64,000 bases of DNA. Source: Psychrobacter sp. Ps6 (GTDB taxonomy: Bacteria; Pseudomonadota; Gammaproteobacteria; Pseudomonadales; Moraxellaceae). The stretch lies in assembly GCF_022129235.1 (NCBI RefSeq), contig NZ_JADQAI010000001.1, positions 310,001-374,000 of the forward strand. The letters are read 5' to 3'. The notes beneath the pieces are model-generated. The model did not search any database and was not told the origin of the DNA. It saw only the letters and a program-made list of their open reading frames with translations. The number at the start of each line of letters is the position of its first letter. The first letter of the stretch is position 1. Positions 1 to 64,000 of the stretch are shown here, in pieces. Position numbers and translations under genes: made by a program.

Positions 1-2
1 GC

Positions 3-1250
3 ATCCTAAGAGCACAAGTGACAGGTCATGATGAGCAAGCCGCGCGTCAAGCCCGCTATAACGTCATGCGCGCGCATATCAATCAAGACGATGTATTGCT
101 ATTAGGGCATCACGCCGATGACCAAGCCGAAACAGTGCTGATGCGCTTGATCCAAGGAGCTGGTGTGAATGGTCTGTCAGGCATGCAGCCATGGCGAGTA
201 CAAACCCAGCATGGGCGACGCAATGTATTATGGCGGCCTTGGCTTACGGTGCGGCGCGCCACGATTAGTAATTATGCCAAGCGCTTAGCATTGCCTTATA
301 TTGATGATCCGACTAATGACAGCGGTGATAATGTCCGTAGCGGACTGCGCCGCGATATCATGCCAGTACTGGCAACTTATAACCCAAATGTCATCGATAA
401 TATTGCCCGTAGTGCGCAGCTATTAGGCGATGCACAAGCCACTGTCAATGCTCAAGCTGAGCAAGATATGCAGCAGACGGTCAATGAAAGCCTACAGTTG
501 CCAGCTGCACAACGCGTGCTCAATATCGATACATTGCAATCATTACCTCTATATCGCCAGCGGCAACTACTGCATCATTGGTTGGGTCAAGACGAGCCAT
601 TACCGCCTGCTAAGCAGCTCGTCGATGACGTCTGCAACCTTACTCAGCGCAGCGACCATGATCACCAAACTGAGCTGTTTTGGCAAGGTCGCACGCACTC
701 CTATACCGTTCGCCGCTATCGTCAGCAAATCTATCGTCAAAGCAGTGAATGGTTGTCTTGGTTAGATAGACCATTGATGGAGCAAGCGCAGACATTATCG
801 TGTTTGGATTTGACAACAAATGACTCAGTAGACGGTGATTTTTTACTACTGACTGTTCGTCGTAGTGAAGACTATATCTGGCAGTTGCAAGTATATCCAG
901 ATGCGCTGGCAAGACTGATAGAAAGTCAGATAGGTGAGACAGCACTCAATGCAGTATTAAAGATAAAGCCATTAGATCGCAAGCAGCGTGTGCAGACAGC
1001 ACTGGCGACACGTCCACAGGAAGGCAAAAAACTGTATCAAACCCTTGGTATTCCATTGTGGCTGCGAGAAAGCTTGATTGTGGTCAGCGTAGCGTTTCTA
1101 GATAAAGAAAACGCTAAAAATGAGATACCCATCCTATTATTATCGCCTTTTGATAGGTGGATATTGAAAAATGACTTCTCGATCAATACCAAAAGTCTAG
1201 GTAGTGATATCGATGATGTTTTTAAGAATGTTCTAAGACAAACGGATTAG
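3..1250 (+). CDS. tilS: tRNA(Ile)-lysidine synthase, 5'-truncated by window edge
   Basis: TilS attaches lysine to C34 of the CAU-anticodon tRNA-Ile in an ATP-dependent reaction, converting it to an AUA reader; it acts in the cytoplasm. The reading frame is already open at base 3, so the gene starts before the window and the N-terminal SGGxDS P-loop is not visible. What is visible is the family motif HHADDQAETVLMRL (about 35 residues in), the conserved RPW (residues of WRPWL) and YIDDPTN segments that follow, and the C-terminal domain with GIPLWLRE near the end. The C-terminus is complete, ending at TAG 1248-1250. A GNAT gene converges on it after only 15 bases. The family assignment is firm; only the start is missing. 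Confidence 0.93.
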   Translation: MLRAQVTGHDEQAARQARYNVMRAHINQDDVLLLGHHADDQAETVLMRLIQGAGVNGLSGMQPWRVQTQHGRRNVLWRPWLTVRRATISNYAKRLALPYIDDPTNDSGDNVRSGLRRDIMPVLATYNPNVIDNIARSAQLLGDAQATVNAQAEQDMQQTVNESLQLPAAQRVLNIDTLQSLPLYRQRQLLHHWLGQDEPLPPAKQLVDDVCNLTQRSDHDHQTELFWQGRTHSYTVRRYRQQIYRQSSEWLSWLDRPLMEQAQTLSCLDLTTNDSVDGDFLLLTVRRSEDYIWQLQVYPDALARLIESQIGETALNAVLKIKPLDRKQRVQTALATRPQEGKKLYQTLGIPLWLRESLIVVSVAFLDKENAKNEIPILLLSPFDRWILKNDFSINTKSLGSDIDDVFKNVLRQTD

Positions 1251-1265
1251 ATGAACTAAAATCAT

Positions 1266-1784
1266 TTAGATAGTTAGAGGATCGGTATTTTTTATCATTT
1301 TAATATCTATTATTTTGGTGTTTTCATATATCTCCTCGTGACGCTCTGCACTCTGCTCAAAGCCATGTTTTTTATAAAAATTAATGGCGTTGATGTTGGT
1401 GTCTAAAACCCATAGATGAAAACGAGCTGCGGCATTAGCGGCTGTTATATCTTGCAATGAGGCTTTCATAAGCGCGCTGCCCATACCTTGATGTTGATAA
1501 GTAGGTAAAATATATAGCGTAGTGATTTCATAGCGCTCATCTTGAGAATGGTAACCGATGAAACCTGCAATGGTATTACCGTCTTGTGCTACCCAAACCT
1601 CTACTTCGGGTTGACGCAATATCTGTTCCCACATGGCTGTTTTTTTAGTCAGGTTATTTATCTCATTGATATAAGAGATGGGCAAAAGGTCTAAGTAAGT
1701 ATCATGCCAACTATAGACATGTACTTTTGCAATATCTGAGAAGTCTTTTCGAGTGGCCTTACGAATAAAAAACATATTTGACAC
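1266..1784 (-). CDS. GNAT family N-acetyltransferase
   Basis: A 172-residue protein with the single-domain GNAT fold, predicted to move an acetyl group from acetyl-CoA to an amine of unknown identity. The acetyl-CoA binding loop is seen as LYILPTYQHQGMGSALM (Q-x-x-G-x-G/A type, about residues 91-107). It is followed by the typical INFYKKHGFE motif (about residues 132-141), where GNAT proteins place the catalytic or CoA-contact Tyr. The N-terminal IRKATRKDF is the usual first strand. Translation could start at residue 1 or at Met4 (MFFIRK). It converges on tilS, has no operon partner, and its substrate cannot be read from sequence. Confidence 0.8.
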   Translation of the reverse strand: MSNMFFIRKATRKDFSDIAKVHVYSWHDTYLDLLPISYINEINNLTKKTAMWEQILRQPEVEVWVAQDGNTIAGFIGYHSQDERYEITTLYILPTYQHQGMGSALMKASLQDITAANAAARFHLWVLDTNINAINFYKKHGFEQSAERHEEIYENTKIIDIKMIKNTDPLTI

Positions 1785-1994
1785 CTCAAAATATTTTATA
1801 AAAACTATTTCTCAATCTAACAGCTAAACCATGTCATAGTCGACGCCAGTTACGTGTTTCAACTAGGTTTACTACCGTTGTAGACGGCAGGAATTTATCA
1901 AACGATACTAGGAGCAGTATGATAAACTGAGTGTCGTTTTATATATCAGTATGTTACGTTGAATACTTTTAAATTTTGTGACTAGGAGACAAGT

Positions 1995-2828
1995 ATGTCG
2001 GTATTAGATAATAAGAAAATCAGTTTTATTGGTGGCGGAAACATGGCGCAAGCGCTTATTAGCGGGCTTGTGGGCTGCGGCATCGAACCAAACCTCATCA
2101 CGGTCGCCGATCCTAGCAGCGATATTCGTGAGCAACTAGCGGCTAAAGGTCTAAACACCGTTGACCCAATGGCGGATGCCAAATCTGCTGTGGTCGGTGC
2201 TGATATCGTGGTATTGGCAGTAAAACCACAAATGATGAAAGTGGTGGTTGGTGCTTTTGCTGATGCATTGGACAATCAGTTGGTCATCTCGGTTGCCGCA
2301 GGTTTGTCAACCGACCTATTGTCTAGCATGCTGGGTGGCTATAGTAATATCGTGCGCGCCATGCCAAACACGCCTTCGATGATTCAGATGGGTGCAACTG
2401 GCCTCTACGGTACAGATAATATCTCAGCCGAACAAAAAGCGTTGGCAACTGCGGTGATGGAAGCGTCAGGATTGGTCATGTGGGTCGATAACGAAGAACA
2501 TATGCATGCTGTTACTGCCGTGTCAGGCTCAGCGCCAGCGTACATGTTTTACTTCATCGAATCGATGGTCGACAAAGGCATTGCGCTAGGACTAGATACC
2601 GAGCAGGCGTCGGCACTGGCACTGCAAACCATGATAGGTGCGGCAAAAATGGCGATGAATAGTGAAGATGCGCCTGCTGAATTGCGCCGCAAAGTGACGT
2701 CTCCAAACGGTACCACCCAAGCAGCCGTTGAATCTATGCAAGCCAACGAGATTGGTCGCCAAATCGGTGAAGCTATGCAAGCTTGTTATGATCGTAGCCA
2801 AGCGCTTAGTGAAGAGATGAGTAAATAG
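1995..2828 (+). CDS. proC: Pyrroline-5-carboxylate reductase
   Basis: Catalyses the last step of proline synthesis, reducing 1-pyrroline-5-carboxylate with NAD(P)H in the cytoplasm. The 277-residue length is typical. The N-terminal Rossmann loop is FIGGGNMAQALISG (residues 10-23), and the C-terminal dimerisation domain carries the P5CR signature around SPNGTTQAAVESM (about residues 236-248). The start at 1995 is supported by AGGAG at 1984-1988. In many gammaproteobacteria proC lies with yggS and yggT. Here yggT follows on the same strand after 141 bases, but yggS is not in front of it. Confidence 0.96.
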   Translation: MSVLDNKKISFIGGGNMAQALISGLVGCGIEPNLITVADPSSDIREQLAAKGLNTVDPMADAKSAVVGADIVVLAVKPQMMKVVVGAFADALDNQLVISVAAGLSTDLLSSMLGGYSNIVRAMPNTPSMIQMGATGLYGTDNISAEQKALATAVMEASGLVMWVDNEEHMHAVTAVSGSAPAYMFYFIESMVDKGIALGLDTEQASALALQTMIGAAKMAMNSEDAPAELRRKVTSPNGTTQAAVESMQANEIGRQIGEAMQACYDRSQALSEEMSK

Positions 2829-2864
2829 TTATTAGTTAGTAATTAATAAGTAACGACCCAAAAA

Positions 2865-2891
2865 GTAGGTCAGGCTAAACAGCTGACCTAC
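2865..2891. repeat. Hairpin between proC and yggT
   Basis: A perfect 9-bp inverted repeat (GTAGGTCAG / CTGACCTAC) with a 9-base loop lies in the proC-yggT spacer. On the + strand no T-run follows it. On the minus strand it is followed by five Ts, so formally it is an intrinsic terminator for leftward transcription, although no leftward gene lies immediately upstream. On the + strand it may act as an mRNA stabiliser or processing site. Confidence 0.5.
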
Positions 2892-2969
2892 ATTGCATGA
2901 TGATTCGCATCTGATAATGACAGTTGTCATCCTAAAATCTGTCAACAATGTCCCATTGAGTAGCCCTTC

Positions 2970-3539
2970 ATGAACAACATATTATTTCAAGTTTTTGATC
3001 TGGTCACCACATTCGCTATGATGCTGGTGTTTATTCGTTTTATGCTGCAATTTGCAGGGATGGATGCGCGCAACCCGATGATTGCACCTGCCTATAAAGC
3101 GACCCATATCGTCGATGTGTTTGGGCGTATCTTCCCAACGGTCGGACAGGGACGTATTAGCATTGCGGCTATCGTTTTGATGTTTTTGATTCGTCTGATT
3201 GACATCTCTGGAAAAGCAGCATTGACGCATCAAGGGATTGCCCCTGTGCCGCTATTTTTCACTGGTACGATCAGCCTAGTGTTAGACTTTTTACGTATGT
3301 GTCGCTATTTGGTGATTGGGTCTATTATCGTCAGCTGGATCGTGGTGTTTACCCAATCACAGCATCCTATTATTGGTATTATTATGAGCTTAGCGGAGCC
3401 GATACTAGAGCCGTTTCGTCGTATTACGCCAAACTTAGGGATGCTTGATTTGTCACCGATGGTTGCCTTCTTTGTTTTTTATCTGCTTGAGATATTCATC
3501 GGTGGATTGGCTGCGAATTTCATGCCTATGTTGGGTTAA
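2970..3539 (+). CDS. YggT family membrane protein
   Basis: An inner-membrane protein of 189 residues with two YGGT domains, each a pair of hydrophobic helices (about residues 5-25 and 60-80, then 95-125 and 160-185). The second repeat shows the usual SWIVVFTQSQHPI ... LAEPILEPFRRITPNLGMLDLSPMV pattern (given here as two pieces), with the conserved EP-x-L-x-P-x-R-R motif. The family's biochemical role is poorly defined; links to osmotic tolerance and cell-envelope maintenance have been reported. Its position after proC is the conserved genomic context. No strong Shine-Dalgarno sequence is seen before the ATG. Confidence 0.88.
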   Translation: MNNILFQVFDLVTTFAMMLVFIRFMLQFAGMDARNPMIAPAYKATHIVDVFGRIFPTVGQGRISIAAIVLMFLIRLIDISGKAALTHQGIAPVPLFFTGTISLVLDFLRMCRYLVIGSIIVSWIVVFTQSQHPIIGIIMSLAEPILEPFRRITPNLGMLDLSPMVAFFVFYLLEIFIGGLAANFMPMLG

Positions 3540-3590
3540 GCAATATTTTGCAGCAATAAATAAACCATGCATATTGTCAGATCTTTGACT

Positions 3591-3626
3591 AAAAAGGCGC
3601 ACTATAAAATATAGAGCGCCTTTTTT
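3591..3626 (+). terminator. Rho-independent terminator after yggT (bidirectional)
   Basis: AAAAAGGCGC and GCGCCTTTTTT flank an inner CTATA/TATAG stem, ending in a T-run at 3621-3626. The element lies between convergent yggT and thiD and could serve both strands. Confidence 0.85.
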
Positions 3627-3678
3627 ATGTCTGCTATTGATGAACGTTAATACTTTATGTTGTTACTTTATAAAGACA

Positions 3679-4512
<834 letters not shown>

Positions 4513-4718
4513 CTATAGCCACCTACTACCAAAAAATCTATCTCAGTCTAGTACCTATAGATTAAGTATAAAATATCAGAAAAAATGAGACTGTTCTGAG
4601 TTATCAATTTAGCAGTGGCACTTTTCTGCAATATGGCGTAATTTTAAGTATTAAAAGGCGATAAAAGTATTTATATCGATAATTATGAGAAAAGCTGGAT
4701 TAAATCGGTAGACAAGGC

Positions 4719-4746
4719 TTGCAATTCGTTTTGGCTTTGCTATAAT
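4719..4746 (+). promoter_or_regulatory. Sigma70-type promoter of tRNA-Ser
   Basis: TTGCAA at 4719-4724 and a perfect TATAAT at 4741-4746, separated by 16 bases, followed by a GC-rich discriminator. The tRNA begins 77 bases downstream. The rest of the thiD-tRNA gap (4474-4823) holds the thiD 5' region and no ORF I can support. Confidence 0.7.
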
Positions 4747-4823
4747 ACTCGCCCACGGCATAAGACGTATTGTTAGCATCAATACTATGTTTATAGATTT
4801 TTTATAGATGTCTTAAATCGTTA

Positions 4824-4913
4824 GGTGAAGTGGGTGAGTGGCTGAAACCAGTTCCCTGCTAAGGAACCATACGTGTAAGCGTATCGAGGGTTCGAATCCC
4901 TCCTTCACCGCCA
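4824..4913 (+). tRNA. tRNA-Ser(GCT)
   Basis: A type II tRNA with a long variable arm and encoded CCA. The acceptor stem is GGTGAAG / CTTCACC, the anticodon stem GTTCC / GGAAC, the anticodon GCT at 4858-4860, the variable arm around ACGTGTAAGCGT and the T-loop TTCGAAT. It reads AGC/AGU serine codons. Confidence 0.96.
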
Positions 4914-5010
4914 TTTATTCAGTTATTATTAGAGTAGTAACGCAGCATATTGCGTTAAACATTCTTAATAATTAAATCAAAAAATATTTTGTTTTTAATT
5001 AAAAAAGATG

Positions 5011-5038
5011 TTGACACAAGCGATATTATCTATATAAT
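5011..5038 (+). promoter_or_regulatory. Strong sigma70 promoter of tRNA-Arg
   Basis: Consensus TTGACA at 5011-5016 and TATAAT at 5033-5038 with a 16-base spacer, about 58 bases before the tRNA. It lies in an AT-rich stretch (4980-5040) that may act as an UP element. Confidence 0.85.
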
Positions 5039-5096
5039 AGCCAACCTAATTTACTGAAATTGTTTTTAACAACTCGGTAAATGATTTGCAAAGTAC

Positions 5097-5173
5097 GCGC
5101 TTGTAGCTCAGTTGGATAGAGCACTTGGCTACGAACTAAGGGGTCGGGAGTTCGAATCTCTCCAAGCGCACCA
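5097..5173 (+). tRNA. tRNA-Arg(ACG)
   Basis: Acceptor stem GCGCTTG / CAAGCGC, anticodon stem CTTGG / CTAAG, anticodon ACG at 5131-5133 (A34 presumably deaminated to inosine to read CGU/CGC/CGA), T-loop TTCGAAT, and CCA encoded at 5171-5173. Confidence 0.96.
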
Positions 5174-5193
5174 TTTGCATAATCAACTAAATC

Positions 5194-5227
5194 AATCGCC
5201 TGTCTTATGACAATTGGCGATTTTTTT
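5194..5227 (+). terminator. Terminator after tRNA-Arg
   Basis: AATCGCC pairs with GGCGATT, with an inner TGTC/GACA stem, followed by a run of seven Ts at 5221-5227. Confidence 0.85.
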
Positions 5228-5426
5228 ATGTCTGCAGTTTTTGTGTTTTAGCATTGTCTTTTGCTTAGTGACTTTAAGGATTTTGGTTTTGTGATTTTAT
5301 ATTGGCCACATCATAGCCATCCTATGTGATTAGGATGATTAGACAGTCATCTAGGATAATGTACGATAGACCAGTCATTTACGGTACAATAGCGTTACTA
5401 TTCACTGCTTGCTATGAGCTCGTACC

Positions 5427-6089
5427 ATGTCAAAAAGTTCCTCTAAACGCCCGTCAAAGTCTATTAGCAAATCAAAGCCGCAACCCAGCGCTTTTGCACA
5501 GCAAGATCCTAATGAAGAGCCCACTATTGCCAAGCCCATGGTTCGTGTCGTGGCCATTCTGTATGATGGCATGTTGATTCTGGCTTTACTGTTTTTGGTG
5601 GGTACGATATTGACCGTAGTTGGCACGCTGCTAACGATGGAGACGGGTACCGAGTCTTCACAGGCCCAGTCGCTACCACTTTGGTATCAAAATGCCATTA
5701 TGACGCCGTCGTTTGTGCTGACACTGGTGGCATTTTATGGGATATTTTGGCGTCGTGGTGGTCAGACATTGGGGATGCAGACATGGCGGCTCAAAACTAT
5801 CAATGATGCTGGGCAATGGCTCACGTGGGGGCAGTCGTTCAAGCGTATCTTGGCGGCTTGTTTGATGCCGTTACTCTTCGGCATTATCGGTAGTCTTATT
5901 GATGGGTCACGCGCCGCCCTATTAGCCAGCGCGTTTCTTGGATTGGTATTCAACTATGTTTTTTGTCTGTTTAACCCTCGCGGTCTCGCAGTACAGGATA
6001 TGCTATCCAACACCATTACCCTAAAAATGCCAAAAGTAGCACATGAAGGGTTATGGCGTGGCTTTAGAAATCGTAAGAAAAAGTCTTAG
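5427..6089 (+). CDS. RDD family membrane protein
   Basis: A 220-residue predicted inner-membrane protein. After a Ser/Lys-rich cytoplasmic N-terminus (about 35 residues), the RDD domain begins with MVRVVAILYDGMLILALL (Arg and Asp of the family signature). It continues with hydrophobic helices at about residues 45-70, 90-108, 142-160 and 165-185, and contains the typical GGQTLGMQTWRLKT loop before the third helix. RDD proteins have been linked to ion transport and osmotic stress, but a specific activity cannot be read here. No strong ribosome-binding site precedes the ATG. The gene converges on the antiporter gene with a 46-base gap. Confidence 0.85.
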   Translation: MSKSSSKRPSKSISKSKPQPSAFAQQDPNEEPTIAKPMVRVVAILYDGMLILALLFLVGTILTVVGTLLTMETGTESSQAQSLPLWYQNAIMTPSFVLTLVAFYGIFWRRGGQTLGMQTWRLKTINDAGQWLTWGQSFKRILAACLMPLLFGIIGSLIDGSRAALLASAFLGLVFNYVFCLFNPRGLAVQDMLSNTITLKMPKVAHEGLWRGFRNRKKKS

Positions 6090-6135
6090 GATTATACAAT
6101 AGCCAGCAAGGCTCAAAACATACAAAAGTGAAAAA

Positions 6136-7113
6136 TTATATACTAACGCTTTGAATCAGCCATGCAGTATAACCGACAAAGAAAAGCACCAACGAAGCGC
6201 CTGATGGGCGACCGAACTGGCGCTTCGTGGTAAAGGCAAACACACACAGCGCAACGAGTAATATCGTCAGTAGCCCCATTGCCATCACATCGCGCGATAA
6301 AATCACGGGATCAGCAGAAATAGGGGCAATGACCGTTGCTAGGCCTACGACCGCCAAGGTATTAAAAACATTCGAACCAATGATATTACCCAATGCCATA
6401 TCGTGTTCGCCTTTACGCGCTGCTGACAAGCTTGATACCAGCTCAGGTAGTGATGTACCAACCGCCACAATCGTCAAGCCAATAATGAGCTCACTGAGAC
6501 CCCATAGCGTTGCTAACTCAACGGCTCCCCAGACGATCGCCCGCGAGCTGATGACCAGCATCAGCATGCCAAGTAGTAAGCTACCAAGTCCACGCGCAAT
6601 GCTTAGCTCTGTCTCATCTGGATCTGCGCCATCAGCAATATCATCTTCGTGCTCATGATAGCCTTCACGGATGCTTAGCACGATCTGTAGCCCCAATACG
6701 GCAAACAATAACACCAGTAATATGAGACCATCCGCTTGGCTCAACATGCCATCACGTAGCTGCCATGCGGCGATGGCGGTGATTAGCAGTAGTAGCGGCA
6801 GGTCACGCTTTACGATGCCTTTACGGATGATAATAGGGCTAATCAGTACGGTTGCGCCGAGTACCAAAGCAATATTAATAATATTAGAGCCATAAGCATT
6901 GCCCAAAGCCAGCTCAGGGCTACCTTCTAGCGCTGCCAACACTGACACCACCATTTCAGGCGCTGACGTGCCGATACCCAATATCAAAACACCGATTAAG
7001 AAACTCGGTACACTAAACTTTTTTGCCAGTGCTGTCGCCCCATCAATAAAGACATCGGCACTCCAAACCAAAATTGCTAACCCAATCAGTATTGCAATCA
7101 CTGCCAACCACAT
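6136..7113 (-). CDS. CaCA-family calcium/sodium antiporter (YrbG-like)
   Basis: An inner-membrane cation exchanger of 325 residues with about ten hydrophobic helices in two inverted halves. Each half carries a CaCA alpha-repeat: GTSAPEMVVSVLAA followed by GNAYGSNIINIALVLG in the N-half, and VGTSLPELVSSLSAA followed by GNIIGSNVFNTLAVVG in the C-half, with the acidic Glu of each PE motif present. An acidic cytoplasmic loop (HEHEDDIADGADPDETE) lies between the halves, as in YrbG. The length matches the family. The exact ion pair (Ca2+/Na+ or other) is inferred from family membership. It is probably monocistronic. Confidence 0.92.
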   Translation of the reverse strand: MWLAVIAILIGLAILVWSADVFIDGATALAKKFSVPSFLIGVLILGIGTSAPEMVVSVLAALEGSPELALGNAYGSNIINIALVLGATVLISPIIIRKGIVKRDLPLLLLITAIAAWQLRDGMLSQADGLILLVLLFAVLGLQIVLSIREGYHEHEDDIADGADPDETELSIARGLGSLLLGMLMLVISSRAIVWGAVELATLWGLSELIIGLTIVAVGTSLPELVSSLSAARKGEHDMALGNIIGSNVFNTLAVVGLATVIAPISADPVILSRDVMAMGLLTILLVALCVFAFTTKRQFGRPSGASLVLFFVGYTAWLIQSVSI

Positions 7114-7169
7114 CGGTATGTTTCCTTGTATCTGATGAGAAATATGAGTTTAATAGAGAAAAATCGCGT

Positions 7170-7204
7170 AAAAAAAGCCGAATCTTGATTTAGATTCAGC
7201 TTTC
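7170..7204 (-). terminator. Terminator downstream of panD
   Basis: On the minus strand AAAGC(T)GAATCT pairs with AGATTC(G)GC, followed by a run of seven Ts. It lies about 100 bases after the panD stop codon and before the antiporter gene. Confidence 0.75.
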
Positions 7205-7301
7205 CCTTTAGCATCGAGATTTTTAGTAATAATAGCAGTTAATTCAAAGATGTAACTTTATGTTTATCTTAAATTTACCAAAACCTCACCATCCTGTCAT
7301 A

Positions 7302-7682
7302 TTAAGCAACCTGTACAGGAATGATATTTGCTGTGTCTTTAACGGTATTGTCTTCGTTGCAATAGACCAGTTTTGGCTGATACGTCGATGCTTCAACTTC
7401 ATCAAAATGCGCGTAAGCACAAATAATGACGATATCGCCCAAATCTGCCATATGAGCCGCAGCACCATTCAATGAGATAATACCAGAGCCCGCCTCAGCA
7501 CGGATAGCATAGGTGCGAAAGCGCTTGCCATTGGTCACATTATAGATATCGATAGATTCGTTTTCACGTAGACCAGCTAGGTCTAGTAGATCACCATCGA
7601 TACCGCATGAGCCTTCATAGTGAAGCTCAGCATGGGTAACGCGAGCACGGTGTAATTTGCATTTAAGCATATTAAGTAGCAT
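7302..7682 (-). CDS. panD: Aspartate 1-decarboxylase
   Basis: A pyruvoyl enzyme that makes beta-alanine from L-aspartate for pantothenate and CoA. It is 126 residues long, as expected. The self-cleavage site Gly24-Ser25 lies in HYEGSCGID; Ser25 becomes the pyruvoyl group. Catalytic and substrate residues Lys9, Arg54, Thr57 and Tyr58 occupy the same numbers as in the E. coli enzyme. The start ATG at 7682 is preceded by GGAAG. It lies downstream of pth on the same strand. panB and panC are not in the window. Confidence 0.97.
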
Positions 7683-7782
7683 AGGTTGCTTCCTTAGCGT
7701 AACTGATATTAAATAACTAAATCAAAAGGTTAATGGGGACAAACCTGCCAAAATAAAAGGCTATCACCATAGAGGCAATATT

Positions 7783-8364
7783 TTATTCAGGTAATTTAAA
7801 GCCATTGATTTGTGAACGTGCTTTTTCGATATCACCATCTAGCAATAGTGGGAGCGCGTCAAAAGCCGCACTTAACGCGCTGTCAATGGCGATTTGCTCA
7901 TCGGGAGACGCTTTTGAGAGCACATGTCCACTGACTTTAGATTTGTGACCAGGATGGCCGATACCCACACGCAGACGATGAAAGTCATTACCGATATGCG
8001 GCGTAATATCACGCAGGCCATTGTGACCACCGTGACCACCGTCGGTTTTGAGCTTAATGCTACCAGCTGGAATATCGAGCTCATCATGAGCAATCAATAA
8101 CTCGTCGTTTTTGATGCCATAAAAATTTACCATAGGCACGACTGACTGACCAGATTTATTCATAAACGTCAGAGGCATAAGTAAACGCACATCAGAGCCA
8201 TGAATGTGCCCACGTCCTGTTACCCCATGAAATTTTTTGTCAGGGGAGAGCGTAATGTTGAACTGCTGCGCCAAATGATGGACAAACCAAAATCCGGCAT
8301 TATGACGCGTAAACATATACTGCTGACCAGGATTACCAAGACCGACAATAAGCTTTATGGCCAT
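7783..8364 (-). CDS. pth: Peptidyl-tRNA hydrolase
   Basis: Releases tRNA from peptidyl-tRNAs that drop off the ribosome. Using the ATG at 8364 gives 193 residues, the family length; the frame is open further upstream, but this Met begins the conserved AIKLIVGLGNPG and has AGGGTG before it. Catalytic residues are visible: Asn11 (GNPG), His21 (TRHNAGF), Asn69 (FMNKSG) and Asp94 (HDELDIP). It lies downstream of rplY on the same strand, as in other gammaproteobacteria, but a terminator-like hairpin stands between them, so it may rely partly on readthrough or its own promoter. Confidence 0.96.
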   Translation of the reverse strand: MAIKLIVGLGNPGQQYMFTRHNAGFWFVHHLAQQFNITLSPDKKFHGVTGRGHIHGSDVRLLMPLTFMNKSGQSVVPMVNFYGIKNDELLIAHDELDIPAGSIKLKTDGGHGGHNGLRDITPHIGNDFHRLRVGIGHPGHKSKVSGHVLSKASPDEQIAIDSALSAAFDALPLLLDGDIEKARSQINGFKLPE

Positions 8365-8444
8365 AAAAACACCCTGCTTAAATTTGATAAATAAGGATAA
8401 GGTTTGAAATATCGATAGATAGTATATTCTCAAACCTTACTTAC

Positions 8445-8477
8445 AAAAACAGCAGGAGATTTCAAATCACCTGCTGT
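8445..8477 (-). terminator. Terminator between rplY and pth
   Basis: A perfect 8-bp stem ACAGCAGG / CCTGCTGT with a 13-base loop. Read on the minus strand it is followed by TTTTTG. It should reduce pth expression relative to rplY. Confidence 0.75.
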
Positions 8478-8541
8478 CTTCTTAACTAAACGAGTCTGTC
8501 ACTACATAGCGCAATATGAGTCGCTACCTAGACATAGTATA

Positions 8542-9231
8542 CTACTCGTCGTCTTTGCTTTCTTCAGCATCAGCGTCGTCGTTTTGCTCAGTTGCTGGTA
8601 CTTCATCAGCATCAACGTCGTCAGCATCTTCGTCAACTTCTTCAACCGTTGGTGGCTGCATGTTAACGATAGTACGGTCATGGCCGTCTTCTAGCTCAAG
8701 CTCATGAATCACAACGCCTTCAGGAAGTTTGATGTCTGATAGACGGAACAAATCACCGATTTCCATACCAGATACATCTACTTCTAGATATTCAGGTAAC
8801 TGTGATGGTAAGCAGATAACTTCGATATCAGATACTAGGGTAGATAGTACACCAGCAGCAGCTGTACCTGGCGCTTCTTCACGACCAACAAAATGCACAG
8901 GAACGTTCATGTGGATTTTTTGACCTTTTACAACGCGCTGGAAGTCAGCATGCATTGGGAAGCCTTTAGCAGGATGACGCTGCAAGTCTTTGATAACGGC
9001 TTGATGCTCGGTACCGTCAACATTGATGGTCAAGATGTGTGAGAAAAATGCTTCAAACTCAAGTGCTTTTACTAGCTCGTTGATTTTGATAGAGATCGCT
9101 GTTGGCTCTTCATTACCACCATAGATGATAGCAGGAACTAGGTTCTGCTTACGTAGGCGGCGGCTCGCACCTTTACCTTGGGTTTCAGCAGAACGATCAG
9201 TAGCGTTTAGTTCAAAATGATTATTGCTCAT
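8542..9231 (-). CDS. rplY: 50S ribosomal protein L25 / general stress protein Ctc (long form)
   Basis: Binds 5S rRNA in the large subunit. The protein is 229 residues from the ATG at 9231; the open frame extends upstream, but SNNHFELNAT begins the conserved L25 domain and AGGA precedes this ATG. Residues 1-95 form the L25 domain (KGASRRLRKQNLVPAIIYGG, here exactly 20 residues). Residues 100-190 form the TL5/CTC C-terminal beta domain. The last ~40 residues are a highly acidic Asp/Glu tail, common in long L25 forms. It lies between prs and pth in the conserved order. A promoter and folded leader of about 250 bases precede it. Confidence 0.95.
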   Translation of the reverse strand: MSNNHFELNATDRSAETQGKGASRRLRKQNLVPAIIYGGNEEPTAISIKINELVKALEFEAFFSHILTINVDGTEHQAVIKDLQRHPAKGFPMHADFQRVVKGQKIHMNVPVHFVGREEAPGTAAAGVLSTLVSDIEVICLPSQLPEYLEVDVSGMEIGDLFRLSDIKLPEGVVIHELELEDGHDRTIVNMQPPTVEEVDEDADDVDADEVPATEQNDDADAEESKDDE

Positions 9232-9424
9232 GGATATAATCCTATAAAAAGAATGATGAAGTGTCTGGTCATAAAAAAGTGGATTTGCGACCAATCCACT
9301 AATACGTGATGAGAGCTAATATCTATCGTTGCGTATAAATGACACAACTATCGATGTTAGCCATTTGCTTATAACAATGATTTTTATAGTAAAAATTACC
9401 ACAATAGCCATTATTATTCAGCAT

Positions 9425-9477
9425 GATCAGCACTTTTGATAATGCTGGCCTGATTGAATAAAACAAAAGGTCAGCAC
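9425..9477 (-). promoter_or_regulatory. Folded rplY leader: mutually exclusive hairpins
   Basis: In the rplY leader RNA three short segments, A (GTGCTGACC, 9469-9477), B (GGCCAGCAT, 9442-9450) and C (GTGCTGATC, 9425-9433), are arranged so that B can pair with either A or C. No T-run follows C, so it is not a classic attenuator. It could be a binding site for L25 itself. Seen by eye only. Confidence 0.35.
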
Positions 9478-9485
9478 AGGCGCGC

Positions 9486-9514
9486 ATTATACGGGATTTT
9501 GTAGTAATAATAAA
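9486..9514 (-). promoter_or_regulatory. Probable rplY promoter
   Basis: On the minus strand a perfect TATAAT (9486-9491) is followed by a GC-rich discriminator (GCGCGCC), typical of stringently controlled ribosomal promoters. The -35 (TTTATT, 9509-9514) is weak. The predicted leader before the rplY ATG is about 250 bases. Confidence 0.6.
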
Positions 9515-9535
9515 GACCTACGCAAAGTACCTACA

Positions 9536-9570
9536 TAAAAATAGCGCCAAGTACTGATACTTGACGCTAT
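9536..9570 (-). terminator. Terminator after prs
   Basis: ATAGCG(C/T)CAAGTA and its complement form a stem of about 13 bp with a 4-base loop and a T-run on each side. On the minus strand it ends prs transcription. Confidence 0.8.
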
Positions 9571-9638
9571 TCTTTTTATTACTAAATTTTTGTTGTCACC
9601 ACAATGCTATTAAAATTTATAGCAATGACTGTCTCATA

Positions 9639-10586
9639 TTAGGCATCAAACATCGCACTAATAGATTCTTCATTATTAATACGGCGTAAGCTCTCAGCAA
9701 GCATTGGCGCGATACTGACCTGACGGATTTTGCTACAGGCTTTTGCTTCAGCTGATAATGGAATCGTATCGGTCACAACGACTTCGTCTAACGCAGATTC
9801 GCTGATGTTTTTGAGTGCATTACCTGATAGGACAGGGTGAGTGATATAAGCTAAGACGCGGCGTGCGCCATTTTCTTTTAGTGCTTCGGCGGCTTTACAT
9901 AATGTACCAGCCGTATCGACCATATCATCAACGATGACGCAGTCACGGTCACGCACATCACCGATGATGTGCATCACTTGTGACTCATTGGCACGGGCAC
10001 GGCGCTTATCAATAATTGCCATGTCGGTATCGCCTAACTGCTTGGCCATTGCACGGGCACGAACCACGCCGCCAACATCAGGTGAAACCACCATGATATT
10101 GTCATAATCTTGTTTTTGTAGGTCGTTTAGGAGTACTGGCGTGCCGTAGATGTTATCTACAGGGATGTCAAAGAAACCCTGAATCTGATCTGAGTGCAAA
10201 TCAACAGTCATTACGCGATCGATACTGACGATGTTTAACATGTCAGCGACCACTTTAGCCGAGATAGGTACACGAGCTGAACGCGGGCGACGATCCTGAC
10301 GAGCATAACCAAAATACGGCATGACAGCCGTGATACGGCCAGCACTAGAGCGACGCAAGGCGTCCGCCATCATCATGATTTCCATCAAATTGTCGTTGGT
10401 CGGTGCACAAGTAGGCTGCATGATAAACACATCTTTACCACGTACGTGTTCTTTGATTTCCACGGCAATTTCGCCATCAGAAAAACGCGTGATGTCAGCT
10501 TTACCAAGAGGTATATGAAGGTGATCGGCTACGGTTTTTGCTAATTCTGGGTGGGCATTGCCCGTAAAAATCGCCAAATAAGGCAT
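9639..10586 (-). CDS. prs: Ribose-phosphate pyrophosphokinase (PRPP synthase)
   Basis: Makes PRPP from ribose 5-phosphate and ATP for nucleotide, NAD, His and Trp synthesis. It is 315 residues, the class I length. Visible signatures are [10 protein letters not shown] (residues 35-44), the flexible loop [18 protein letters not shown] with catalytic residues, the Mg/ATP motif [15 protein letters not shown] (~125-139) and the ribose-5-phosphate loop [13 protein letters not shown] (~215-227). It lies between tRNA-Gln and rplY, the conserved gammaproteobacterial arrangement, and probably starts from its own promoter or from readthrough of the tRNA unit. Confidence 0.97.
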
Positions 10587-10696
10587 GACAGAAGTCCTAT
10601 TGATTGACTCAAGCAGCGACCGCTAAGCAGTGACAAACTGCTCAAATTAAGAAAAGAGTGGTGAAAAAGATTGAAGACTACTATTACAGTAAAAAA

Positions 10697-10772
10697 TGGC
10701 AGGGGTAGCTGGACTCGAACCAACGGATGTCAGGATCAAAACCTGATGCCTTACCAACTTGGCTATACCCCT
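10697..10772 (-). tRNA. tRNA-Gln(TTG), copy 1
   Basis: 76 bases with encoded CCA (minus strand). Acceptor stem AGGGGTA / TACCCCT, anticodon stem TCAGG / CCTGA, anticodon TTG (plus-strand positions 10737-10739). Identical in sequence to the second copy 239 bases upstream in the transcription direction. Confidence 0.96.
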
Positions 10773-10910
10773 GTAATGTCTAGGCTATGAACAACCGAAA
10801 GCTAATAGCGACTAATAGTCATTCTTAGAATGGTGTCACGACCTGTCAGTTATCTTATAAACGATTGAGCCGTCTAAAACATAACTTTTCCCTAGCGGTG
10901 TTCATTGCGA

Positions 10911-10940
10911 ACTATACCGAAACTGGGATAACGTTGTCAA
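10911..10940 (-). promoter_or_regulatory. Possible promoter for tRNA-Gln copy 1
   Basis: Minus strand: TTGACA at 10935-10940, an 18-base spacer, and TATAGT at 10911-10916. It would give a leader of about 130 bases before the tRNA. Confidence 0.45.
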
Positions 10941-11011
10941 TGACAATAGCATAAGAGGTCATTTATAAACCGCTTATACTCAGTGTATTTCTAACGCTTC
11001 GTACTAAAAAA

Positions 11012-11087
11012 TGGCAGGGGTAGCTGGACTCGAACCAACGGATGTCAGGATCAAAACCTGATGCCTTACCAACTTGGCTATACCCCT
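11012..11087 (-). tRNA. tRNA-Gln(TTG), copy 2
   Basis: 76 bases with encoded CCA, anticodon TTG (plus-strand positions 11052-11054), identical to copy 1. It is the promoter-proximal copy. Confidence 0.96.
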
Positions 11088-11100
11088 ATTGTGGCGACCT

Positions 11101-11128
11101 ATTATAAGTAAATTTTCAGATTTTGCAA
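11101..11128 (-). promoter_or_regulatory. Promoter of the tRNA-Gln genes
   Basis: Minus strand TTGCAA (11123-11128), a 16-base spacer, and TATAAT (11101-11106), only about 14 bases before the tRNA-Gln copy 2 5' end. The -35/-10 pair is the same as that of the tRNA-Ser promoter. Confidence 0.75.
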
Positions 11129-11301
11129 GTCATTTGCGGCTTTTTCTGGGATTTATTCTTAATTTATCAAGGACGGTATGATTTCGATAGGTATATGGTG
11201 AAAGTTGGTGATAAGGATTGATATCTTACCTGTATTCTCTTGTAGGGCTATATGAGTGATCTTGAGACTAGTGTGTCTGGCACGAGATTTCCAAAATAGT
11301 C

Positions 11302-11781
11302 TTATATGTTCCGAGGAGTAGCGTAAGGCTCCACTGTATGCAACAGCTTGAGCAATGTAGCTAAGAACTCACTTTTCTTTATTTTTGAGGTGATAGTATT
11401 ATTACCATCAAAAAATTTCCCAAAAAATATCAGATATTCATCTTCTTGGTAAACGTAAAATAGAGATTTGTTAGTAGATAAGTCGTAGAACAAAAAGTTA
11501 TCTCTCTCACTACTGCTATCGTAAACGCCAGTTTCAGTTTCATAAAAAATATCGTGTAGCTTGCTTAGTGGCGTATTGATCAAGCTTTTATTTAGGTGAA
11601 ATTCGCCATTAGTAATCAGCTCTATTTCTTTTTTAATATTGTTAACAAGTGGAAACGCAGAATAATTATTATCTTGATAACTGATGTTTACTGAGTTCAC
11701 AATAATATCCATCACTATGAATGGCTTTTCCATTTCATGTATTTTAAAAGCAATAGTTTTTATATTTCCGAGAGTGATCAT
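11302..11781 (-). CDS. Hypothetical protein, AT-rich orphan
   Basis: A 159-residue protein I do not recognise. It has no signal peptide or membrane helix and is rich in Asn, Ile, Lys, Phe and Tyr. The C-terminal half has alternating hydrophobic/aromatic strands (FLFYDLSTNKSLFYVY, then YLIFFGKFFDG), suggesting a small alpha/beta fold of the kind seen in immunity or SMI1-like proteins; that resemblance is only impressionistic. The codons are clearly AT-richer than those of ispE and prs on either side. It interrupts the otherwise conserved ispE - tRNA-Gln - prs order, so lateral acquisition is plausible. It follows ispE on the same strand after 77 bases and could be cotranscribed. No nearby toxin gene is visible. 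Confidence 0.6.
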   Translation of the reverse strand: MITLGNIKTIAFKIHEMEKPFIVMDIIVNSVNISYQDNNYSAFPLVNNIKKEIELITNGEFHLNKSLINTPLSKLHDIFYETETGVYDSSSERDNFLFYDLSTNKSLFYVYQEDEYLIFFGKFFDGNNTITSKIKKSEFLATLLKLLHTVEPYATPRNI

Positions 11782-11858
11782 ATTTTGCTCTTAAATGCTT
11801 TAGGCTTGGTAGTATTTGCGGCGCTTACCTTTTCACCTATCTATAAAAACTTGCGCAG

Positions 11859-12821
11859 TTACAAACTCCCCACCACATACCCCGAACAAGGCGCACCTTC
11901 AACCCACTTCGCCAATAGCTTTCTATCAGTGGCAATACTTGCATCTAGCGGTAAAAATACTGCACTACCTGAGCCAGTCATGCGTGCGGTACTCATTGCC
12001 TGCGTCTCCAACCCTTGCAAATAATTCAAAGCCTCTGCAACAGCAGGAGCGAGGCTTGTCACTACTGGCGTAAAGACATTGTGATAAGGCGTATTCAAAT
12101 TTTGAACATAATCATTGGATTGATTTTTAATCGTATCAATCGATAGAGGAGTGATATCTCGCTGTAGTTTGGGGTGGGCGAATAATTTGGCAGTATTAAC
12201 ATGCGCATCAGGCGTTAAGACTAAATACTGCTGGTCAGGTAAATTGATGGCAGTCAACGCTTCACCAATACCCATCGCAATGGCATCTTGCCCAAAGATA
12301 AAGATTGGCACGTCTGCGCCTACCTTTGCACCAATTTTTATCAGCTCATCACAAGTAAAGTTAAACTGCCAAAGCTCATTGAGCACCAGCATAGTCGTTG
12401 CGGCGTTGGATGAGCCACCGCCCAATCCTGCGCCCATTGGCAAATGCTTGTCTAAAGTGACAGTAACTTGTGCCAACTGCTCAGGCAAAGTATCTGACTG
12501 TATAGCAAAGGCTAGCAATGCGCGCGCCGCTTTAAAGATTAAGTTGTCTTCTATATTAGTAGTTATCGCCTCGGCACCAGCTAATACCAATAGCTGATGA
12601 CAGAGGGTGTTGGCATCTGCTTTATTAGCAGCCGTTTGCATCACAGCATCATCCATGAGTGAAAAATGCAAATAATCACCCCAATCAAGCAGGCGAAACA
12701 CCGTTTGCAAATTATGATAGCCGTCATCACGCTTGCCTGTAATATGCAAAAATAAATTAATTTTTGCAGGGGACAAACGCGTAATAGTAGAGTCAGATGC
12801 TTCGGCTATGTTTTTAATCAT
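11859..12821 (-). CDS. ispE: 4-diphosphocytidyl-2-C-methyl-D-erythritol kinase
   Basis: The ATP-dependent kinase of the MEP isoprenoid pathway. The 320-residue protein has the GHMP-kinase layout: N-terminal PAKINLFLHITGKRDDGYHN (18-37) with the catalytic Lys and substrate His, the ATP loop LPMGAGLGGGSSNAA (about 131-145), and a C-terminal MTGSGSAVF motif (~282-290). It is about 30 residues longer than the E. coli protein, spread over loops. It follows lolB on the same strand after 90 bases, as in Pseudomonas. The frame is intact. Confidence 0.95.
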   Translation of the reverse strand: MIKNIAEASDSTITRLSPAKINLFLHITGKRDDGYHNLQTVFRLLDWGDYLHFSLMDDAVMQTAANKADANTLCHQLLVLAGAEAITTNIEDNLIFKAARALLAFAIQSDTLPEQLAQVTVTLDKHLPMGAGLGGGSSNAATTMLVLNELWQFNFTCDELIKIGAKVGADVPIFIFGQDAIAMGIGEALTAINLPDQQYLVLTPDAHVNTAKLFAHPKLQRDITPLSIDTIKNQSNDYVQNLNTPYHNVFTPVVTSLAPAVAEALNYLQGLETQAMSTARMTGSGSAVFLPLDASIATDRKLLAKWVEGAPCSGYVVGSL

Positions 12822-12911
12822 GTTTTTTCATCATAAGGTACAGTCATAAACGACTATGGTAATGAGCAATACTGGCTGATTTTTCAGTGGTGATACACTA
12901 GTAATGACGGA

Positions 12912-13541
12912 CTAGTGATTAATCGTCATCACAACTTTATTGCCTTGTGGCTGCACCGCACTGATTTTACTCGGGAGTTTGTCATTCCCTTTATAAGTAA
13001 AGCTGGCACTCCAGTCGCCATTGACTGAGCTTACCAATCGGTTTTGAGCATCTAGCTGCGGGGCGCTATCTGAAGGCGCTGGGCGACCAGAGATCCAGTA
13101 AGGCATTTGCGAGATAGGCGCTTGCCAGCCAGTGGCTTTTTTGAGCAAGGTTTCAGGGTCATCAGCAGTCAACGTGCCCGTTTTTTCGCTGACTAGCGTC
13201 GCCGTTTGTCCATTATATTCAATGTTGGTCTTACCAATACCAAGTGCACCAATCAATTCAATAGCAAAGCGATCGTTTTCTTGTCCCCATGCATAAAACG
13301 CACTACCGCCTTGGGTACCTGAGGTGTCATTAGCAGGTGTTGTCACCCCAATTTTACCCGTGATGTTAAAGCTCTCTAGCTTTTTGGGCTGATCAGCGTT
13401 TTGACCTTGCATCGTGGTTGGTTGGTTGGTCGCATTAGCTGTTTTTAGTGACTGACAGCCAGAGGTGATCACCATCGTAGTCGCTATCGCAGTAAGCAAA
13501 GCCAGTTTGTTTGGTTTATAAGACATCGTTGATGCTGACAT
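12912..13541 (-). CDS. lolB: Outer-membrane lipoprotein LolB
   Basis: Receives lipoproteins from LolA and inserts them into the inner leaflet of the outer membrane. The protein is 209 residues. Its signal peptide ends in a lipobox-like VITSGC with lipidated Cys29, somewhat off the consensus (Thr at -3). The mature domain shows the LolB-like FNITGKIGV start, GSAFYAWGQENDRFAIELIG (20 residues) and LPYWI-like MPYWISGRPAPS. Met6 is an alternative start. The identification rests on these motifs together with the position hemA / TPR - lolB - ispE, so it is firm although LolB proteins diverge rapidly. Confidence 0.88.
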   Translation of the reverse strand: MSASTMSYKPNKLALLTAIATTMVITSGCQSLKTANATNQPTTMQGQNADQPKKLESFNITGKIGVTTPANDTSGTQGGSAFYAWGQENDRFAIELIGALGIGKTNIEYNGQTATLVSEKTGTLTADDPETLLKKATGWQAPISQMPYWISGRPAPSDSAPQLDAQNRLVSSVNGDWSASFTYKGNDKLPSKISAVQPQGNKVVMTINH

Positions 13542-13719
13542 AATGTGCTCTCAAAATGGGAAAATAGACAGGTTAACAAAGATATTAGCTTAAGGGCTAT
13601 TTGTTGCTCGGTTATGCACGGCTGTTAGCTTCTTATACGTCCCTTGTAATTGATAAGTGCTGTGTAACGTGTCAAGCCTAATGGCATCATGCCGCAACAG
13701 CTATTTTGAAAAACCAATA

Positions 13720-15657
13720 TCAATATAGCTGTATGCTGTCATTGATATTGTGTTGTCCAAAGGAGAAGCGCTGTTGCAAGTCTGCGAGTAGTGCTTCGAC
13801 TTTTTCGTTATTGCCGAGACCCTGATAAGCACGCAGTAATAGAGTGCCTGAGCGCAGGGTTGGGAGCACATCGTAAGGCGTTTGTAGATAGTCGATGACT
13901 TGCTTATAATTTTCTTTGGTCAATGCATTACCCGCCAGTACATTGAGAGCTTGCAGGTGAAGGTCATTATCATAGCGCGGGTCGTCATAGCGAATTTGGA
14001 TAATTGCTGTGGCGAGTGCCAGACCTTGTTCGGAGCTACGCTCGTTGGCCAATAGCAACTGTGCATAACTGAGCTGATAGGATAAATTGGTAGGATCGAG
14101 CGCCTGCAAATGGTTAAGGAGCGTACGCTTGACAACATAGTCGCTTTTGTCATCTAACAGTTGGACACGGGCAAAGAGTAACATCTCATTATCAGGATAT
14201 TTACGAGCGGCCCGCGTCAATAGACGTAAGGCTTCTTCTGATTCATTTTGCTGCCACAAAATATCGGCTTGCATCACAAAGGTGTCAGGGGCGAATACCG
14301 TAAAGTCTTTGCGTAGCTTTTCTAAAGTAGTAATGGCGGCGTCGACGTCGTCATTGAGCAATTCAAATGCGACTACTTTGCGACGTGCTTCTAATACTAA
14401 GTCTTCTTGCATCACGCCATTGAGATAGTATTTGGCTTTATCAAACTGCTGCTGACGCTCAGCACTGATACCGAGATAGTAATAAGCTTGGTCAAGGTAA
14501 GCGGGGTTTTTGGCAAGCATATTGAGTAGATCATCTGCGCTCGCATATTCTTCGATATCCAAGCTCACTAGTGCTGCTAGCAAGGTAATCTCAGCATCAT
14601 CGTTAAAGCGGCTGTGGGCTTCGAGCAATAGTTTCCAAGCTTGGTCGCTTTGTTTTAAGTCTAATAAGTAGCGAATCTCGTACAGGTACAAACTTTTGCT
14701 ATCAGGATTGCGCAAGCGTGCTTGGCTTATATAGTTGACCACGGTTTCTGCTGTAACGATTTTGCGCAAAATATCAGCCTTTAAGGTAATAAAAGGCACA
14801 TAATCAGGCTGGCGCTCTAGCGCACGGTTAATATGCACGATAGCGATTTCGGGCTCATTGAATTGGTAAAGTAAACCGGCCTTTAATACGGATAGTGAGG
14901 CATTTTGCTCGCTATCTAGTGGCTGCAAAGCGGCGAGCAGCTCGCGTTTGTCATCGTCATTGTTGGGATAAATACCGATAAGGATTTCGCTCAAATCCGC
15001 ACGCGGATCGTAACGCAAGATGCGGTTTAAGGTTTCGCCAGCTAAGATATAGTCGTGTGCCCGTAGTGCCAAATGCGCCACATAAAACCAAGCAGGTACA
15101 TGATCAGGATTCTGGTCTTGCCATGATTTCGCAAATGCTAATGAATCCTCAACCCTTTCATTACGCAGTGATAGAGTCAGTGCCCTCTCAAAGACCGCTG
15201 TGGCATCTTCTTTAAAAGATTGTTGCTTATAGATTGTAATCGCACGTTGTTTGTCATCACGATCCGCAGCAAATTCTGCATCTAATAGAGCATATAAACT
15301 GGGTTCATTGAGTTCAGGCTGCCATAAGCTAGCTGGCGCTAGACCATCAATGTTTTTCACGCTATCTGTCATTTGGCTGTTTTTATGAACAGTCGTGCTG
15401 ATAGAGGTGCTAGAAATAACGTTGTTATTTACCCCATTATCGCTAGTAATGACTGATGCTCGTGGCGTTTTTGTGGCCAACTCTGTATCAGCATGGCTGG
15501 CATGCGCAGGTACGGCAAGGCATAAACAGACGGCCAATGACAACGCTAGCTTATAACGCTGGCACAAACGATCAATAACGACCTGCAATAAAGCGCGGAG
15601 GCTAGATTGCTCGTTATAAAGAGGTTGTGATCTAGATAATGATCCAAAAAACATCAT
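13720..15657 (-). CDS. Tetratricopeptide-repeat periplasmic protein
   Basis: A 645-residue protein with a probable Sec signal peptide (LALSLAVCLCLAVPAHA, about residues 37-53). The unusual ~35-residue stretch before it suggests a later start may be used. The rest is helical, with many degenerate TPR units (for example ALTLSLRNERVEDSLAFAKSW, quoted in part; AIVHINRALERQPDYVPF; AYYYLGISAERQQQFDKAKYY). The orthologous position in Pseudomonas, between hemA and lolB, is also a large TPR protein. It is likely an envelope scaffold or assembly factor; the exact partner is unknown. It is divergent from hemA across 550 bases. Confidence 0.82.
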   Translation of the reverse strand: MMFFGSLSRSQPLYNEQSSLRALLQVVIDRLCQRYKLALSLAVCLCLAVPAHASHADTELATKTPRASVITSDNGVNNNVISSTSISTTVHKNSQMTDSVKNIDGLAPASLWQPELNEPSLYALLDAEFAADRDDKQRAITIYKQQSFKEDATAVFERALTLSLRNERVEDSLAFAKSWQDQNPDHVPAWFYVAHLALRAHDYILAGETLNRILRYDPRADLSEILIGIYPNNDDDKRELLAALQPLDSEQNASLSVLKAGLLYQFNEPEIAIVHINRALERQPDYVPFITLKADILRKIVTAETVVNYISQARLRNPDSKSLYLYEIRYLLDLKQSDQAWKLLLEAHSRFNDDAEITLLAALVSLDIEEYASADDLLNMLAKNPAYLDQAYYYLGISAERQQQFDKAKYYLNGVMQEDLVLEARRKVVAFELLNDDVDAAITTLEKLRKDFTVFAPDTFVMQADILWQQNESEEALRLLTRAARKYPDNEMLLFARVQLLDDKSDYVVKRTLLNHLQALDPTNLSYQLSYAQLLLANERSSEQGLALATAIIQIRYDDPRYDNDLHLQALNVLAGNALTKENYKQVIDYLQTPYDVLPTLRSGTLLLRAYQGLGNNEKVEALLADLQQRFSFGQHNINDSIQLY

Positions 15658-16208
15658 AGATAGCCGTGTTCGCCCATGGTTTACCTACATAGCTGAGGCA
15701 ATTTTATTTTAATCATTTCAAATCAAATAGTGGTAACGAGTACCCATGACAAACATTATAAGAGCAGATGAACAGTATAAACAATAGCATCCGTGTTACT
15801 CATGTCTGAGCAATCATCATTCTATTGATACGCTATGACGGATACTTGTTTTAAGCATGAGTTATTTTGCTAGGACTTTTATACAAATAGCCATGCTCAT
15901 CAGAATACTGTGGAAATATAACAAGTTAAGCGACGCTAAGCGAATGATTTATGGTTGTCTTAGCGACCATTTGCCAAAACACATCCATTGATTTTATCAA
16001 TCATATCGGTAGTTGATTTGTTACATTTGCGACCAGATACAGAGATATAGCTATCATAGATGGGTGAGTGTTAATTAACGCCAGCAATAATGATATAATA
16101 AGCGGTTTTTAGGGTCTTCCTTTCAGCGCTGTCGTCAAAAACTGTCTTTTAAAAATAATGAGATAGCGTGGGTGAGCAGCTGAGCGGCATGTTTATGGTC
16201 TATCAATA
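15658..16208. other. Divergent intergenic region, TPR gene / hemA
   Basis: 551 bases without a supported gene. It holds a 7-bp inverted repeat CGCTAAG / CTTAGCG (15934-15965) and the probable hemA promoter. No small ORF with a ribosome-binding site is convincing. Confidence 0.6.
16071..16099 (+). promoter_or_regulatory. Probable hemA promoter
   Basis: TTAATT (16071-16076), a 17-base spacer and a perfect TATAAT (16094-16099). The leader to the hemA ATG would be about 100 bases. Confidence 0.5.
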
Positions 16209-17600
16209 ATGAGATTAGTGGTCATTGGGGTCAATCACAAAACTGCACCAGTCGCTCTGCGAGAGCGCTTGGCGCTGGTGGGTGACGATGTGAATGTCGC
16301 GCTTGAGCAAATAGAGTCCTTCACGGATGGCAGTGTGATTGTCTCTACTTGCAACCGTACTGAGATTTATGCACTTGTGCCGCATACTTTGACCCCGCAC
16401 CACTCACACGCATCAAGTTCGGCAGTCAATGAGCAGACAGACCACGCCATCTCTCATAATGATTTTAGTAGCAGTGCTCATGTCACATCAAGCATGATCA
16501 GCGCTCATATTCTCAAGATCAAGACGTGGCTCGCTGAATTCAAACAGCTCCCACTCGCAGATATCGATCCTTATCTCTATGTGCACCGCGACACGCACGC
16601 ATTGACCCACTGGCTAAGAGTCGCAGCGGGGCTGGACTCTATGATATTGGGGGAGCCGCAAATACTCGGTCAAATCAAGCGCTCTGTACATTTGGCACAA
16701 GAGCAAAAAGTATTGAGCAATCAGCTCGGTTGGATCGTTGATCAAGTGTTTGCCGCTGCCAAACGAGTACGTAATGAGACGCAAGTGGGTGCACAAGCGG
16801 TATCTCTGAGCTTTGCGGCGGCCAAATTGGTCACGCAGATATTTGATGACTTGCCCAGTCGTACGTTATTGGTCGTCGCGGCAGGTGAGATGAATCGCTT
16901 GGTTGCCACCCATATCGCTGGTCTTGGCGTCGGTCGAGTGATTATTTGCAATCGTAATCCTGAGCGTGCTGAGGCATTGGCGGCTGAGTTACGTAGTCCC
17001 AATCGTCGTATAGACGTGAGACCCTTGCAAGAGTTGTCACAAGTATTGGCAGAAGCCGATATTGTCAGCAGCTGTAGTGGCAGTATGGATTTATTGATTG
17101 ATAAAACCATGACCATGCAAGCGCTTAAGCGTCGCCGTTATCAGCCAATGCTGATGATAGATTTGGCCGTACCACGTGATATTGACTCAACCATCAGCCG
17201 CATTGATGATGTTTATCTGTATTCTGTTGATGATTTGCAGCATGTGATTGCCGGTAATATTGAGCAGCGTCGGCAAGCGGCGGTCGATGCGGAACTGCTA
17301 GTCAGTCAATTGGTCGTTGAAATAGATCGCCGCTTTCAAGTTCGTCAAGTGGGTAAAGACATCCAGCAGTACCGTACCTGTACTCAAAATCAAGTAGATA
17401 AGCTGCTGCATGAGTCCATTGCCAAGCTGCAACAAGACGACGTCAGTCCAGAAGACATTCTCATTGAGCTGTCACGGCGCCTGACCCAAACATTGACACA
17501 TGCACCATCCAAACTCATGCGTAAAGCCGCCCGCGAAGGTGATAGCGATTTGCTAGATTTTGTGGTGTCTGGGCTACAGGATGCCCATCGCGGACGTTAA
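16209..17600 (+). CDS. hemA: Glutamyl-tRNA reductase
   Basis: Reduces glutamyl-tRNA-Glu to glutamate-1-semialdehyde with NADPH, the first committed step of C5 haem synthesis. The catalytic Cys48 lies in VSTCNRTEIYA. The substrate-domain motif GLDSMILGEPQILGQIK, the NADPH domain (VVAAGEMNRLVATHI) and the C-terminal helical dimerisation domain are all present. At 463 residues it is about 45 longer than the E. coli enzyme. The excess is a His/Ser-rich insertion (about residues 60-100) between the catalytic Cys strand and the helix before the LYVH motif. It is divergent from the TPR gene, matching the Pseudomonas layout. Confidence 0.96.
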   Translation: MRLVVIGVNHKTAPVALRERLALVGDDVNVALEQIESFTDGSVIVSTCNRTEIYALVPHTLTPHHSHASSSAVNEQTDHAISHNDFSSSAHVTSSMISAHILKIKTWLAEFKQLPLADIDPYLYVHRDTHALTHWLRVAAGLDSMILGEPQILGQIKRSVHLAQEQKVLSNQLGWIVDQVFAAAKRVRNETQVGAQAVSLSFAAAKLVTQIFDDLPSRTLLVVAAGEMNRLVATHIAGLGVGRVIICNRNPERAEALAAELRSPNRRIDVRPLQELSQVLAEADIVSSCSGSMDLLIDKTMTMQALKRRRYQPMLMIDLAVPRDIDSTISRIDDVYLYSVDDLQHVIAGNIEQRRQAAVDAELLVSQLVVEIDRRFQVRQVGKDIQQYRTCTQNQVDKLLHESIAKLQQDDVSPEDILIELSRRLTQTLTHAPSKLMRKAAREGDSDLLDFVVSGLQDAHRGR

Positions 17601-18102
17601 TGTTCTCATAGCGTCGATCAACGAACACTTACCAATAAAACGCTAATCGCGCAAGCCGTATCAGTGCCTGAGCGTATCGTTGTCAACCTCTGGTATCAGT
17701 GCTACTATCAAATCTTATAGATGATTTGGGTCAAGACAGTTTGGCTTAAAATAGAGTGCTGAGACTCGCTCATGTTGTGACTATAATGTGACTAGAAATA
17801 GTTTCGCCCTATATTTATAGCCCTCATTAATGTTTATTAGAATCAGTGCGTTTACATATCATGAATCTTAAGCATTGATATCAAAACAACACATGACCTC
17901 ATCATCAAAGACAATAGTAGTGCTCTAACCTGCTATCTCGTCAAACTTATATTATCTTCATCATTTTTCGCTATCAGTACTCGTTGATACCAATCATCTA
18001 TGGTACTTAACGATATTAGTATCTATATTATTTCTTATCCCAATATTGCGGTACGAAGAATTAAGAGACAGTCATCATCTAATCATATACTAGGAGTGTT
18101 CA
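17601..18102 (+). other. Intergenic region hemA - aminotransferase
   Basis: 502 bases with no supported gene. A TATAAT lies at 17782-17787 without a convincing -35. No terminator hairpin is obvious after hemA. Confidence 0.5.
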
Positions 18103-19239
18103 ATGCCTGCATTACGTCAAGATATCGATCCAAACGGCTTATTAGAGTATTCAGTGGTTTACACCGATCGCGCGCTGAACCATATGTCAAAGGCCTTTCA
18201 GCAAGTAATGAACGACTTATCTAGTGATCTAAAATCTGTCTACAACGCGGATGCCGTGGTGATTGTGCCTGGCTCTGGTACTTATGGTATGGAAGCGGTC
18301 GCTCGCCAGTTGGCAAATGACGAAGATTGCCTGATCATTCGTAATGGTTGGTTCAGCTATCGTTGGACGCAAATTTTAGAAAAAGGCAAAATTGCCAAAT
18401 CCTCAACCGTGCTCACAGCCAATCGTACCGAAGATAGCGAGTCACCAAAGCCGTTTGCACCAGTCGATATCGATACGGCGGTGGCTAAGATTAAAGAAGA
18501 GCAGCCAGCAGTGGTATTTGCGCCGCACGTCGAGACCTCATCAGGTATGATTTTGTCAGATGACTATATCAAAGCGTTGAGCGCGGCTGTGCATAGCGTC
18601 GGCGGCTTACTGGTTATCGACTGTATCGCATCAGGCTGTGTCTGGTTAGACATGAAAGACTTGGGTATCGATGTACTCATTAGCGCTCCGCAAAAAGGTT
18701 GGAGCAGTACACCAGGCGCTGGTCTGGTTATGCTAAGCGATGCGGCTGTCAAAAAAGTAGACAGCACCGAGTCTGATAGCTTCAGTATCGATCTAAAGCA
18801 ATGGCTAAACATCATGCGCGCCTACGAAAATGGTGGTCATGCCTATCATGCGACGATGCCCACAGACAGCTTACGCCAGTTCCGTGATGCGGTTAATGAA
18901 GCCAAAGTCATTGGTTTTGATAAGCTATGTGAGGCGCAGTGGACGCTCGGCAAGCGTATTCGTGACGTACTAGAAGCTAAAGGTATCGAGAGCGTTGCGG
19001 CTGAAGGCTTTCAAGCGCCTGGTGTTGTTGTGTCTTATACCGATCGTGATGATATCCATAAAGGTAGCGCTTTTGCGGCAGCGGGTGTACAAATCGCTGC
19101 TGGCGTACCCTTAAAAGTAGGCGAGCCTGATAGCTTCAAGACCTTCCGTTTGGGTCTGTTTGGCTTAGATAAATTAACCGACATCGATGGTACAGTCACG
19201 CGTTTTGAGTCAGCACTGGACGAAGTATTAAGCCAGTAG
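18103..19239 (+). CDS. Class V aminotransferase (alanine/serine-glyoxylate type)
   Basis: A PLP-dependent fold type I transaminase of 378 residues. The Schiff-base Lys198 lies in SAPQKGWSSTPG, and Asp173 in LLVIDCIASG contacts the pyridine nitrogen. VPGSGTYGMEAVARQL (about 51-66) is the phosphate-side loop, and ETSSGM carries the residue usually found in the alanine-glyoxylate / serine-glyoxylate / aspartate-pyruvate (PucG) group. AGGAG precedes the ATG by six bases. The amino donor and acceptor cannot be assigned from sequence; a role in glyoxylate, serine or glycine metabolism is the family expectation. It is probably monocistronic, with a terminator downstream. Confidence 0.85.
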   Translation: MPALRQDIDPNGLLEYSVVYTDRALNHMSKAFQQVMNDLSSDLKSVYNADAVVIVPGSGTYGMEAVARQLANDEDCLIIRNGWFSYRWTQILEKGKIAKSSTVLTANRTEDSESPKPFAPVDIDTAVAKIKEEQPAVVFAPHVETSSGMILSDDYIKALSAAVHSVGGLLVIDCIASGCVWLDMKDLGIDVLISAPQKGWSSTPGAGLVMLSDAAVKKVDSTESDSFSIDLKQWLNIMRAYENGGHAYHATMPTDSLRQFRDAVNEAKVIGFDKLCEAQWTLGKRIRDVLEAKGIESVAAEGFQAPGVVVSYTDRDDIHKGSAFAAAGVQIAAGVPLKVGEPDSFKTFRLGLFGLDKLTDIDGTVTRFESALDEVLSQ

Positions 19240-19314
19240 TCGTGATTAAGAAACCTTTTAAAATGAGACCGCTACCTTTATAAGTCGTTCTGAAGACGCT
19301 TTTATCATCATAAA

Positions 19315-19357
19315 ATACTGAGCCGTTATTATAATCATACGCGCTCAGTATTTTTTT
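19315..19357 (+). terminator. Terminator after the class V aminotransferase
   Basis: A perfect 9-bp stem ATACTGAGC / GCTCAGTAT with a 19-base loop, followed by seven Ts. Confidence 0.85.
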
Positions 19358-19443
19358 ACCTTTTCATTATGTTTTATAATATAATGTATTTATATAAATC
19401 GAAATTAAGCAAATACCTAATACACTTGAATGAGTAGTCCGTT

Positions 19444-19881
19444 ATGAGTATACAAATAGACTGGCAGGCATTCACACCGATCTCCTTAGTCGGTGGTCTG
19501 ATGCTAGGGGTGGCGACAGTTATCTTACTGCTCGGCATTGGGCGTATAGCCGGTATCAGTGGTATTTTTTCAAGCTTGCTAAAACCCAAGCGTGTAGAGA
19601 TGTGGCAGGTACTGTTTATATTGGGTTTGGTCATATCGCCGGTGCTGTACGGGCTAGCAAGACCGCTACCTGATGTAGCGATTAGCAATTCTTTGCCGCT
19701 GTTGATTACCGCAGGGCTATTGGTGGGCTTTGGCACGCGTCTGGGCTCAGGCTGCACGAGCGGACATGGTATCTGCGGTAATGCACGCCTGTCTCCACGC
19801 TCACTGGCGGCAACCGTCACCTTTATGCTGTTTGGTATTGTGACCGTATATATCGGTCGTCATGTACTAGGGCTACTATAA
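19444..19881 (+). CDS. YeeE/YedE family sulfur-compound transporter subunit (PmpA-like)
   Basis: A 145-residue membrane protein with about four hydrophobic helices and the family signature GTRLGSGCTSGHGICG, placing conserved Cys104 and Cys111 in the pore region. It represents one half of the YeeE fold. The other half is the next gene, so the pair is the split (PmpA/PmpB-type) form of the thiosulfate/sulfane-sulfur uptake family. Such pairs commonly accompany sulfur-responsive BigR-type regulators or persulfide dioxygenases, but neither is seen next to it here. The substrate is inferred from the family. Confidence 0.85.
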   Translation: MSIQIDWQAFTPISLVGGLMLGVATVILLLGIGRIAGISGIFSSLLKPKRVEMWQVLFILGLVISPVLYGLARPLPDVAISNSLPLLITAGLLVGFGTRLGSGCTSGHGICGNARLSPRSLAATVTFMLFGIVTVYIGRHVLGLL

Positions 19882-19979
19882 ATGCTCAATGGCAGATTGC
19901 CATGAGATTGCTAGTAGTAGCACTAAAGCGCGCACGATATATGATAGTTAATAAAAGATAATAATAGCGAGATACGACG

Positions 19980-20399
19980 ATGCTAAAAAATATAATCGGA
20001 TTGCTGGCAGGGTTACTGTTTGGATTTGGGTTACTTGTGTCAGGTATGACCGATCCTGTAAAAGTACAAGGGTTCTTAGATGTGTTTGGCGCATGGGATA
20101 TCTCCCTTGCACTGGTGATGGGTGGTGGTTTGTTTGTTGCATTTTTTGGTGTGCTGTTGGCCAAACGTCAGGAGAATAGCTGGATTGGCACGCCCATTGA
20201 CATGCCAAGCAAAACCGTCATCACCAAACAACTGATTATCGGTGCCATGTTGTTTGGTATCGGCTGGGGACTGGTGGGTATTTGCCCGGGGCCAGGTATC
20301 GTCTTACTTGGGACGGGTCAGTGGCAAGCGTACGTGTTTATCCCTGCGATGATCATAGGGATGCTGGTCTATCAGTGGTTTGAGCCAAAAATTGGCTAA
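19980..20399 (+). CDS. YeeE/YedE family transporter subunit, second half (PmpB-like, DUF6691)
   Basis: A 139-residue membrane protein with four hydrophobic helices. The N-terminal LLFGFGLLVSGMTDPVKVQGF and the C-half GIGWGLVGICPGPGIVLLG, with conserved Cys102, are hallmarks of the second subunit of the split YeeE pair. It follows the first subunit after 98 bases on the same strand and presumably forms a heteromer with it. A clear terminator follows it. Confidence 0.85.
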   Translation: MLKNIIGLLAGLLFGFGLLVSGMTDPVKVQGFLDVFGAWDISLALVMGGGLFVAFFGVLLAKRQENSWIGTPIDMPSKTVITKQLIIGAMLFGIGWGLVGICPGPGIVLLGTGQWQAYVFIPAMIIGMLVYQWFEPKIG

Positions 20400-20417
20400 T
20401 TAAATAATTTGAGCATT

Positions 20418-20455
20418 AAAAAAGGTCAGCCACGTATATGTGATTGACCTTTTTT
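20418..20455 (+). terminator. Bidirectional terminator after the YeeE/YedE pair
   Basis: AAAAGGTCA / TGACCTTTT with an inner CAC/GTG stem. Flanking A- and T-runs allow it to work for the convergent acyl-CoA ligase gene as well. Confidence 0.85.
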
Positions 20456-20495
20456 ATAGATGTTAGTTGATGACATGACTTAATGTATTTTTAGA

Positions 20496-22160
20496 TCACT
20501 TAACACTGGCAGTGACTTTGGGCGTTTCATGTGCCAATGATTTGGCCGCTTGGCGTAGCTCAAACTTTTGAACCTTACCCGTACTGGTTTTTGGAATTTC
20601 CGCAAAGACAATATATTTCGGTACTTTAAAACCTGCTAAGTGCTGACTACAGTGCGCCATTACCGTATCGCGTTGCAAGGTGCTGCCTTCATGAATCTCG
20701 ATAAAGGCGACCGGCACCTCACCCCATTTATCATGTGGCGCGGCGACGACTGCACAGCTCTCAATCGCGGGGAGCTTGTATAAGACATTTTCGACCTCGA
20801 TACTAGAGATGTTCTCACCGCCTGAGATGATAATGTCTTTAAGCCTGTCCATAATTTTGATGTAGCCGTCAGGGTATTTGACACCCAAATCCCCCGTGCG
20901 GAACCAGCCATCAGCGAATGCCTCTTCGGTGGCTTTGCGGCTTTTTAGATAGCCTTTCATCACCATGTTGCCACGTAGCGCCAGCTCACCCATGTCTTCC
21001 CCATCAGCGGCAACTGGCTCAGTCGTGCCTTGTTTAAATACCTCAAATCCTGCCATCAAGTGAGAAGTCATGCCTTGGCGTGATTTCTTTTGGGCGCGGC
21101 TAGCGACATCAAGATCATTCCATGCTTCTTGCTCTGCGCAGACCGTCACTGGTCCATAGACTTCGGTGAGACCGTAGACGTGAGAGATATCAAAGCCCAT
21201 CGCTTCCATTGCTGCTAGCATGGTTTCAGAGGGTGGTGCCCCAGCGACCCAGCCTTTGACGGTATGCGTAATGGCTTCTTTATACTCGGGTTTGCCACCT
21301 GCAATCATATTGTGGACGACTGGCGCAGAACAGTAATGGGTCACTTGATGCTTTGCAATCAGTTGCAATATCAAATCAGCATCAATTTTACGCAAGCACA
21401 CATTGACCCCAGCACGTTCGGCGATGCTCCACGGAAAACACCAGCCATTGCAGTGAAACAGCGGCAACGTCCACAGATACATTGGGTGCTTTGGCATGTC
21501 CCAATCTAAAATGTTCGACACTGCATTGAGCGTAGCACCGCGATGGTGATAAACGACGCCTTTGGGTTTGCCTGTTGTGCCAGAGGTATAATTCAGCGCA
21601 ATCGCGTCCCACTCGTCTAATGGCATTTCCCAATTATCCAGACTGTCTGAGCTGGCGACTAATGCTTCATAGCTCATCTGCCCAAACGGCTCGACATCAA
21701 TAGCATTATCGGTCGCGTGAATGACAATTAGGTTTGGAAAAGTCTCATCGATAATCTCGGCGTGGTCAGCAAACTCACTGTCTAAGATAAGAACCTTTGC
21801 TTCTGAATGCTGCAAACAAAAGGTAAGTGCATTGATATCGAGACGCGTGTTTAGGGTACAGAGTACGCCGCCTGACATGGGTACGCCAAAGGCACATTCG
21901 ACCATTGCAGGTGTGTTTGGCAGCATGACGGCGACTGTATCATTTTTATCAATACCCAGTTTGCGTAAGCCATCCGCCAATTGACGGCAGCGCGTATAAG
22001 TTTGTTGCCACGTCTGAGTGAGGTTGTTGTGCGCAAGATCATCGTAAATGATCGCAGTCTTATCAGGATAAACGTGAGCGCTGCGGATGATAAAGTCAAT
22101 AGGAGTAAGCGGTTGATAATTGGCGGCGTTTTTGCCGAGACCAGTATGAAAATCTGTCAT
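20496..22160 (-). CDS. Acyl-CoA synthetase (AMP-forming; AlkK/DmdB-like)
   Basis: An ANL-superfamily ligase of 554 residues that activates a carboxylic acid to its acyl-CoA through an acyl-adenylate. The P-loop [20 protein letters not shown] is at about residues 190-209, GLTEVYGP is the A5 motif, WFRTGDLGVKYPDGYIKIMD (20 residues) is the A7/A8 hinge and KTSTGKVQKFELR carries the catalytic Lys. The N-terminal TGLGKNAANYQPLTPIDFI resembles medium-chain ligases and methylmercaptopropionate-CoA ligases (DmdB group). The chain length is not determinable by eye. It is divergent from the dienoyl-CoA reductase gene, which suggests a fatty-acid degradation setting. Confidence 0.9.
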   Translation of the reverse strand: MTDFHTGLGKNAANYQPLTPIDFIIRSAHVYPDKTAIIYDDLAHNNLTQTWQQTYTRCRQLADGLRKLGIDKNDTVAVMLPNTPAMVECAFGVPMSGGVLCTLNTRLDINALTFCLQHSEAKVLILDSEFADHAEIIDETFPNLIVIHATDNAIDVEPFGQMSYEALVASSDSLDNWEMPLDEWDAIALNYTSGTTGKPKGVVYHHRGATLNAVSNILDWDMPKHPMYLWTLPLFHCNGWCFPWSIAERAGVNVCLRKIDADLILQLIAKHQVTHYCSAPVVHNMIAGGKPEYKEAITHTVKGWVAGAPPSETMLAAMEAMGFDISHVYGLTEVYGPVTVCAEQEAWNDLDVASRAQKKSRQGMTSHLMAGFEVFKQGTTEPVAADGEDMGELALRGNMVMKGYLKSRKATEEAFADGWFRTGDLGVKYPDGYIKIMDRLKDIIISGGENISSIEVENVLYKLPAIESCAVVAAPHDKWGEVPVAFIEIHEGSTLQRDTVMAHCSQHLAGFKVPKYIVFAEIPKTSTGKVQKFELRQAAKSLAHETPKVTASVK

Positions 22161-24692
<2,532 letters not shown>

Positions 24693-24718
24693 ACTTTTCA
24701 GTATGAGTGTTAAATAAT

Positions 24719-24753
24719 GGACGGCGAGAGGATATCTTTTGCCGTCCTTTTTT
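24719..24753 (+). terminator. Terminator after fadH
   Basis: A 7-bp GC-rich stem GGACGGC / GCCGTCC followed by six Ts. Confidence 0.88.
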
Positions 24754-24837
24754 ATTTAGAATGAAAATTTGCCTTATTAAACTAGATATTCAGTTCAGCT
24801 TATGTTTATTCTGAAAGAATCAAGAGATTTTGTTCAC

Positions 24838-25605
24838 TTACTCTCGTTCTAATACAATCCCGTCAAAATACCCTCGCATACCACAATGCAGTTCTCTATA
24901 CTGGTTATCAATGTCTCTCAATAACAACTGAGTCCTACCTTTATAAAATGCCGGATATAAACGTAGCTCAACAGTTTTATTTGGCTGATCATCGTTGATG
25001 ACCCAATGATTCTGTGACCATATGGCTTTACTCTCTCCCAAATCGCAGGTATGAGCATTGGTAAAAATCAAAGCGCCATCAATGATGGAAAGATAAGGCT
25101 TATTAGCGATACTATGAATCGATACCGTGTTTTTTGCCTCTCCCGTATCTTCCCAGCGCTGAGTACCTGAATTATATATTGAGATTTGAGTGGTTTGAGA
25201 AAACTTACCAAAGGCACTTTTACTCGGTGAATTAGAAGGACTTAACTCATCTGAAAAATTCCGAGCCACACCGTAATTGGTTTGCTCTTCGATATACTCT
25301 TTATACTCACGTATCAGACACTCTTCACTTTTACAGGTATTACGCTGAAAATTCAGCCATGTGCGTTGATTGGCAATGAGCCTATCTTTAAAAGCTTTGC
25401 TGTCTTCGTAGTTAGGAGCAGCGTCAAGATTGCTTTTATATTTTTTTGCCATAGCTTCATCAAGAGCAGATAACTTAGTATTCATACACACTGTTTTCTC
25501 TACCCACGTAGCAGCCTTATTGCAATCAAAACTTGCTGAATTTGCATAAGTGGAAAGTAGGCAAGTGCCTAAAATACCAATTGTAGTGATGCATAACTTT
25601 TTCAT
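24838..25605 (-). CDS. Secreted LprI/DUF1311-domain protein
   Basis: A 255-residue secreted protein. The ATG at 25605 was chosen because GAGGG precedes it and a clean signal peptide follows (MKKLCITTIGILGTCLLS, cleavage near ANSA-SF). Residues 24-110 form an LprI (DUF1311) domain: SFDCNKAATWVEKTVC, a Leu-Asp-x-x-(L/M) helix, ANQRTWLNFQRNTC and CLIREYKEYIEE, with paired Cys residues likely forming disulfides. LprI of Mycobacterium is reported to inhibit lysozyme; that function is not assured here. The C-terminal ~140 residues, unassigned, look like a beta-rich domain. It stands alone and converges on fadH. Confidence 0.75.
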   Translation of the reverse strand: MKKLCITTIGILGTCLLSTYANSASFDCNKAATWVEKTVCMNTKLSALDEAMAKKYKSNLDAAPNYEDSKAFKDRLIANQRTWLNFQRNTCKSEECLIREYKEYIEEQTNYGVARNFSDELSPSNSPSKSAFGKFSQTTQISIYNSGTQRWEDTGEAKNTVSIHSIANKPYLSIIDGALIFTNAHTCDLGESKAIWSQNHWVINDDQPNKTVELRLYPAFYKGRTQLLLRDIDNQYRELHCGMRGYFDGIVLERE

Positions 25606-25714
25606 ATTACCCTCATTTTTCAGAGCTTGATTGTATGTTAGGAAAGCTATAACTGTGATATACGTGTCATCATCACTTTCTGCAAAAAAAATCAGCCTAG
25701 TCAGCCTCACTCAC

Positions 25715-26131
25715 CTACCAACTGCCAATATTTTCCATCGAAATCCAAGGCTCAATAGGTTCTAAGTCTTCACCATTTTGTAGCAGCTCAATTGAGATAT
25801 TATTAGGGTCTTTCACAAAAGCCATATGGCCATCTCTAGGCGGTCTTAATATCTCGATCCCTGCCTGTATAAAGGTGTCGCACTGTGCGTATATGTTGTC
25901 GACTCTAAAGGCAAAGTGCCCAAAATTATCGCCATTGGTATATTCTCTTTCATCCCAGTTGTGCGTCACCTCAATCTCCGGCGCACCCTCATGCGTTGCT
26001 AAAAAATATAAGCTGAATCTGCCTGATTCAGAGTCTCTCTTTCTTAGCAGTTGTAAGCCCATAAGGTCACAATAGAAAAACAACGTTTCTTCTAGTTTGT
26101 TGGTTCTAATCATTGCATGTAAGTACTTCAT
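25715..26131 (-). CDS. VOC-fold protein, lactoylglutathione lyase-like
   Basis: A 138-residue vicinal-oxygen-chelate protein that looks like glyoxalase I, which isomerises the methylglyoxal-glutathione hemithioacetal. Metal ligands equivalent to the E. coli His5, Glu56, His74 and Glu122 appear as His5 (YLHAMIRT), Glu54 (EIEVTHNW), His72 (FGHFAFRV) and Glu115 (NISIELLQN). The N-terminal LEETLFFYCDLMGLQLLRK is the classic GloA start. All four ligands being present favours a true glyoxalase I over a non-enzymatic VOC protein. It is upstream of the LprI-like gene on the same strand but separated by 109 bases. The 209 bases before it hold nothing recognisable. Confidence 0.82.
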   Translation of the reverse strand: MKYLHAMIRTNKLEETLFFYCDLMGLQLLRKRDSESGRFSLYFLATHEGAPEIEVTHNWDEREYTNGDNFGHFAFRVDNIYAQCDTFIQAGIEILRPPRDGHMAFVKDPNNISIELLQNGEDLEPIEPWISMENIGSW

Positions 26132-26340
26132 AAAAATACCTTAATATTGATTATTCATAAAAAATCGAGTAATGGCAGGGTGCTTGTTATGCATCATTAA
26201 TATACAAAATCTCAGATGGCGTATGTATGATATCAATACCATTAATTACATAAAGCGCATTTGTGTCAGTAACTTTTTATCAAGCAGTGCAAGCGACATA
26301 CCCTGCAATACTTGCTAGATTAAATCTGACATCGCAAAAT

Positions 26341-27345
26341 CTAACCCTCCATCTCACCAACTAACCATCCCTCAAAATCACTAACCTGCGCCGCCAACTC
26401 AGGTTGCACTTTTGCTAGTTCATCGAGCTTATCTCTAATCTCGCTTTTATTATATTTCACACCAATCAACGTCTCTTTAAGCAAATCAATCAGCTCAACA
26501 TTTAACGTATCAGAGAAGATAACAACTTCTGTAATCACGGCTTGCTTGACATCCATATGCACATCCATCATGCCCCAGTCAAAGCGCGTCTCGATATGAT
26601 GAGTAAACTCAGGCGTTTTACCAAAGCGCCAATCCCAGTCCGCCATCTGCTGATAGTAAGCGTTTAGCGTCGGCTGCTTGGCAAGGCTGGCTTCATCCAA
26701 CTGCTCAACTGGCGCAGTCTCTCCGTAATATTCGCAAAACGCCTCGATAATCGCATCAGACAACGTTTCATGATTGATGGCATCATTGAACTCTACCAAG
26801 TTTGCCACGCGTGCGCGTACAGACTTGATACCTTTGGCTTTGAGCTTTAGCGGATGCGGATTGAGATAGTCGCCAAGCTTTTGCATGTTGGCATTGACCA
26901 GCAATGTTCCATGATGAAAGCTGCGATCGGTAGCATGTTTAAAGGCACTGCCTGATATTTTTCGGTCGCCCACTTGCATGTCATTACGACCAGATAAGGT
27001 GGCGTCTATACCGAGCTTTTTCAGTGCATTGATGATAATAGTAAAGTTGGCCGTTTGGTCGTACGCGTGCTTGGGGGACAAAAAGGTAAAATTGGTATTG
27101 CCCAAATCATGAAATACCGCGCCGCCACCACTCTGACGCCGCGCCAAAAACACATCGTCTGCTGCCATTTTATCGGTTTTGCACTCAACCCATGGGTTTT
27201 GTGAGCGACCAATGACCACGGTCTCAGAGTTGCGCCATAAGAACAGCGTATGCGAGTCAGGAGTGAGCGTATTAAATATCCAGTCCTCGGTGGCAAGGTT
27301 AAACCAAGGATTGGTCACGGCAGACTTTAAGATGCGTAGTTTCAT
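26341..27345 (-). CDS. lplA: Lipoate-protein ligase A
   Basis: Attaches scavenged lipoate to lipoyl domains of 2-oxoacid dehydrogenases and GcvH through lipoyl-AMP. It is 334 residues, like E. coli LplA. The lipoate/ATP loop RRQSGGGAVFHDLGNTNF is at residues 69-86. The catalytic Lys129 sits in GDRKISGSAFK, equivalent to E. coli Lys133. The C-terminal accessory domain (about residues 245-334, with FGKTPEFTH and the VEVVIF-like core) is present, so a partner LplB is not needed. It is monocistronic. Confidence 0.94.
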   Translation of the reverse strand: MKLRILKSAVTNPWFNLATEDWIFNTLTPDSHTLFLWRNSETVVIGRSQNPWVECKTDKMAADDVFLARRQSGGGAVFHDLGNTNFTFLSPKHAYDQTANFTIIINALKKLGIDATLSGRNDMQVGDRKISGSAFKHATDRSFHHGTLLVNANMQKLGDYLNPHPLKLKAKGIKSVRARVANLVEFNDAINHETLSDAIIEAFCEYYGETAPVEQLDEASLAKQPTLNAYYQQMADWDWRFGKTPEFTHHIETRFDWGMMDVHMDVKQAVITEVVIFSDTLNVELIDLLKETLIGVKYNKSEIRDKLDELAKVQPELAAQVSDFEGWLVGEMEG

Positions 27346-27560
27346 GATAGATACTTCTTTCAGATAGTTTTTATAGAGTGAGCGTTATAAATAGGCACTG
27401 ACATTCTTACCGATGCGGCGTTGGAATTCAATGAGTCTCTGGTAGGGACGGTGGCCTGAGCTTTGAGTAAGATAACGTGATTCGGCAAATTATTTGAATA
27501 AATCTTATATTAGAGCTAAGGCTGGTAAAGATAGCTTGTTAGGTTTTGGCAACGTTTACT

Positions 27561-27587
27561 AAAAAGCTGAGTAAAATACTCAGCTTT
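27561..27587 (-). terminator. Terminator after the 27.6-28.0 kb secreted protein gene
   Basis: A perfect 11-bp stem AAAGCTGAGTA / TACTCAGCTTT with a 3-base loop. On the minus strand it continues into TTTTTAG. Confidence 0.85.
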
Positions 27588-27618
27588 ATGACCTCTAAAA
27601 TTTCAGAAGCATTTCGCT

Positions 27619-28032
27619 TTATTCAGCACAAATCTCCCATTGCGATTTGGTGCTGAGATAGCACTGCATAACCGCTTTGCCAGACTGCGCATAGGCATCA
27701 CTGACGATACGCTGATTGGTTGGCAGACGATATCTGATGATCGCGGGCTCATCATTGACGGTGGTTGTCCATCCAGTCACTTCATTACGGTCATTGTAGT
27801 TTGCACTGGTAGAGGTTGCCATTTTGCCAAATCCTGGCAGGTTATATGAGACCTGTCTAAAACTATAACTCATCGCTGCACCCTCAGCGCCCTCATACTG
27901 ACAGTTTAGCTTTTTTTGCAGTTTATCTTGTTTATAAACATAGCAGGTGGTCGCATCTGAGAACTGACCAACCCCGCAAAAACCTGTTGTCGCAACGGAC
28001 ATACTGCCTATCAACAAAGCGATTTTCTTCAT
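27619..28032 (-). CDS. Small secreted hypothetical protein
   Basis: A 137-residue protein I cannot assign to a family. A short signal peptide is clear (MKKIALLIGSMSVATTGFCG). The mature part has four Cys (TTCYVYKQ, LNCQYEG, MQCYLST and WEICAE) that could form two disulfides, and it is rich in Ser, Thr and Tyr with predicted beta-strands. A periplasmic or outer-membrane-associated location is likely. It is monocistronic: its own terminator lies 30 bases downstream and 600 bases of AT-rich sequence lie upstream. Nothing nearby explains its role. Confidence 0.7.
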   Translation of the reverse strand: MKKIALLIGSMSVATTGFCGVGQFSDATTCYVYKQDKLQKKLNCQYEGAEGAAMSYSFRQVSYNLPGFGKMATSTSANYNDRNEVTGWTTTVNDEPAIIRYRLPTNQRIVSDAYAQSGKAVMQCYLSTKSQWEICAE

Positions 28033-28635
28033 AATGATTCCTCAATAAATAGTAATGACTGCTCGTCCTGTTTGCCTGTTATTTCCTGACATAGTTCACA
28101 TTGACTAGCATTATAAATACTAGATAATTAGTAAACAAATATCAACTAATATATTTTTAATGCAGATTGGGGTTTGTTAGATAAATTCTGCTCTAATATT
28201 GGTATTATTAATACTATCTTTCACAGTGGCTTGCTATAAGTAGCGTTTGATATCAAAACGAGTTTGATTTTTATATCTACTAACATAACAGATTACTCAA
28301 GGGTGACTTTAGAGTCTGCGAGTATATGCATAGAGAGTCGCTAAAATAAGCTAAAGTAGGAAAACTAAAGAATAAGAGCTTCTGACGGTATAGGGCTCAA
28401 CGAAATGCTATGCTCGATTTATGTGTATATAGAGCAGCGAGAAACCTGAAAGCAGCTTTAAATAAATTAAAATAATAGAAAAAAATTTACCATTATTTTT
28501 ATAAAAATTACTTACCAAACCATCAAAAATTTATCGTGATATATTTTGATAGCATGATAATTTCTACCATATATCAGACACTTATGACCGACACGAGTTG
28601 GCAAATGCAGTCTACGCGCTTAATAGGATTATCCG
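28033..28635. other. AT-rich divergent intergenic region
   Basis: 603 bases between the small secreted protein and the EamA exporter. There is no ORF with support. A 21-codon ORF starting at 28584 overlaps the exporter start but lacks a ribosome-binding site. It is AT-rich enough to contain several spurious -10-like hexamers. Confidence 0.45.
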
Positions 28636-29565
28636 ATGACCAACCGTGATCTCATCATCTTTGTGACCCTCTCTTTTATGTGGTCACTCTCTTTTGTGTT
28701 TTATCGGATCGGCGTGCCTGAGTTCGGTTCATTAGCATTTGCCAGTCTACGAGTGATATTTGCTGGATTGGTCATGCTCGTCTTTGTATTGTTAAAAAAG
28801 AAAAATAGAGTCGGTATCAAAGCGCATTGGAAAATGCTCACGCTGGTTGGTTTGTTCTCGGCAGCGCTGCCATTTGTGCTGTTTTCTTTTTCTGCGCAAT
28901 CAGTGAACGCAGGCGTACTCGCTGTACTAAACGCTTCTGTACCGATGATGAGCGGCTTTATCGCTCGTGTGTTCTTTAAAGACAGACTGTCCAAAAAACA
29001 AGCGCTTGGTTTGGTGATTGGGGTAGTTGGGGTGATTATATTGATGAGCGAAAGCTTATTTGGTGGCGGCGAGCAGGGTAAAGGCTTGGTGGAGGGATTA
29101 TTACCAATGGGCTATGCCTTGTTTGCTTGTGTGGGTTATGCGCTTGGCGCGAACATCACCAAAAACTACTTATACAACGTCTCACCTGTTGCTATTACAG
29201 CAGGGTCACTCATCATCGGTAGTATCATCATGTTGCCAGTGGCCTTTACTGAGTTTCCTTATGGCAAAGAGATCAGTATAAAAGCATGGGTATCGGTCAT
29301 TTGTATCGGCGTGTTTTCAACCGCCATTGCGCTTATTTTTATGAATCAGTTGATCAAAAATATCGGGCCGACGCGCGCCACGAGTATTACGTTAGTCATC
29401 CCGATTTTTGCGATTATTTTGGGTTATTTATTGCTTGGCGAGGCGCTAAATATACAGGCCATCATCGGTTCAGTCGTGATATTGTTCGGCACATATCTAT
29501 CATTAGAGCTGTCTATTAAGAAGATGCTAAAGCCAAAAAGCAAGATTCAGACGAACATTATTTAA
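28636..29565 (+). CDS. EamA/DMT-superfamily transporter
   Basis: A 309-residue inner-membrane protein with ten hydrophobic helices arranged as two EamA repeats (about residues 5-140 and 160-295). The first shows VTLSFMWSLSFVFYRIG and SLRVIFAGLVMLVFVLL. The second ends with TLVIPIFAIILGYLLLGEAL, the usual P-x-F/V-A-x-x-x-G-x-x-x-L-G-E motif. AGGA lies 8 bases before the ATG. Members export metabolites such as amino acids or drugs; this one's substrate is unknown. The Lys-rich tail is cytoplasmic. No operon partner. Confidence 0.88.
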   Translation: MTNRDLIIFVTLSFMWSLSFVFYRIGVPEFGSLAFASLRVIFAGLVMLVFVLLKKKNRVGIKAHWKMLTLVGLFSAALPFVLFSFSAQSVNAGVLAVLNASVPMMSGFIARVFFKDRLSKKQALGLVIGVVGVIILMSESLFGGGEQGKGLVEGLLPMGYALFACVGYALGANITKNYLYNVSPVAITAGSLIIGSIIMLPVAFTEFPYGKEISIKAWVSVICIGVFSTAIALIFMNQLIKNIGPTRATSITLVIPIFAIILGYLLLGEALNIQAIIGSVVILFGTYLSLELSIKKMLKPKSKIQTNII

Positions 29566-29777
29566 GGCTTAGTAAACAGTCTTCGTAGTAACCAGACACA
29601 AAGATTTGTATAGGTGAATATTGGTGTATCTGTTTGTAAATATTGCTTGGAATAATAAGATCTATCCCCTATAAAGATAGGCGTTAAACGTAGATTTTCT
29701 AATAACATTATAAGTATTTCTAAACAGAGTTTGATGGTTTTTACTACCGCTCAATACAATAACGAACAGGATATATC

Positions 29778-30884
29778 ATGGCACACGATAACTTATTTAA
29801 ACCCGTTAAAATGGGTACCCAAACCCTAAAAAACCGCATCATCATGGCACCGCTAACGCGTCTGCGCTCAGTTGAGCCAGGTGACGTACCAACCGCATTG
29901 GCAAGTGAATACTATTCACAGCGCGCAGGGTCTGGTTTGGTCATTACTGAGGCGACACAAATCTCGTTTCAAGCAAAAGGTTACGCTGGTGCGCCTGGTG
30001 TGCACACTCAAGATCAGACCACTGCATGGAAAACGATTGTAGACAATGTCCATGCTAAAGGTGGCAAGATCGTCGTACAGTTATGGCATACCGGTCTTGT
30101 CTCGCATGAGAGCGTACAGCCTGAACGTCGCGCACCGATTTCAGCATCAGATGTCGATGTTGGTATCCGCACCTCACTACGTGATAGCGACAACCAAGCG
30201 ATCCGTGTAGATGCCACGCCGCCACGTCCAGCCACGCTTGATGAAATCAAACAAGTCATTGCTGATTTTGCGCAAGCGACCAAAAATGCCAAAGAAGTCG
30301 GCTTTGATGGGGTAGAAATCCATGGTGCTCACGGCTATCTGTTACATCAGTTCTGGGTTGAGCAAACCAACCAGCGTGATGATGAGTACGGCGGTAGCCG
30401 CGAAAATCGTGCGCGTTTGACCTTAGATGTTATCGATGCGTGTGTGGATGCTTGGGATGCAGACCATGTCGGTATCCGTATCTCACCACTTGGTACATTC
30501 AACAATGTAGAAGCAGGCTATAACGAAGACGAAAACATTTGGATGATTGAGCAAATCAATAAACGTGGTCTAATGTATTTGCATCTGTCTGAGCCAGATT
30601 GGGCAGGTGGTACGCCTTATAGCGATGAGTTCCGTCAGCGTGTCCGTGATGCATTTGATCAGACCATCATCGCGGCGGGTGGATACGATGCCGATAAAGC
30701 AGAAAAAAATATCAAGGCAGGTTATATCGACGCGGTAGCCTTTGGCCGCGATTATATCGCTAACCCTGATTTGGCTGAACGTATTCAAAAAGGCGCACCG
30801 CTCAATGAGCAGCATCCAGAGTCTTTCTATGGTGGCAGCTCTGAAGGCTATACTGACTATCCGTTTATGGATCAGGCGCAATAG
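29778..30884 (+). CDS. Alkene reductase of the old yellow enzyme family (NemA-like)
   Basis: An FMN-dependent NAD(P)H:alkene/nitro reductase of 368 residues folding as a single TIM barrel. Signatures: LKNRIIMAPLTRLRS (18-32), VVQLWHTGLVSH (about 98-109), the substrate-binding His-x-x-(H/N)-type segment VEIHGAHGYLLHQFW (about 176-190) with the following Tyr of DDEYGGS, and AAGGYDADKAE near the end. It matches NemA/XenB-type detoxifying reductases. The natural substrate is unknown (electrophilic enals, nitro-esters or quinones are typical). The gene has its own terminator and converges on pirin. Confidence 0.9.
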   Translation: MAHDNLFKPVKMGTQTLKNRIIMAPLTRLRSVEPGDVPTALASEYYSQRAGSGLVITEATQISFQAKGYAGAPGVHTQDQTTAWKTIVDNVHAKGGKIVVQLWHTGLVSHESVQPERRAPISASDVDVGIRTSLRDSDNQAIRVDATPPRPATLDEIKQVIADFAQATKNAKEVGFDGVEIHGAHGYLLHQFWVEQTNQRDDEYGGSRENRARLTLDVIDACVDAWDADHVGIRISPLGTFNNVEAGYNEDENIWMIEQINKRGLMYLHLSEPDWAGGTPYSDEFRQRVRDAFDQTIIAAGGYDADKAEKNIKAGYIDAVAFGRDYIANPDLAERIQKGAPLNEQHPESFYGGSSEGYTDYPFMDQAQ

Positions 30885-30929
30885 TTTATTTGTCGGTTTT
30901 GCTGACTAAATAGCTAAATTATGCTTCAT

Positions 30930-30968
30930 AAAAGCCCTCTGACTATCAATAGTCAGAGGGCTTTTTTT
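30930..30968 (+). terminator. Bidirectional terminator, alkene reductase / pirin
   Basis: A perfect GC-rich stem AAGCCCTCTGACTA / TAGTCAGAGGGCTT with a 5-base loop, flanked by A- and T-runs. Confidence 0.92.
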
Positions 30969-30983
30969 ACGCATTCATTTTGA

Positions 30984-32000
30984 TTAATATCCAAAATTCC
31001 CCGTTTGGTAATCACGAAAAGTTTGTCGTAGCTCATCTTGGGTATTCATCACAAAAGGGCCATGTCCTGCGACTGGTTCGCCAATAGGCTCCCCACTTAG
31101 CAACAGTAGCTTGGCCAGAGCATGTTCATCGTTATCGGTAGAATAGGTCAGCTCAATAGTATCGGTAGCAGCACCAGATAAAGGTACAGGTTGAGAGTCT
31201 ATAGATGGTTCAATCGGCGCTGCAAACTGAATCAGATTACCTGCACTGATAGATGTGCCATTGACAAGTACTTGGCCTTCTTGTACGAGGAGTAAGGTGT
31301 TGTGTGTGCAGGGTACTTGTAGCGTTGTCGTACCTGCGGTATGCAGCGCGATATCCCACATATTGACTGGTGTAAAGGTCACCGCACTACCTGTGACGCC
31401 GTGCCAGTCACCCGCAATAATGGCAACTTGACCGATAACCGTTTGTTTGTCAGTATTTTGAGCAAAAGCATCTTTAGCAACAGCGTCTTGAGAGTCGGCA
31501 CCGCGATTGTCCATCAATTCTATGATAGGCATCTCACCACGTTTGATAAACTGGTATTTAGGATCAGTCAGCTTGTGCGCGCTAGGCAGATTGACCCACA
31601 TTTGCACCATACTAAACACACCACCGCGCTGCCCGAAACTTTCTGAATGAAACTCTTCGTGTAGAATGCCGCGACCAGCGGTCATCCATTGTACATCGCC
31701 TTCCAAAATATCCCCGCGGCCACCGATCGAATCCGCATGGCTGATCTCACCTGAGTATGCGAGGGTGACGGTCTCAAAACCTTTATGAGGATGCTTGCCA
31801 ATGCCATGTGGCTGTATCTGATAATCAGGATTTGGTGCAAACGTCGTCGGCTCACCATAATCAAATAATAAAAATGGATCGGTATGACTGTAATTAAAAC
31901 CTGGTTGGTCATCGACATAATTGATCAATGTTTTCACAAAAAATCCGTCACCGACCCAATGTGGTGCTTTGTCACCATGAATCTGTTTGATTGGGCGCAT
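30984..32000 (-). CDS. Pirin family protein
   Basis: A bicupin iron protein of 338 residues. The ATG at 32000 is preceded by GAGGT. The N-terminal cupin carries the metal ligands His70, His72 (GKHPHKGFET), His114 and Glu116 (GILHEEFHS). The C-terminal cupin (about 220-300) lacks ligands, as usual. Pirins such as YhhW can act as quercetin 2,3-dioxygenases; others are transcription cofactors, so the role is open. The C-terminal motif GHGPFVMNTQDELRQTF is family-typical. It lies convergent with the alkene reductase. Confidence 0.9.
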   Translation of the reverse strand: MRPIKQIHGDKAPHWVGDGFFVKTLINYVDDQPGFNYSHTDPFLLFDYGEPTTFAPNPDYQIQPHGIGKHPHKGFETVTLAYSGEISHADSIGGRGDILEGDVQWMTAGRGILHEEFHSESFGQRGGVFSMVQMWVNLPSAHKLTDPKYQFIKRGEMPIIELMDNRGADSQDAVAKDAFAQNTDKQTVIGQVAIIAGDWHGVTGSAVTFTPVNMWDIALHTAGTTTLQVPCTHNTLLLVQEGQVLVNGTSISAGNLIQFAAPIEPSIDSQPVPLSGAATDTIELTYSTDNDEHALAKLLLLSGEPIGEPVAGHGPFVMNTQDELRQTFRDYQTGNFGY

Positions 32001-32116
32001 CGAGTACCTCGCAATTCTATCTAGCATAAATAACAGTAAGTGAATATTATATAGCAATTCTATATTAAAATGAACTTATGTCGTGTTTATTTTATACTAT
32101 CAAATGCGACTGCTTC

Positions 32117-33400
32117 TTAAACGACTTCGCCACTGACAAAACCACTGGCCCATGCCCACTGAAAATTATAGCCGCCAAGCCAGCCGGTCACATCAAGCAC
32201 CTCACCGATGAAGTACAAGCCCTCTTGCAAATTACTCTGCATAGTTTTTGAAGATACCTCATCAGTTTTTATGCCGCCGCGTGTGACCTCAGCGGTACGA
32301 TAACCTTCAGTACCAGACGGCTTGAGCTGCCAGCCGTTGAGGGTAGCGCCAAGCTCACTCAGTCGCTCATCTTTGATATTGGCAAGCTCGGTATCTTTGA
32401 TATCGTCCCACAGCTGGGTTTGTAGTGCTGCCAGTAGTTTTTTGGGTAGTGCATTGTCTGTGTTTTCTGCCAATACAGTACGGATCAGTTGGCGTGGGTG
32501 TGACTTTTTGCGGGTGAGCAAAATATCGGTGACGTCCACATCGGGCAGTAGGTTAATGCTGATGGTCTCTCCGCTGTGCCAATAGTTCGAGAGCTGTAGC
32601 ATGGCAGGGCCAGAGAGCCCGCGATGGGTAAACAGTACAGGCAGTTTAAAAGAGATACGCTCGTTACTGGCAATGACTGGCAGGCTGATACCTGCCAAAT
32701 TACGAATCAGCTCACCCGTCTTATCAGTAAAGGTAAAGGGTACGAGACTGGCATCGGTTGCTATCAGTGTGTGCCCAAACTGTTGCGCTAGCTCATAGCC
32801 GATGCCGCTTGCGCCCATCGTTGGAATAGACAGACCGCCAGTTGCCACGACTAGCGACTCACAGCTATAGCGCGTCTGTGAAGATTGACTCTCGCTGGCG
32901 ACCTCTTTTTTGCCAAGTTTTTTGCTGGTCATTAGCTCAAACCGTTTGGCTTTATCATGGTCGGTCGTCTGTACATGATTGATCTGGGTGTTGAGCTTGA
33001 CTTGCACACCGACAGCCGTACATTCATCAAGAAGCATAGTGAGGATATCTTGGGCAGAATCATCACAAAATAGCTGGCCGTGTTCACGTTCATGGTAGGG
33101 AATCTGATGCGCCTCTACCATGCCGATAAACTCCCAGCTTGGATATCGACTCAGTGCCGACTTACAAAAGTGAGGATTGGCACCGATGAAATGCTCAGGC
33201 TCGACGAAGTAATTGGTAAAATTACAACGACCACCACCGGACATCAAAATCTTTTTGCCCGCTTTATTGGCGTGGTCGATGACCAAAACGCGGCGACCAC
33301 GGCGACCTGCGGTGAGCGCACAATACAATCCTGAAGCGCCAGCGCCGACGATGATGACGTCATAGTGAGTAGAGGGTTGTGCATTGCGGTGATTAGTCAT
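32117..33400 (-). CDS. HI0933/BaiN-type flavoprotein
   Basis: An FAD-dependent protein of 427 residues in the HI0933 (YhiN) family. The Rossmann loop YDVIIVGAGASGLYCALTAG is near residues 13-32, followed by the hallmark KKILMSGGGRCNFTN (about 50-64). The C-terminus shows GGIKTDEVSSKTMQS, GLYFIGEVLDVTGWLGGYNF (20 residues) and QWAWASGF, all conserved. Related enzymes include the bile-acid reductase BaiN and aminoacetone oxidases; the physiological substrate here is unknown. The ATG at 33400 has a GAG seven bases upstream and was preferred to one six codons earlier. Confidence 0.88.
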   Translation of the reverse strand: MTNHRNAQPSTHYDVIIVGAGASGLYCALTAGRRGRRVLVIDHANKAGKKILMSGGGRCNFTNYFVEPEHFIGANPHFCKSALSRYPSWEFIGMVEAHQIPYHEREHGQLFCDDSAQDILTMLLDECTAVGVQVKLNTQINHVQTTDHDKAKRFELMTSKKLGKKEVASESQSSQTRYSCESLVVATGGLSIPTMGASGIGYELAQQFGHTLIATDASLVPFTFTDKTGELIRNLAGISLPVIASNERISFKLPVLFTHRGLSGPAMLQLSNYWHSGETISINLLPDVDVTDILLTRKKSHPRQLIRTVLAENTDNALPKKLLAALQTQLWDDIKDTELANIKDERLSELGATLNGWQLKPSGTEGYRTAEVTRGGIKTDEVSSKTMQSNLQEGLYFIGEVLDVTGWLGGYNFQWAWASGFVSGEVV

Positions 33401-33837
33401 TGCGGTCTCGTAAAACAATAATTTTAAAAAGGTGATAACAAAACCAATCGTATGTGTTAATAATACAGATCGGCGGTGTTGTCTAAAGCAGTATCGGTAG
33501 GGTAGCTATTGTCCATATTTCATTTGCGGTTACAAGGATTAAATGTGATATCCGATGAGCTGTGATATGGCATCTGCATATCAAGAGCACTCTTGATTGC
33601 AATGTTGCAATAATCCTTACTAGTAATTCTTTAATAACCGCTGCTATCAATCACCAAGTATACAGATGTACAGCGAAATTGTTATGATTGGCTGTTGATG
33701 CCTTGCAACCGACACGCTTATTTGTCAAACTATCGCTGAGTGTCACGCATTATGGAAGATGACCCTTATTGCCTACATAGGTAGTCGTTATAGACGATTA
33801 TCTGTATAGGTCATAATAATTAAAAAGGACCAATACT
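33401..33837. other. Divergent region HI0933-type gene / acs
   Basis: 437 bases with no supported ORF. It holds two adjoining perfect inverted repeats, described as a separate entry, which are good operator candidates. A ribosome-binding site (AAGGA) for acs is at its right end. Confidence 0.5.
33580..33611. promoter_or_regulatory. Two abutting palindromes upstream of acs
   Basis: ATCAAGAG-CA-CTCTTGAT (33580-33597) is a perfect 8+2+8 inverted repeat. Sharing its last two bases is ATTGCAA-TG-TTGCAAT (33596-33611), a perfect 7+2+7 repeat. They lie 227 bases upstream of the acs ATG and 180 bases from the divergent flavoprotein gene. No T-run follows, so this is more likely a protein-binding operator than a terminator. 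Confidence 0.5.
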
Positions 33838-35799
33838 ATGACCCAGAAATCATTTCCAATCTCAGCCGAGTTTATGGCTGCTGCCAATACCACCCCTGAA
33901 AAGTATCTCGAAGACTACAACCAATCTATCGAATCAACCGAAGCAAATGATGCGTTTTGGGCGAAGCGTGCTGAGCTGATCGATTGGATAAAAAAACCGA
34001 CTAAAGTCAGCAATGTCAATTATGACTTAGACAATTTTAATATTAAATGGTTTGAAGATGGTGAGCTGAATATCTCCGTCAACTGTCTAGATCGCCATCT
34101 TGAAGACAATCCCTATAAGCCTGCCATTATCTGGGAAGGGGATCATCCTTCACTACACAAGATTATTTCTTTTAAAGAATTACATGAAGCCGTTTGTCGT
34201 CTGGGCAACTCGCTACGCAAGCTTGGCGTTGGCAAAGGCGATCGTGTCACGTTATATATGCCAATGATACCAGAAGCTATGGTGTCAATGCTGGCATGTG
34301 CGCGTATTGGCGCGGTGCATTCTGTGGTATTTGGTGGGTTTTCTGCCGAGAGTCTAGGCAACCGCTTGATAGACAGCCGCTCAAAAGTCGTTATCACGGC
34401 TGATGAAGGTTTACGTGGCGGCAAACATACCCCGCTCAAAGCCAATGTCGATCACGCGCTAGAGATGGATGGGACTGACAGTGTCGAAAAAGTCATCGTC
34501 GTTCACCGCACAGGCAATTCTATACCAATGAGTGGTCGCCGCGATGTCTGGTATCACAATCTCGTTGATGGGCAATCAGAGATCTGTGAGCCTGAAGTGA
34601 TGAACGCCGAAGATCCATTATTCTTGCTATATACCTCTGGTTCAACGGGCAAACCTAAAGGCGTGGTGCATACCACAGGTGGTTATATCACTTATGCGTT
34701 GTCTACCTTCCGTGATGTCTTTGATGTCAAAGAAGGTGACGTTTATTGGTGTACAGCAGATGTTGGCTGGATTACCGGTCATACCTACTCAACGTATGCA
34801 CCGCTCGCTAATGGTACGACGACGGTAATGTTCGAAGGTGTACCAGAGCACCCAACATGGGCACGTATCGGCCATATTATCGACAAGCATGACGTGACTA
34901 TTTTATATACCGCCCCGACCGCCATTCGAGCGATGATGAAAGAGGGTGATGCCTTTGTACGCGAGTCGGATCGCTCAAGCTTACGCTTGCTTGGTTCGGT
35001 CGGTGAGCCGATCAATCCAGAAGCGTGGGACTGGTACTATCATGTCGTTGGTGATGGTAAGTGTCCTATTGTCGATACGTGGTGGCAGACCGAGACAGGC
35101 GGTATTTTGATGGCACCTATCCCAGGTACTGTCGATCTTAAGCCGGGCGCCGCGATGACGCCACTATATGGTATTAAACCTGAAGTCGTAAATGCCGAAG
35201 GCGCAATCATAGAAGGCGCTGCCGAAGGCAACTTGGTCATCAGTAGTGGTTGGCCTGGGCAAATGCGTACAATCTACAATGACCATCCGCGCTTTTTGAA
35301 AACCTATTTTAGCGATTATCCCGGTCATTATTTCACAGGTGATGGGGCGCAGCGTGATGAAGACGGACATTATTGGATCACAGGACGTGTGGATGACGTG
35401 CTAAACGTCTCAGGGCATCGCTTGGGCACGGCGGAGATTGAGAGCGCCTTGGTTGCTCATCCGGCTACTGCCGAGGCCGCGATTGTCGGTATGCCGCATG
35501 AGATTCGCGGCACTGGTATCTGTGCCTTTATCATTCTAAAATCTGGCGAAGAAAAAACAGACGATCTAAAAGCGGAGCTAAAACGTCATGTGCGTGCTGA
35601 GATTGGGCCGATTGCGACCTTAGATGCCATTTATATGGTGGAGGCTTTACCGAAAACTCGCTCAGGAAAAATCATGCGCCGTATCTTGCGTAAGCTGGCA
35701 GAAGGTCAGTATGTCGGACTGGGTGACTTATCCACGTTGGCCGATAGCTCAGTGATTAATGATCTGGTCGAACAGGTCAAAGCTGGTCGCGGAGAGTAG
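33838..35799 (+). CDS. acs: Acetyl-CoA synthetase (AMP-forming)
   Basis: Activates acetate to acetyl-CoA through acetyl-AMP; the high-affinity route for acetate use. It is 653 residues, the standard length. The P-loop [20 protein letters not shown] (20 residues) is at about 263-282, [10 protein letters not shown] is the A5 motif, [20 protein letters not shown] is the A7/A8 hinge, and Lys611 in [14 protein letters not shown] is the catalytic Lys that acetylation normally inactivates. AAGGA precedes the ATG. Together with ackA-pta in this window it gives the cell both acetate routes. It is monocistronic, with a terminator. Confidence 0.97.
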
Positions 35800-35896
35800 G
35801 TTGATGAATGGATATGCATTGTTACTGTTAAAGAAGTAATTTAAACCTAACCTTTAACACTTACCTACCATTAGTACCTGCCATCAAAGTAGAATA

Positions 35897-35930
35897 AAAG
35901 CCATGTTATCGTGAATAGCATGGCTTTTTT
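35897..35930 (+). terminator. Terminator after acs
   Basis: A perfect 9-bp stem AAAGCCATG / CATGGCTTT followed by a T-run to 35930. Confidence 0.88.
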
Positions 35931-36082
35931 ACGTAGACGATATTGATATTGCGTCGTTTTGACGGTTCAATATCAATGGTTAATTAACATTGCTACCTAC
36001 TAGTTGCCCGCCATATAACAGATCGTCTTACCATTTATAGATGGTAGCGACTCATAAATACTCTATAAGGTTTACTGTCATT

Positions 36083-37240
36083 ATGACTGATCATACTTTG
36101 CTCTCAACGGATGAATCCTCGCCAAAAATCGCTATCATTGGTGGCGGTCTGACAGGACTGCTAACCGCGACACTACTAGAGCGTGCCTCAAATCAGACAC
36201 ACGGACTATCCAATACCCCGCAAATCACTATCTTTGAAAAGTCACGTAGTGTCGGCCGGTTAGCGACGCGCTATCGCACCGACAGTGACACAGGTAAAAA
36301 CTGGCAATGGGCATTTGGCGCACAGTTCTTTACGGCAAAGACCGCTGGTTTTCAGCAGTTTATTGCTCCTTGGTTAGATACTGGACTGCTACAGCCATGG
36401 TGTGCCAACGTGGTCGAGTTAACGCCAGCGAATGATCATGGTCAAGCGCCCGATATCCAAAGTAAAGAGCAATGGGATACCGTGCATGCGCGCTATATCA
36501 GCACACCGAAAATGACCAGTTGGGGACGTGAGTTAGCCGCCGGGCTCAAGCACACAAACATAATATTCAAAACGCGTGTGGCTCCGCTTGATGAGCATAC
36601 CACTCACTCAAATGATAAAAAAACTGAGCTATTTGATGAAACAGGGGAGAGCCTCGGATGGTTTGATTGGGTCGTTTGTACTGCACCAAACGGTCAGGCA
36701 GTAGAGCTGATGGCAGACAGTGGGTTTAGTCAGCAAGATAACATCACCCAGCCGCAGATGCAGGCCTGCTATACGTTGATGCTAGGCTGGGACAATGCCA
36801 AAGACTTACTTGAGACATTAAATTCTCAAGCAGCAGCGCAGTGGGATGTTGCTTATTTGAATAGTGAGGTACTCGATAGAATATTTATTGAACATCATAA
36901 ACCTGCTCATGATGAGCTATTACCAAGCATCACCATTCATGCACGCAATGACTGGTCACAAGTCCACGTCGATGATGATTTAGAGACAGTCAAAGCCGCA
37001 TTATTAATGGCAGCGCAGCAAGCCTTAAACTGGAATAAAGATAGTGCTCCAAGCCAAACAGATTGTCATCGTTGGCGCTATGCGGCTACTATAATAGATA
37101 CAGATACTAAAGAGCTAGGTATTTTGGTTGATGAAACCAGACAGTGGATTGTCAGTGGCGACTGGTGCGCACGCGGCAATATTGAAAGCTGCTATCAGGT
37201 GGCGCAGCAAACCGTTGAAGCGATCTATAAGACGAGATAA
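36083..37240 (+). CDS. Renalase-like FAD/NAD(P)-binding oxidoreductase
   Basis: A 385-residue flavoprotein. The N-terminal Rossmann motif IAIIGGGLTGLLTATLLE is followed by the second FAD motif FEKSRSVGRLATRY and then WAFGAQFFTAKTAGF, the pattern of bacterial renalase-like amine oxidases (GR-x-A-T-R and DxGAQ-x-F). The C-terminus WIVSGDWCARGNIESCYQ (FAD-binding GD-x-C) completes the fold. Known bacterial relatives oxidise misreduced dihydro-NAD(P) isomers; whether this one does is inference. The ATG at 36083 is preferred because it immediately precedes the conserved domain; an ATG 14 codons upstream is possible, and neither has an ideal ribosome-binding site. Confidence 0.82.
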   Translation: MTDHTLLSTDESSPKIAIIGGGLTGLLTATLLERASNQTHGLSNTPQITIFEKSRSVGRLATRYRTDSDTGKNWQWAFGAQFFTAKTAGFQQFIAPWLDTGLLQPWCANVVELTPANDHGQAPDIQSKEQWDTVHARYISTPKMTSWGRELAAGLKHTNIIFKTRVAPLDEHTTHSNDKKTELFDETGESLGWFDWVVCTAPNGQAVELMADSGFSQQDNITQPQMQACYTLMLGWDNAKDLLETLNSQAAAQWDVAYLNSEVLDRIFIEHHKPAHDELLPSITIHARNDWSQVHVDDDLETVKAALLMAAQQALNWNKDSAPSQTDCHRWRYAATIIDTDTKELGILVDETRQWIVSGDWCARGNIESCYQVAQQTVEAIYKTR

Positions 37241-37869
37241 CAGTACTGTGATGGTCTGTCAGCATCGCTGGTTTACAACTGAAATGTAAAGATACTTTTT
37301 ATTATATATGAGAGGCTATGGTATCAGCAAAAAGGCAAAAAAAGGCCCACAGAGGAGGTGCTGTGGGCTGAGGAAAACGGGCTGTGCAGATTGGTCACAA
37401 GTTCCGTGGTCGTGATTTATTATAGTTATTGGCTTTCTATACACTTATTTATTAGGGCAATAATAACCAATACAATAGGCACATATATTTGCTTACATAT
37501 TTAAGTGTACAAGTGTTTTGTGACAGTTGCTATCATAACCCGACTGACTGCTATTTGGCCGTTTTGGTTACAGTATATTACGTTATAAAAACACTAAACC
37601 GTATGATCAATGCATCAAGCTTTTATTTGGCTAGTAATCTATTTAAGTAGTAAGTAATACGCCATTAAATCAATAGTAACGTCTTAGCGTTTTTTACTAT
37701 TAATCTCGATAAAAGCACTCAATGTTTTCAAGAAATTATATCGATATGAAAGGAGCTATCTGATATTGATACCTTTGGTGACTCAATCGCTGCAGAGATG
37801 GCATGACGGCTTGCCGGAAAAATGCTAAGCTATCTGCCATTATTATGTCTATATTAAACTGGGTTTGCC
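37241..37869. other. Intergenic region with candidate small RNA
   Basis: 629 bases between the renalase-like gene and pgsA. The left part holds a minus-strand hairpin with a T-run, described separately as a candidate small RNA. The right part (37440-37869) is AT-rich with no supported ORF and presumably holds the pgsA promoter. Confidence 0.5.
37337..37412 (-). ncRNA. Candidate trans-acting small RNA
   Basis: On the minus strand a perfect TATAAT (37419-37424) is followed about 70 bases later by a strong intrinsic terminator: GCCCACAG / CTGTGGGC (37345-37368) and seven Ts (37337-37343). No minus-strand protein gene lies upstream or between. The terminator loop reads CACCTCCT, complementary to the Shine-Dalgarno consensus, and GTTTTCCTC precedes it. 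The -35 is poor. The structure and motif suggest a small RNA of about 76 nt that could target ribosome-binding sites. This is a prediction by eye with no homology support. Confidence 0.4.
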
Positions 37870-38550
37870 ATGACTGAGAGCACGCATTTGCATACGCAGG
37901 AACCGTCAAGTTCGCAAAATACCAAAAGTATTTTTAACTTGCCCAATAATCTTACGATTGCTCGTATCTTGATGATTCCGTTGTTTGTTGCAATTGCTTA
38001 CTGGCCGCCTGCCATGGGTATAGGCTTGCCTGCAATCTCAGACAATGTCATTGCGCGAGTGGGGATGAGTGAGTTTAGCGATAGCCTATTGCGCCATTTA
38101 TTATTAACCAGTGTTTTTATCATTGCGGCGATTACCGATTGGCTTGATGGATACTTCGCGCGTAAATTAAATGTCATGTCAGCGTTTGGGCGTTTTTTGG
38201 ATCCTGTCGCTGACAAATTAATGGTAGCCGTCGCACTGATCGTTCTTGTGCAGTGGCATCCCAATATTATCATGGCAATCGCTGCGATCGTCATCATCTC
38301 ACGTGAGATCGCTGTATCCGCATTGCGCGAGTGGATGGCAGAGCTGGGTAAGAGCACTAGCGTCGCCGTGTCCTATGTCGGTAAGTTAAAAACGACGTTT
38401 CAGATGGTGGCTATTACGGTGCTCTTATTAAATTGGGAGTCGCTTGAGACGATCGGTTATGCGCTGATGGTCGCCGCTGTTATATTGACACTTTGGTCAA
38501 TGATGATTTATCTCAAAGCCGCTTGGCCGTACCTAAAGCAAAGCGGCTAA
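37870..38550 (+). CDS. pgsA: CDP-diacylglycerol-glycerol-3-phosphate 3-phosphatidyltransferase
   Basis: Makes phosphatidylglycerol phosphate at the inner membrane, the committed step to PG and cardiolipin. The CDP-alcohol phosphotransferase motif D-x2-D-G-x2-A-R-x8-G-x3-D-x3-D is present with Asp90, Asp93, Gly94, Ala97, Arg98, Gly107, Asp111 and Asp115. At 226 residues it is about 45 longer than the E. coli protein, owing to a hydrophilic N-terminus and a loop (about residues 45-75) between helices 1 and 2. Several hydrophobic helices follow. A terminator lies directly downstream. Confidence 0.94.
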   Translation: MTESTHLHTQEPSSSQNTKSIFNLPNNLTIARILMIPLFVAIAYWPPAMGIGLPAISDNVIARVGMSEFSDSLLRHLLLTSVFIIAAITDWLDGYFARKLNVMSAFGRFLDPVADKLMVAVALIVLVQWHPNIIMAIAAIVIISREIAVSALREWMAELGKSTSVAVSYVGKLKTTFQMVAITVLLLNWESLETIGYALMVAAVILTLWSMMIYLKAAWPYLKQSG

Positions 38551-38578
38551 TAGTGAGACAAACAATTATAACCAGCAT

Positions 38579-38615
38579 AAAAAAACGCCAGTGGCTCATG
38601 TGACTGGCGTTTTTT
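38579..38615 (+). terminator. Bidirectional terminator, pgsA / PNPOx-like gene
   Basis: A perfect 12-bp stem AAAAACGCCAGT / ACTGGCGTTTTT with a 10-base loop and flanking A- and T-runs. Confidence 0.92.
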
Positions 38616-38659
38616 ATTTGTCTACTTTTACTGTTCTTACTGTTTTAACGACTGAAGCA

Positions 38660-39157
38660 TTACAGCTCTATCGAAAAATTCTCACCCAAGCTTTTTTCAA
38701 TGGCAGTATCGGTGACAGCTGCTGCCGCCATTTTGACAGCGCTCGCGATGGCATTACCATTCGCCCAATATTCAGCACCATGTGGAGTAACTTTGATTAG
38801 CTGAACGCGTGGGTCCTCTTTGCCTTTTTCAAAATACGCATTGTACATAGGCGACCACAGCTCATTGAGTTTTTCTTCATCTTCGACCAGCTCGGCTGTA
38901 CCAGTGATAGAGAGATACTTTTTGCCATCTTCACTGACGTAGGCCAAGTTCACTTCTGGGTTCTTTTCAATACTGCTCACGGTTTCGCAAGGGCTGTGAC
39001 CAATAAACCAAATTTCTTTTGCGCCGATACTGGTTTCAGTAGTATTCATCGGGCAAGAGTGTAGATGGTTTTCATCATTACGAGTGGTCATCATGGTGTA
39101 TTTGATGTCTTTTACCATTTCTTGGATGGTGTCCATTTGTTGTTGCTTGCTCATCAT
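38660..39157 (-). CDS. PNPOx-fold general stress protein 26-like, paralogue 1
   Basis: A 165-residue split-beta-barrel flavin-type protein. Features: N-terminal helix QMDTIQEMVKDIKYTMMTT, EIWFIGHSP, VNLAYVSEDGKKYLSITGTA and ELWSPMYNAYFEKGKEDPR. This set is typical of the pyridoxamine 5'-phosphate oxidase-like general stress protein 26 family, which binds FMN/FAD. AAGGA lies five bases before the ATG. About half of its residues match the next gene upstream, so the two are a tandem duplication. The reaction is unknown. The C-terminal ~35 residues (Ala-rich helix) extend past the barrel. Confidence 0.85.
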   Translation of the reverse strand: MMSKQQQMDTIQEMVKDIKYTMMTTRNDENHLHSCPMNTTETSIGAKEIWFIGHSPCETVSSIEKNPEVNLAYVSEDGKKYLSITGTAELVEDEEKLNELWSPMYNAYFEKGKEDPRVQLIKVTPHGAEYWANGNAIASAVKMAAAAVTDTAIEKSLGENFSIEL

Positions 39158-39498
39158 AGTTATCCTTTACTATTTAAAATTTGGAGTAAAAATTATTATT
39201 CGGTGAGTATGACCTGGAGTATTAATAAGGTGGTCAATGATTCCTATTAATAGTTATCAATATAGCGATATCACCCAATAGAACGATACAGCTGGTCTGT
39301 AATACCCTGTGAAAGTTTGTAATTATCTGCGTGATTTTATTCAGTAGATGATTTATCAATCAAAAAATACTGTCTAAAAATAGCCTTACCAAAAATAAGG
39401 CAAAAAAAACGCCAATAAACCGAGGTATCTTGACGTTTTGGGCGACTCATTAACTATAGGCTTATCTGAGCTAAATCGAGTTATATGTTGCTTTTAAA
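39158..39498 (-). other. Spacer between PNPOx-like paralogues
   Basis: 341 bases. The right part holds tandem terminators of the upstream paralogue. The left part presumably holds the promoter for paralogue 1. No ORF is supported. Confidence 0.5.
39402..39439 (-). terminator. Terminator after PNPOx-like paralogue 2
   Basis: Minus strand: AAAACG(T)CAA pairs with TTG(G)CGTTTT, followed by eight Ts. A second smaller hairpin, GCCTTA / TAAGGC, follows at 39383-39401 and ends in TATTTTTAG, giving a tandem terminator. Confidence 0.78.
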
Positions 39499-39993
39499 CT
39501 ATAGCGATACTTCAAATTGCTCGCCGATGTCTTCGGCTGTTTTGCCGTCTTGTAGGGCTGCTGCTGCCATTTTGAACATGTTGATGGTAGAGCTACCACC
39601 TAACCAGCACTCAACGCCATGCGGGACTACTTTGATTAGCTGTACGTTTGGATCTTCTTTACCATGCTCAAAAAACGCATTGTAGACTGGTGACCACAGT
39701 TCTTCTAATTTGTTTTGGTCTGTTGGTAACTCAGCATTGGCGCTGACAGAAACGTAGTCTTTTTCATCTTTAGAAGCATAAGACAGACCAATTTTTTGAT
39801 TGTTCTGGATGTCTTTGACCACGTCTGATGTTTTGTCGCCGATAAACCAGATCTCTTTGCCACCGATACTCGCTTCGCTGGTTGTCATTGGCCAAGCATG
39901 TACGTCACCTTTACTGTTGACGGTGCTTAACATTGCAAATTTTACATCTTTGATAACGTCTTGGATTTTGTCGATTTGTTCTTGCTTATTCAT
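39499..39993 (-). CDS. PNPOx-fold general stress protein 26-like, paralogue 2
   Basis: A 164-residue paralogue of the gene at 38660-39157. Conserved segments are QIDKIQDVIKDVKFAMLST, GGKEIWFIGDKTSDVVKDIQ (20 residues), KDYVSVSANAEL and ELWSPVYNAFFEHGKEDPN, showing the same flavin split-barrel. The differences lie mainly in surface positions and the C-terminal helix. AAGGA lies eight bases before the ATG. Each copy has its own terminator, so they are likely expressed separately, perhaps under different stress conditions (inference). The enzymatic activity is not known. Confidence 0.85.
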   Translation of the reverse strand: MNKQEQIDKIQDVIKDVKFAMLSTVNSKGDVHAWPMTTSEASIGGKEIWFIGDKTSDVVKDIQNNQKIGLSYASKDEKDYVSVSANAELPTDQNKLEELWSPVYNAFFEHGKEDPNVQLIKVVPHGVECWLGGSSTINMFKMAAAALQDGKTAEDIGEQFEVSL

Positions 39994-40436
39994 AGAGGAT
40001 TTCCTTTTCTTTATAGTGATTAGATGGTTAATTGTTTGTAGTAATCATTTTTATTAAAGGTAGATGTAATTCATCTCTGAAAAAACATCGCCTTAACAAC
40101 TGGAACTAGAATACCGACTTATACCACTGCATTTATATAGGTGCCCAGTAATGCGATGTGAGTGTTTGTAAGGAGTATGAGGGTTAGGTAAAAATTGTGA
40201 TATCAGGCATCAAAATAATGAGGCCTAAAATGAAGTCTAAGAAGTATCGAAGTAAAACTGTAGCAGATAATGAGTCAGTTAGACTCGGCATTTAGCACAT
40301 ATGTGATAGTGATAGAAGACAACTTATCGGCAATTTATCTCGGTTTAGACCTGCTTATTATAGGTCTTCTTGTTATAATACCCAGACCATTTACTTAGCA
40401 TGGCAGAGATGCCTTGATCTTACGGATTATGCCTTT
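39994..40436 (+). other. Divergent region upstream of purL
   Basis: 443 bases, no ORF supported. It contains the probable purL -10 (TATAAT, 40374-40379), preceded by the inverted repeat AGACCT (40347-40352) / AGGTCT (40362-40367) in the -35/spacer area, a possible operator. It does not match the E. coli PurR box. Confidence 0.5.
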
Positions 40437-43400
40437 ATGATGACCATCGCCGGACAACCGTTTCTTACCGATTTTCAGACGCAGCAACTCATCAGTCAGT
40501 TCCAGCAAAAAACCGAGCTAAATGTTAGTCAAATAAGTACTCAGCAAGTCTATGTACTCTCACGTGAATTGAGCGGTGATGAGCATAAAAAAGCGCTAGA
40601 TTTACTGGCGGTTGATGCATCAACAACGCTAGATGCGCCGCAAGACAATCAAAGACAAGTCATCGTTGCGCCGCGCTTTGGTACCATCTCACCATGGGCA
40701 AGTAAAGCGACCGATATCTTTAATAACTGTGAAATTAAGATCAATCGTGTTGAGCGTGTCGTTGTTTATACGTTGACCCTCGATGAAAAAACAGACGGCG
40801 ACACAGGCGAAAAACTACCCGTAGACGCTGAGCAGTTGTTGTTTGACCGTATGACTCAGAGCTTGGTTTATGATTTGAGCGATGTCAGTAAATTGTTTGA
40901 CGATCAAGCGCCGGCTTCACTCAATCATATCGATGTCATCGGACAAGGTCAGGCAGCGCTAGAGTCTGCCAATACCGAGTTCGGCTTTGCGTTATCCAGC
41001 GAAGATATTGACTATCTAATGAACGCCTATGTCAATGAGTTGAAACGCAATCCAACTGACGTTGAGCTGATGATGTTTGCACAGGCTAACTCAGAGCATT
41101 GCCGTCATAAGATATTTAATGCTCAGTGGACCGTTGATGGCGAAGTACAGCCAAAATCATTGTTTCAAATGATCAAAAACACGTACCAGTCTAATCCACA
41201 AGGTATTTTATCAGCGTATAAAGACAACGCCGCTGTGATGGCGGGGTCTGATGGCATGCGTTTTTATCCTATCCCAACGGATGCGATGGATGCCAACGCA
41301 ATCCATCCTTATGGATTCCATCAAGAAGACATCGATATCTTGATGAAAGTTGAGACGCACAATCACCCAACGGCAATTGCTCCGTATTCAGGTGCAGCAA
41401 CGGGTTCTGGCGGTGAGATACGTGACGAAGGTGCAACAGGTCGCGGCGGTAAGCCAAAAGCGGGTCTAGCAGGTTTTCATGTGTCGCACTTGCATATCCC
41501 TGAGCTTAGCGAGAAATGGGAGCAGTCAGGTCAGCTGAGCACGCAAGCCTACGGTACGCCAGATCGTATGGCAACCAGCCTTGAGATTATGACCGAAGCG
41601 CCGTTAGGTAGTGCCAATTTTTCAAATGAGTTTGGTCGTCCAAACCTATGCGGTTACTTCCGTAGTTTTCAGCTAGATACCTCTGCGGCAAAAGACGGTA
41701 GCGAGATGCGCGGCTACCATAAGCCAATCATGCTGGCAGGGGGTTACGGCAATATCAAACGCAACTTGATTGAAAAAAATACGATTAAAAAAGGTGATTT
41801 GCTCATTGTTCTGGGTGGCCCTGCGATGCAAATCGGTCTGGGCGGCGGCGCGGCCTCATCGGTCGATAGTGGCGAGCTTGATGAAGGTTTGGATTTTGCT
41901 TCAGTCCAGCGCGATAATGCTGAGATGGAGCGTCGCTGCCAAGAAGTCATCGATCGCTGCTGGGCCCTCGCTGGTGATGATGTAGACGCCAGTAATAACA
42001 GTAAAGACGGCAACCCAATTGTCTCACTACATGACGTAGGCGCAGGTGGTCTGTCTAATGCGATGCCAGAATTGGTCAATGACCATGAAATGGGCGCGCA
42101 TCTGAACTTGCGTAAGATTCCATCATTGGAAGCGGGCATGTCGCCAATGGCAATCTGGTCAAATGAAGCGCAAGAGCGTTATGTGCTCGCGATTCGCCCA
42201 GAGAGCAAAGATCAGTTCGATGCCATCTGTGCCCGTGAGCGCTGTCCATATGCCATCTTGGGCGAGGCGACGGATATCCGTCAGCTCATCGTTGATGATG
42301 AGCTATTGGACGAGCAACCAGTCGATATGCCAATGCAAGTACTGCTCGGCGGTACACCAAAGATGCAGCGCAGCTTTGAGCGTTCTGATAGCACGTTGCC
42401 AGCATTAGAACTTGGTGAAGTTAATTTAGCGGAGTCTATTACCGATGTATTACGTCACCCAACCGTCGCTAGCAAGTCATTCTTGATCAGCATTGGTGAC
42501 CGCTCTATCACTGGTATGGTTGTGCGTGATCAGTATGTGGGTCGCTATCAAGTGCCTGTATCAGATTGCGCGGTGACGGCTTCAGGCTTAGTGGCGCTAG
42601 ATGGTCAGCCAATGAGCGGTGAAGCAATGAGTGTCGGCGAGCGTACGCCTGTTGCGCTTATTAATCCTAAAGCCTCGGCACGTCTGGCAGTGGGTGAAGC
42701 GATTACTAATATCGCGGGCGCACGTATCGCTCAGTTGTCTGATATCACCATGTCGGCGAACTGGATGGCAGCGTGCGGTGATGATGCAGAAGATGCGGCC
42801 CTCTTCGATGCGGTACACGCCGTCGGCGAAGAGCTATGCCCAGCACTCGGTATCGCTATCCCAGTTGGTAAAGACTCGCTATCGATGCGTGCCAACTGGA
42901 GTGATGAAGATGCTGATAATCAAAACCAAGATAAATCAGTCGTCTCGCCAATGAGTTTGGTCGTGACGGCGTTTGCCCCTGTCGTTGATGTGGCAAAAAC
43001 GCTAACCCCTGAGCTAATCAATGGCGACAGCGCGTTTTACCGCATTGACTTGTCTAAAGGTAAACTGCGTCTAGGTGGTTCAATCCTTGCGCAAACGCTC
43101 AGCCAATTGGGTAACGACTGCCCAGATTTAGCGCAGCCAAGCGATTTGATCGACTTCTTTAACTTTATCCAAGCGGGTAATGCGCAAGGCGTCATCAGCG
43201 CTTATCACGATATCGGTGATGGTGGTTTACTAGCGACCATCGCAGAGATGCAGTTCACTAGCCGTCAAGGTATCAAGCTGTCATTAGATGATGACAACTT
43301 ACTCGGTCAGCTGTTCAGTGAAGAGCTAGGCGCGGTCATCCAAGTATTGCCAGAAAATGTCGCGGCGCTCATGCAGTTGGCAGAAGAGTTTAACGTCAGC

Positions 43401-44462
43401 GATATGCTCAGCCTCGTTGGTCAAAGTTCTGAAGAAGACAGCCTATTAATCCAAACGCCTTTGCACATGGGTGACGATACTCTACGCTTTAGCCGTACTG
43501 AATTGCAGCAAGCGTGGACGCAGGTCAGCTATCAAATCGCGCGTCGCCGTGATAACCCAGCGTGCGTACAGCAAGAGTATGACTTGATTAGCGACGCGAG
43601 CCATAAAGGTCTCATCGCTGCGCCAAACTTCGATCTCAATCAAAAAGTGGAAGCGCCTTATGTAAACAGCCGCGCTGATGCTAATAACAGCCAACCAAGA
43701 GTCGCCATCCTGCGCGAGCAAGGCGTCAATGGTCAGACAGAAATGGCAGCAGGCTTTACCCAAGCTGGCTTTGAAGCGGTCGATGTACACATGAGCGACT
43801 TGCTCAGTGGCCGTATCAATCTACGTGACTTCGACGGTCTGGTCGCTTGTGGTGGCTTTAGTTATGGTGACGTACTCGGCGCAGGCTCTGGCTGGGCGAA
43901 CTCTATCTTGTTCCATGACGAGCTACGCATGCAGTTTGTGCGCTTCTTTGCCCGTCCTGATACCTTTAGCTTGGGTGTCTGTAACGGTTGTCAGATGATG
44001 GCACAGTTAAAAGACCTCATCCCAGGTGCAGAAAACTTCCCACGCTTCGTCGCGAACAAATCGGCGCGTTTTGAAGCGCGTACGGTCAACGTAAAAGTTG
44101 AGCGTACCAAGTCGATCCTGTTCAAAGGGATGCAAGACAGCATCTTGCCAATCGCCGTGGCGCATGGTGAAGGCTATGCCACGCTGAATAATACCGAAAT
44201 CGACGGTATGGCAAACCACGGTCAGCTCGCCATGCGTTATGTCGATAGCCAAGGTCATCCAACCGAGACCTATCCGCTCAATCCAAACGGCTCGCTCGGC
44301 GGGGTCACGGGTCTATGTAGCACCGACGGTCGCGTCACTATCATGATGCCGCATCCTGAGCGTAATCTAAAAGCGTATAACCACAGCTGGAAACCAGAAG
44401 AATGGGATGAGGACGGCGCGTGGATGCGTATGTTCCGTAACGCTCGTGCTTGGTTTAGATAG
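40437..44462 (+). CDS. purL: Phosphoribosylformylglycinamidine synthase (large, fused type)
   Basis: Step 4 of purine synthesis: FGAR + Gln + ATP to FGAM. The 1341-residue protein has all domains of the large enzyme: the N-terminal PurS-like domain (1-~190), two AIRS-like ATPase halves (with KVETHNHPTAIAPYSGAATG and later GKDSLSMRANW), and a C-terminal class I glutaminase with Cys1182 (LGVCNGCQMMAQ), His1306 and Glu1308 (MMPHPERN). It is about 45 residues longer than the E. coli protein. Either of two adjacent ATGs could start it; no strong ribosome-binding site is visible. It is monocistronic, with a clear terminator. Confidence 0.97.
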   Translation: MMTIAGQPFLTDFQTQQLISQFQQKTELNVSQISTQQVYVLSRELSGDEHKKALDLLAVDASTTLDAPQDNQRQVIVAPRFGTISPWASKATDIFNNCEIKINRVERVVVYTLTLDEKTDGDTGEKLPVDAEQLLFDRMTQSLVYDLSDVSKLFDDQAPASLNHIDVIGQGQAALESANTEFGFALSSEDIDYLMNAYVNELKRNPTDVELMMFAQANSEHCRHKIFNAQWTVDGEVQPKSLFQMIKNTYQSNPQGILSAYKDNAAVMAGSDGMRFYPIPTDAMDANAIHPYGFHQEDIDILMKVETHNHPTAIAPYSGAATGSGGEIRDEGATGRGGKPKAGLAGFHVSHLHIPELSEKWEQSGQLSTQAYGTPDRMATSLEIMTEAPLGSANFSNEFGRPNLCGYFRSFQLDTSAAKDGSEMRGYHKPIMLAGGYGNIKRNLIEKNTIKKGDLLIVLGGPAMQIGLGGGAASSVDSGELDEGLDFASVQRDNAEMERRCQEVIDRCWALAGDDVDASNNSKDGNPIVSLHDVGAGGLSNAMPELVNDHEMGAHLNLRKIPSLEAGMSPMAIWSNEAQERYVLAIRPESKDQFDAICARERCPYAILGEATDIRQLIVDDELLDEQPVDMPMQVLLGGTPKMQRSFERSDSTLPALELGEVNLAESITDVLRHPTVASKSFLISIGDRSITGMVVRDQYVGRYQVPVSDCAVTASGLVALDGQPMSGEAMSVGERTPVALINPKASARLAVGEAITNIAGARIAQLSDITMSANWMAACGDDAEDAALFDAVHAVGEELCPALGIAIPVGKDSLSMRANWSDEDADNQNQDKSVVSPMSLVVTAFAPVVDVAKTLTPELINGDSAFYRIDLSKGKLRLGGSILAQTLSQLGNDCPDLAQPSDLIDFFNFIQAGNAQGVISAYHDIGDGGLLATIAEMQFTSRQGIKLSLDDDNLLGQLFSEELGAVIQVLPENVAALMQLAEEFNVSDMLSLVGQSSEEDSLLIQTPLHMGDDTLRFSRTELQQAWTQVSYQIARRRDNPACVQQEYDLISDASHKGLIAAPNFDLNQKVEAPYVNSRADANNSQPRVAILREQGVNGQTEMAAGFTQAGFEAVDVHMSDLLSGRINLRDFDGLVACGGFSYGDVLGAGSGWANSILFHDELRMQFVRFFARPDTFSLGVCNGCQMMAQLKDLIPGAENFPRFVANKSARFEARTVNVKVERTKSILFKGMQDSILPIAVAHGEGYATLNNTEIDGMANHGQLAMRYVDSQGHPTETYPLNPNGSLGGVTGLCSTDGRVTIMMPHPERNLKAYNHSWKPEEWDEDGAWMRMFRNARAWFR

Positions 44463-44510
44463 GCTAAGTTGGTTTAAATTATTGTTCTAGACAGCTATTT
44501 TTTAAATGAG

Positions 44511-44537
44511 AAGGTGAGCGTAATGCTCACCTTTTTT
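44511..44537 (+). terminator. Terminator after purL
   Basis: A perfect stem AAGGTGAGC / GCTCACCTT with a 5-base loop, followed by a T-run to 44537. Confidence 0.9.
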
Positions 44538-44576
44538 GTGTTTGAGATTTGGGTTTTTAAAATAAAGGAGCTATTT

Positions 44577-44735
44577 CCCGCCTTCCGCTTGTATCTGCCA
44601 GTCTGGGCGCGGCGCTGGCTACGGTTTGGGTCGTCGCTTGCTTCGCGTCGCCACCCCAAAACCTAGCCATCGCAACTCGCCTAAACTAGCAGGATACCGC
44701 TACAGTCGGGGCTAGCGGTAACATCATGTTCTTGC
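44577..44735. repeat. GC-rich hairpin element upstream of the NACHT gene
   Basis: About 160 GC-rich bases in an otherwise AT-rich spacer. Its core is a long imperfect inverted repeat, GGCTA-C-GGTTT-GGG...CGTCGC against GCGTCGCC-A-CCCCAAAACC-TAGCC (about 44617-44668), around a TTGCTTC loop. The left end reads CCCGCCTTCCGCTTGTATCT. The composition jump and fold suggest a mobile-repeat remnant (REP/MITE-like) or a structured RNA. No ORF fits it. Whether it is dispersed in the genome cannot be told from one copy. Confidence 0.5.
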
Positions 44736-44791
44736 TACTATCAACTGTAGTTTGAACTCAAAATAAAAAAATTCTTTCTTTCATATGAAAG

Positions 44792-44797
44792 TATAAT
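44792..44797 (+). promoter_or_regulatory. Likely -10 element of the NACHT gene
   Basis: A perfect TATAAT at 44792-44797, about 30 bases before the preferred ATG. No good -35 at the standard distance, which hints at low or regulated expression. Confidence 0.4.
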
Positions 44798-44827
44798 ATT
44801 TTAGTCTAAATTGTGATGATTATAAGA

Positions 44828-47800
44828 ATGTCTAAACAGAAAAACACAGCTGGCGGTAGTGCCACTGAAAGAGGAATGGATTTTCAGGCACGCGTAAGTG
44901 CTATCGTACTTACTTGCCTGATTACTGAGAAAACTTTGAGTTGGATTGAAGATAATCCGACTATTATACCTATTAACTGCCAAGCAGAAACTGGCGGTTC
45001 TGGAGATGATATTGCCTTCACCAGTTCCAATGGGAAGTTCTTTGAAGTTCAAGTTAAAAGAGGGTTTAGAAAGGGCGATGACTTATGGGATGCTTTAATA
45101 AAACTTGCCAAAGCAATTGTTTCAAATGACATTAATTATGGGATTTTAGTCGTCTGCCCTGATTCATCTGGAACGATAAGGAAGGACTTAGCTCAAGATA
45201 TTATTAGAATGGGCCAAAATAGATTTGACGGAATTAAAGATATATCAATTGAGTTTAAGAGCAAACTGGAAAATGAAGGACTTAATGTTTCGAGAGTCTG
45301 TTCTTCACTATATATACAAACCGTAAATGCTATCGAAGGAAATAATGACGCTGAATCTCTAGCAAAGAATATGTTAGGTAGTGTTTCAGATGATGGAGAA
45401 AAAGCATGGCAAGTGCTGGTCGAAAACTCTAGAAGAATAATAAAAATCAAAGGAAATTCAACGCTTCAAAGTTGTCACGAGCTTTTAAAAAATAAAGGGA
45501 TAACTATACAGTCAGGGGAAAAAACGAGTATTCAGCTATTCAATAAAGCACACCAGTATAACAAAAATGCTTACGCTGAGATATCAATTCTTAGTGTACC
45601 AAAACCTATTGACTTACAAAGTATATGGATTCCTTTAGAGGCAGCTATTATTAGCGATGAAGAGAATGAAAGTTTAAACTTGGATCTAACTATCGAGAGG
45701 TATCAAAGCTGGTATAAAGAAAGGCGTAATAATGACACTATCATTGATTCCTTCACATTTGGAAGATTCATAAAAAAATGTGTTGTCATAGGTGGCGCTG
45801 GTATAGGAAAAACTACGTTATTTCGTAAACTAGCCCTAGATTATAGTGACGAAGGATATTTTGTTCTATTCGTTAAGTTGTCAAAACTAACGGACATGCT
45901 ATCGGATAGTAGCAAGGGTTTCGAAGAATGCTTGATAGATTGTGCGTTCGATAGAAAGATACAACCTGACAATATCAGTTCCTTGCTACAAAATGCAGTG
46001 ATATTGGCTGATGGTCTAGATGAATGTTTCCAACAGCAATCAGAAATAACTCAATACTTTTCAAAGCTCTCGAAAGACTATCCAGAATCACGGATTTTGA
46101 TATCAACTCGTCCAATAGGATACAAGCTAGGTTTGATAAGCGATTGGCGACGCTATGAACTTAAACCCATTGATGATAAAGGATTTGAAAGTGCAGTAAA
46201 GCAACTAACTTCAGTTATTTCTCCAGAGATAAAGATAGACGAAGCTGTTTTAAAGCAGATAGAAGCCGTCAAAATCAGTCATCTAGTCAAGAGAAACCCG
46301 CTAATTTTGAGTCTGGTTGTTATTCTTGTAAAAAGAGGTATAGAGGCAAATACTAATTATGCTTCTTTGTATAGACAGCTATTCTCTTTAATAGAAACAG
46401 AAAGTCCAAAGCGAGAGGTTTCGGTAAATTTGCCAAGTAGACAATTACGAGAGTTTTTGTATTTGTTAGGATGGATAATATTAAGAGATGGTTATAAGCC
46501 GTTACAAGAGCTGGTTCGGATATGTCATGAAGAGTGGAAAGAAGAGTTGCCACTTCGAAAGTTTGAAGCATACAAAGTGATAGATGATTGTATTGCATAC
46601 TGGGTAGCGAAAGGAATTATTGAAAAAGTTAATGACTTAACAGATGAAACTGTTTTGTTCATACACAAAACGTTAGGTGAGTATGCTGCTGCCGAACATT
46701 TGAAACTTCAAAATATTATTATCCAAGAGCAGTTTATTTTAGAGGCATTTTCAAACCCTCAATATAGTGAAACGCTAACATTCCTTAGTCATTTAGGTTT
46801 AAGCTCTAAGATTTTAGCATTATGGAATGATACATATTCTGCTGATAACAAACCCAAAAATATCAATATATATGATTTCATACTGCACGCAGGTATTGAT
46901 TACAAATCAGATGAAATAGATAGCTTTATAAGTTTGTGTTGGGAAATAACAGAGGATTCTCTTTCTACAAACCGTTATACGAGCGGAGCAATTTTATGTC
47001 ATATTGCGACACGTACATGGGATAAAATTGAATTTAGTGTTAAAAAAAGACTAGACTCTGTTGATAACTGGGTATCTTTTATAGCATTAAATTGTAATTT
47101 AATCGCTACAAAAGAGATAACTTCGAAAGATTTATACACTTGTATTGAAAAATTAGAAGAAATTTTTGAGCCTATTAGAGTAGAAAGGTTTATTAAGAAC
47201 CGAAATCTTACAAAAATACAGATAAAAAACGATTTAATAAAATTACTAATAGAGAAAACATTACAAAATAATAATGAAGAATTTTTAGAAATTATTGAAA
47301 CATATATTCAAAAAGAGAACAATGGTCTTAGTGTTGGGCTAATATCAGATATTATAAAGAAATACTCTAAATATGAAAGATCAATGCCTAACTATAGCTT
47401 TTTAGAATATAGTATTTTTTCTAAAACGATGAAAAGAGAAGTAGCCCCTATCAATCAGGCTTTTAATAGTGAAGATTTTAAAAAACATGAAAAAACTAAA
47501 AATATAAATTTCTTCAACGTTATCATTGGTATTGGGAATAGTATCGATACTATAGTTTTAGATTTTAAAAAAATGATAGAATTGAGTGCTTTGATTAATT
47601 TATCTAGCATAATGGAAATGTATGTACAGGATTTTAACGTATTTTATCCTAACGTTGTAGAAAATGATAGCAGGACATTCATTTTTTCATCATTAGCTAG
47701 ACTTAATAACTTAGACTACGAGGTTGTGCTGAAGCAATCAAATTCAATAGTTAGTAAAATAGGAAAGTTATCAGGTGATGAAAGTTTTATGTATCCAATA

Positions 47801-48748
47801 CATAAGCTACCTCGAGTAGATATTGAGTTCGAAATAGTAAATTCCTTAAATATAGAGTTATTAGTTTGTATTAAAAAACTGATTTTAACTAATGAAAGGT
47901 TTTTAATAGCAAATGCTTGTCGCCTATTCCTATCATATCCTGAATCAGAAAGCTTTGAAATATACTTAGGGCTTATAAAAGATGGAGAAGGTCTATCGCT
48001 TTTATATATAGGTGCTATGAGCGAACATTATCAGAGTCTGGAAAATATCGATAAGATTCAAAACTTATTTTTAGAGAAATTGTTGAACGATAATTTAGCA
48101 AGTGGTTGTGAGTACTTATACCAATATGTTATAGAACCGTATAACGAGAGCCATATTCAAGTAATAATAAAAGGTCTTAACTCAAGAAACCCCATTATTG
48201 CAACTGGAGCAACAGAACTACTTGATAAGATACCACTTAATCTTATAAGCTTAGATGAGGTGAAAGAGCTTTACTTGTTATGGAAAGATATAGAAGAGCC
48301 ATACCCAGTCAAAGGAGGGACTGTTCCACATACTCCAAGAGAAAATTTAGCGAAAATATTGATTAAATATAATTATTATGATGAAATTTTCATACAACAG
48401 ATGATGTTAGATATTAGACCCGATATTAAAAAACAAGCAATACAACCTTTCATTGATTATTGTAAAGACTCAAGTCAGTTAAGACACTGGCTCATAGGCA
48501 AGGTTAAAAGCAAAGAGATAAGTGCAGACTTGCTAAAAAAATGTATTACTGAAGGCAATTTTTTAAAGGATAGTCATCTTGTCTTAGAGCTATTAGATAA
48601 TGAGAGTGCCGATATTCGAGAAAATGCTTTAGAGATTTTAAACACAAAATATATTACTGAATGTAAAATGAAAGCTCATGCAGAAAGGCTATTAAGTGAT
48701 GAAATTATAGAAATCAGAGAATATGCTAAAAAAATCTTAGATACATAG
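44828..48748 (+). CDS. Nuclease-NACHT-HEAT NLR-like protein, putative antiphage defence
   Basis: About 1300 residues; numbers here count from an in-frame GTG at 44813. The ATG at 44828 (MSKQKNTAGG) is preferred, though no strong ribosome-binding site is seen. Residues ~15-200 look like a PD-(D/E)xK nuclease of the Mrr/DUF4297 (Cap4) kind: GGSGDDIAF with Asp65/Asp66, then FFEVQVKRG with Glu78, Gln80 and Lys82. Residues ~320-640 form a NACHT STAND ATPase: Walker A GGAGIGKT (327-334), Walker B with the NACHT-type LADGLDE (Asp400-Glu404), and sensor LISTRP (Arg433). The remaining ~650 residues are helical with HEAT-like repeats near the end (for example NESADIRENALEIL, DEIIEIREYAKKIL), as expected of a ligand-sensing region. 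The gene is AT-rich, single and uninterrupted, lying between purL and tdh. Family knowledge suggests phage sensing, oligomerisation and DNA degradation; that is inference. It could also be called an Avs-like STAND protein. Confidence 0.85.
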   Translation: MSKQKNTAGGSATERGMDFQARVSAIVLTCLITEKTLSWIEDNPTIIPINCQAETGGSGDDIAFTSSNGKFFEVQVKRGFRKGDDLWDALIKLAKAIVSNDINYGILVVCPDSSGTIRKDLAQDIIRMGQNRFDGIKDISIEFKSKLENEGLNVSRVCSSLYIQTVNAIEGNNDAESLAKNMLGSVSDDGEKAWQVLVENSRRIIKIKGNSTLQSCHELLKNKGITIQSGEKTSIQLFNKAHQYNKNAYAEISILSVPKPIDLQSIWIPLEAAIISDEENESLNLDLTIERYQSWYKERRNNDTIIDSFTFGRFIKKCVVIGGAGIGKTTLFRKLALDYSDEGYFVLFVKLSKLTDMLSDSSKGFEECLIDCAFDRKIQPDNISSLLQNAVILADGLDECFQQQSEITQYFSKLSKDYPESRILISTRPIGYKLGLISDWRRYELKPIDDKGFESAVKQLTSVISPEIKIDEAVLKQIEAVKISHLVKRNPLILSLVVILVKRGIEANTNYASLYRQLFSLIETESPKREVSVNLPSRQLREFLYLLGWIILRDGYKPLQELVRICHEEWKEELPLRKFEAYKVIDDCIAYWVAKGIIEKVNDLTDETVLFIHKTLGEYAAAEHLKLQNIIIQEQFILEAFSNPQYSETLTFLSHLGLSSKILALWNDTYSADNKPKNINIYDFILHAGIDYKSDEIDSFISLCWEITEDSLSTNRYTSGAILCHIATRTWDKIEFSVKKRLDSVDNWVSFIALNCNLIATKEITSKDLYTCIEKLEEIFEPIRVERFIKNRNLTKIQIKNDLIKLLIEKTLQNNNEEFLEIIETYIQKENNGLSVGLISDIIKKYSKYERSMPNYSFLEYSIFSKTMKREVAPINQAFNSEDFKKHEKTKNINFFNVIIGIGNSIDTIVLDFKKMIELSALINLSSIMEMYVQDFNVFYPNVVENDSRTFIFSSLARLNNLDYEVVLKQSNSIVSKIGKLSGDESFMYPIHKLPRVDIEFEIVNSLNIELLVCIKKLILTNERFLIANACRLFLSYPESESFEIYLGLIKDGEGLSLLYIGAMSEHYQSLENIDKIQNLFLEKLLNDNLASGCEYLYQYVIEPYNESHIQVIIKGLNSRNPIIATGATELLDKIPLNLISLDEVKELYLLWKDIEEPYPVKGGTVPHTPRENLAKILIKYNYYDEIFIQQMMLDIRPDIKKQAIQPFIDYCKDSSQLRHWLIGKVKSKEISADLLKKCITEGNFLKDSHLVLELLDNESADIRENALEILNTKYITECKMKAHAERLLSDEIIEIREYAKKILDT

Positions 48749-48762
48749 CTATTAACTCGTAG

Positions 48763-48777
48763 AAAACGTGCGTTTTT
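48763..48777 (+). terminator. Weak terminator after the NACHT gene
   Basis: A short hairpin AAAAC / GTTTT with a GTGC loop and a T-run, 15 bases after the stop codon. Confidence 0.3.
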
Positions 48778-48852
48778 ATCTAACTACCCATTGCTTAAAT
48801 GCTCTCTAAGCCTCAACAATCAACTCGTCAATATTATCACTTTTTAATACCC

Positions 48853-48884
48853 AAAAAAAACGGCACTGAAATCAGCGCCGTTTT
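48853..48884 (-). terminator. Terminator after tdh (possibly bidirectional)
   Basis: Minus strand: AAAACGGC(G)CTGA pairs with TCAG(T)GCCGTTTT, followed by a run of Ts. Confidence 0.85.
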
Positions 48885-48941
48885 ATAAGTCGTGATAATG
48901 TAAAAGCTAGCCACGATTCCTCAAATGCTAAATTGCCAAAA

Positions 48942-49967
48942 TTAATCCCAGCTTAAAATCACCTTACCGCATTGCCCACTTTCCATGATATCAAAGCCTT
49001 CTTGAAAGTCATCAATGTGCATGCGATGGGTAATGATTGGTGTCAAATCAATACCGCTAATCAGCATTTGCTCCATCTGATACCATGTCTCCCACATCTC
49101 GCGCCCATAGATACCTTTTAGGGTTAACGCCTTAAAGATAATCTTGCTCCAGTCCACCGTGGTGGTGTTAGGCAAAATGCCTAAGAGCGCAATTTTAGAG
49201 CCGTTATACATATTGCTAATCATCGAGTCAAAGGCCTGAGGCGAGCCTGACATCTCAAGCCCAATGTCAAAGCCGTGCATTTTTAACGTATCGATAGCGC
49301 CTTCGATGGTTTCACCCTTGGCTGGGTTGATGGTCATCGTCGCGCCCATCTTTTTGGCAAGCTCTAAGCGATAATCACTGATATCACTGACCACAATATT
49401 ACGTGCCCCAGCAAATCGGCAAATCGCCGTTGCCATTGACCCAATCAGTCCTGCACCCGTAATCAGCACATCTTCACCCAGTACAGGGAATGAAAGGGCA
49501 GTGTGAGTGGCATTGCCAAAAGGGTCCATAATGGCTGCCATCTCATCGCTGATACGCTCATCGAGTTTGATGACATTGTCGGCAGGTATCACCAAATATT
49601 CGGCAAACGCGCCATCGCGGTCGACGCCCACACCGATGGTATTTTCGCACACATGCAGCTTACCGCGGCGGCAGTTGCGGCAATGCCCGCAAGCGATATG
49701 GCCTTCGCCTGTGACGCGGTCGCCCACTTCCAGATGCTTGACGCCATCGCCCATTTCACTAATGACACCGACGTATTCATGTCCGATAATCATCGGTGTC
49801 TTGATGGTGTTTTGTGACCATTCATCCCATTTATAAATGTGTAAATCTGTCCCACAAATGGCGGTTTTTTTAATTTTTATTTTAACGTCATTGATGCCAA
49901 CGGTCGGTTCTGGCACGTCTTGCATCCAGATGCCTTTTTTGTCATGGGCTTTAACCAGTGCTTTCAT
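48942..49967 (-). CDS. tdh: L-threonine 3-dehydrogenase
   Basis: A zinc-dependent medium-chain dehydrogenase oxidising L-threonine to 2-amino-3-ketobutyrate with NAD+. The 341-residue length and key residues match E. coli Tdh: Cys38, Thr40 and His43 ([15 protein letters not shown]), GHEYVG with His and Glu of the catalytic zinc site, structural zinc Cys of [15 protein letters not shown], and Rossmann loop [11 protein letters not shown]. It lies just downstream of kbl (63-base gap), forming the kbl-tdh operon that converts threonine to glycine and acetyl-CoA. Confidence 0.97.
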
Positions 49968-50030
49968 ACTTTTCTCTTATTTAACGGTGTTGCATTTTAT
50001 TGGTGAATCTAGATAAATACTGAACAACGA

Positions 50031-51221
50031 TTAATCAATCACTTTCATTTGTTTGGCGACTTTGATAAAGGCGGCGATACACTGGTCGAGCTGCTCGCGC
50101 GTATGGGCGGCAGAGAGCTGGACACGAATGCGAGCCTCGTCTTTAGGTACGACAGGGTAGAAGAAGCCAATCACATAAATACCCTCTTCAAGCAGTGCCT
50201 CTGCCATTTGTTGTGAAACATTAGCGTCATAAAGCATCACTGCACAGATTGCCGATTCGGTGGGCTTGATATCGAAGCCGGCATCTTGCATTTGCTTGAC
50301 AAAATAGGCGGTATTTTCATGCAGTTTGTCTTGTAGGGTATTGTCCTCTGCTAGCATCTCAAACGCTTTTAACCCAGCGGCTGCGATCATGGGTGGAATG
50401 GAGTTTGAAAACAGATACGGGCGTGAGCGTTGACGCAGCATCTCGATCATTTCTTTTTTACCTGTGGTAAAGCCGCCAATTGCGCCACCAAATGCCTTGC
50501 CCAAAGTTCCCGTGATCAGCTCAATATCACCGCGCAGATCAAACAATTCAGTCACGCCGCCACCCGTGCGACCGACGACGCCTGCTGAATGACACTCATC
50601 AATCATGACCATGGCATCATATTTTTGTGCCAACGCATAAATCTCATCCATCGGCGCGACATTACCATCCATTGAAAACACGGCATCGGTGACAATTAAA
50701 CGAAAACGCTGTGCTTGCGCCGCTTGCAGCTGAGTCTCTAAATCCTGCATATCTGCATTGGCATAGCGATAACGCGCGGCTTTACACAGGCGCACACCAT
50801 CGATGATTGAGGCATGGTTTAACGAATCAGAAATAATGGCATCTTCGCTGGTCAGCAGTGGCTCAAAGACACCGCCATTGGCATCGAAACAGGCTGCATA
50901 AAGAATCGTATCTTCGGTATTAAAAAATTGAGAAATCGCGGCCTCTAATTGCTTATGCAAATCTTGCGTACCACAAATAAAACGTACCGATGACATGCCA
51001 TAACCTGAGTCTTCAATGGCTTGGGTAGCCGCCTTTTTAATCTCAGGATGGTCAGACAATCCAAGGTAATTATTGGCACAGAAGTTAAGCATCTCACGGC
51101 CATCGGCGATCGTGATGAGCGCATCTTGCGGAGAGGTGATAACGCGCTCGTTTTTATACAGCCCTGCGTCGCGGATATCGCTGATTTCTTGTTGTAGATG
51201 TTTTTGAAAGGCCTGGTACAT
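50031..51221 (-). CDS. kbl: 2-amino-3-ketobutyrate CoA ligase (glycine C-acetyltransferase)
   Basis: A PLP enzyme cleaving 2-amino-3-ketobutyrate with CoA to glycine and acetyl-CoA. It is 396 residues. Lys242 in TGTLGKAFGGAIGG forms the Schiff base, MIDECHSAGVVG carries the Asp contacting PLP, and NNYLGLSDHPE is the usual N-terminal motif. In the family the product of Tdh is unstable, so co-expression with tdh next door makes sense. pdxJ precedes it by 78 bases on the same strand and could be cotranscribed. Confidence 0.97.
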   Translation of the reverse strand: MYQAFQKHLQQEISDIRDAGLYKNERVITSPQDALITIADGREMLNFCANNYLGLSDHPEIKKAATQAIEDSGYGMSSVRFICGTQDLHKQLEAAISQFFNTEDTILYAACFDANGGVFEPLLTSEDAIISDSLNHASIIDGVRLCKAARYRYANADMQDLETQLQAAQAQRFRLIVTDAVFSMDGNVAPMDEIYALAQKYDAMVMIDECHSAGVVGRTGGGVTELFDLRGDIELITGTLGKAFGGAIGGFTTGKKEMIEMLRQRSRPYLFSNSIPPMIAAAGLKAFEMLAEDNTLQDKLHENTAYFVKQMQDAGFDIKPTESAICAVMLYDANVSQQMAEALLEEGIYVIGFFYPVVPKDEARIRVQLSAAHTREQLDQCIAAFIKVAKQMKVID

Positions 51222-51299
51222 AATGGTTCCTTTTTTACTATTATTGGCGTTTGCTTAGGGTTTGTTGATAGGACCAAATTATTTGCTTATTGATGCGAG

Positions 51300-52046
51300 T
51301 TAAGCACAAATCGTCAAATACTGACGCACCACATTATCCATGCCTTGCTCTAGTGATTCAATCGTAAACGCATGACCGATAGACACCTCAGCGATATCAC
51401 CAAGCGCGAGCAGATCGGCTAAATTTTCTAAATTCAAATCATGACCGGCATTGACGCGAATGCCGTTGTCACTGGCAAGGGTGATACAGTCGCTAAAGCG
51501 TTGCTTGACCTCATCAAAGTCAATATTGTCATCGCTCTTACTATTACTGTAAGCGCGCGCCCATTCTTCGGTATACATCTCTATCGTTTGCACATCGCTA
51601 TCGATGACGGCTTTAATCTGCTCGATATCAGGATCGATAAATACCGCGCAGCGTGTACCAAACTCTTGCAACTCATGACTCAACGCCGACAGCATGTCTT
51701 TGTGTTTGATGATATCGAAACCATGATCGGAGGTTAGCTGGTCTTCGCTATCGGGCACAAGCGTACATTGATGCGGTTTGACTTCGCGAATCAAAGATAA
51801 AAACTGCTCGTTTGGGTTGCCCTCGATATTGAACTCAATCTCTGGATAGTCTGTCAAAAACTGACTGATATCATAGACATCTTGGTATCTGATATGACGC
51901 TCATCAGGTCGTGGATGCACAGTAAAGCCTTTGACACCCAAATCAATCAGCTTCTTCACAAAGTACAGTAGATTGGGATAGTCTGTGCCGCGAGAGTTTC
52001 TGATTAAGGCGAGTTTATTTAAATTGACACTAAATAGAGTGCTCAT
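51300..52046 (-). CDS. pdxJ: Pyridoxine 5'-phosphate synthase
   Basis: Condenses 1-deoxyxylulose 5-phosphate with 3-amino-2-oxopropyl phosphate to give pyridoxine 5'-phosphate. It is a 248-residue TIM barrel. Conserved pieces: SVNLNKLALIRNSRG (catalytic/phosphate loop at the N-terminus), GFTVHPRPDERHI (~40-52), IEGNP, CTLVPD (with SEDQLTSDHGFD) and VNAGHDLNLENL. AAAGGA precedes the ATG. In E. coli pdxJ lies with recO and acpS; here it is next to kbl instead, so its setting differs from the textbook one. Function is not in doubt. Confidence 0.95.
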   Translation of the reverse strand: MSTLFSVNLNKLALIRNSRGTDYPNLLYFVKKLIDLGVKGFTVHPRPDERHIRYQDVYDISQFLTDYPEIEFNIEGNPNEQFLSLIREVKPHQCTLVPDSEDQLTSDHGFDIIKHKDMLSALSHELQEFGTRCAVFIDPDIEQIKAVIDSDVQTIEMYTEEWARAYSNSKSDDNIDFDEVKQRFSDCITLASDNGIRVNAGHDLNLENLADLLALGDIAEVSIGHAFTIESLEQGMDNVVRQYLTICA

Positions 52047-52109
52047 AATATGTCCTTTTTCATTGTTGTTATGGATGGATTATTGGTTATTAATGGCTAA
52101 TACCTAATT

Positions 52110-52994
52110 TTAGTAGAAGTCATCCCGACTAGCATACTTCATATTGAGCGCCTGTAATATCGCATAGGTTTCGCTATCCATATTACCGGTTGGCTGCTGC
52201 GGTCTGAAATGCAATTGAAACGCATAGATGACATCGCGACTGGGCTTGTCCCATTCGTCGCTATTATTAATTTGATAGCCATATTTGCGAAAGGCTTGCT
52301 TGATTTCCTGCACGCTTGGCGCGACCAAGGTACGCCGATTCATAATTTCTTGCTTGTCTGCTTCATTATACCAAGCGCCGATACCATAATCGAAGTACAG
52401 TCGCTCCCATGGAAACTTGGCACCAGGGTCGATCTTGCGCGAGGGTGCCATATCTGCATGACCGATGATGTTTTTTGGTGAGATGTCATAGCGGGCGGCG
52501 ATATCTTGTACCAGCTCCGCAACTTTTTTAATCTGCCATTCATCAAACGCCACATAATGATCATAAGGATGGTAGTCCATATTGCCATTCTTTAGCGCGT
52601 CTCGATATTCAGGCTTGATCCCTGCATTGACGATTTCGATACCGATAGAGGTATCATTGAGGATAGTTCGTCCTGAAAAGCCGCCATCGCCTGCATGCCA
52701 TGCGCGCTCAGACTCTGGTACGAGGTTATAGATTTTATTATCGTCCTTGTCCAAGACCAAATAGTGCGCGCTCACATTGCCCGTGGTCAATGTTTTGATT
52801 GAGCGCTCATTGTCTGAGACCGTATAGTGTAGAACGATGGTTTTGATACGCTGGCTTTTGCCAGTCGATTGATAGGTGTCGCTGTCGACGCTGTAGCTTT
52901 TGGTTGTTGCCACTGGTGAGGTCGTGGTTACGCAGCCAATCAGAGGCAGAGTTACGCAACACGCAATAGCAAGAGCAGTAATAGATTTGGTCAT
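52110..52994 (-). CDS. AmiD-like N-acetylmuramoyl-L-alanine amidase lipoprotein
   Basis: A peptidoglycan amidase of 294 residues, probably anchored in the outer membrane. The signal peptide ends in the lipobox LIGC with Cys21. The Amidase_2 domain (about 45-200) shows zinc ligands His56 (IVLHYTVS), His179 (IIGHADMAPSRKIDPG) and Asp189, plus catalytic Glu120 (SIGIEIVNAG) and Lys187. A C-terminal peptidoglycan-binding domain (about 218-290) contains DVIYAFQLHFRPQQPTG. This matches E. coli AmiD, which cleaves the MurNAc-L-Ala bond and recycles anhydro-muropeptides. It lies upstream of pdxJ on the same strand. Confidence 0.92.
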   Translation of the reverse strand: MTKSITALAIACCVTLPLIGCVTTTSPVATTKSYSVDSDTYQSTGKSQRIKTIVLHYTVSDNERSIKTLTTGNVSAHYLVLDKDDNKIYNLVPESERAWHAGDGGFSGRTILNDTSIGIEIVNAGIKPEYRDALKNGNMDYHPYDHYVAFDEWQIKKVAELVQDIAARYDISPKNIIGHADMAPSRKIDPGAKFPWERLYFDYGIGAWYNEADKQEIMNRRTLVAPSVQEIKQAFRKYGYQINNSDEWDKPSRDVIYAFQLHFRPQQPTGNMDSETYAILQALNMKYASRDDFY

Positions 52995-53087
52995 GAAAGG
53001 CTCATATAAAAAGAAAAACAGGACACAGCAACTGGTGTAGACAGTCTATTTTAGCACCATACTATCGTTTGTATTGATGAGCGCGCG

Positions 53088-53825
53088 TTAGGTACGTTTG
53101 ATTTTCTTAGCCAACACTTTCTTCCAACTCGCCTCCAAACACTCAATGGCTAGCCACGGCTCAATCACCTCAGCGTCAAACTTTTCTTTTGAATTGGACA
53201 ATTGCCAGAGTTTCTCTAACGTGGCAAATGGATAGGGACGTTCGACTAAGTAGACCGGCAAGTCAGCGTTAATCATGCCATCACGCACCACTTTAAAGTA
53301 CCAGCCTGAAATACCTTGCTTGCTGACCCACGCCGCAATATTCGGCACTTTGGTAAACTGACCAATTTGATCGTTGATTTTGTAGCACGGGCGGCGCGGT
53401 TGGACGATACGCAGTTGCACGCTATCTTCACCGTTTATATTATCGTCGCCATACTGATAAACGTCGCCAATACAGACGGTAGACTCATCCATCTCAGGCA
53501 AGCCATTAACGGTTTCAGTGGTAAGGTTTTCACCGAGCGTGCCGACACGTACTTTTAGGTCAAACTCGGTATTGATTTTTTCATAAGTGGCCGTTGGCAG
53601 TTGATGTAAGGCTTTGAGTGGGCCGCCATGATGTTTGCGGTCGGCTTGCTCGTCGGTGGTCAGTCCCATAAAGTTGACGGCGACGGGTGCTGTAATGGGC
53701 GCTTTATCGATGGCGCTCATTTCTTCACGAGTGAACGGCATGGCTTTGCCTGCGCGGACACATACTAAGTTTGCCACATGCAAGGGTAGGTTAATCTCAG
53801 AATGTGAGCGGTGAGTAGCAGACAT
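53088..53825 (-). CDS. MOSC domain protein (YiiM-like)
   Basis: A 245-residue cytoplasmic protein with a MOSC beta-barrel, the molybdenum-cofactor-binding domain also found in YiiM. The HHGG motif (65-68 in DRKHHGGPLKALHQ), GENLTT (98-103) and the conserved Cys147 (VQPRRPCYKI), which ligates Moco in the family, are all present. YiiM reduces N-hydroxylated substrates such as 6-N-hydroxylaminopurine; that role is inferred. The ATG at 53825 is preferred over an in-frame TTG two codons upstream because AAGGA sits six bases before it. Confidence 0.88.
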   Translation of the reverse strand: MSATHRSHSEINLPLHVANLVCVRAGKAMPFTREEMSAIDKAPITAPVAVNFMGLTTDEQADRKHHGGPLKALHQLPTATYEKINTEFDLKVRVGTLGENLTTETVNGLPEMDESTVCIGDVYQYGDDNINGEDSVQLRIVQPRRPCYKINDQIGQFTKVPNIAAWVSKQGISGWYFKVVRDGMINADLPVYLVERPYPFATLEKLWQLSNSKEKFDAEVIEPWLAIECLEASWKKVLAKKIKRT

Positions 53826-53958
53826 GGGCAATCCTTAATGATACGTGAGAGCAGGACAAAATTTGCTTAGCAATAGTGATAGGGATGATAACAATCTATC
53901 CGACAATTATCCATTCTAATGGCTGTTTATCATGACAGATAGGTCTAAATATCGGCAC

Positions 53959-53992
53959 AAAAAAAGACCAGAATAACGATTCTGGTCTTTTT
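53959..53992 (-). terminator. Terminator after rsfS (possibly bidirectional)
   Basis: A perfect long stem AAAAGACCAGAAT / ATTCTGGTCTTTT with a 4-base loop and a T-run on the minus strand. Confidence 0.92.
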
Positions 53993-54036
53993 GATCTCAT
54001 GCTTTTAGTATGACAAGATTATTGTACTCAATAATC

Positions 54037-54450
54037 TTATTTGTTCTTGTTGCGACGACCAGCGGTTTTCTTTTCACGCGGTGTGGCGACCAGCTCAGCC
54101 AACTGATCCGGTGATGACCATAGGCCTTCTAAGTCATAGAACTCACGCGCTTGCGGGGTCATGATATGAACGACAACCGCGCCCAAATCAATTAGTGTCC
54201 AATCAGAGTCGATACCGCCTTCGCGGCCAAGTGGCATAAAGCCGGCTTGTTTGGCTTCAGCGCCGACGCTGTCCGCCATCGCGCGTACATGACGCTTTGA
54301 GGTACCATCAGCGATGACGATACGCTCGGTGACGTCAGTTAAGTCTTCTACATTCATTACAGTAATGTTCTTTGCTTTCATATCATCTAGCGCGCTTTGT
54401 ACAAGGTTCAAGCACACGGTTAAGCGTTCTTCGGTCATGGTGTTGGTCAT
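54037..54450 (-). CDS. rsfS: Ribosome silencing factor RsfS
   Basis: Binds uL14 on the 50S subunit and blocks subunit joining when nutrients are scarce. It is 137 residues from the ATG at 54450 (an in-frame TTG lies six codons upstream). The family core is clear: MNVEDLTDVTERIVIADGTS, RHVRAMADSV, EGGIDSDWTLIDLGAVVVHI (20 residues) and ARAFY-like AREFYDLEGLW. The C-terminal Lys/Arg-rich tail (about 15 residues) is an extension. It lies downstream of nadD on the same strand, the conserved pair, with a 131-base gap. Confidence 0.95.
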   Translation of the reverse strand: MTNTMTEERLTVCLNLVQSALDDMKAKNITVMNVEDLTDVTERIVIADGTSKRHVRAMADSVGAEAKQAGFMPLGREGGIDSDWTLIDLGAVVVHIMTPQAREFYDLEGLWSSPDQLAELVATPREKKTAGRRNKNK

Positions 54451-54581
54451 AAATTTTAATCTCTTCAATCGTAACTATTAAAAATAAAGGGGCAAAACGT
54501 CAATTTGTCTGATTCGACTGATCATATGTCGTCAGTCATGTATAGAGATAGGATAGGCAAAATGACATAGATAAGGCGATT

Positions 54582-55532
54582 TTAACGGAATTGAGCAGCA
54601 GAATATAGCTGATGGGCGATAATATAGTGATAAACGGCAGGATTGAGCCATTTAGCTAATGAATTGGGATGAGTATTGCTCATAATATCATTTATTGGTG
54701 CGATAGATGCGATTTGCCTCTCAGTGACGGGCATTTTATTTGTTTTATTGCCCAATATTTGTAGTTGCTCGCGTATTTGCGTGCTTGATACGGCAGTGAT
54801 CGGTCGCGTATCTATATAAATGCGTCCTTTCATAGCGCTTTTCAAGTCAGTGCTATTTACGTCAAGGCTATTTATTTTTGAGCTGTCGGCTTCCATGGTA
54901 TTTAATAAGCATCGAGTCATTGGGGTTAATAGCTCAATCGGTGAGTTGGTTACATGTGGTTGTAAAGGTAGCGGCAGTTGCGATTGCAAGGTCGCTAAAT
55001 ATTGCGAGGTCGCTATACTGTTTCCAAGTGATGTTGCATTGTCAGAAACTCCATCATTAATATGATCGCTATCCTCACGATTAAACACCCACAGATTGAC
55101 ATAGTCCGTCAGTTGTAACCCGTCCTTCCATTTATCCAAACTGCGTGCGCTGTCCATACCCATGATAAATATCAAACAGTCATTAGGGTATTGCTGCCTA
55201 AGTGTGCGTACACTATCAATCGTATAGACAGGCGGCGCTTGCCATATCTCAAGCTCATTGATTTGTATCGGTGTGTCTTGCGTCGCGAGTTGCAACATGG
55301 CCAAGCGATGAGCGGGATCTGTGCTTTGCGTTTTGAATGGCGAGCACGCATTGGGTAATAAAGATACATGTAAGGGACGGTTTTGCTGCGTTGCGATTGG
55401 TAATAAGTCCTGATAGACGTGTAGAGCCACTTCTAGGTGACCATTATGTATCGGATCAAATGAGCCGCCAAGATAGGCGCGGATGGCAGGGGCAGTTGTT
55501 TTTTTTTGAGGGTTATTGCTCATATTTGGCAT
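54582..55532 (-). CDS. nadD: Nicotinate-nucleotide adenylyltransferase, with insertion
   Basis: Converts nicotinate mononucleotide and ATP to deamido-NAD. The nucleotidyltransferase signature LGGSFDPIHNGHLEVALH lies near the start, FIMGMDSARSLDKWKD is the NaMN-binding region, and the C-terminal (V/I)SSTQIRE motif is VSSTQIREQL. At about 315 residues it is roughly 100 longer than usual. The excess is mainly a Ser/Asn/Leu-rich segment (about residues 160-240) between the WVFNR strand and the VSSTQIR motif. Start codon uncertain: ATGs at 55532 and 55523 and a TTG further upstream are all possible, and none has a clear ribosome-binding site. Confidence 0.92.
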   Translation of the reverse strand: MPNMSNNPQKKTTAPAIRAYLGGSFDPIHNGHLEVALHVYQDLLPIATQQNRPLHVSLLPNACSPFKTQSTDPAHRLAMLQLATQDTPIQINELEIWQAPPVYTIDSVRTLRQQYPNDCLIFIMGMDSARSLDKWKDGLQLTDYVNLWVFNREDSDHINDGVSDNATSLGNSIATSQYLATLQSQLPLPLQPHVTNSPIELLTPMTRCLLNTMEADSSKINSLDVNSTDLKSAMKGRIYIDTRPITAVSSTQIREQLQILGNKTNKMPVTERQIASIAPINDIMSNTHPNSLAKWLNPAVYHYIIAHQLYSAAQFR

Positions 55533-55825
55533 AAATAAATGCGTAAAAAGAGATGAAGTATCTGTTGGTATCAATACACCTTACTCTTTTATCCGCTAAC
55601 CTTTTTATATTAACTGAATCATAGCGCTATTGTAGAGTGCATGTGAGCATCTGTCATCACTATCTATCACCACCTATAGTCAGTGAAAATTAATACCGCT
55701 ACATTATGCACTGTTAAATCAATTTTTTTGCTTGCTGGGCCTGCGCAAACAGAGGCTGCAAAAATTGATATTAGCAGTACTGTATCGTTTTTGAGATACT
55801 TTAACTATACCACCACAGCACCAAT

Positions 55826-55854
55826 AAAAAACCGACCATCATGACGATAGTCGG
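55826..55854 (-). terminator. Terminator after pta
   Basis: Minus strand: CCGAC / GTCGG with an inner imperfect ATC/GAT pairing, then a run of six Ts. It lies about 40 bases after the pta stop. Confidence 0.75.
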
Positions 55855-55891
55855 CGATATAAAGGACTTTAATTAGCAAGTATGATAGCGA

Positions 55892-58039
55892 TTAAATCAG
55901 ATCGCTATACGCTTGGATGGCGGTTAGCGCGATGGTATAGACGATATCATCAACGAGCGCGCCACGTGACAAGTCATTGACTGGCTTATTTAATCCTTGC
56001 AGCATCGGTCCAACGCTGATGACATTGGCGCTACGCTGCACTGCTTTATATGTGGTGTTACCAGTATTGAGATCAGGGAAAATAAAGACGTTGGCTTGAC
56101 CTGCGACAGGAGAGTCAGGCGCTTTTTGTTTACCCACACTCATGACCGATGCGGCATCATATTGTAGTGGGCCATCGACTTTGAGGTTCGGCGCACGCTC
56201 ACGGACGATTTGGGTGGCACGAGCGACTTTTTCGACATCCGCGCCTGCGCCTGATGAGCCCGTAGAATAGCTGATCATCGCGACTTTTGGATCGATACCG
56301 AAGGCCGCAGCAGACTGTGCCGATTGGATGGCAATTTCAGCCAACTCTTCAGCATTCGGATCAGGATTAATCGCACAGTCACCATAGACAACCACTTGCT
56401 CAGGCAACAGCATAAAGAACACGGATGATACGAGCGAGTACTGCGGCGCGGTTTTGATTAATTGAAACGCTGGGCGTACGGTATTGGCAGTGGTATGAAT
56501 CGCACCTGAGACCAGACCATCGACCTCATCTAGCTGCAGCATGATGGTGCCAAGATACACCGTATCTTTTAGATATTCAGCGGCGACGTCTGCACCAGTT
56601 TTACCTTTGCGGCGCTCCACGACAGCAGCGATATATTTGCTCATATCAAGCGTGTCGGGGTCGATGATTTCTAGACCTTCTGGCAACGTCAAATCGCGAT
56701 TTTTGGCGACTTGCTCGACATCGCTACGCTTGGCGAGCAGTACGCAGTTGGCAATACCGCGGCTCTGACAGATACAGGCCGCTTCGACCGTACGTGGTTC
56801 AGAACCTTCTGGCAATACGATACGTTTTTTGGCGTGCTGTGATTTTTTAACCAACTGATGGCGAAACGCAGATGGGGACAAGCGCGGTTCATGATTACGG
56901 CTAAAGTATTCTTTAATCCAGCTCAAATCTAAATGAGCAGCGACATAACGCGCCACTTCTTCCGCACGCTCAGTGTCATCGCTTGGAATCTCAGAACTCA
57001 TATGCATCAAGCTCTGCACCGTTTGATAGCTGTCGCTCTCGACGCTCATGACAGGGATGCCGGTTTTGAGCGCTGACTGCCAGAGCTCAGTGACTGTTTT
57101 GCTTGGGGTGATACCGCCAGTGAGTACCAGACCTGCCAGTGGAATTCCATTAATACAGGCCAACCCAGCAGCCAGCAATAAATCATCGCGGTCACCAGGC
57201 ACCACCATTAATGTACCGCGCTTAAAGACTTCGTTGACGCGTGCTACTGAGCGCGCCGTCAGACTGATGCGATTGATGCGACGTGTTTTTGCTTCACCGA
57301 CATTGAGCCAAGTAGCATCCAGCTCTGTGGCAATATCCCATGTGCGCGGCACTGATAACGAATCGCTAAAGGGTACGACACCGATGAGGCGAAACGCGTC
57401 AGTATTGAACGAAGGCGATAGGCGCTGCACTTCTTGCAAAAAGGTTGGATCTAAGCTAACAACCGCCTCACCCGGAGCGACTGGTTGATTCTCAAAGGTA
57501 TTAGGTACGTCCTGTACACGCATTAATATCACGCCAAGCGTACGCGCATCCATGACACCGCCGAACTCGCGAGCATGCACATCCAATTTGTCTGCTAAAT
57601 AGGCAGGCTTGCTGATATCAGCCGTACTGACAAATATAATCTTGGCATCCAAAGCATGGGCAAGCGCACGGTTGATTTGTGAGGCGTAAGAGGTCTCAGT
57701 AGTCGGTACCAGACCTTCACAGATGATGACGTCAGGACCATCATTGATCGTGTGATAATTGGCAATCACTTCTTCCATCAAAACATCAAGATTGCCATCG
57801 CCCAGCATCCGCTCGACGTACTGACGGCTGATCGATTTGGGCGGCTTTAGTCCAAAGGCATGCATGGTCAATGCGCTTGAGCTGTCCAAGCTGTGCTGTT
57901 TATCTAGTGTATCGTCTTGCAAAAATGGCTTCATAAAGCCTGCTTTAATACCGTTATAATCAAAGGCGCGAATCAGGCCAAGCGCGGCTGATGTTACACC
58001 GATACCGCGGCTAATGGGAACAAGTAAAATGGTCTGCAT
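55892..58039 (-). CDS. pta: Phosphate acetyltransferase (long form)
   Basis: Interconverts acetyl-CoA and acetyl phosphate. It is 715 residues, the three-domain enterobacterial form. An N-terminal P-loop-like DRTGG-type region starts ILLVPISRGIGVTSAALGLI, a central DRTGG domain (~215-335, with VVPGDRDDLLLAA and LVLTGG) follows, and the C-terminal PTA catalytic domain contains LPEGSEPRTVEAA, GLVSGAIHTTANTVRPA, SYSTGSSGAG and KVDGPLQYDAA. ackA precedes it by 134 bases on the same strand, so the order is ackA-pta as in E. coli. Confidence 0.96.
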   Translation of the reverse strand: MQTILLVPISRGIGVTSAALGLIRAFDYNGIKAGFMKPFLQDDTLDKQHSLDSSSALTMHAFGLKPPKSISRQYVERMLGDGNLDVLMEEVIANYHTINDGPDVIICEGLVPTTETSYASQINRALAHALDAKIIFVSTADISKPAYLADKLDVHAREFGGVMDARTLGVILMRVQDVPNTFENQPVAPGEAVVSLDPTFLQEVQRLSPSFNTDAFRLIGVVPFSDSLSVPRTWDIATELDATWLNVGEAKTRRINRISLTARSVARVNEVFKRGTLMVVPGDRDDLLLAAGLACINGIPLAGLVLTGGITPSKTVTELWQSALKTGIPVMSVESDSYQTVQSLMHMSSEIPSDDTERAEEVARYVAAHLDLSWIKEYFSRNHEPRLSPSAFRHQLVKKSQHAKKRIVLPEGSEPRTVEAACICQSRGIANCVLLAKRSDVEQVAKNRDLTLPEGLEIIDPDTLDMSKYIAAVVERRKGKTGADVAAEYLKDTVYLGTIMLQLDEVDGLVSGAIHTTANTVRPAFQLIKTAPQYSLVSSVFFMLLPEQVVVYGDCAINPDPNAEELAEIAIQSAQSAAAFGIDPKVAMISYSTGSSGAGADVEKVARATQIVRERAPNLKVDGPLQYDAASVMSVGKQKAPDSPVAGQANVFIFPDLNTGNTTYKAVQRSANVISVGPMLQGLNKPVNDLSRGALVDDIVYTIALTAIQAYSDLI

Positions 58040-58173
58040 AGTGTATCCTACGGTTTATTTTATTATTAAGTTCAATTCACCCTTGGCAGAATGAGCAATA
58101 TATTGAGTATTTACGTCATAGCTTTATAGCAAATATTAATTATATAGATATGGCGTATCAAACACTTTCACGC

Positions 58174-59406
58174 TTATATTAAATTCAATGCCTGACGAGT
58201 CTCTTGAGCAATACGGTATTCTTCGTCGGTTGGAACGACCCATAGCTCGATACTGCTGTCATCTGCGTGGAAGCTGCCTTCTTTACCACGAGCCAAACTG
58301 GCATTTTTGTCAGCATCTATTTTGATACCGAAATGACGCATCACTGTCAAAATTTTGGTACGTGTAATGTCGGAGTTCTCACCGATACCGCCAGTAAAGA
58401 CAATACCAGTAAACTCTGGTAACGCACAGCTAAGACTGGCCAGATATTTACCAGCACGATAGCAGAACATCTCGATAGCGAGCTGTGCATCTTCGTGACC
58501 TTCACTGGCTGCTTGCTCGATGGTACGCAAGTCGTTAGACAGTCCTGAGATACCGAGTAGACCGCTATCATTATTAAGCATTTTGTCAGTCTCTTCTAAG
58601 CTCATATCGAGTTGGCGTTTTAGATGCATGTGCAGGCTTGGATCCACATCACCACTGCGCGTACCCATCATAAGGCCCTCAAGCGGAGTCAAACCCATAC
58701 TGGTATCGAGACTTTTGCCATCATATACTGCCGCGATTGAACAACCATTACCCAAATGCGCGGTCAACCAACCATGTGGGCCTTTTGCCTCAGTGATTTG
58801 GCTGACACGCTCTGAGACATAGGCGTGAGACGTACCATGAAAACCATAGCGACGGATTTTATGCTCTTCGTATAGGTATTTTGGTAGCGCATAGCGAAAA
58901 GCAACCGGCGGCATGGTCTGGTGAAAAGCGGTGTCAAATACTACCACTTGTGGCATATCAGGGTAGATCGCCTGAACCGCTTCGATACCTAGGGCGTTTG
59001 CAGGGTTGTGTAGCGGAGCTAGTATTTTGAGACGCTTCACTTCTGCCAATGCATGCTCGTCAACGCGAACGGCTTTAGAATATTCGCGACCACCATGTAC
59101 CACACGATGACCGACGGCGATGAAGTGGTACTGCTCTAGTAGCTCAAGAATTTTTTGTAGTGCCAGCTTATGGCGACCACCAGGGATAGAGATTTCAAGC
59201 TTTTCACCGTTTAAGGTCGTGTGTTTGATACGAGCCGTATCAAGACCTAAGTTTTCGGCAAGACCGGTGATACGAGTAGAGTTGTCATCGCTAATCAACG
59301 CGTATTTGATGGAGGACGAGCCGCAGTTTAAAACCAAAGTTGGGCTGGTCAGGGTTGATGTTTCAGAGTTCTTATCATCAAAAGTGGTCGTTAGGCTGGC
59401 GCTCAT
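58174..59406 (-). CDS. ackA: Acetate kinase
   Basis: Transfers phosphate between acetyl phosphate and ADP, yielding ATP during overflow metabolism, or works in reverse to activate acetate. It is 410 residues. Acetokinase signatures are VLNCGSSSIKYALI (~26-39) and the second one in the VVFDTAFHQTMPP region (about 158-170); HLGNGCSIAAV is the ATP-side loop and VFTGGIGENSDITR the C-terminal motif. It is the first gene of the ackA-pta unit. The frame is intact and of standard length. Confidence 0.97.
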   Translation of the reverse strand: MSASLTTTFDDKNSETSTLTSPTLVLNCGSSSIKYALISDDNSTRITGLAENLGLDTARIKHTTLNGEKLEISIPGGRHKLALQKILELLEQYHFIAVGHRVVHGGREYSKAVRVDEHALAEVKRLKILAPLHNPANALGIEAVQAIYPDMPQVVVFDTAFHQTMPPVAFRYALPKYLYEEHKIRRYGFHGTSHAYVSERVSQITEAKGPHGWLTAHLGNGCSIAAVYDGKSLDTSMGLTPLEGLMMGTRSGDVDPSLHMHLKRQLDMSLEETDKMLNNDSGLLGISGLSNDLRTIEQAASEGHEDAQLAIEMFCYRAGKYLASLSCALPEFTGIVFTGGIGENSDITRTKILTVMRHFGIKIDADKNASLARGKEGSFHADDSSIELWVVPTDEEYRIAQETRQALNLI

Positions 59407-60128
59407 ACTCTATCCTTAGATTGGTTTTTATAGGTGGGTTTTTATAGGTAGAAAATCATCATATCGTCAGATTACTATGATAAAAATGACACTGACATCG
59501 CATCGTGTTCATATTAATTCGATGATAGATTGATCGTGTTTAACACAAAATTAGCCATATCCATGCTGATCTATCAAACAAGTATATGATCGATCTTAGT
59601 CATACTGAGGCTAATGGTTGTATCTTATTACTATATAGCAGTATCGCCGAATCGCAGGCCTGCGCCTCATCATAGCCGTAAGGTCGCGGTATAATGTAAC
59701 ATATTTTTGTATCTATACCGCGATAACGGTAAGGTTTAAAATCAGTGTGTATCAAGCGTTCAAAATATTGGTACATCTGTTATAGCTAGTGGCTCCTAGG
59801 TACTTTAGTTATTGATTGTGGGCTGTTATAGAGCTGCCTTATGAATATCAAAAATTGTAAGAAATATTGTCCAAATACCTATCAGACATGTTTTTATGCA
59901 CAAATTATCAAGCGATATCGTCAGTAAATTATGATGAAAGCATCAAACCGATCCCCACTATGAGCCAAATTTATTGGCCAATGCTGTTCAGTATGCGTAC
60001 AGCTTTGTGTCATAATGCTATGATTAAAACTTTGATATTGGCTATGCTTTGGCTGCCTTTTTCGCTCTTTGCTTATTACGATTCTTCATCGCACTTACAC
60101 CGCTACACGCTCACAGGTTATCCACTCT
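59407..60128. other. Long divergent region ackA / lptM-like gene
   Basis: 722 bases with no gene I can support. It contains a perfect 12-bp palindrome CGCAGGCCTGCG (59653-59664), then CGCGGTATA (59685-59693) / TATACCGCG (59714-59722), a 9-bp inverted repeat whose left arm overlaps a TATAAT (59690-59695). These look like a regulated rightward promoter, but the next gene starts more than 400 bases away. A 28-codon Cys-containing ORF at 59841 was not accepted. Confidence 0.5.
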
Positions 60129-60443
60129 ATGTCTACTATACTTCACTCATCAGAAACTGGGCATATCGCCTTATGGAGACTTGCCAGTCGCCGCGCCATT
60201 ACTGCCTTAGTCATTGGCAGTGCGATGATGGTAGGGTTGTCAGGCTGCGGGCAAAAAGGCGCTTTGTACTTACCAGAGTCCAGTAGCCAAACGGTAGAGG
60301 GTAGTCCATCTGTACTAAATAGTACGAGCCATCCACAAGATGCCGCTTTTGCGGGTATTGATGATGATACCTATCAAAAAAATGACTATCTAGATGAACA
60401 GCAAATACTGCCTGAGCCGAGTACGGATCCTAACGATTATTAA
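60129..60443 (+). CDS. lptM: Small lipoprotein, LptM/YifL-like
   Basis: A 104-residue lipoprotein. The signal peptide (ALVIGSAMMVGLSGC) ends in a good lipobox LSGC and continues with the family hallmark CGQKGALYLP. LptM stabilises the LptD/LptE outer-membrane LPS translocon in E. coli. The position directly before lysA, dapF and xerC is the conserved gammaproteobacterial context. The C-terminal ~60 residues are acidic and low-complexity and not part of the family core. The ATG at 60129 gives a standard signal peptide with an N-terminal extension; the frame is open upstream to 60069 without support. Possibly the first gene of the lysA unit. Confidence 0.8.
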   Translation: MSTILHSSETGHIALWRLASRRAITALVIGSAMMVGLSGCGQKGALYLPESSSQTVEGSPSVLNSTSHPQDAAFAGIDDDTYQKNDYLDEQQILPEPSTDPNDY

Positions 60444-60489
60444 CTTTCATTCTTACCCTTGTTACCCTGATTATATTAGAGATGTTTAT

Positions 60490-61866
60490 ATGAGTCATTC
60501 TGAACTACCTGCTGACGTAACCGATTTTGCCGCTGGCGAGTCTGTCACTATTCAAACTGAGCAGGGTCTATATGTTGATCCTAAAGCGTTGAGCGCTCAT
60601 CTGCCCGCGCTAAGCTATCGCGACGATGCACTATATATGGAGCAGGTCAGTGTTGATGCGTTGGCAAAACAATATGGTACGCCATGCTATGTCTACTCAA
60701 AGCAGGCGATACTAGATGTCTATAAAGCATATACCGATAGCTTCGCCAGTCTCAATCATCAGGTATGCTATGCGGTAAAAGCAAACTCGAATCTTGCAGT
60801 GCTTGGCGTGCTTGCTCAGGCAGGCGCTGGGTTTGATATCGTCTCTCGTGGTGAGCTGATGCGCGTATTGGCTGCAGGCGGCGAGGCAGCGCGCGTTGTC
60901 TTCTCAGGTGTTGGCAAAACATATAGTGATATCGAGTATGCACTGACCCAAGGTATCGGCTGCTTTAACGTCGAGTCCATCAGTGAGCTGACCTTGATCA
61001 ATGAGGTGGCGACAGCACTTAATAAGCGTGCGCCAATCTCATTACGCGTCAATCCCGATGTCGATGCCAAGACGCATCCGTATATCTCAACGGGTCTTAA
61101 AGACAACAAGTTCGGTATTACTCATGAGAACGCACTGGCTGTCTATCAGCAAGCGGCGGATTTATCGCATATCGATATCGTTGGTATTGATTGTCATATT
61201 GGCTCGCAGCTGACTGAAGTCGCGCCATTTGTCGCCGCATTAGACAAAGTCATTGAGCTGATACATAGCCTACGCGATCATGGCATTGAGCTGCGTCATA
61301 TTGATTTGGGTGGCGGTCTAGGCGTGCGTTATATTGATGAGACGCCTGTGTCTATCGATGAGTTTGCCGAGGCTTTACTACCAAAGCTTAGCGAGCTTGG
61401 TTTGACCGTATTCTTCGAGCCAGGTCGTAGTATCGTTGCCAATGCTGGTGTGCTATTGACGCAAGTCGATGTACTCAAGCCGACTGAGCATAAGAACTTT
61501 GCGATCGTCGATGCTGCGATGAACGACTTGATTCGTCCTGCTTTATATCAAGCTGAAATGGCCGTGATTCCAAGTACATTGCCGAGCGATGGCATTGATA
61601 CAAATGGTACAAAGCCGTGGGACATCGTTGGCGCGATTTGTGAGACAGGGGATTTCTTGGCAAAAGACCGCTTACTATCACTATCTGAAGGCGATGTGCT
61701 GGCTATGACTGGCGCGGGTGCTTATGGCTTTACCATGAGTAGTAATTACAACTCGCGTCCGCGTGCCAGCGAAGTGATGGTAGCAGGTAATAACCATCAG
61801 CTCATCCGCAAACGCGAAACGGTTGAAGCATTGTATGCTGACGAAATACTGTGGCAAGATAAATAA
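60490..61866 (+). CDS. lysA: Diaminopimelate decarboxylase
   Basis: A PLP enzyme that decarboxylates meso-DAP to L-lysine. It is 458 residues from the ATG at 60490 (the open frame starts 32 codons earlier, overlapping the preceding gene). Lys97 in CYAVKANSNLAVL binds PLP, HIGSQLTEVAPF and GGGLGVRYIDET are the fold type III signatures, FEPGRSIVANAG carries the substrate Arg, and the essential Cys is in GAICETGDFLAKDRLL. The N-terminal ~40 residues are an extension. It follows the lptM-like gene by 46 bases and is followed by a terminator, then dapF. Confidence 0.96.
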   Translation: MSHSELPADVTDFAAGESVTIQTEQGLYVDPKALSAHLPALSYRDDALYMEQVSVDALAKQYGTPCYVYSKQAILDVYKAYTDSFASLNHQVCYAVKANSNLAVLGVLAQAGAGFDIVSRGELMRVLAAGGEAARVVFSGVGKTYSDIEYALTQGIGCFNVESISELTLINEVATALNKRAPISLRVNPDVDAKTHPYISTGLKDNKFGITHENALAVYQQAADLSHIDIVGIDCHIGSQLTEVAPFVAALDKVIELIHSLRDHGIELRHIDLGGGLGVRYIDETPVSIDEFAEALLPKLSELGLTVFFEPGRSIVANAGVLLTQVDVLKPTEHKNFAIVDAAMNDLIRPALYQAEMAVIPSTLPSDGIDTNGTKPWDIVGAICETGDFLAKDRLLSLSEGDVLAMTGAGAYGFTMSSNYNSRPRASEVMVAGNNHQLIRKRETVEALYADEILWQDK

Positions 61867-61902
61867 AAGCGCCAACACTGAAACTGTTTTTGAATAATAA
61901 AT

Positions 61903-61936
61903 AAAACCCACTGTGATGATAACGGTGGGTTTTTTA
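61903..61936 (+). terminator. Terminator after lysA
   Basis: AACCCAC / GTGGGTT stem with a T-run to about 61936. Confidence 0.82.
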
Positions 61937-62071
61937 TGGCAAACTCGAATGGTGTATATCGAGTTTGAAGTATAACGATAAGTTGGTATTTGATAGCGGT
62001 GATAATTATGATTGTATCTGACAGCGTGCTAATATAAGCCATACATAAAAATAGGATAGGACATCAAAGAT

Positions 62072-62959
62072 ATGCTAATAGAGTTTACTAAAATGCATGG
62101 GTTGGGTAATGATTTCATGGTCATTGATTTAGTGACCCAGCGCTTAGATTTGACCAAGGAATTGGTAGAGTTATTGGGAGATCGTCACCTAGGTATTGGC
62201 TTTGATCAATTACTTGTGGTCGAGCCACCGATGCGCCCCGATGTTGATTTTAGTTACCGTATTTTTAACACGGATGGCACCGAGGTGGAGCAATGCGGCA
62301 ATGGTGCGCGCTGTTTCGCCCGTTTTGTCCAAGCGCGCAAGCTGTCATTTAAGCAGCGTCTACGGGTTGAGACGGCGAGTGGCATTATCTCTTTGACCAC
62401 TGATCGGTTTGGTTGGGTAGAAGTCGACATGGGCAAGCCTAAGTTTGAGCCAAATGAGATACCCTTTAGCCCAAGAGCCACGACCAAAATCCAAAACACT
62501 TATCACCTCGACGTAAATGGCACGCCTGTGCAGCTATATGTTGCCAATATGGGCAACCCACATGCTGTTATCAAAGTCGATGACGTACTGGACGCCGAAG
62601 TTGAGACGTTGGGTAAAGCCATTGAATCTCATCCCGCATTTCCAGATCGCGTCAATGTGGGCTTTATGCAAGTGATGAACCAGCGTCATATTCGTCTACG
62701 TGTGTATGAGCGCGGCGTGGGCGAGACGCAAGCTTGCGGCACGGGCGCCTGTGCAGCAGTTGCAGTCGGTATAAGAGAGGGCTGGCTCGACGAAGGCGAA
62801 GAAGTGCGAGCGCAGCTCTATGGTGGCAGCATGATCATCAAGTGGCAGCCGGGCTATTCAGTTATGATGACAGGTCCGACTGCTTTTGTTTATGAAGGGG
62901 TCTTTAGTCCAGATGGTTTGATGGCGCAAGCAGGTATTAAGCCAAGTTCTGAAGGCTGA
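62072..62959 (+). CDS. dapF: Diaminopimelate epimerase
   Basis: Epimerises LL-DAP to meso-DAP without cofactor for lysine and peptidoglycan. It is 295 residues. The catalytic Cys pair is Cys75 (EVEQCGNGARCFARF) and Cys222 (QACGTGACAAVAVG), matching the two-base mechanism of the family. KMHGLGNDFMVID opens the protein. It is about 20 residues longer than the E. coli enzyme, at the C-terminus. AGGA lies upstream of the ATG. lysA is separated from it by a terminator, so dapF probably has its own promoter and is cotranscribed with xerC. Confidence 0.97.
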   Translation: MLIEFTKMHGLGNDFMVIDLVTQRLDLTKELVELLGDRHLGIGFDQLLVVEPPMRPDVDFSYRIFNTDGTEVEQCGNGARCFARFVQARKLSFKQRLRVETASGIISLTTDRFGWVEVDMGKPKFEPNEIPFSPRATTKIQNTYHLDVNGTPVQLYVANMGNPHAVIKVDDVLDAEVETLGKAIESHPAFPDRVNVGFMQVMNQRHIRLRVYERGVGETQACGTGACAAVAVGIREGWLDEGEEVRAQLYGGSMIIKWQPGYSVMMTGPTAFVYEGVFSPDGLMAQAGIKPSSEG

Positions 62960-62990
62960 TATCTGTCGTTAAACAAATGATATCAATAAC

Positions 62991-64000
62991 ATGGGTGCTT
63001 CTGATATGGTTATGTCCACTCATCAAGATGGTCAGACAATACAAACGGCATCTTGGCTATCAGCCGAGCTGGCAGCAAGTATAGAGTCAGATGCCGCACT
63101 GCGAGCATTATTAGCCCCTGTCCATCGTTGGCTCAATACGCTGTCTGTGCGCAACCATTCGCTGCATACGCTGACTGCTTATTTTTCTGGCTTAAACCAA
63201 TTAGCATTGTTCTTGCGCGGTAAGCGTCTGACGTGGACGCGCTGTGATAAGCGCCAATTGGCTCAGCATATTAGTCAGCGCCTCGATGAAGACAAGCTTG
63301 CGCTTGCTAGCGTTCAGCAAGAGCTGTCAGCGATTCGGCATTTTTATGGTTGGCTCATAGAGGAGGATTTGGCGCGTATCAATCCAACGACTGGCTATCA
63401 GCTCAAGCGTAGCCCTAGACCATTACCTTCGATTGCTGATGTGGACTTATTGACGCAATTATTGGATCAACAAATCCCTGATACACCAGAGCAGGCGCGC
63501 TTGTGGTTGCGTGATAAAGCCATGTTTGAGCTGCTCTATAGTAGTGGTCTACGTGTTGGCGAGTTGGTCGCACTCGATATGGCTGATGTGGACTTGTCTG
63601 ATTTTCGGGTGCGCGTTACTGGTAAGGGTAATAAAACACGCTTAGTACCATTAGGCGCAAAGGCAGCAGAGGCGATAACGCGCTATCTTCCGCATCGCAA
63701 TCTATGGGTTGAGCAGATGGATAATGCCTTGTTCATTAGCGAAAAACTCGGCACCAGACTATCGACGCGAGCAGTACAGCAGCGTTTAAAAGTTGCTGCT
63801 ACTCGCGCAGGTATTGCACAAAACATGTATCCACATCTACTGCGTCATTGCTTTGCCTCACACATGCTGTCAGGTAGTGGTGACTTGCGTGCTGTGCAGG
63901 AGATGTTAGGGCATAGCGATATCAGCACCACCCAGGTTTACACCCATGTTGATTTTGCCAAATTAACACAAGTTTATGATCGCGCCCATCCACGAGCCAC
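62991..64000 (+). CDS. xerC: Tyrosine recombinase XerC, 3'-truncated by window end
   Basis: Site-specific recombinase that, with XerD, resolves chromosome dimers at dif. The frame is open to the window end, so the last few residues are missing. All catalytic residues are visible (numbered from 62991): Arg188 (SSGLRVGEL), Lys212 (TGKGNKTR), His282 and Arg285 (HLLRHCFA), His308 (LGHSDI) and the nucleophile Tyr317 (VYTHVDF). The N-terminal SAM-like DNA-binding domain covers about residues 30-130. ATGs at 62991, 63006 and 63012 are all possible starts, and an in-frame stop lies at 62970. The dapF-xerC order is conserved, which favours XerC over XerD. Confidence 0.93.
   Translation, partial: MGASDMVMSTHQDGQTIQTASWLSAELAASIESDAALRALLAPVHRWLNTLSVRNHSLHTLTAYFSGLNQLALFLRGKRLTWTRCDKRQLAQHISQRLDEDKLALASVQQELSAIRHFYGWLIEEDLARINPTTGYQLKRSPRPLPSIADVDLLTQLLDQQIPDTPEQARLWLRDKAMFELLYSSGLRVGELVALDMADVDLSDFRVRVTGKGNKTRLVPLGAKAAEAITRYLPHRNLWVEQMDNALFISEKLGTRLSTRAVQQRLKVAATRAGIAQNMYPHLLRHCFASHMLSGSGDLRAVQEMLGHSDISTTQVYTHVDFAKLTQVYDRAHPRA

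Follow-up and report, generated by a model that had tools for sequence, protein, structure and literature searches.

Introduction

The closest described counterparts of the protein analyzed here are bNACHT25/32, clade 6 bacterial NLR-related proteins with demonstrated antiphage activity (PMC12169576). They are stand-alone proteins with an N-terminal PD-(D/E)XK nuclease, a central NACHT module, and a C-terminal sensing region; their heads are active DNases, DNA is degraded upon activation, and the D48A nuclease mutant loses protection (PMC12169576). The protein considered in this study, which is encoded at positions 44828 to 48748 of a 64,000-nucleotide stretch of the Psychrobacter sp. Ps6 genome, here called the window, also stands alone and has the same three parts in the same order. 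(All coordinates are window positions on the plus strand unless marked otherwise.) Its head belongs to the same fold class as those of bNACHT25/32, a likeness drawn from description; the C termini, again by description, set the proteins apart, in that bNACHT25/32 carry an NCH1 domain, whereas the window protein has a long HEAT/ARM-like solenoid. NCH1 was not among its Pfam matches at E values of up to 1, in a library in which the presence of an NCH1 model is unconfirmed, and a search with PF22730 (NCC-H) was uninformative, as nothing matched, controls included.

Avs3 and Avs4 share the order nuclease, STAND ATPase, and sensor with the window protein, and both (PDB 8dgc and 8dgf) were found by structure search (E values of 2.9e-8 and 9.8e-7); however, the Avs sensor is of the TPR type, whereas that of the window protein resembles HEAT/ARM folds. 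No Avs model (AVAST types 1 to 5) was matched in a PADLOC scan at E values of up to 1 and, as judged from such models, the protein belongs to none of the modelled Avs types. EruA (NCBIfam NF058535), a NACHT antiphage protein of 1,318 residues, is similar in length and has NACHT in common, and its model was matched weakly by 8 of the 16 rows of our family alignment (A3; best E value, 3.1e-6); in the window protein, however, the match covers only residues 295 to 337, with 17.9 bits against a cutoff of 1,000. The animal proteins NLRC4, NOD2, and NLRP3 share the NACHT and winged-helix fold (E about 1e-11), and NLRC4 has an F-HK-F-E-A motif in common with the family, but animal NLRs have CARD or PYD heads and leucine-rich repeats where the window protein has a nuclease head and a HEAT-like tail.

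The window protein has a NACHT-type STAND ATPase with Walker A and B motifs, as well as the three-part layout, two of the features that mark a bNACHT, and by layout it is a bacterial NLR-related (bNACHT) protein. An earlier reading of the sequence alone had called it a candidate new system; because nuclease-NACHT proteins with antiphage activity have already been described (PMC12169576), it is instead to be regarded as a variant of bNACHT.

Results

The gene is one uninterrupted open reading frame (ORF), from the ATG at 44828 to the stop at 48748 (1,306 residues), which confirms that a single gene encodes the whole protein, and its layout is shared by 13 full-length, nonduplicate relatives (alignment A3). 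An alternative start, the upstream GTG at 44813, would give 1,311 residues; the ATG is favored because the N termini of the relatives start with a similar short lysine-rich stretch. The sequence-only reading had counted from the GTG, so that its residue numbers were 5 too high; the corrected positions are D60/D61, E73, Q75, and K77 in the head, 322 to 329 for Walker A, 395 to 399 for DGLDE, and R428 in STRP. With a GC content of 0.325 (GC3, 0.26), against 0.50 for purL, 0.48 for tdh, and 0.44 for the window, the gene is as AT rich as had been claimed, the sensor half being its most AT-rich part, and it does lie alone between purL and tdh. Promoter-like sites did not exceed the number in shuffled sequences, and no promoter is claimed.

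To build the family, the window protein was first aligned with a protein from a Rhizobium plasmid (28% identity end to end), and a three-sequence alignment was then used; in this way, 18 loci were reached in bacterial genomes. The layout is kept by at least 13 full-length relatives, which come from Alpha-, Beta-, Gamma-, Zeta-, and Deltaproteobacteria, a myxobacterium, and a Rhizobium plasmid. Comparisons were made over 14 full-length, nonduplicate members, window protein included, with alignment A3 comprising 16 rows; one locus (L041) was left out because it repeats another (L037) over the regions compared. The row of the Rhizobium plasmid relative was left out of the input for structure prediction.

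Conservation, the AF2 fold, and register with Mrr_cat point to a PD-(D/E)xK-type nuclease head at residues 8 to 170, approximately (44849 to 45337), with predicted catalytic residues E54, D60, D61, (E73), Q75, and K77 (44987 to 45058). None of the 14 members differs at E54, G59, D60, D61, Q75, or K77, E73 is replaced by D in one of them, and the head is the best conserved region, with a mean pairwise identity of 0.47. In the AF2 model, its elements follow in the order helix, strand, strand, strand, helix, strand, where GDD starts strand 2 and QVK ends strand 3; this predicted arrangement is that of the PD-(D/E)xK core (alpha-beta-beta-beta-alpha-beta), in which strand 2 bears D and strand 3 bears (E/Q)xK. 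The head gave no Pfam, NCBIfam, or PDB sequence match and no significant match to a characterized nuclease, and neither Mrr_cat (PF04471) nor Cap4/DUF4297 (PF14130) was matched as its family in the Pfam scan. When profiles were compared, the Mrr profile scored 23.3 against the head profile (best of 60 column-shuffled controls, 20.8), with the DD and QVK of the head paired in register with the Mrr_cat catalytic motif, and the Cap4 profile scored 18.2 (best shuffled control, 17.2). The likeness to the Mrr profile is suggestive but is no proof of family. Cap4 was rejected as the head family after nine sequences had been tried, the alignment being limited to the N-terminal GG...FQ motif. The nuclease head proposed earlier is upheld by its invariant E/DD/QxK residues and predicted topology, but not by a family profile match in Pfam or NCBIfam.

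PDC-M54A, an untested candidate, was the sole PADLOC match of the window protein at E values of up to 1. It has the head in common and is matched by all 16 rows of A3 (best E value, 3.4e-11), and its likeness to the window protein is confined to residues 4 to 98. A Parvibaculum protein of 1,644 residues (L051), which contains no Pfam domain, also has only the head in common. At another locus (L048:8586-12848), the same head is joined to a TPR-PIN protein without NACHT, a body for which the locus was dropped as a family member; this fusion suggests that the head has been shuffled between sensors.

The NACHT NTPase core occupies residues 301 to 460, approximately (45728 to 46207), and PF05729 covers residues 318 to 451 with an E value of 1.6e-10, over the family cutoff; of the 16 A3 rows, 14 also match this family. 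Scored over the 14 full-length members, K328 and G323/G325/G327 of Walker A (GGAGIGKT, residues 322 to 329; 45791 to 45814), D395, L397, and D398 of the Walker B-type DGLDE (residues 395 to 399; 46010 to 46024; DGLD(E/D) in the relatives), and R428-P429 of the STRP motif (46103 to 46114) are invariant, in agreement with the NACHT ATPase recognized in the sequence-only reading. A winged-helix motif, FIHKTLGEYAAA (residues 611 to 622; 46658 to 46693), is conserved in most members with the consensus F(V/I)HK(T/S)FGE(F/Y)AAAR, and the family profile aligns it with the same motif of NLRC4; apart from that motif, PDB sequence searches gave only chance matches. The AF2 model of residues 5 to 690 (mean pLDDT, 85; pTM, 0.75) has NLRC4, NOD2, and NLRP3 as its closest solved folds, followed by Avs3 and Avs4.

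The sensor region (residues 641 to 1306; 46748 to 48745) is helical, HEAT/ARM-like, and the least conserved part of the protein. The AF2 model of residues 640 to 1306 is all helical, with a mean pLDDT of 80 and values around 90 in much of its C-terminal half. Its best PDB folds are HEAT/ARM solenoids (PP2A scaffold, karyopherin, and beta-catenin), at TM-scores of 0.1 to 0.33; because these scores are low, the HEAT/ARM class is supported, but no close relative is known. The Pfam scan named no C-terminal domain in the tail and gave no TPR match. The earlier description of a long helical HEAT-like tail, unlike the TPR sensors of Avs, is borne out by these approximately 660 all-helical residues, and, with the head and the invariant motifs, so is the effector-switch-sensor layout. 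A sensor motif, EEPYPVKGGTVPHTPR (residues 1156 to 1171; 48293 to 48340), is kept in most relatives. Mean identity between the window protein and its relatives is 0.43 in the head and 0.35 in NACHT, against 0.14 and 0.23 in the first and second halves of the sensor, which indicates a fixed effector and switch and a changing sensor.

The gene was absent from all 35 congeners examined. A class sample of 369 genomes contained it only in its own genome, plus one partial NACHT match; in a phylum sample, it was found in 1 of 399 genomes, plus a fragment at a contig end. No relative was found in the viral contigs scanned or in phage records. Across these samples, the gene is rare and its distribution is patchy, the pattern that horizontal transfer would be expected to leave. 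The presumption that it had been acquired accords with its absence from the 35 congeners, by which it is not conserved at this locus across the genus, and with its AT richness relative to purL and tdh. Mobility and a defense neighborhood are evident among the relatives: one sits on a conjugative plasmid (Rhizobium), where it adjoins a CBASS E1-E2/JAB gene, and others adjoin Wadjet JetC and JetD (a zetaproteobacterium), BREX PglZ and BrxHI (Thiocapsa), and an Mko-like gene (Eilatimonas), as seen in scans of a minority of loci with ORF calls that are noisy in GC-rich contigs.

In 20 congeners, purL (40437 to 44462; identified by reading the sequence) and tdh (48942 to 49967, minus strand) border a slot, corresponding to window positions 44463 to 48941, that is 813 to 5,349 bp long and in 19 of the 20 holds different, AT-rich, mostly defense-type cargo. 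In most congeners, homology stops at approximately 44543 to 44596 and resumes at approximately 48796 to 48855, about where terminator-like stem-loops follow purL (44508 to 44536) and tdh (48857 to 48884, minus strand); terminator-like sites occur at chance number overall, these two lying directly behind the two genes. Scans covered a single representative per cargo type, and the other congeners were assigned by tblastn. The cargo is RmrT-RmrA (RmrTA) in four congeners, an HD-CE/HATPase protein in four, a pair of 302- and 189-residue proteins with a PDC-M63A match in three, a Thoeris-type ThsB TIR with SLATT in two, and, in one each, a TIR-like protein with Mrr, Panacea with PDC-S33, a helicase with PDC-S71, an AbiJ-type protein, an unmatched three-gene unit, and small ORFs only; in the remaining congener, the slot is nearly empty (815 bp). 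The contents match a defense model or a defense-linked Pfam family in 13 of the 20, or in 17 when HD-CE is included. In the congener whose tdh protein is identical (G812, L082), ThsB and SLATT take the place of the NACHT gene. Variation is general in this region, as intergenic gaps elsewhere in the stretch also differ in length, reaching about 2.4 kb, but in each of the 20 congeners the purL-tdh gap exceeds all of them. The comparison of spacers suggested at the outset thus revealed other defense-type genes in the same slot which, together with relatives beside Wadjet, BREX, and CBASS genes, substantiates the defense context. A limited literature search found no published account of this slot.

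A 161-bp element (44554 to 44714) is also present in the slot of four congeners (L082, L091, L097, and L100) at 92 to 97% identity and is perhaps a recombination handle; a repeat origin was rejected, as it is a single copy in this genome.

Discussion

By analogy with bNACHT25/32, in which the nuclease is needed and DNA is degraded (PMC12169576), the following mechanism may be proposed. In the resting state, the nuclease head would be idle and the NACHT switch nucleotide bound. The HEAT/ARM-like tail would detect a sign of infection, either itself or by way of a host protein, and the NACHT module would then change its nucleotide state and oligomerize. The clustered heads would cut DNA, destroying that of the phage and probably that of the host too, so that the infection aborts. 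Our analysis shows the layout, the conservation of the catalytic-type and ATPase motifs, the predicted folds, the mobility of the gene, and its defense context; it is from this analogy that we infer DNA as the substrate, oligomerization, the trigger, and protection itself.

Other roles can be envisioned for such a protein. Some STAND proteins, MalT among them, regulate transcription, but a NACHT-type regulator or a chromosomal housekeeping gene without a defense role is very improbable here: no DNA-binding regulator domain was found in the Pfam scan, the head is of the nuclease type, absence from 35 congeners contradicts a conserved presence in the genus, the GC content is 0.325 in a window of 0.44, and defense genes take its place in the same slot of congeners. 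It is also quite unlikely that the head has a nuclease fold but has lost its cutting activity, or cuts RNA, with activation acting via RNA cleavage or through assembly alone. NACHT-associated inactive nuclease domains do exist (Pfam NA-iREase), and searches with the head gave no significant match to a proven DNase; however, E54, D60, D61, Q75, and K77 are identical in 14 of 14 members, and a dead head is not expected when catalytic-type residues are invariant across distant bacterial groups. The bNACHT25/32 heads, moreover, are active DNases (PMC12169576).

The sequence does not name the trigger, and the same machine might be directed at mobile DNA such as plasmids instead of at phage. One relative is carried by a conjugative plasmid, and another lies beside Wadjet, which is an anti-plasmid system. 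Nevertheless, among the other slot cargo for which a counterpart is known, most (Thoeris-type and RmrTA) is usually classed as antiphage, and the described nuclease-NACHT relatives act on phages (PMC12169576); we therefore regard a plasmid target as unlikely.

We consider it highly likely that the window protein is a bacterial NLR-type protein that by itself provides defense against phage (or mobile elements). More tentatively, it may represent an undescribed bNACHT clade in which the trigger sensed by the HEAT/ARM-like tail differs from those of Avs (terminase and portal) and bNACHT25 (DnaJ linked), carried in a purL-tdh plug-in slot where the genus swaps single defense systems between two transcription terminators; this fuller account is possible rather than probable. 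With this gene, nuclease-NACHT immunity would extend to a separate family, thinly spread across Proteobacteria and a myxobacterium, and, because the predicted effector output (DNA degradation) is readable, discovery of the trigger of its sensor is practical. The slot is a stronger surprise than the nuclease-NACHT gene and is a place to find more defense genes, since several of its occupants match no known system.

Several minor observations concern these occupants and the window. A stand-alone protein of 1,046 residues, which has an HD-CE domain and matches HATPase weakly, recurs in the slot (L088:13479-16619; also L084, L092, and L094); it gave no PADLOC match and is a possible undescribed defense gene. 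The overlapping 302- and 189-residue pair is conserved (L095:2150-3620; also L099 and L101), and only the smaller protein matches the candidate model PDC-M63A. The three-gene unit (L091:13121-15776; 133, 150, and 471 residues) gave no PADLOC match, and its first two genes are also present in L100. A 132-residue ORF (MSGITDINELL...) of near-normal GC content recurs in the slot of L085 and several other congeners; the nearly empty slot has no other long ORF, and this one was not seen in the slot of the window. Elsewhere in the window, a lone AT-rich (GC, 0.32) ORF of 159 residues (11302 to 11781) lies among core genes, near two tRNA-Gln genes.
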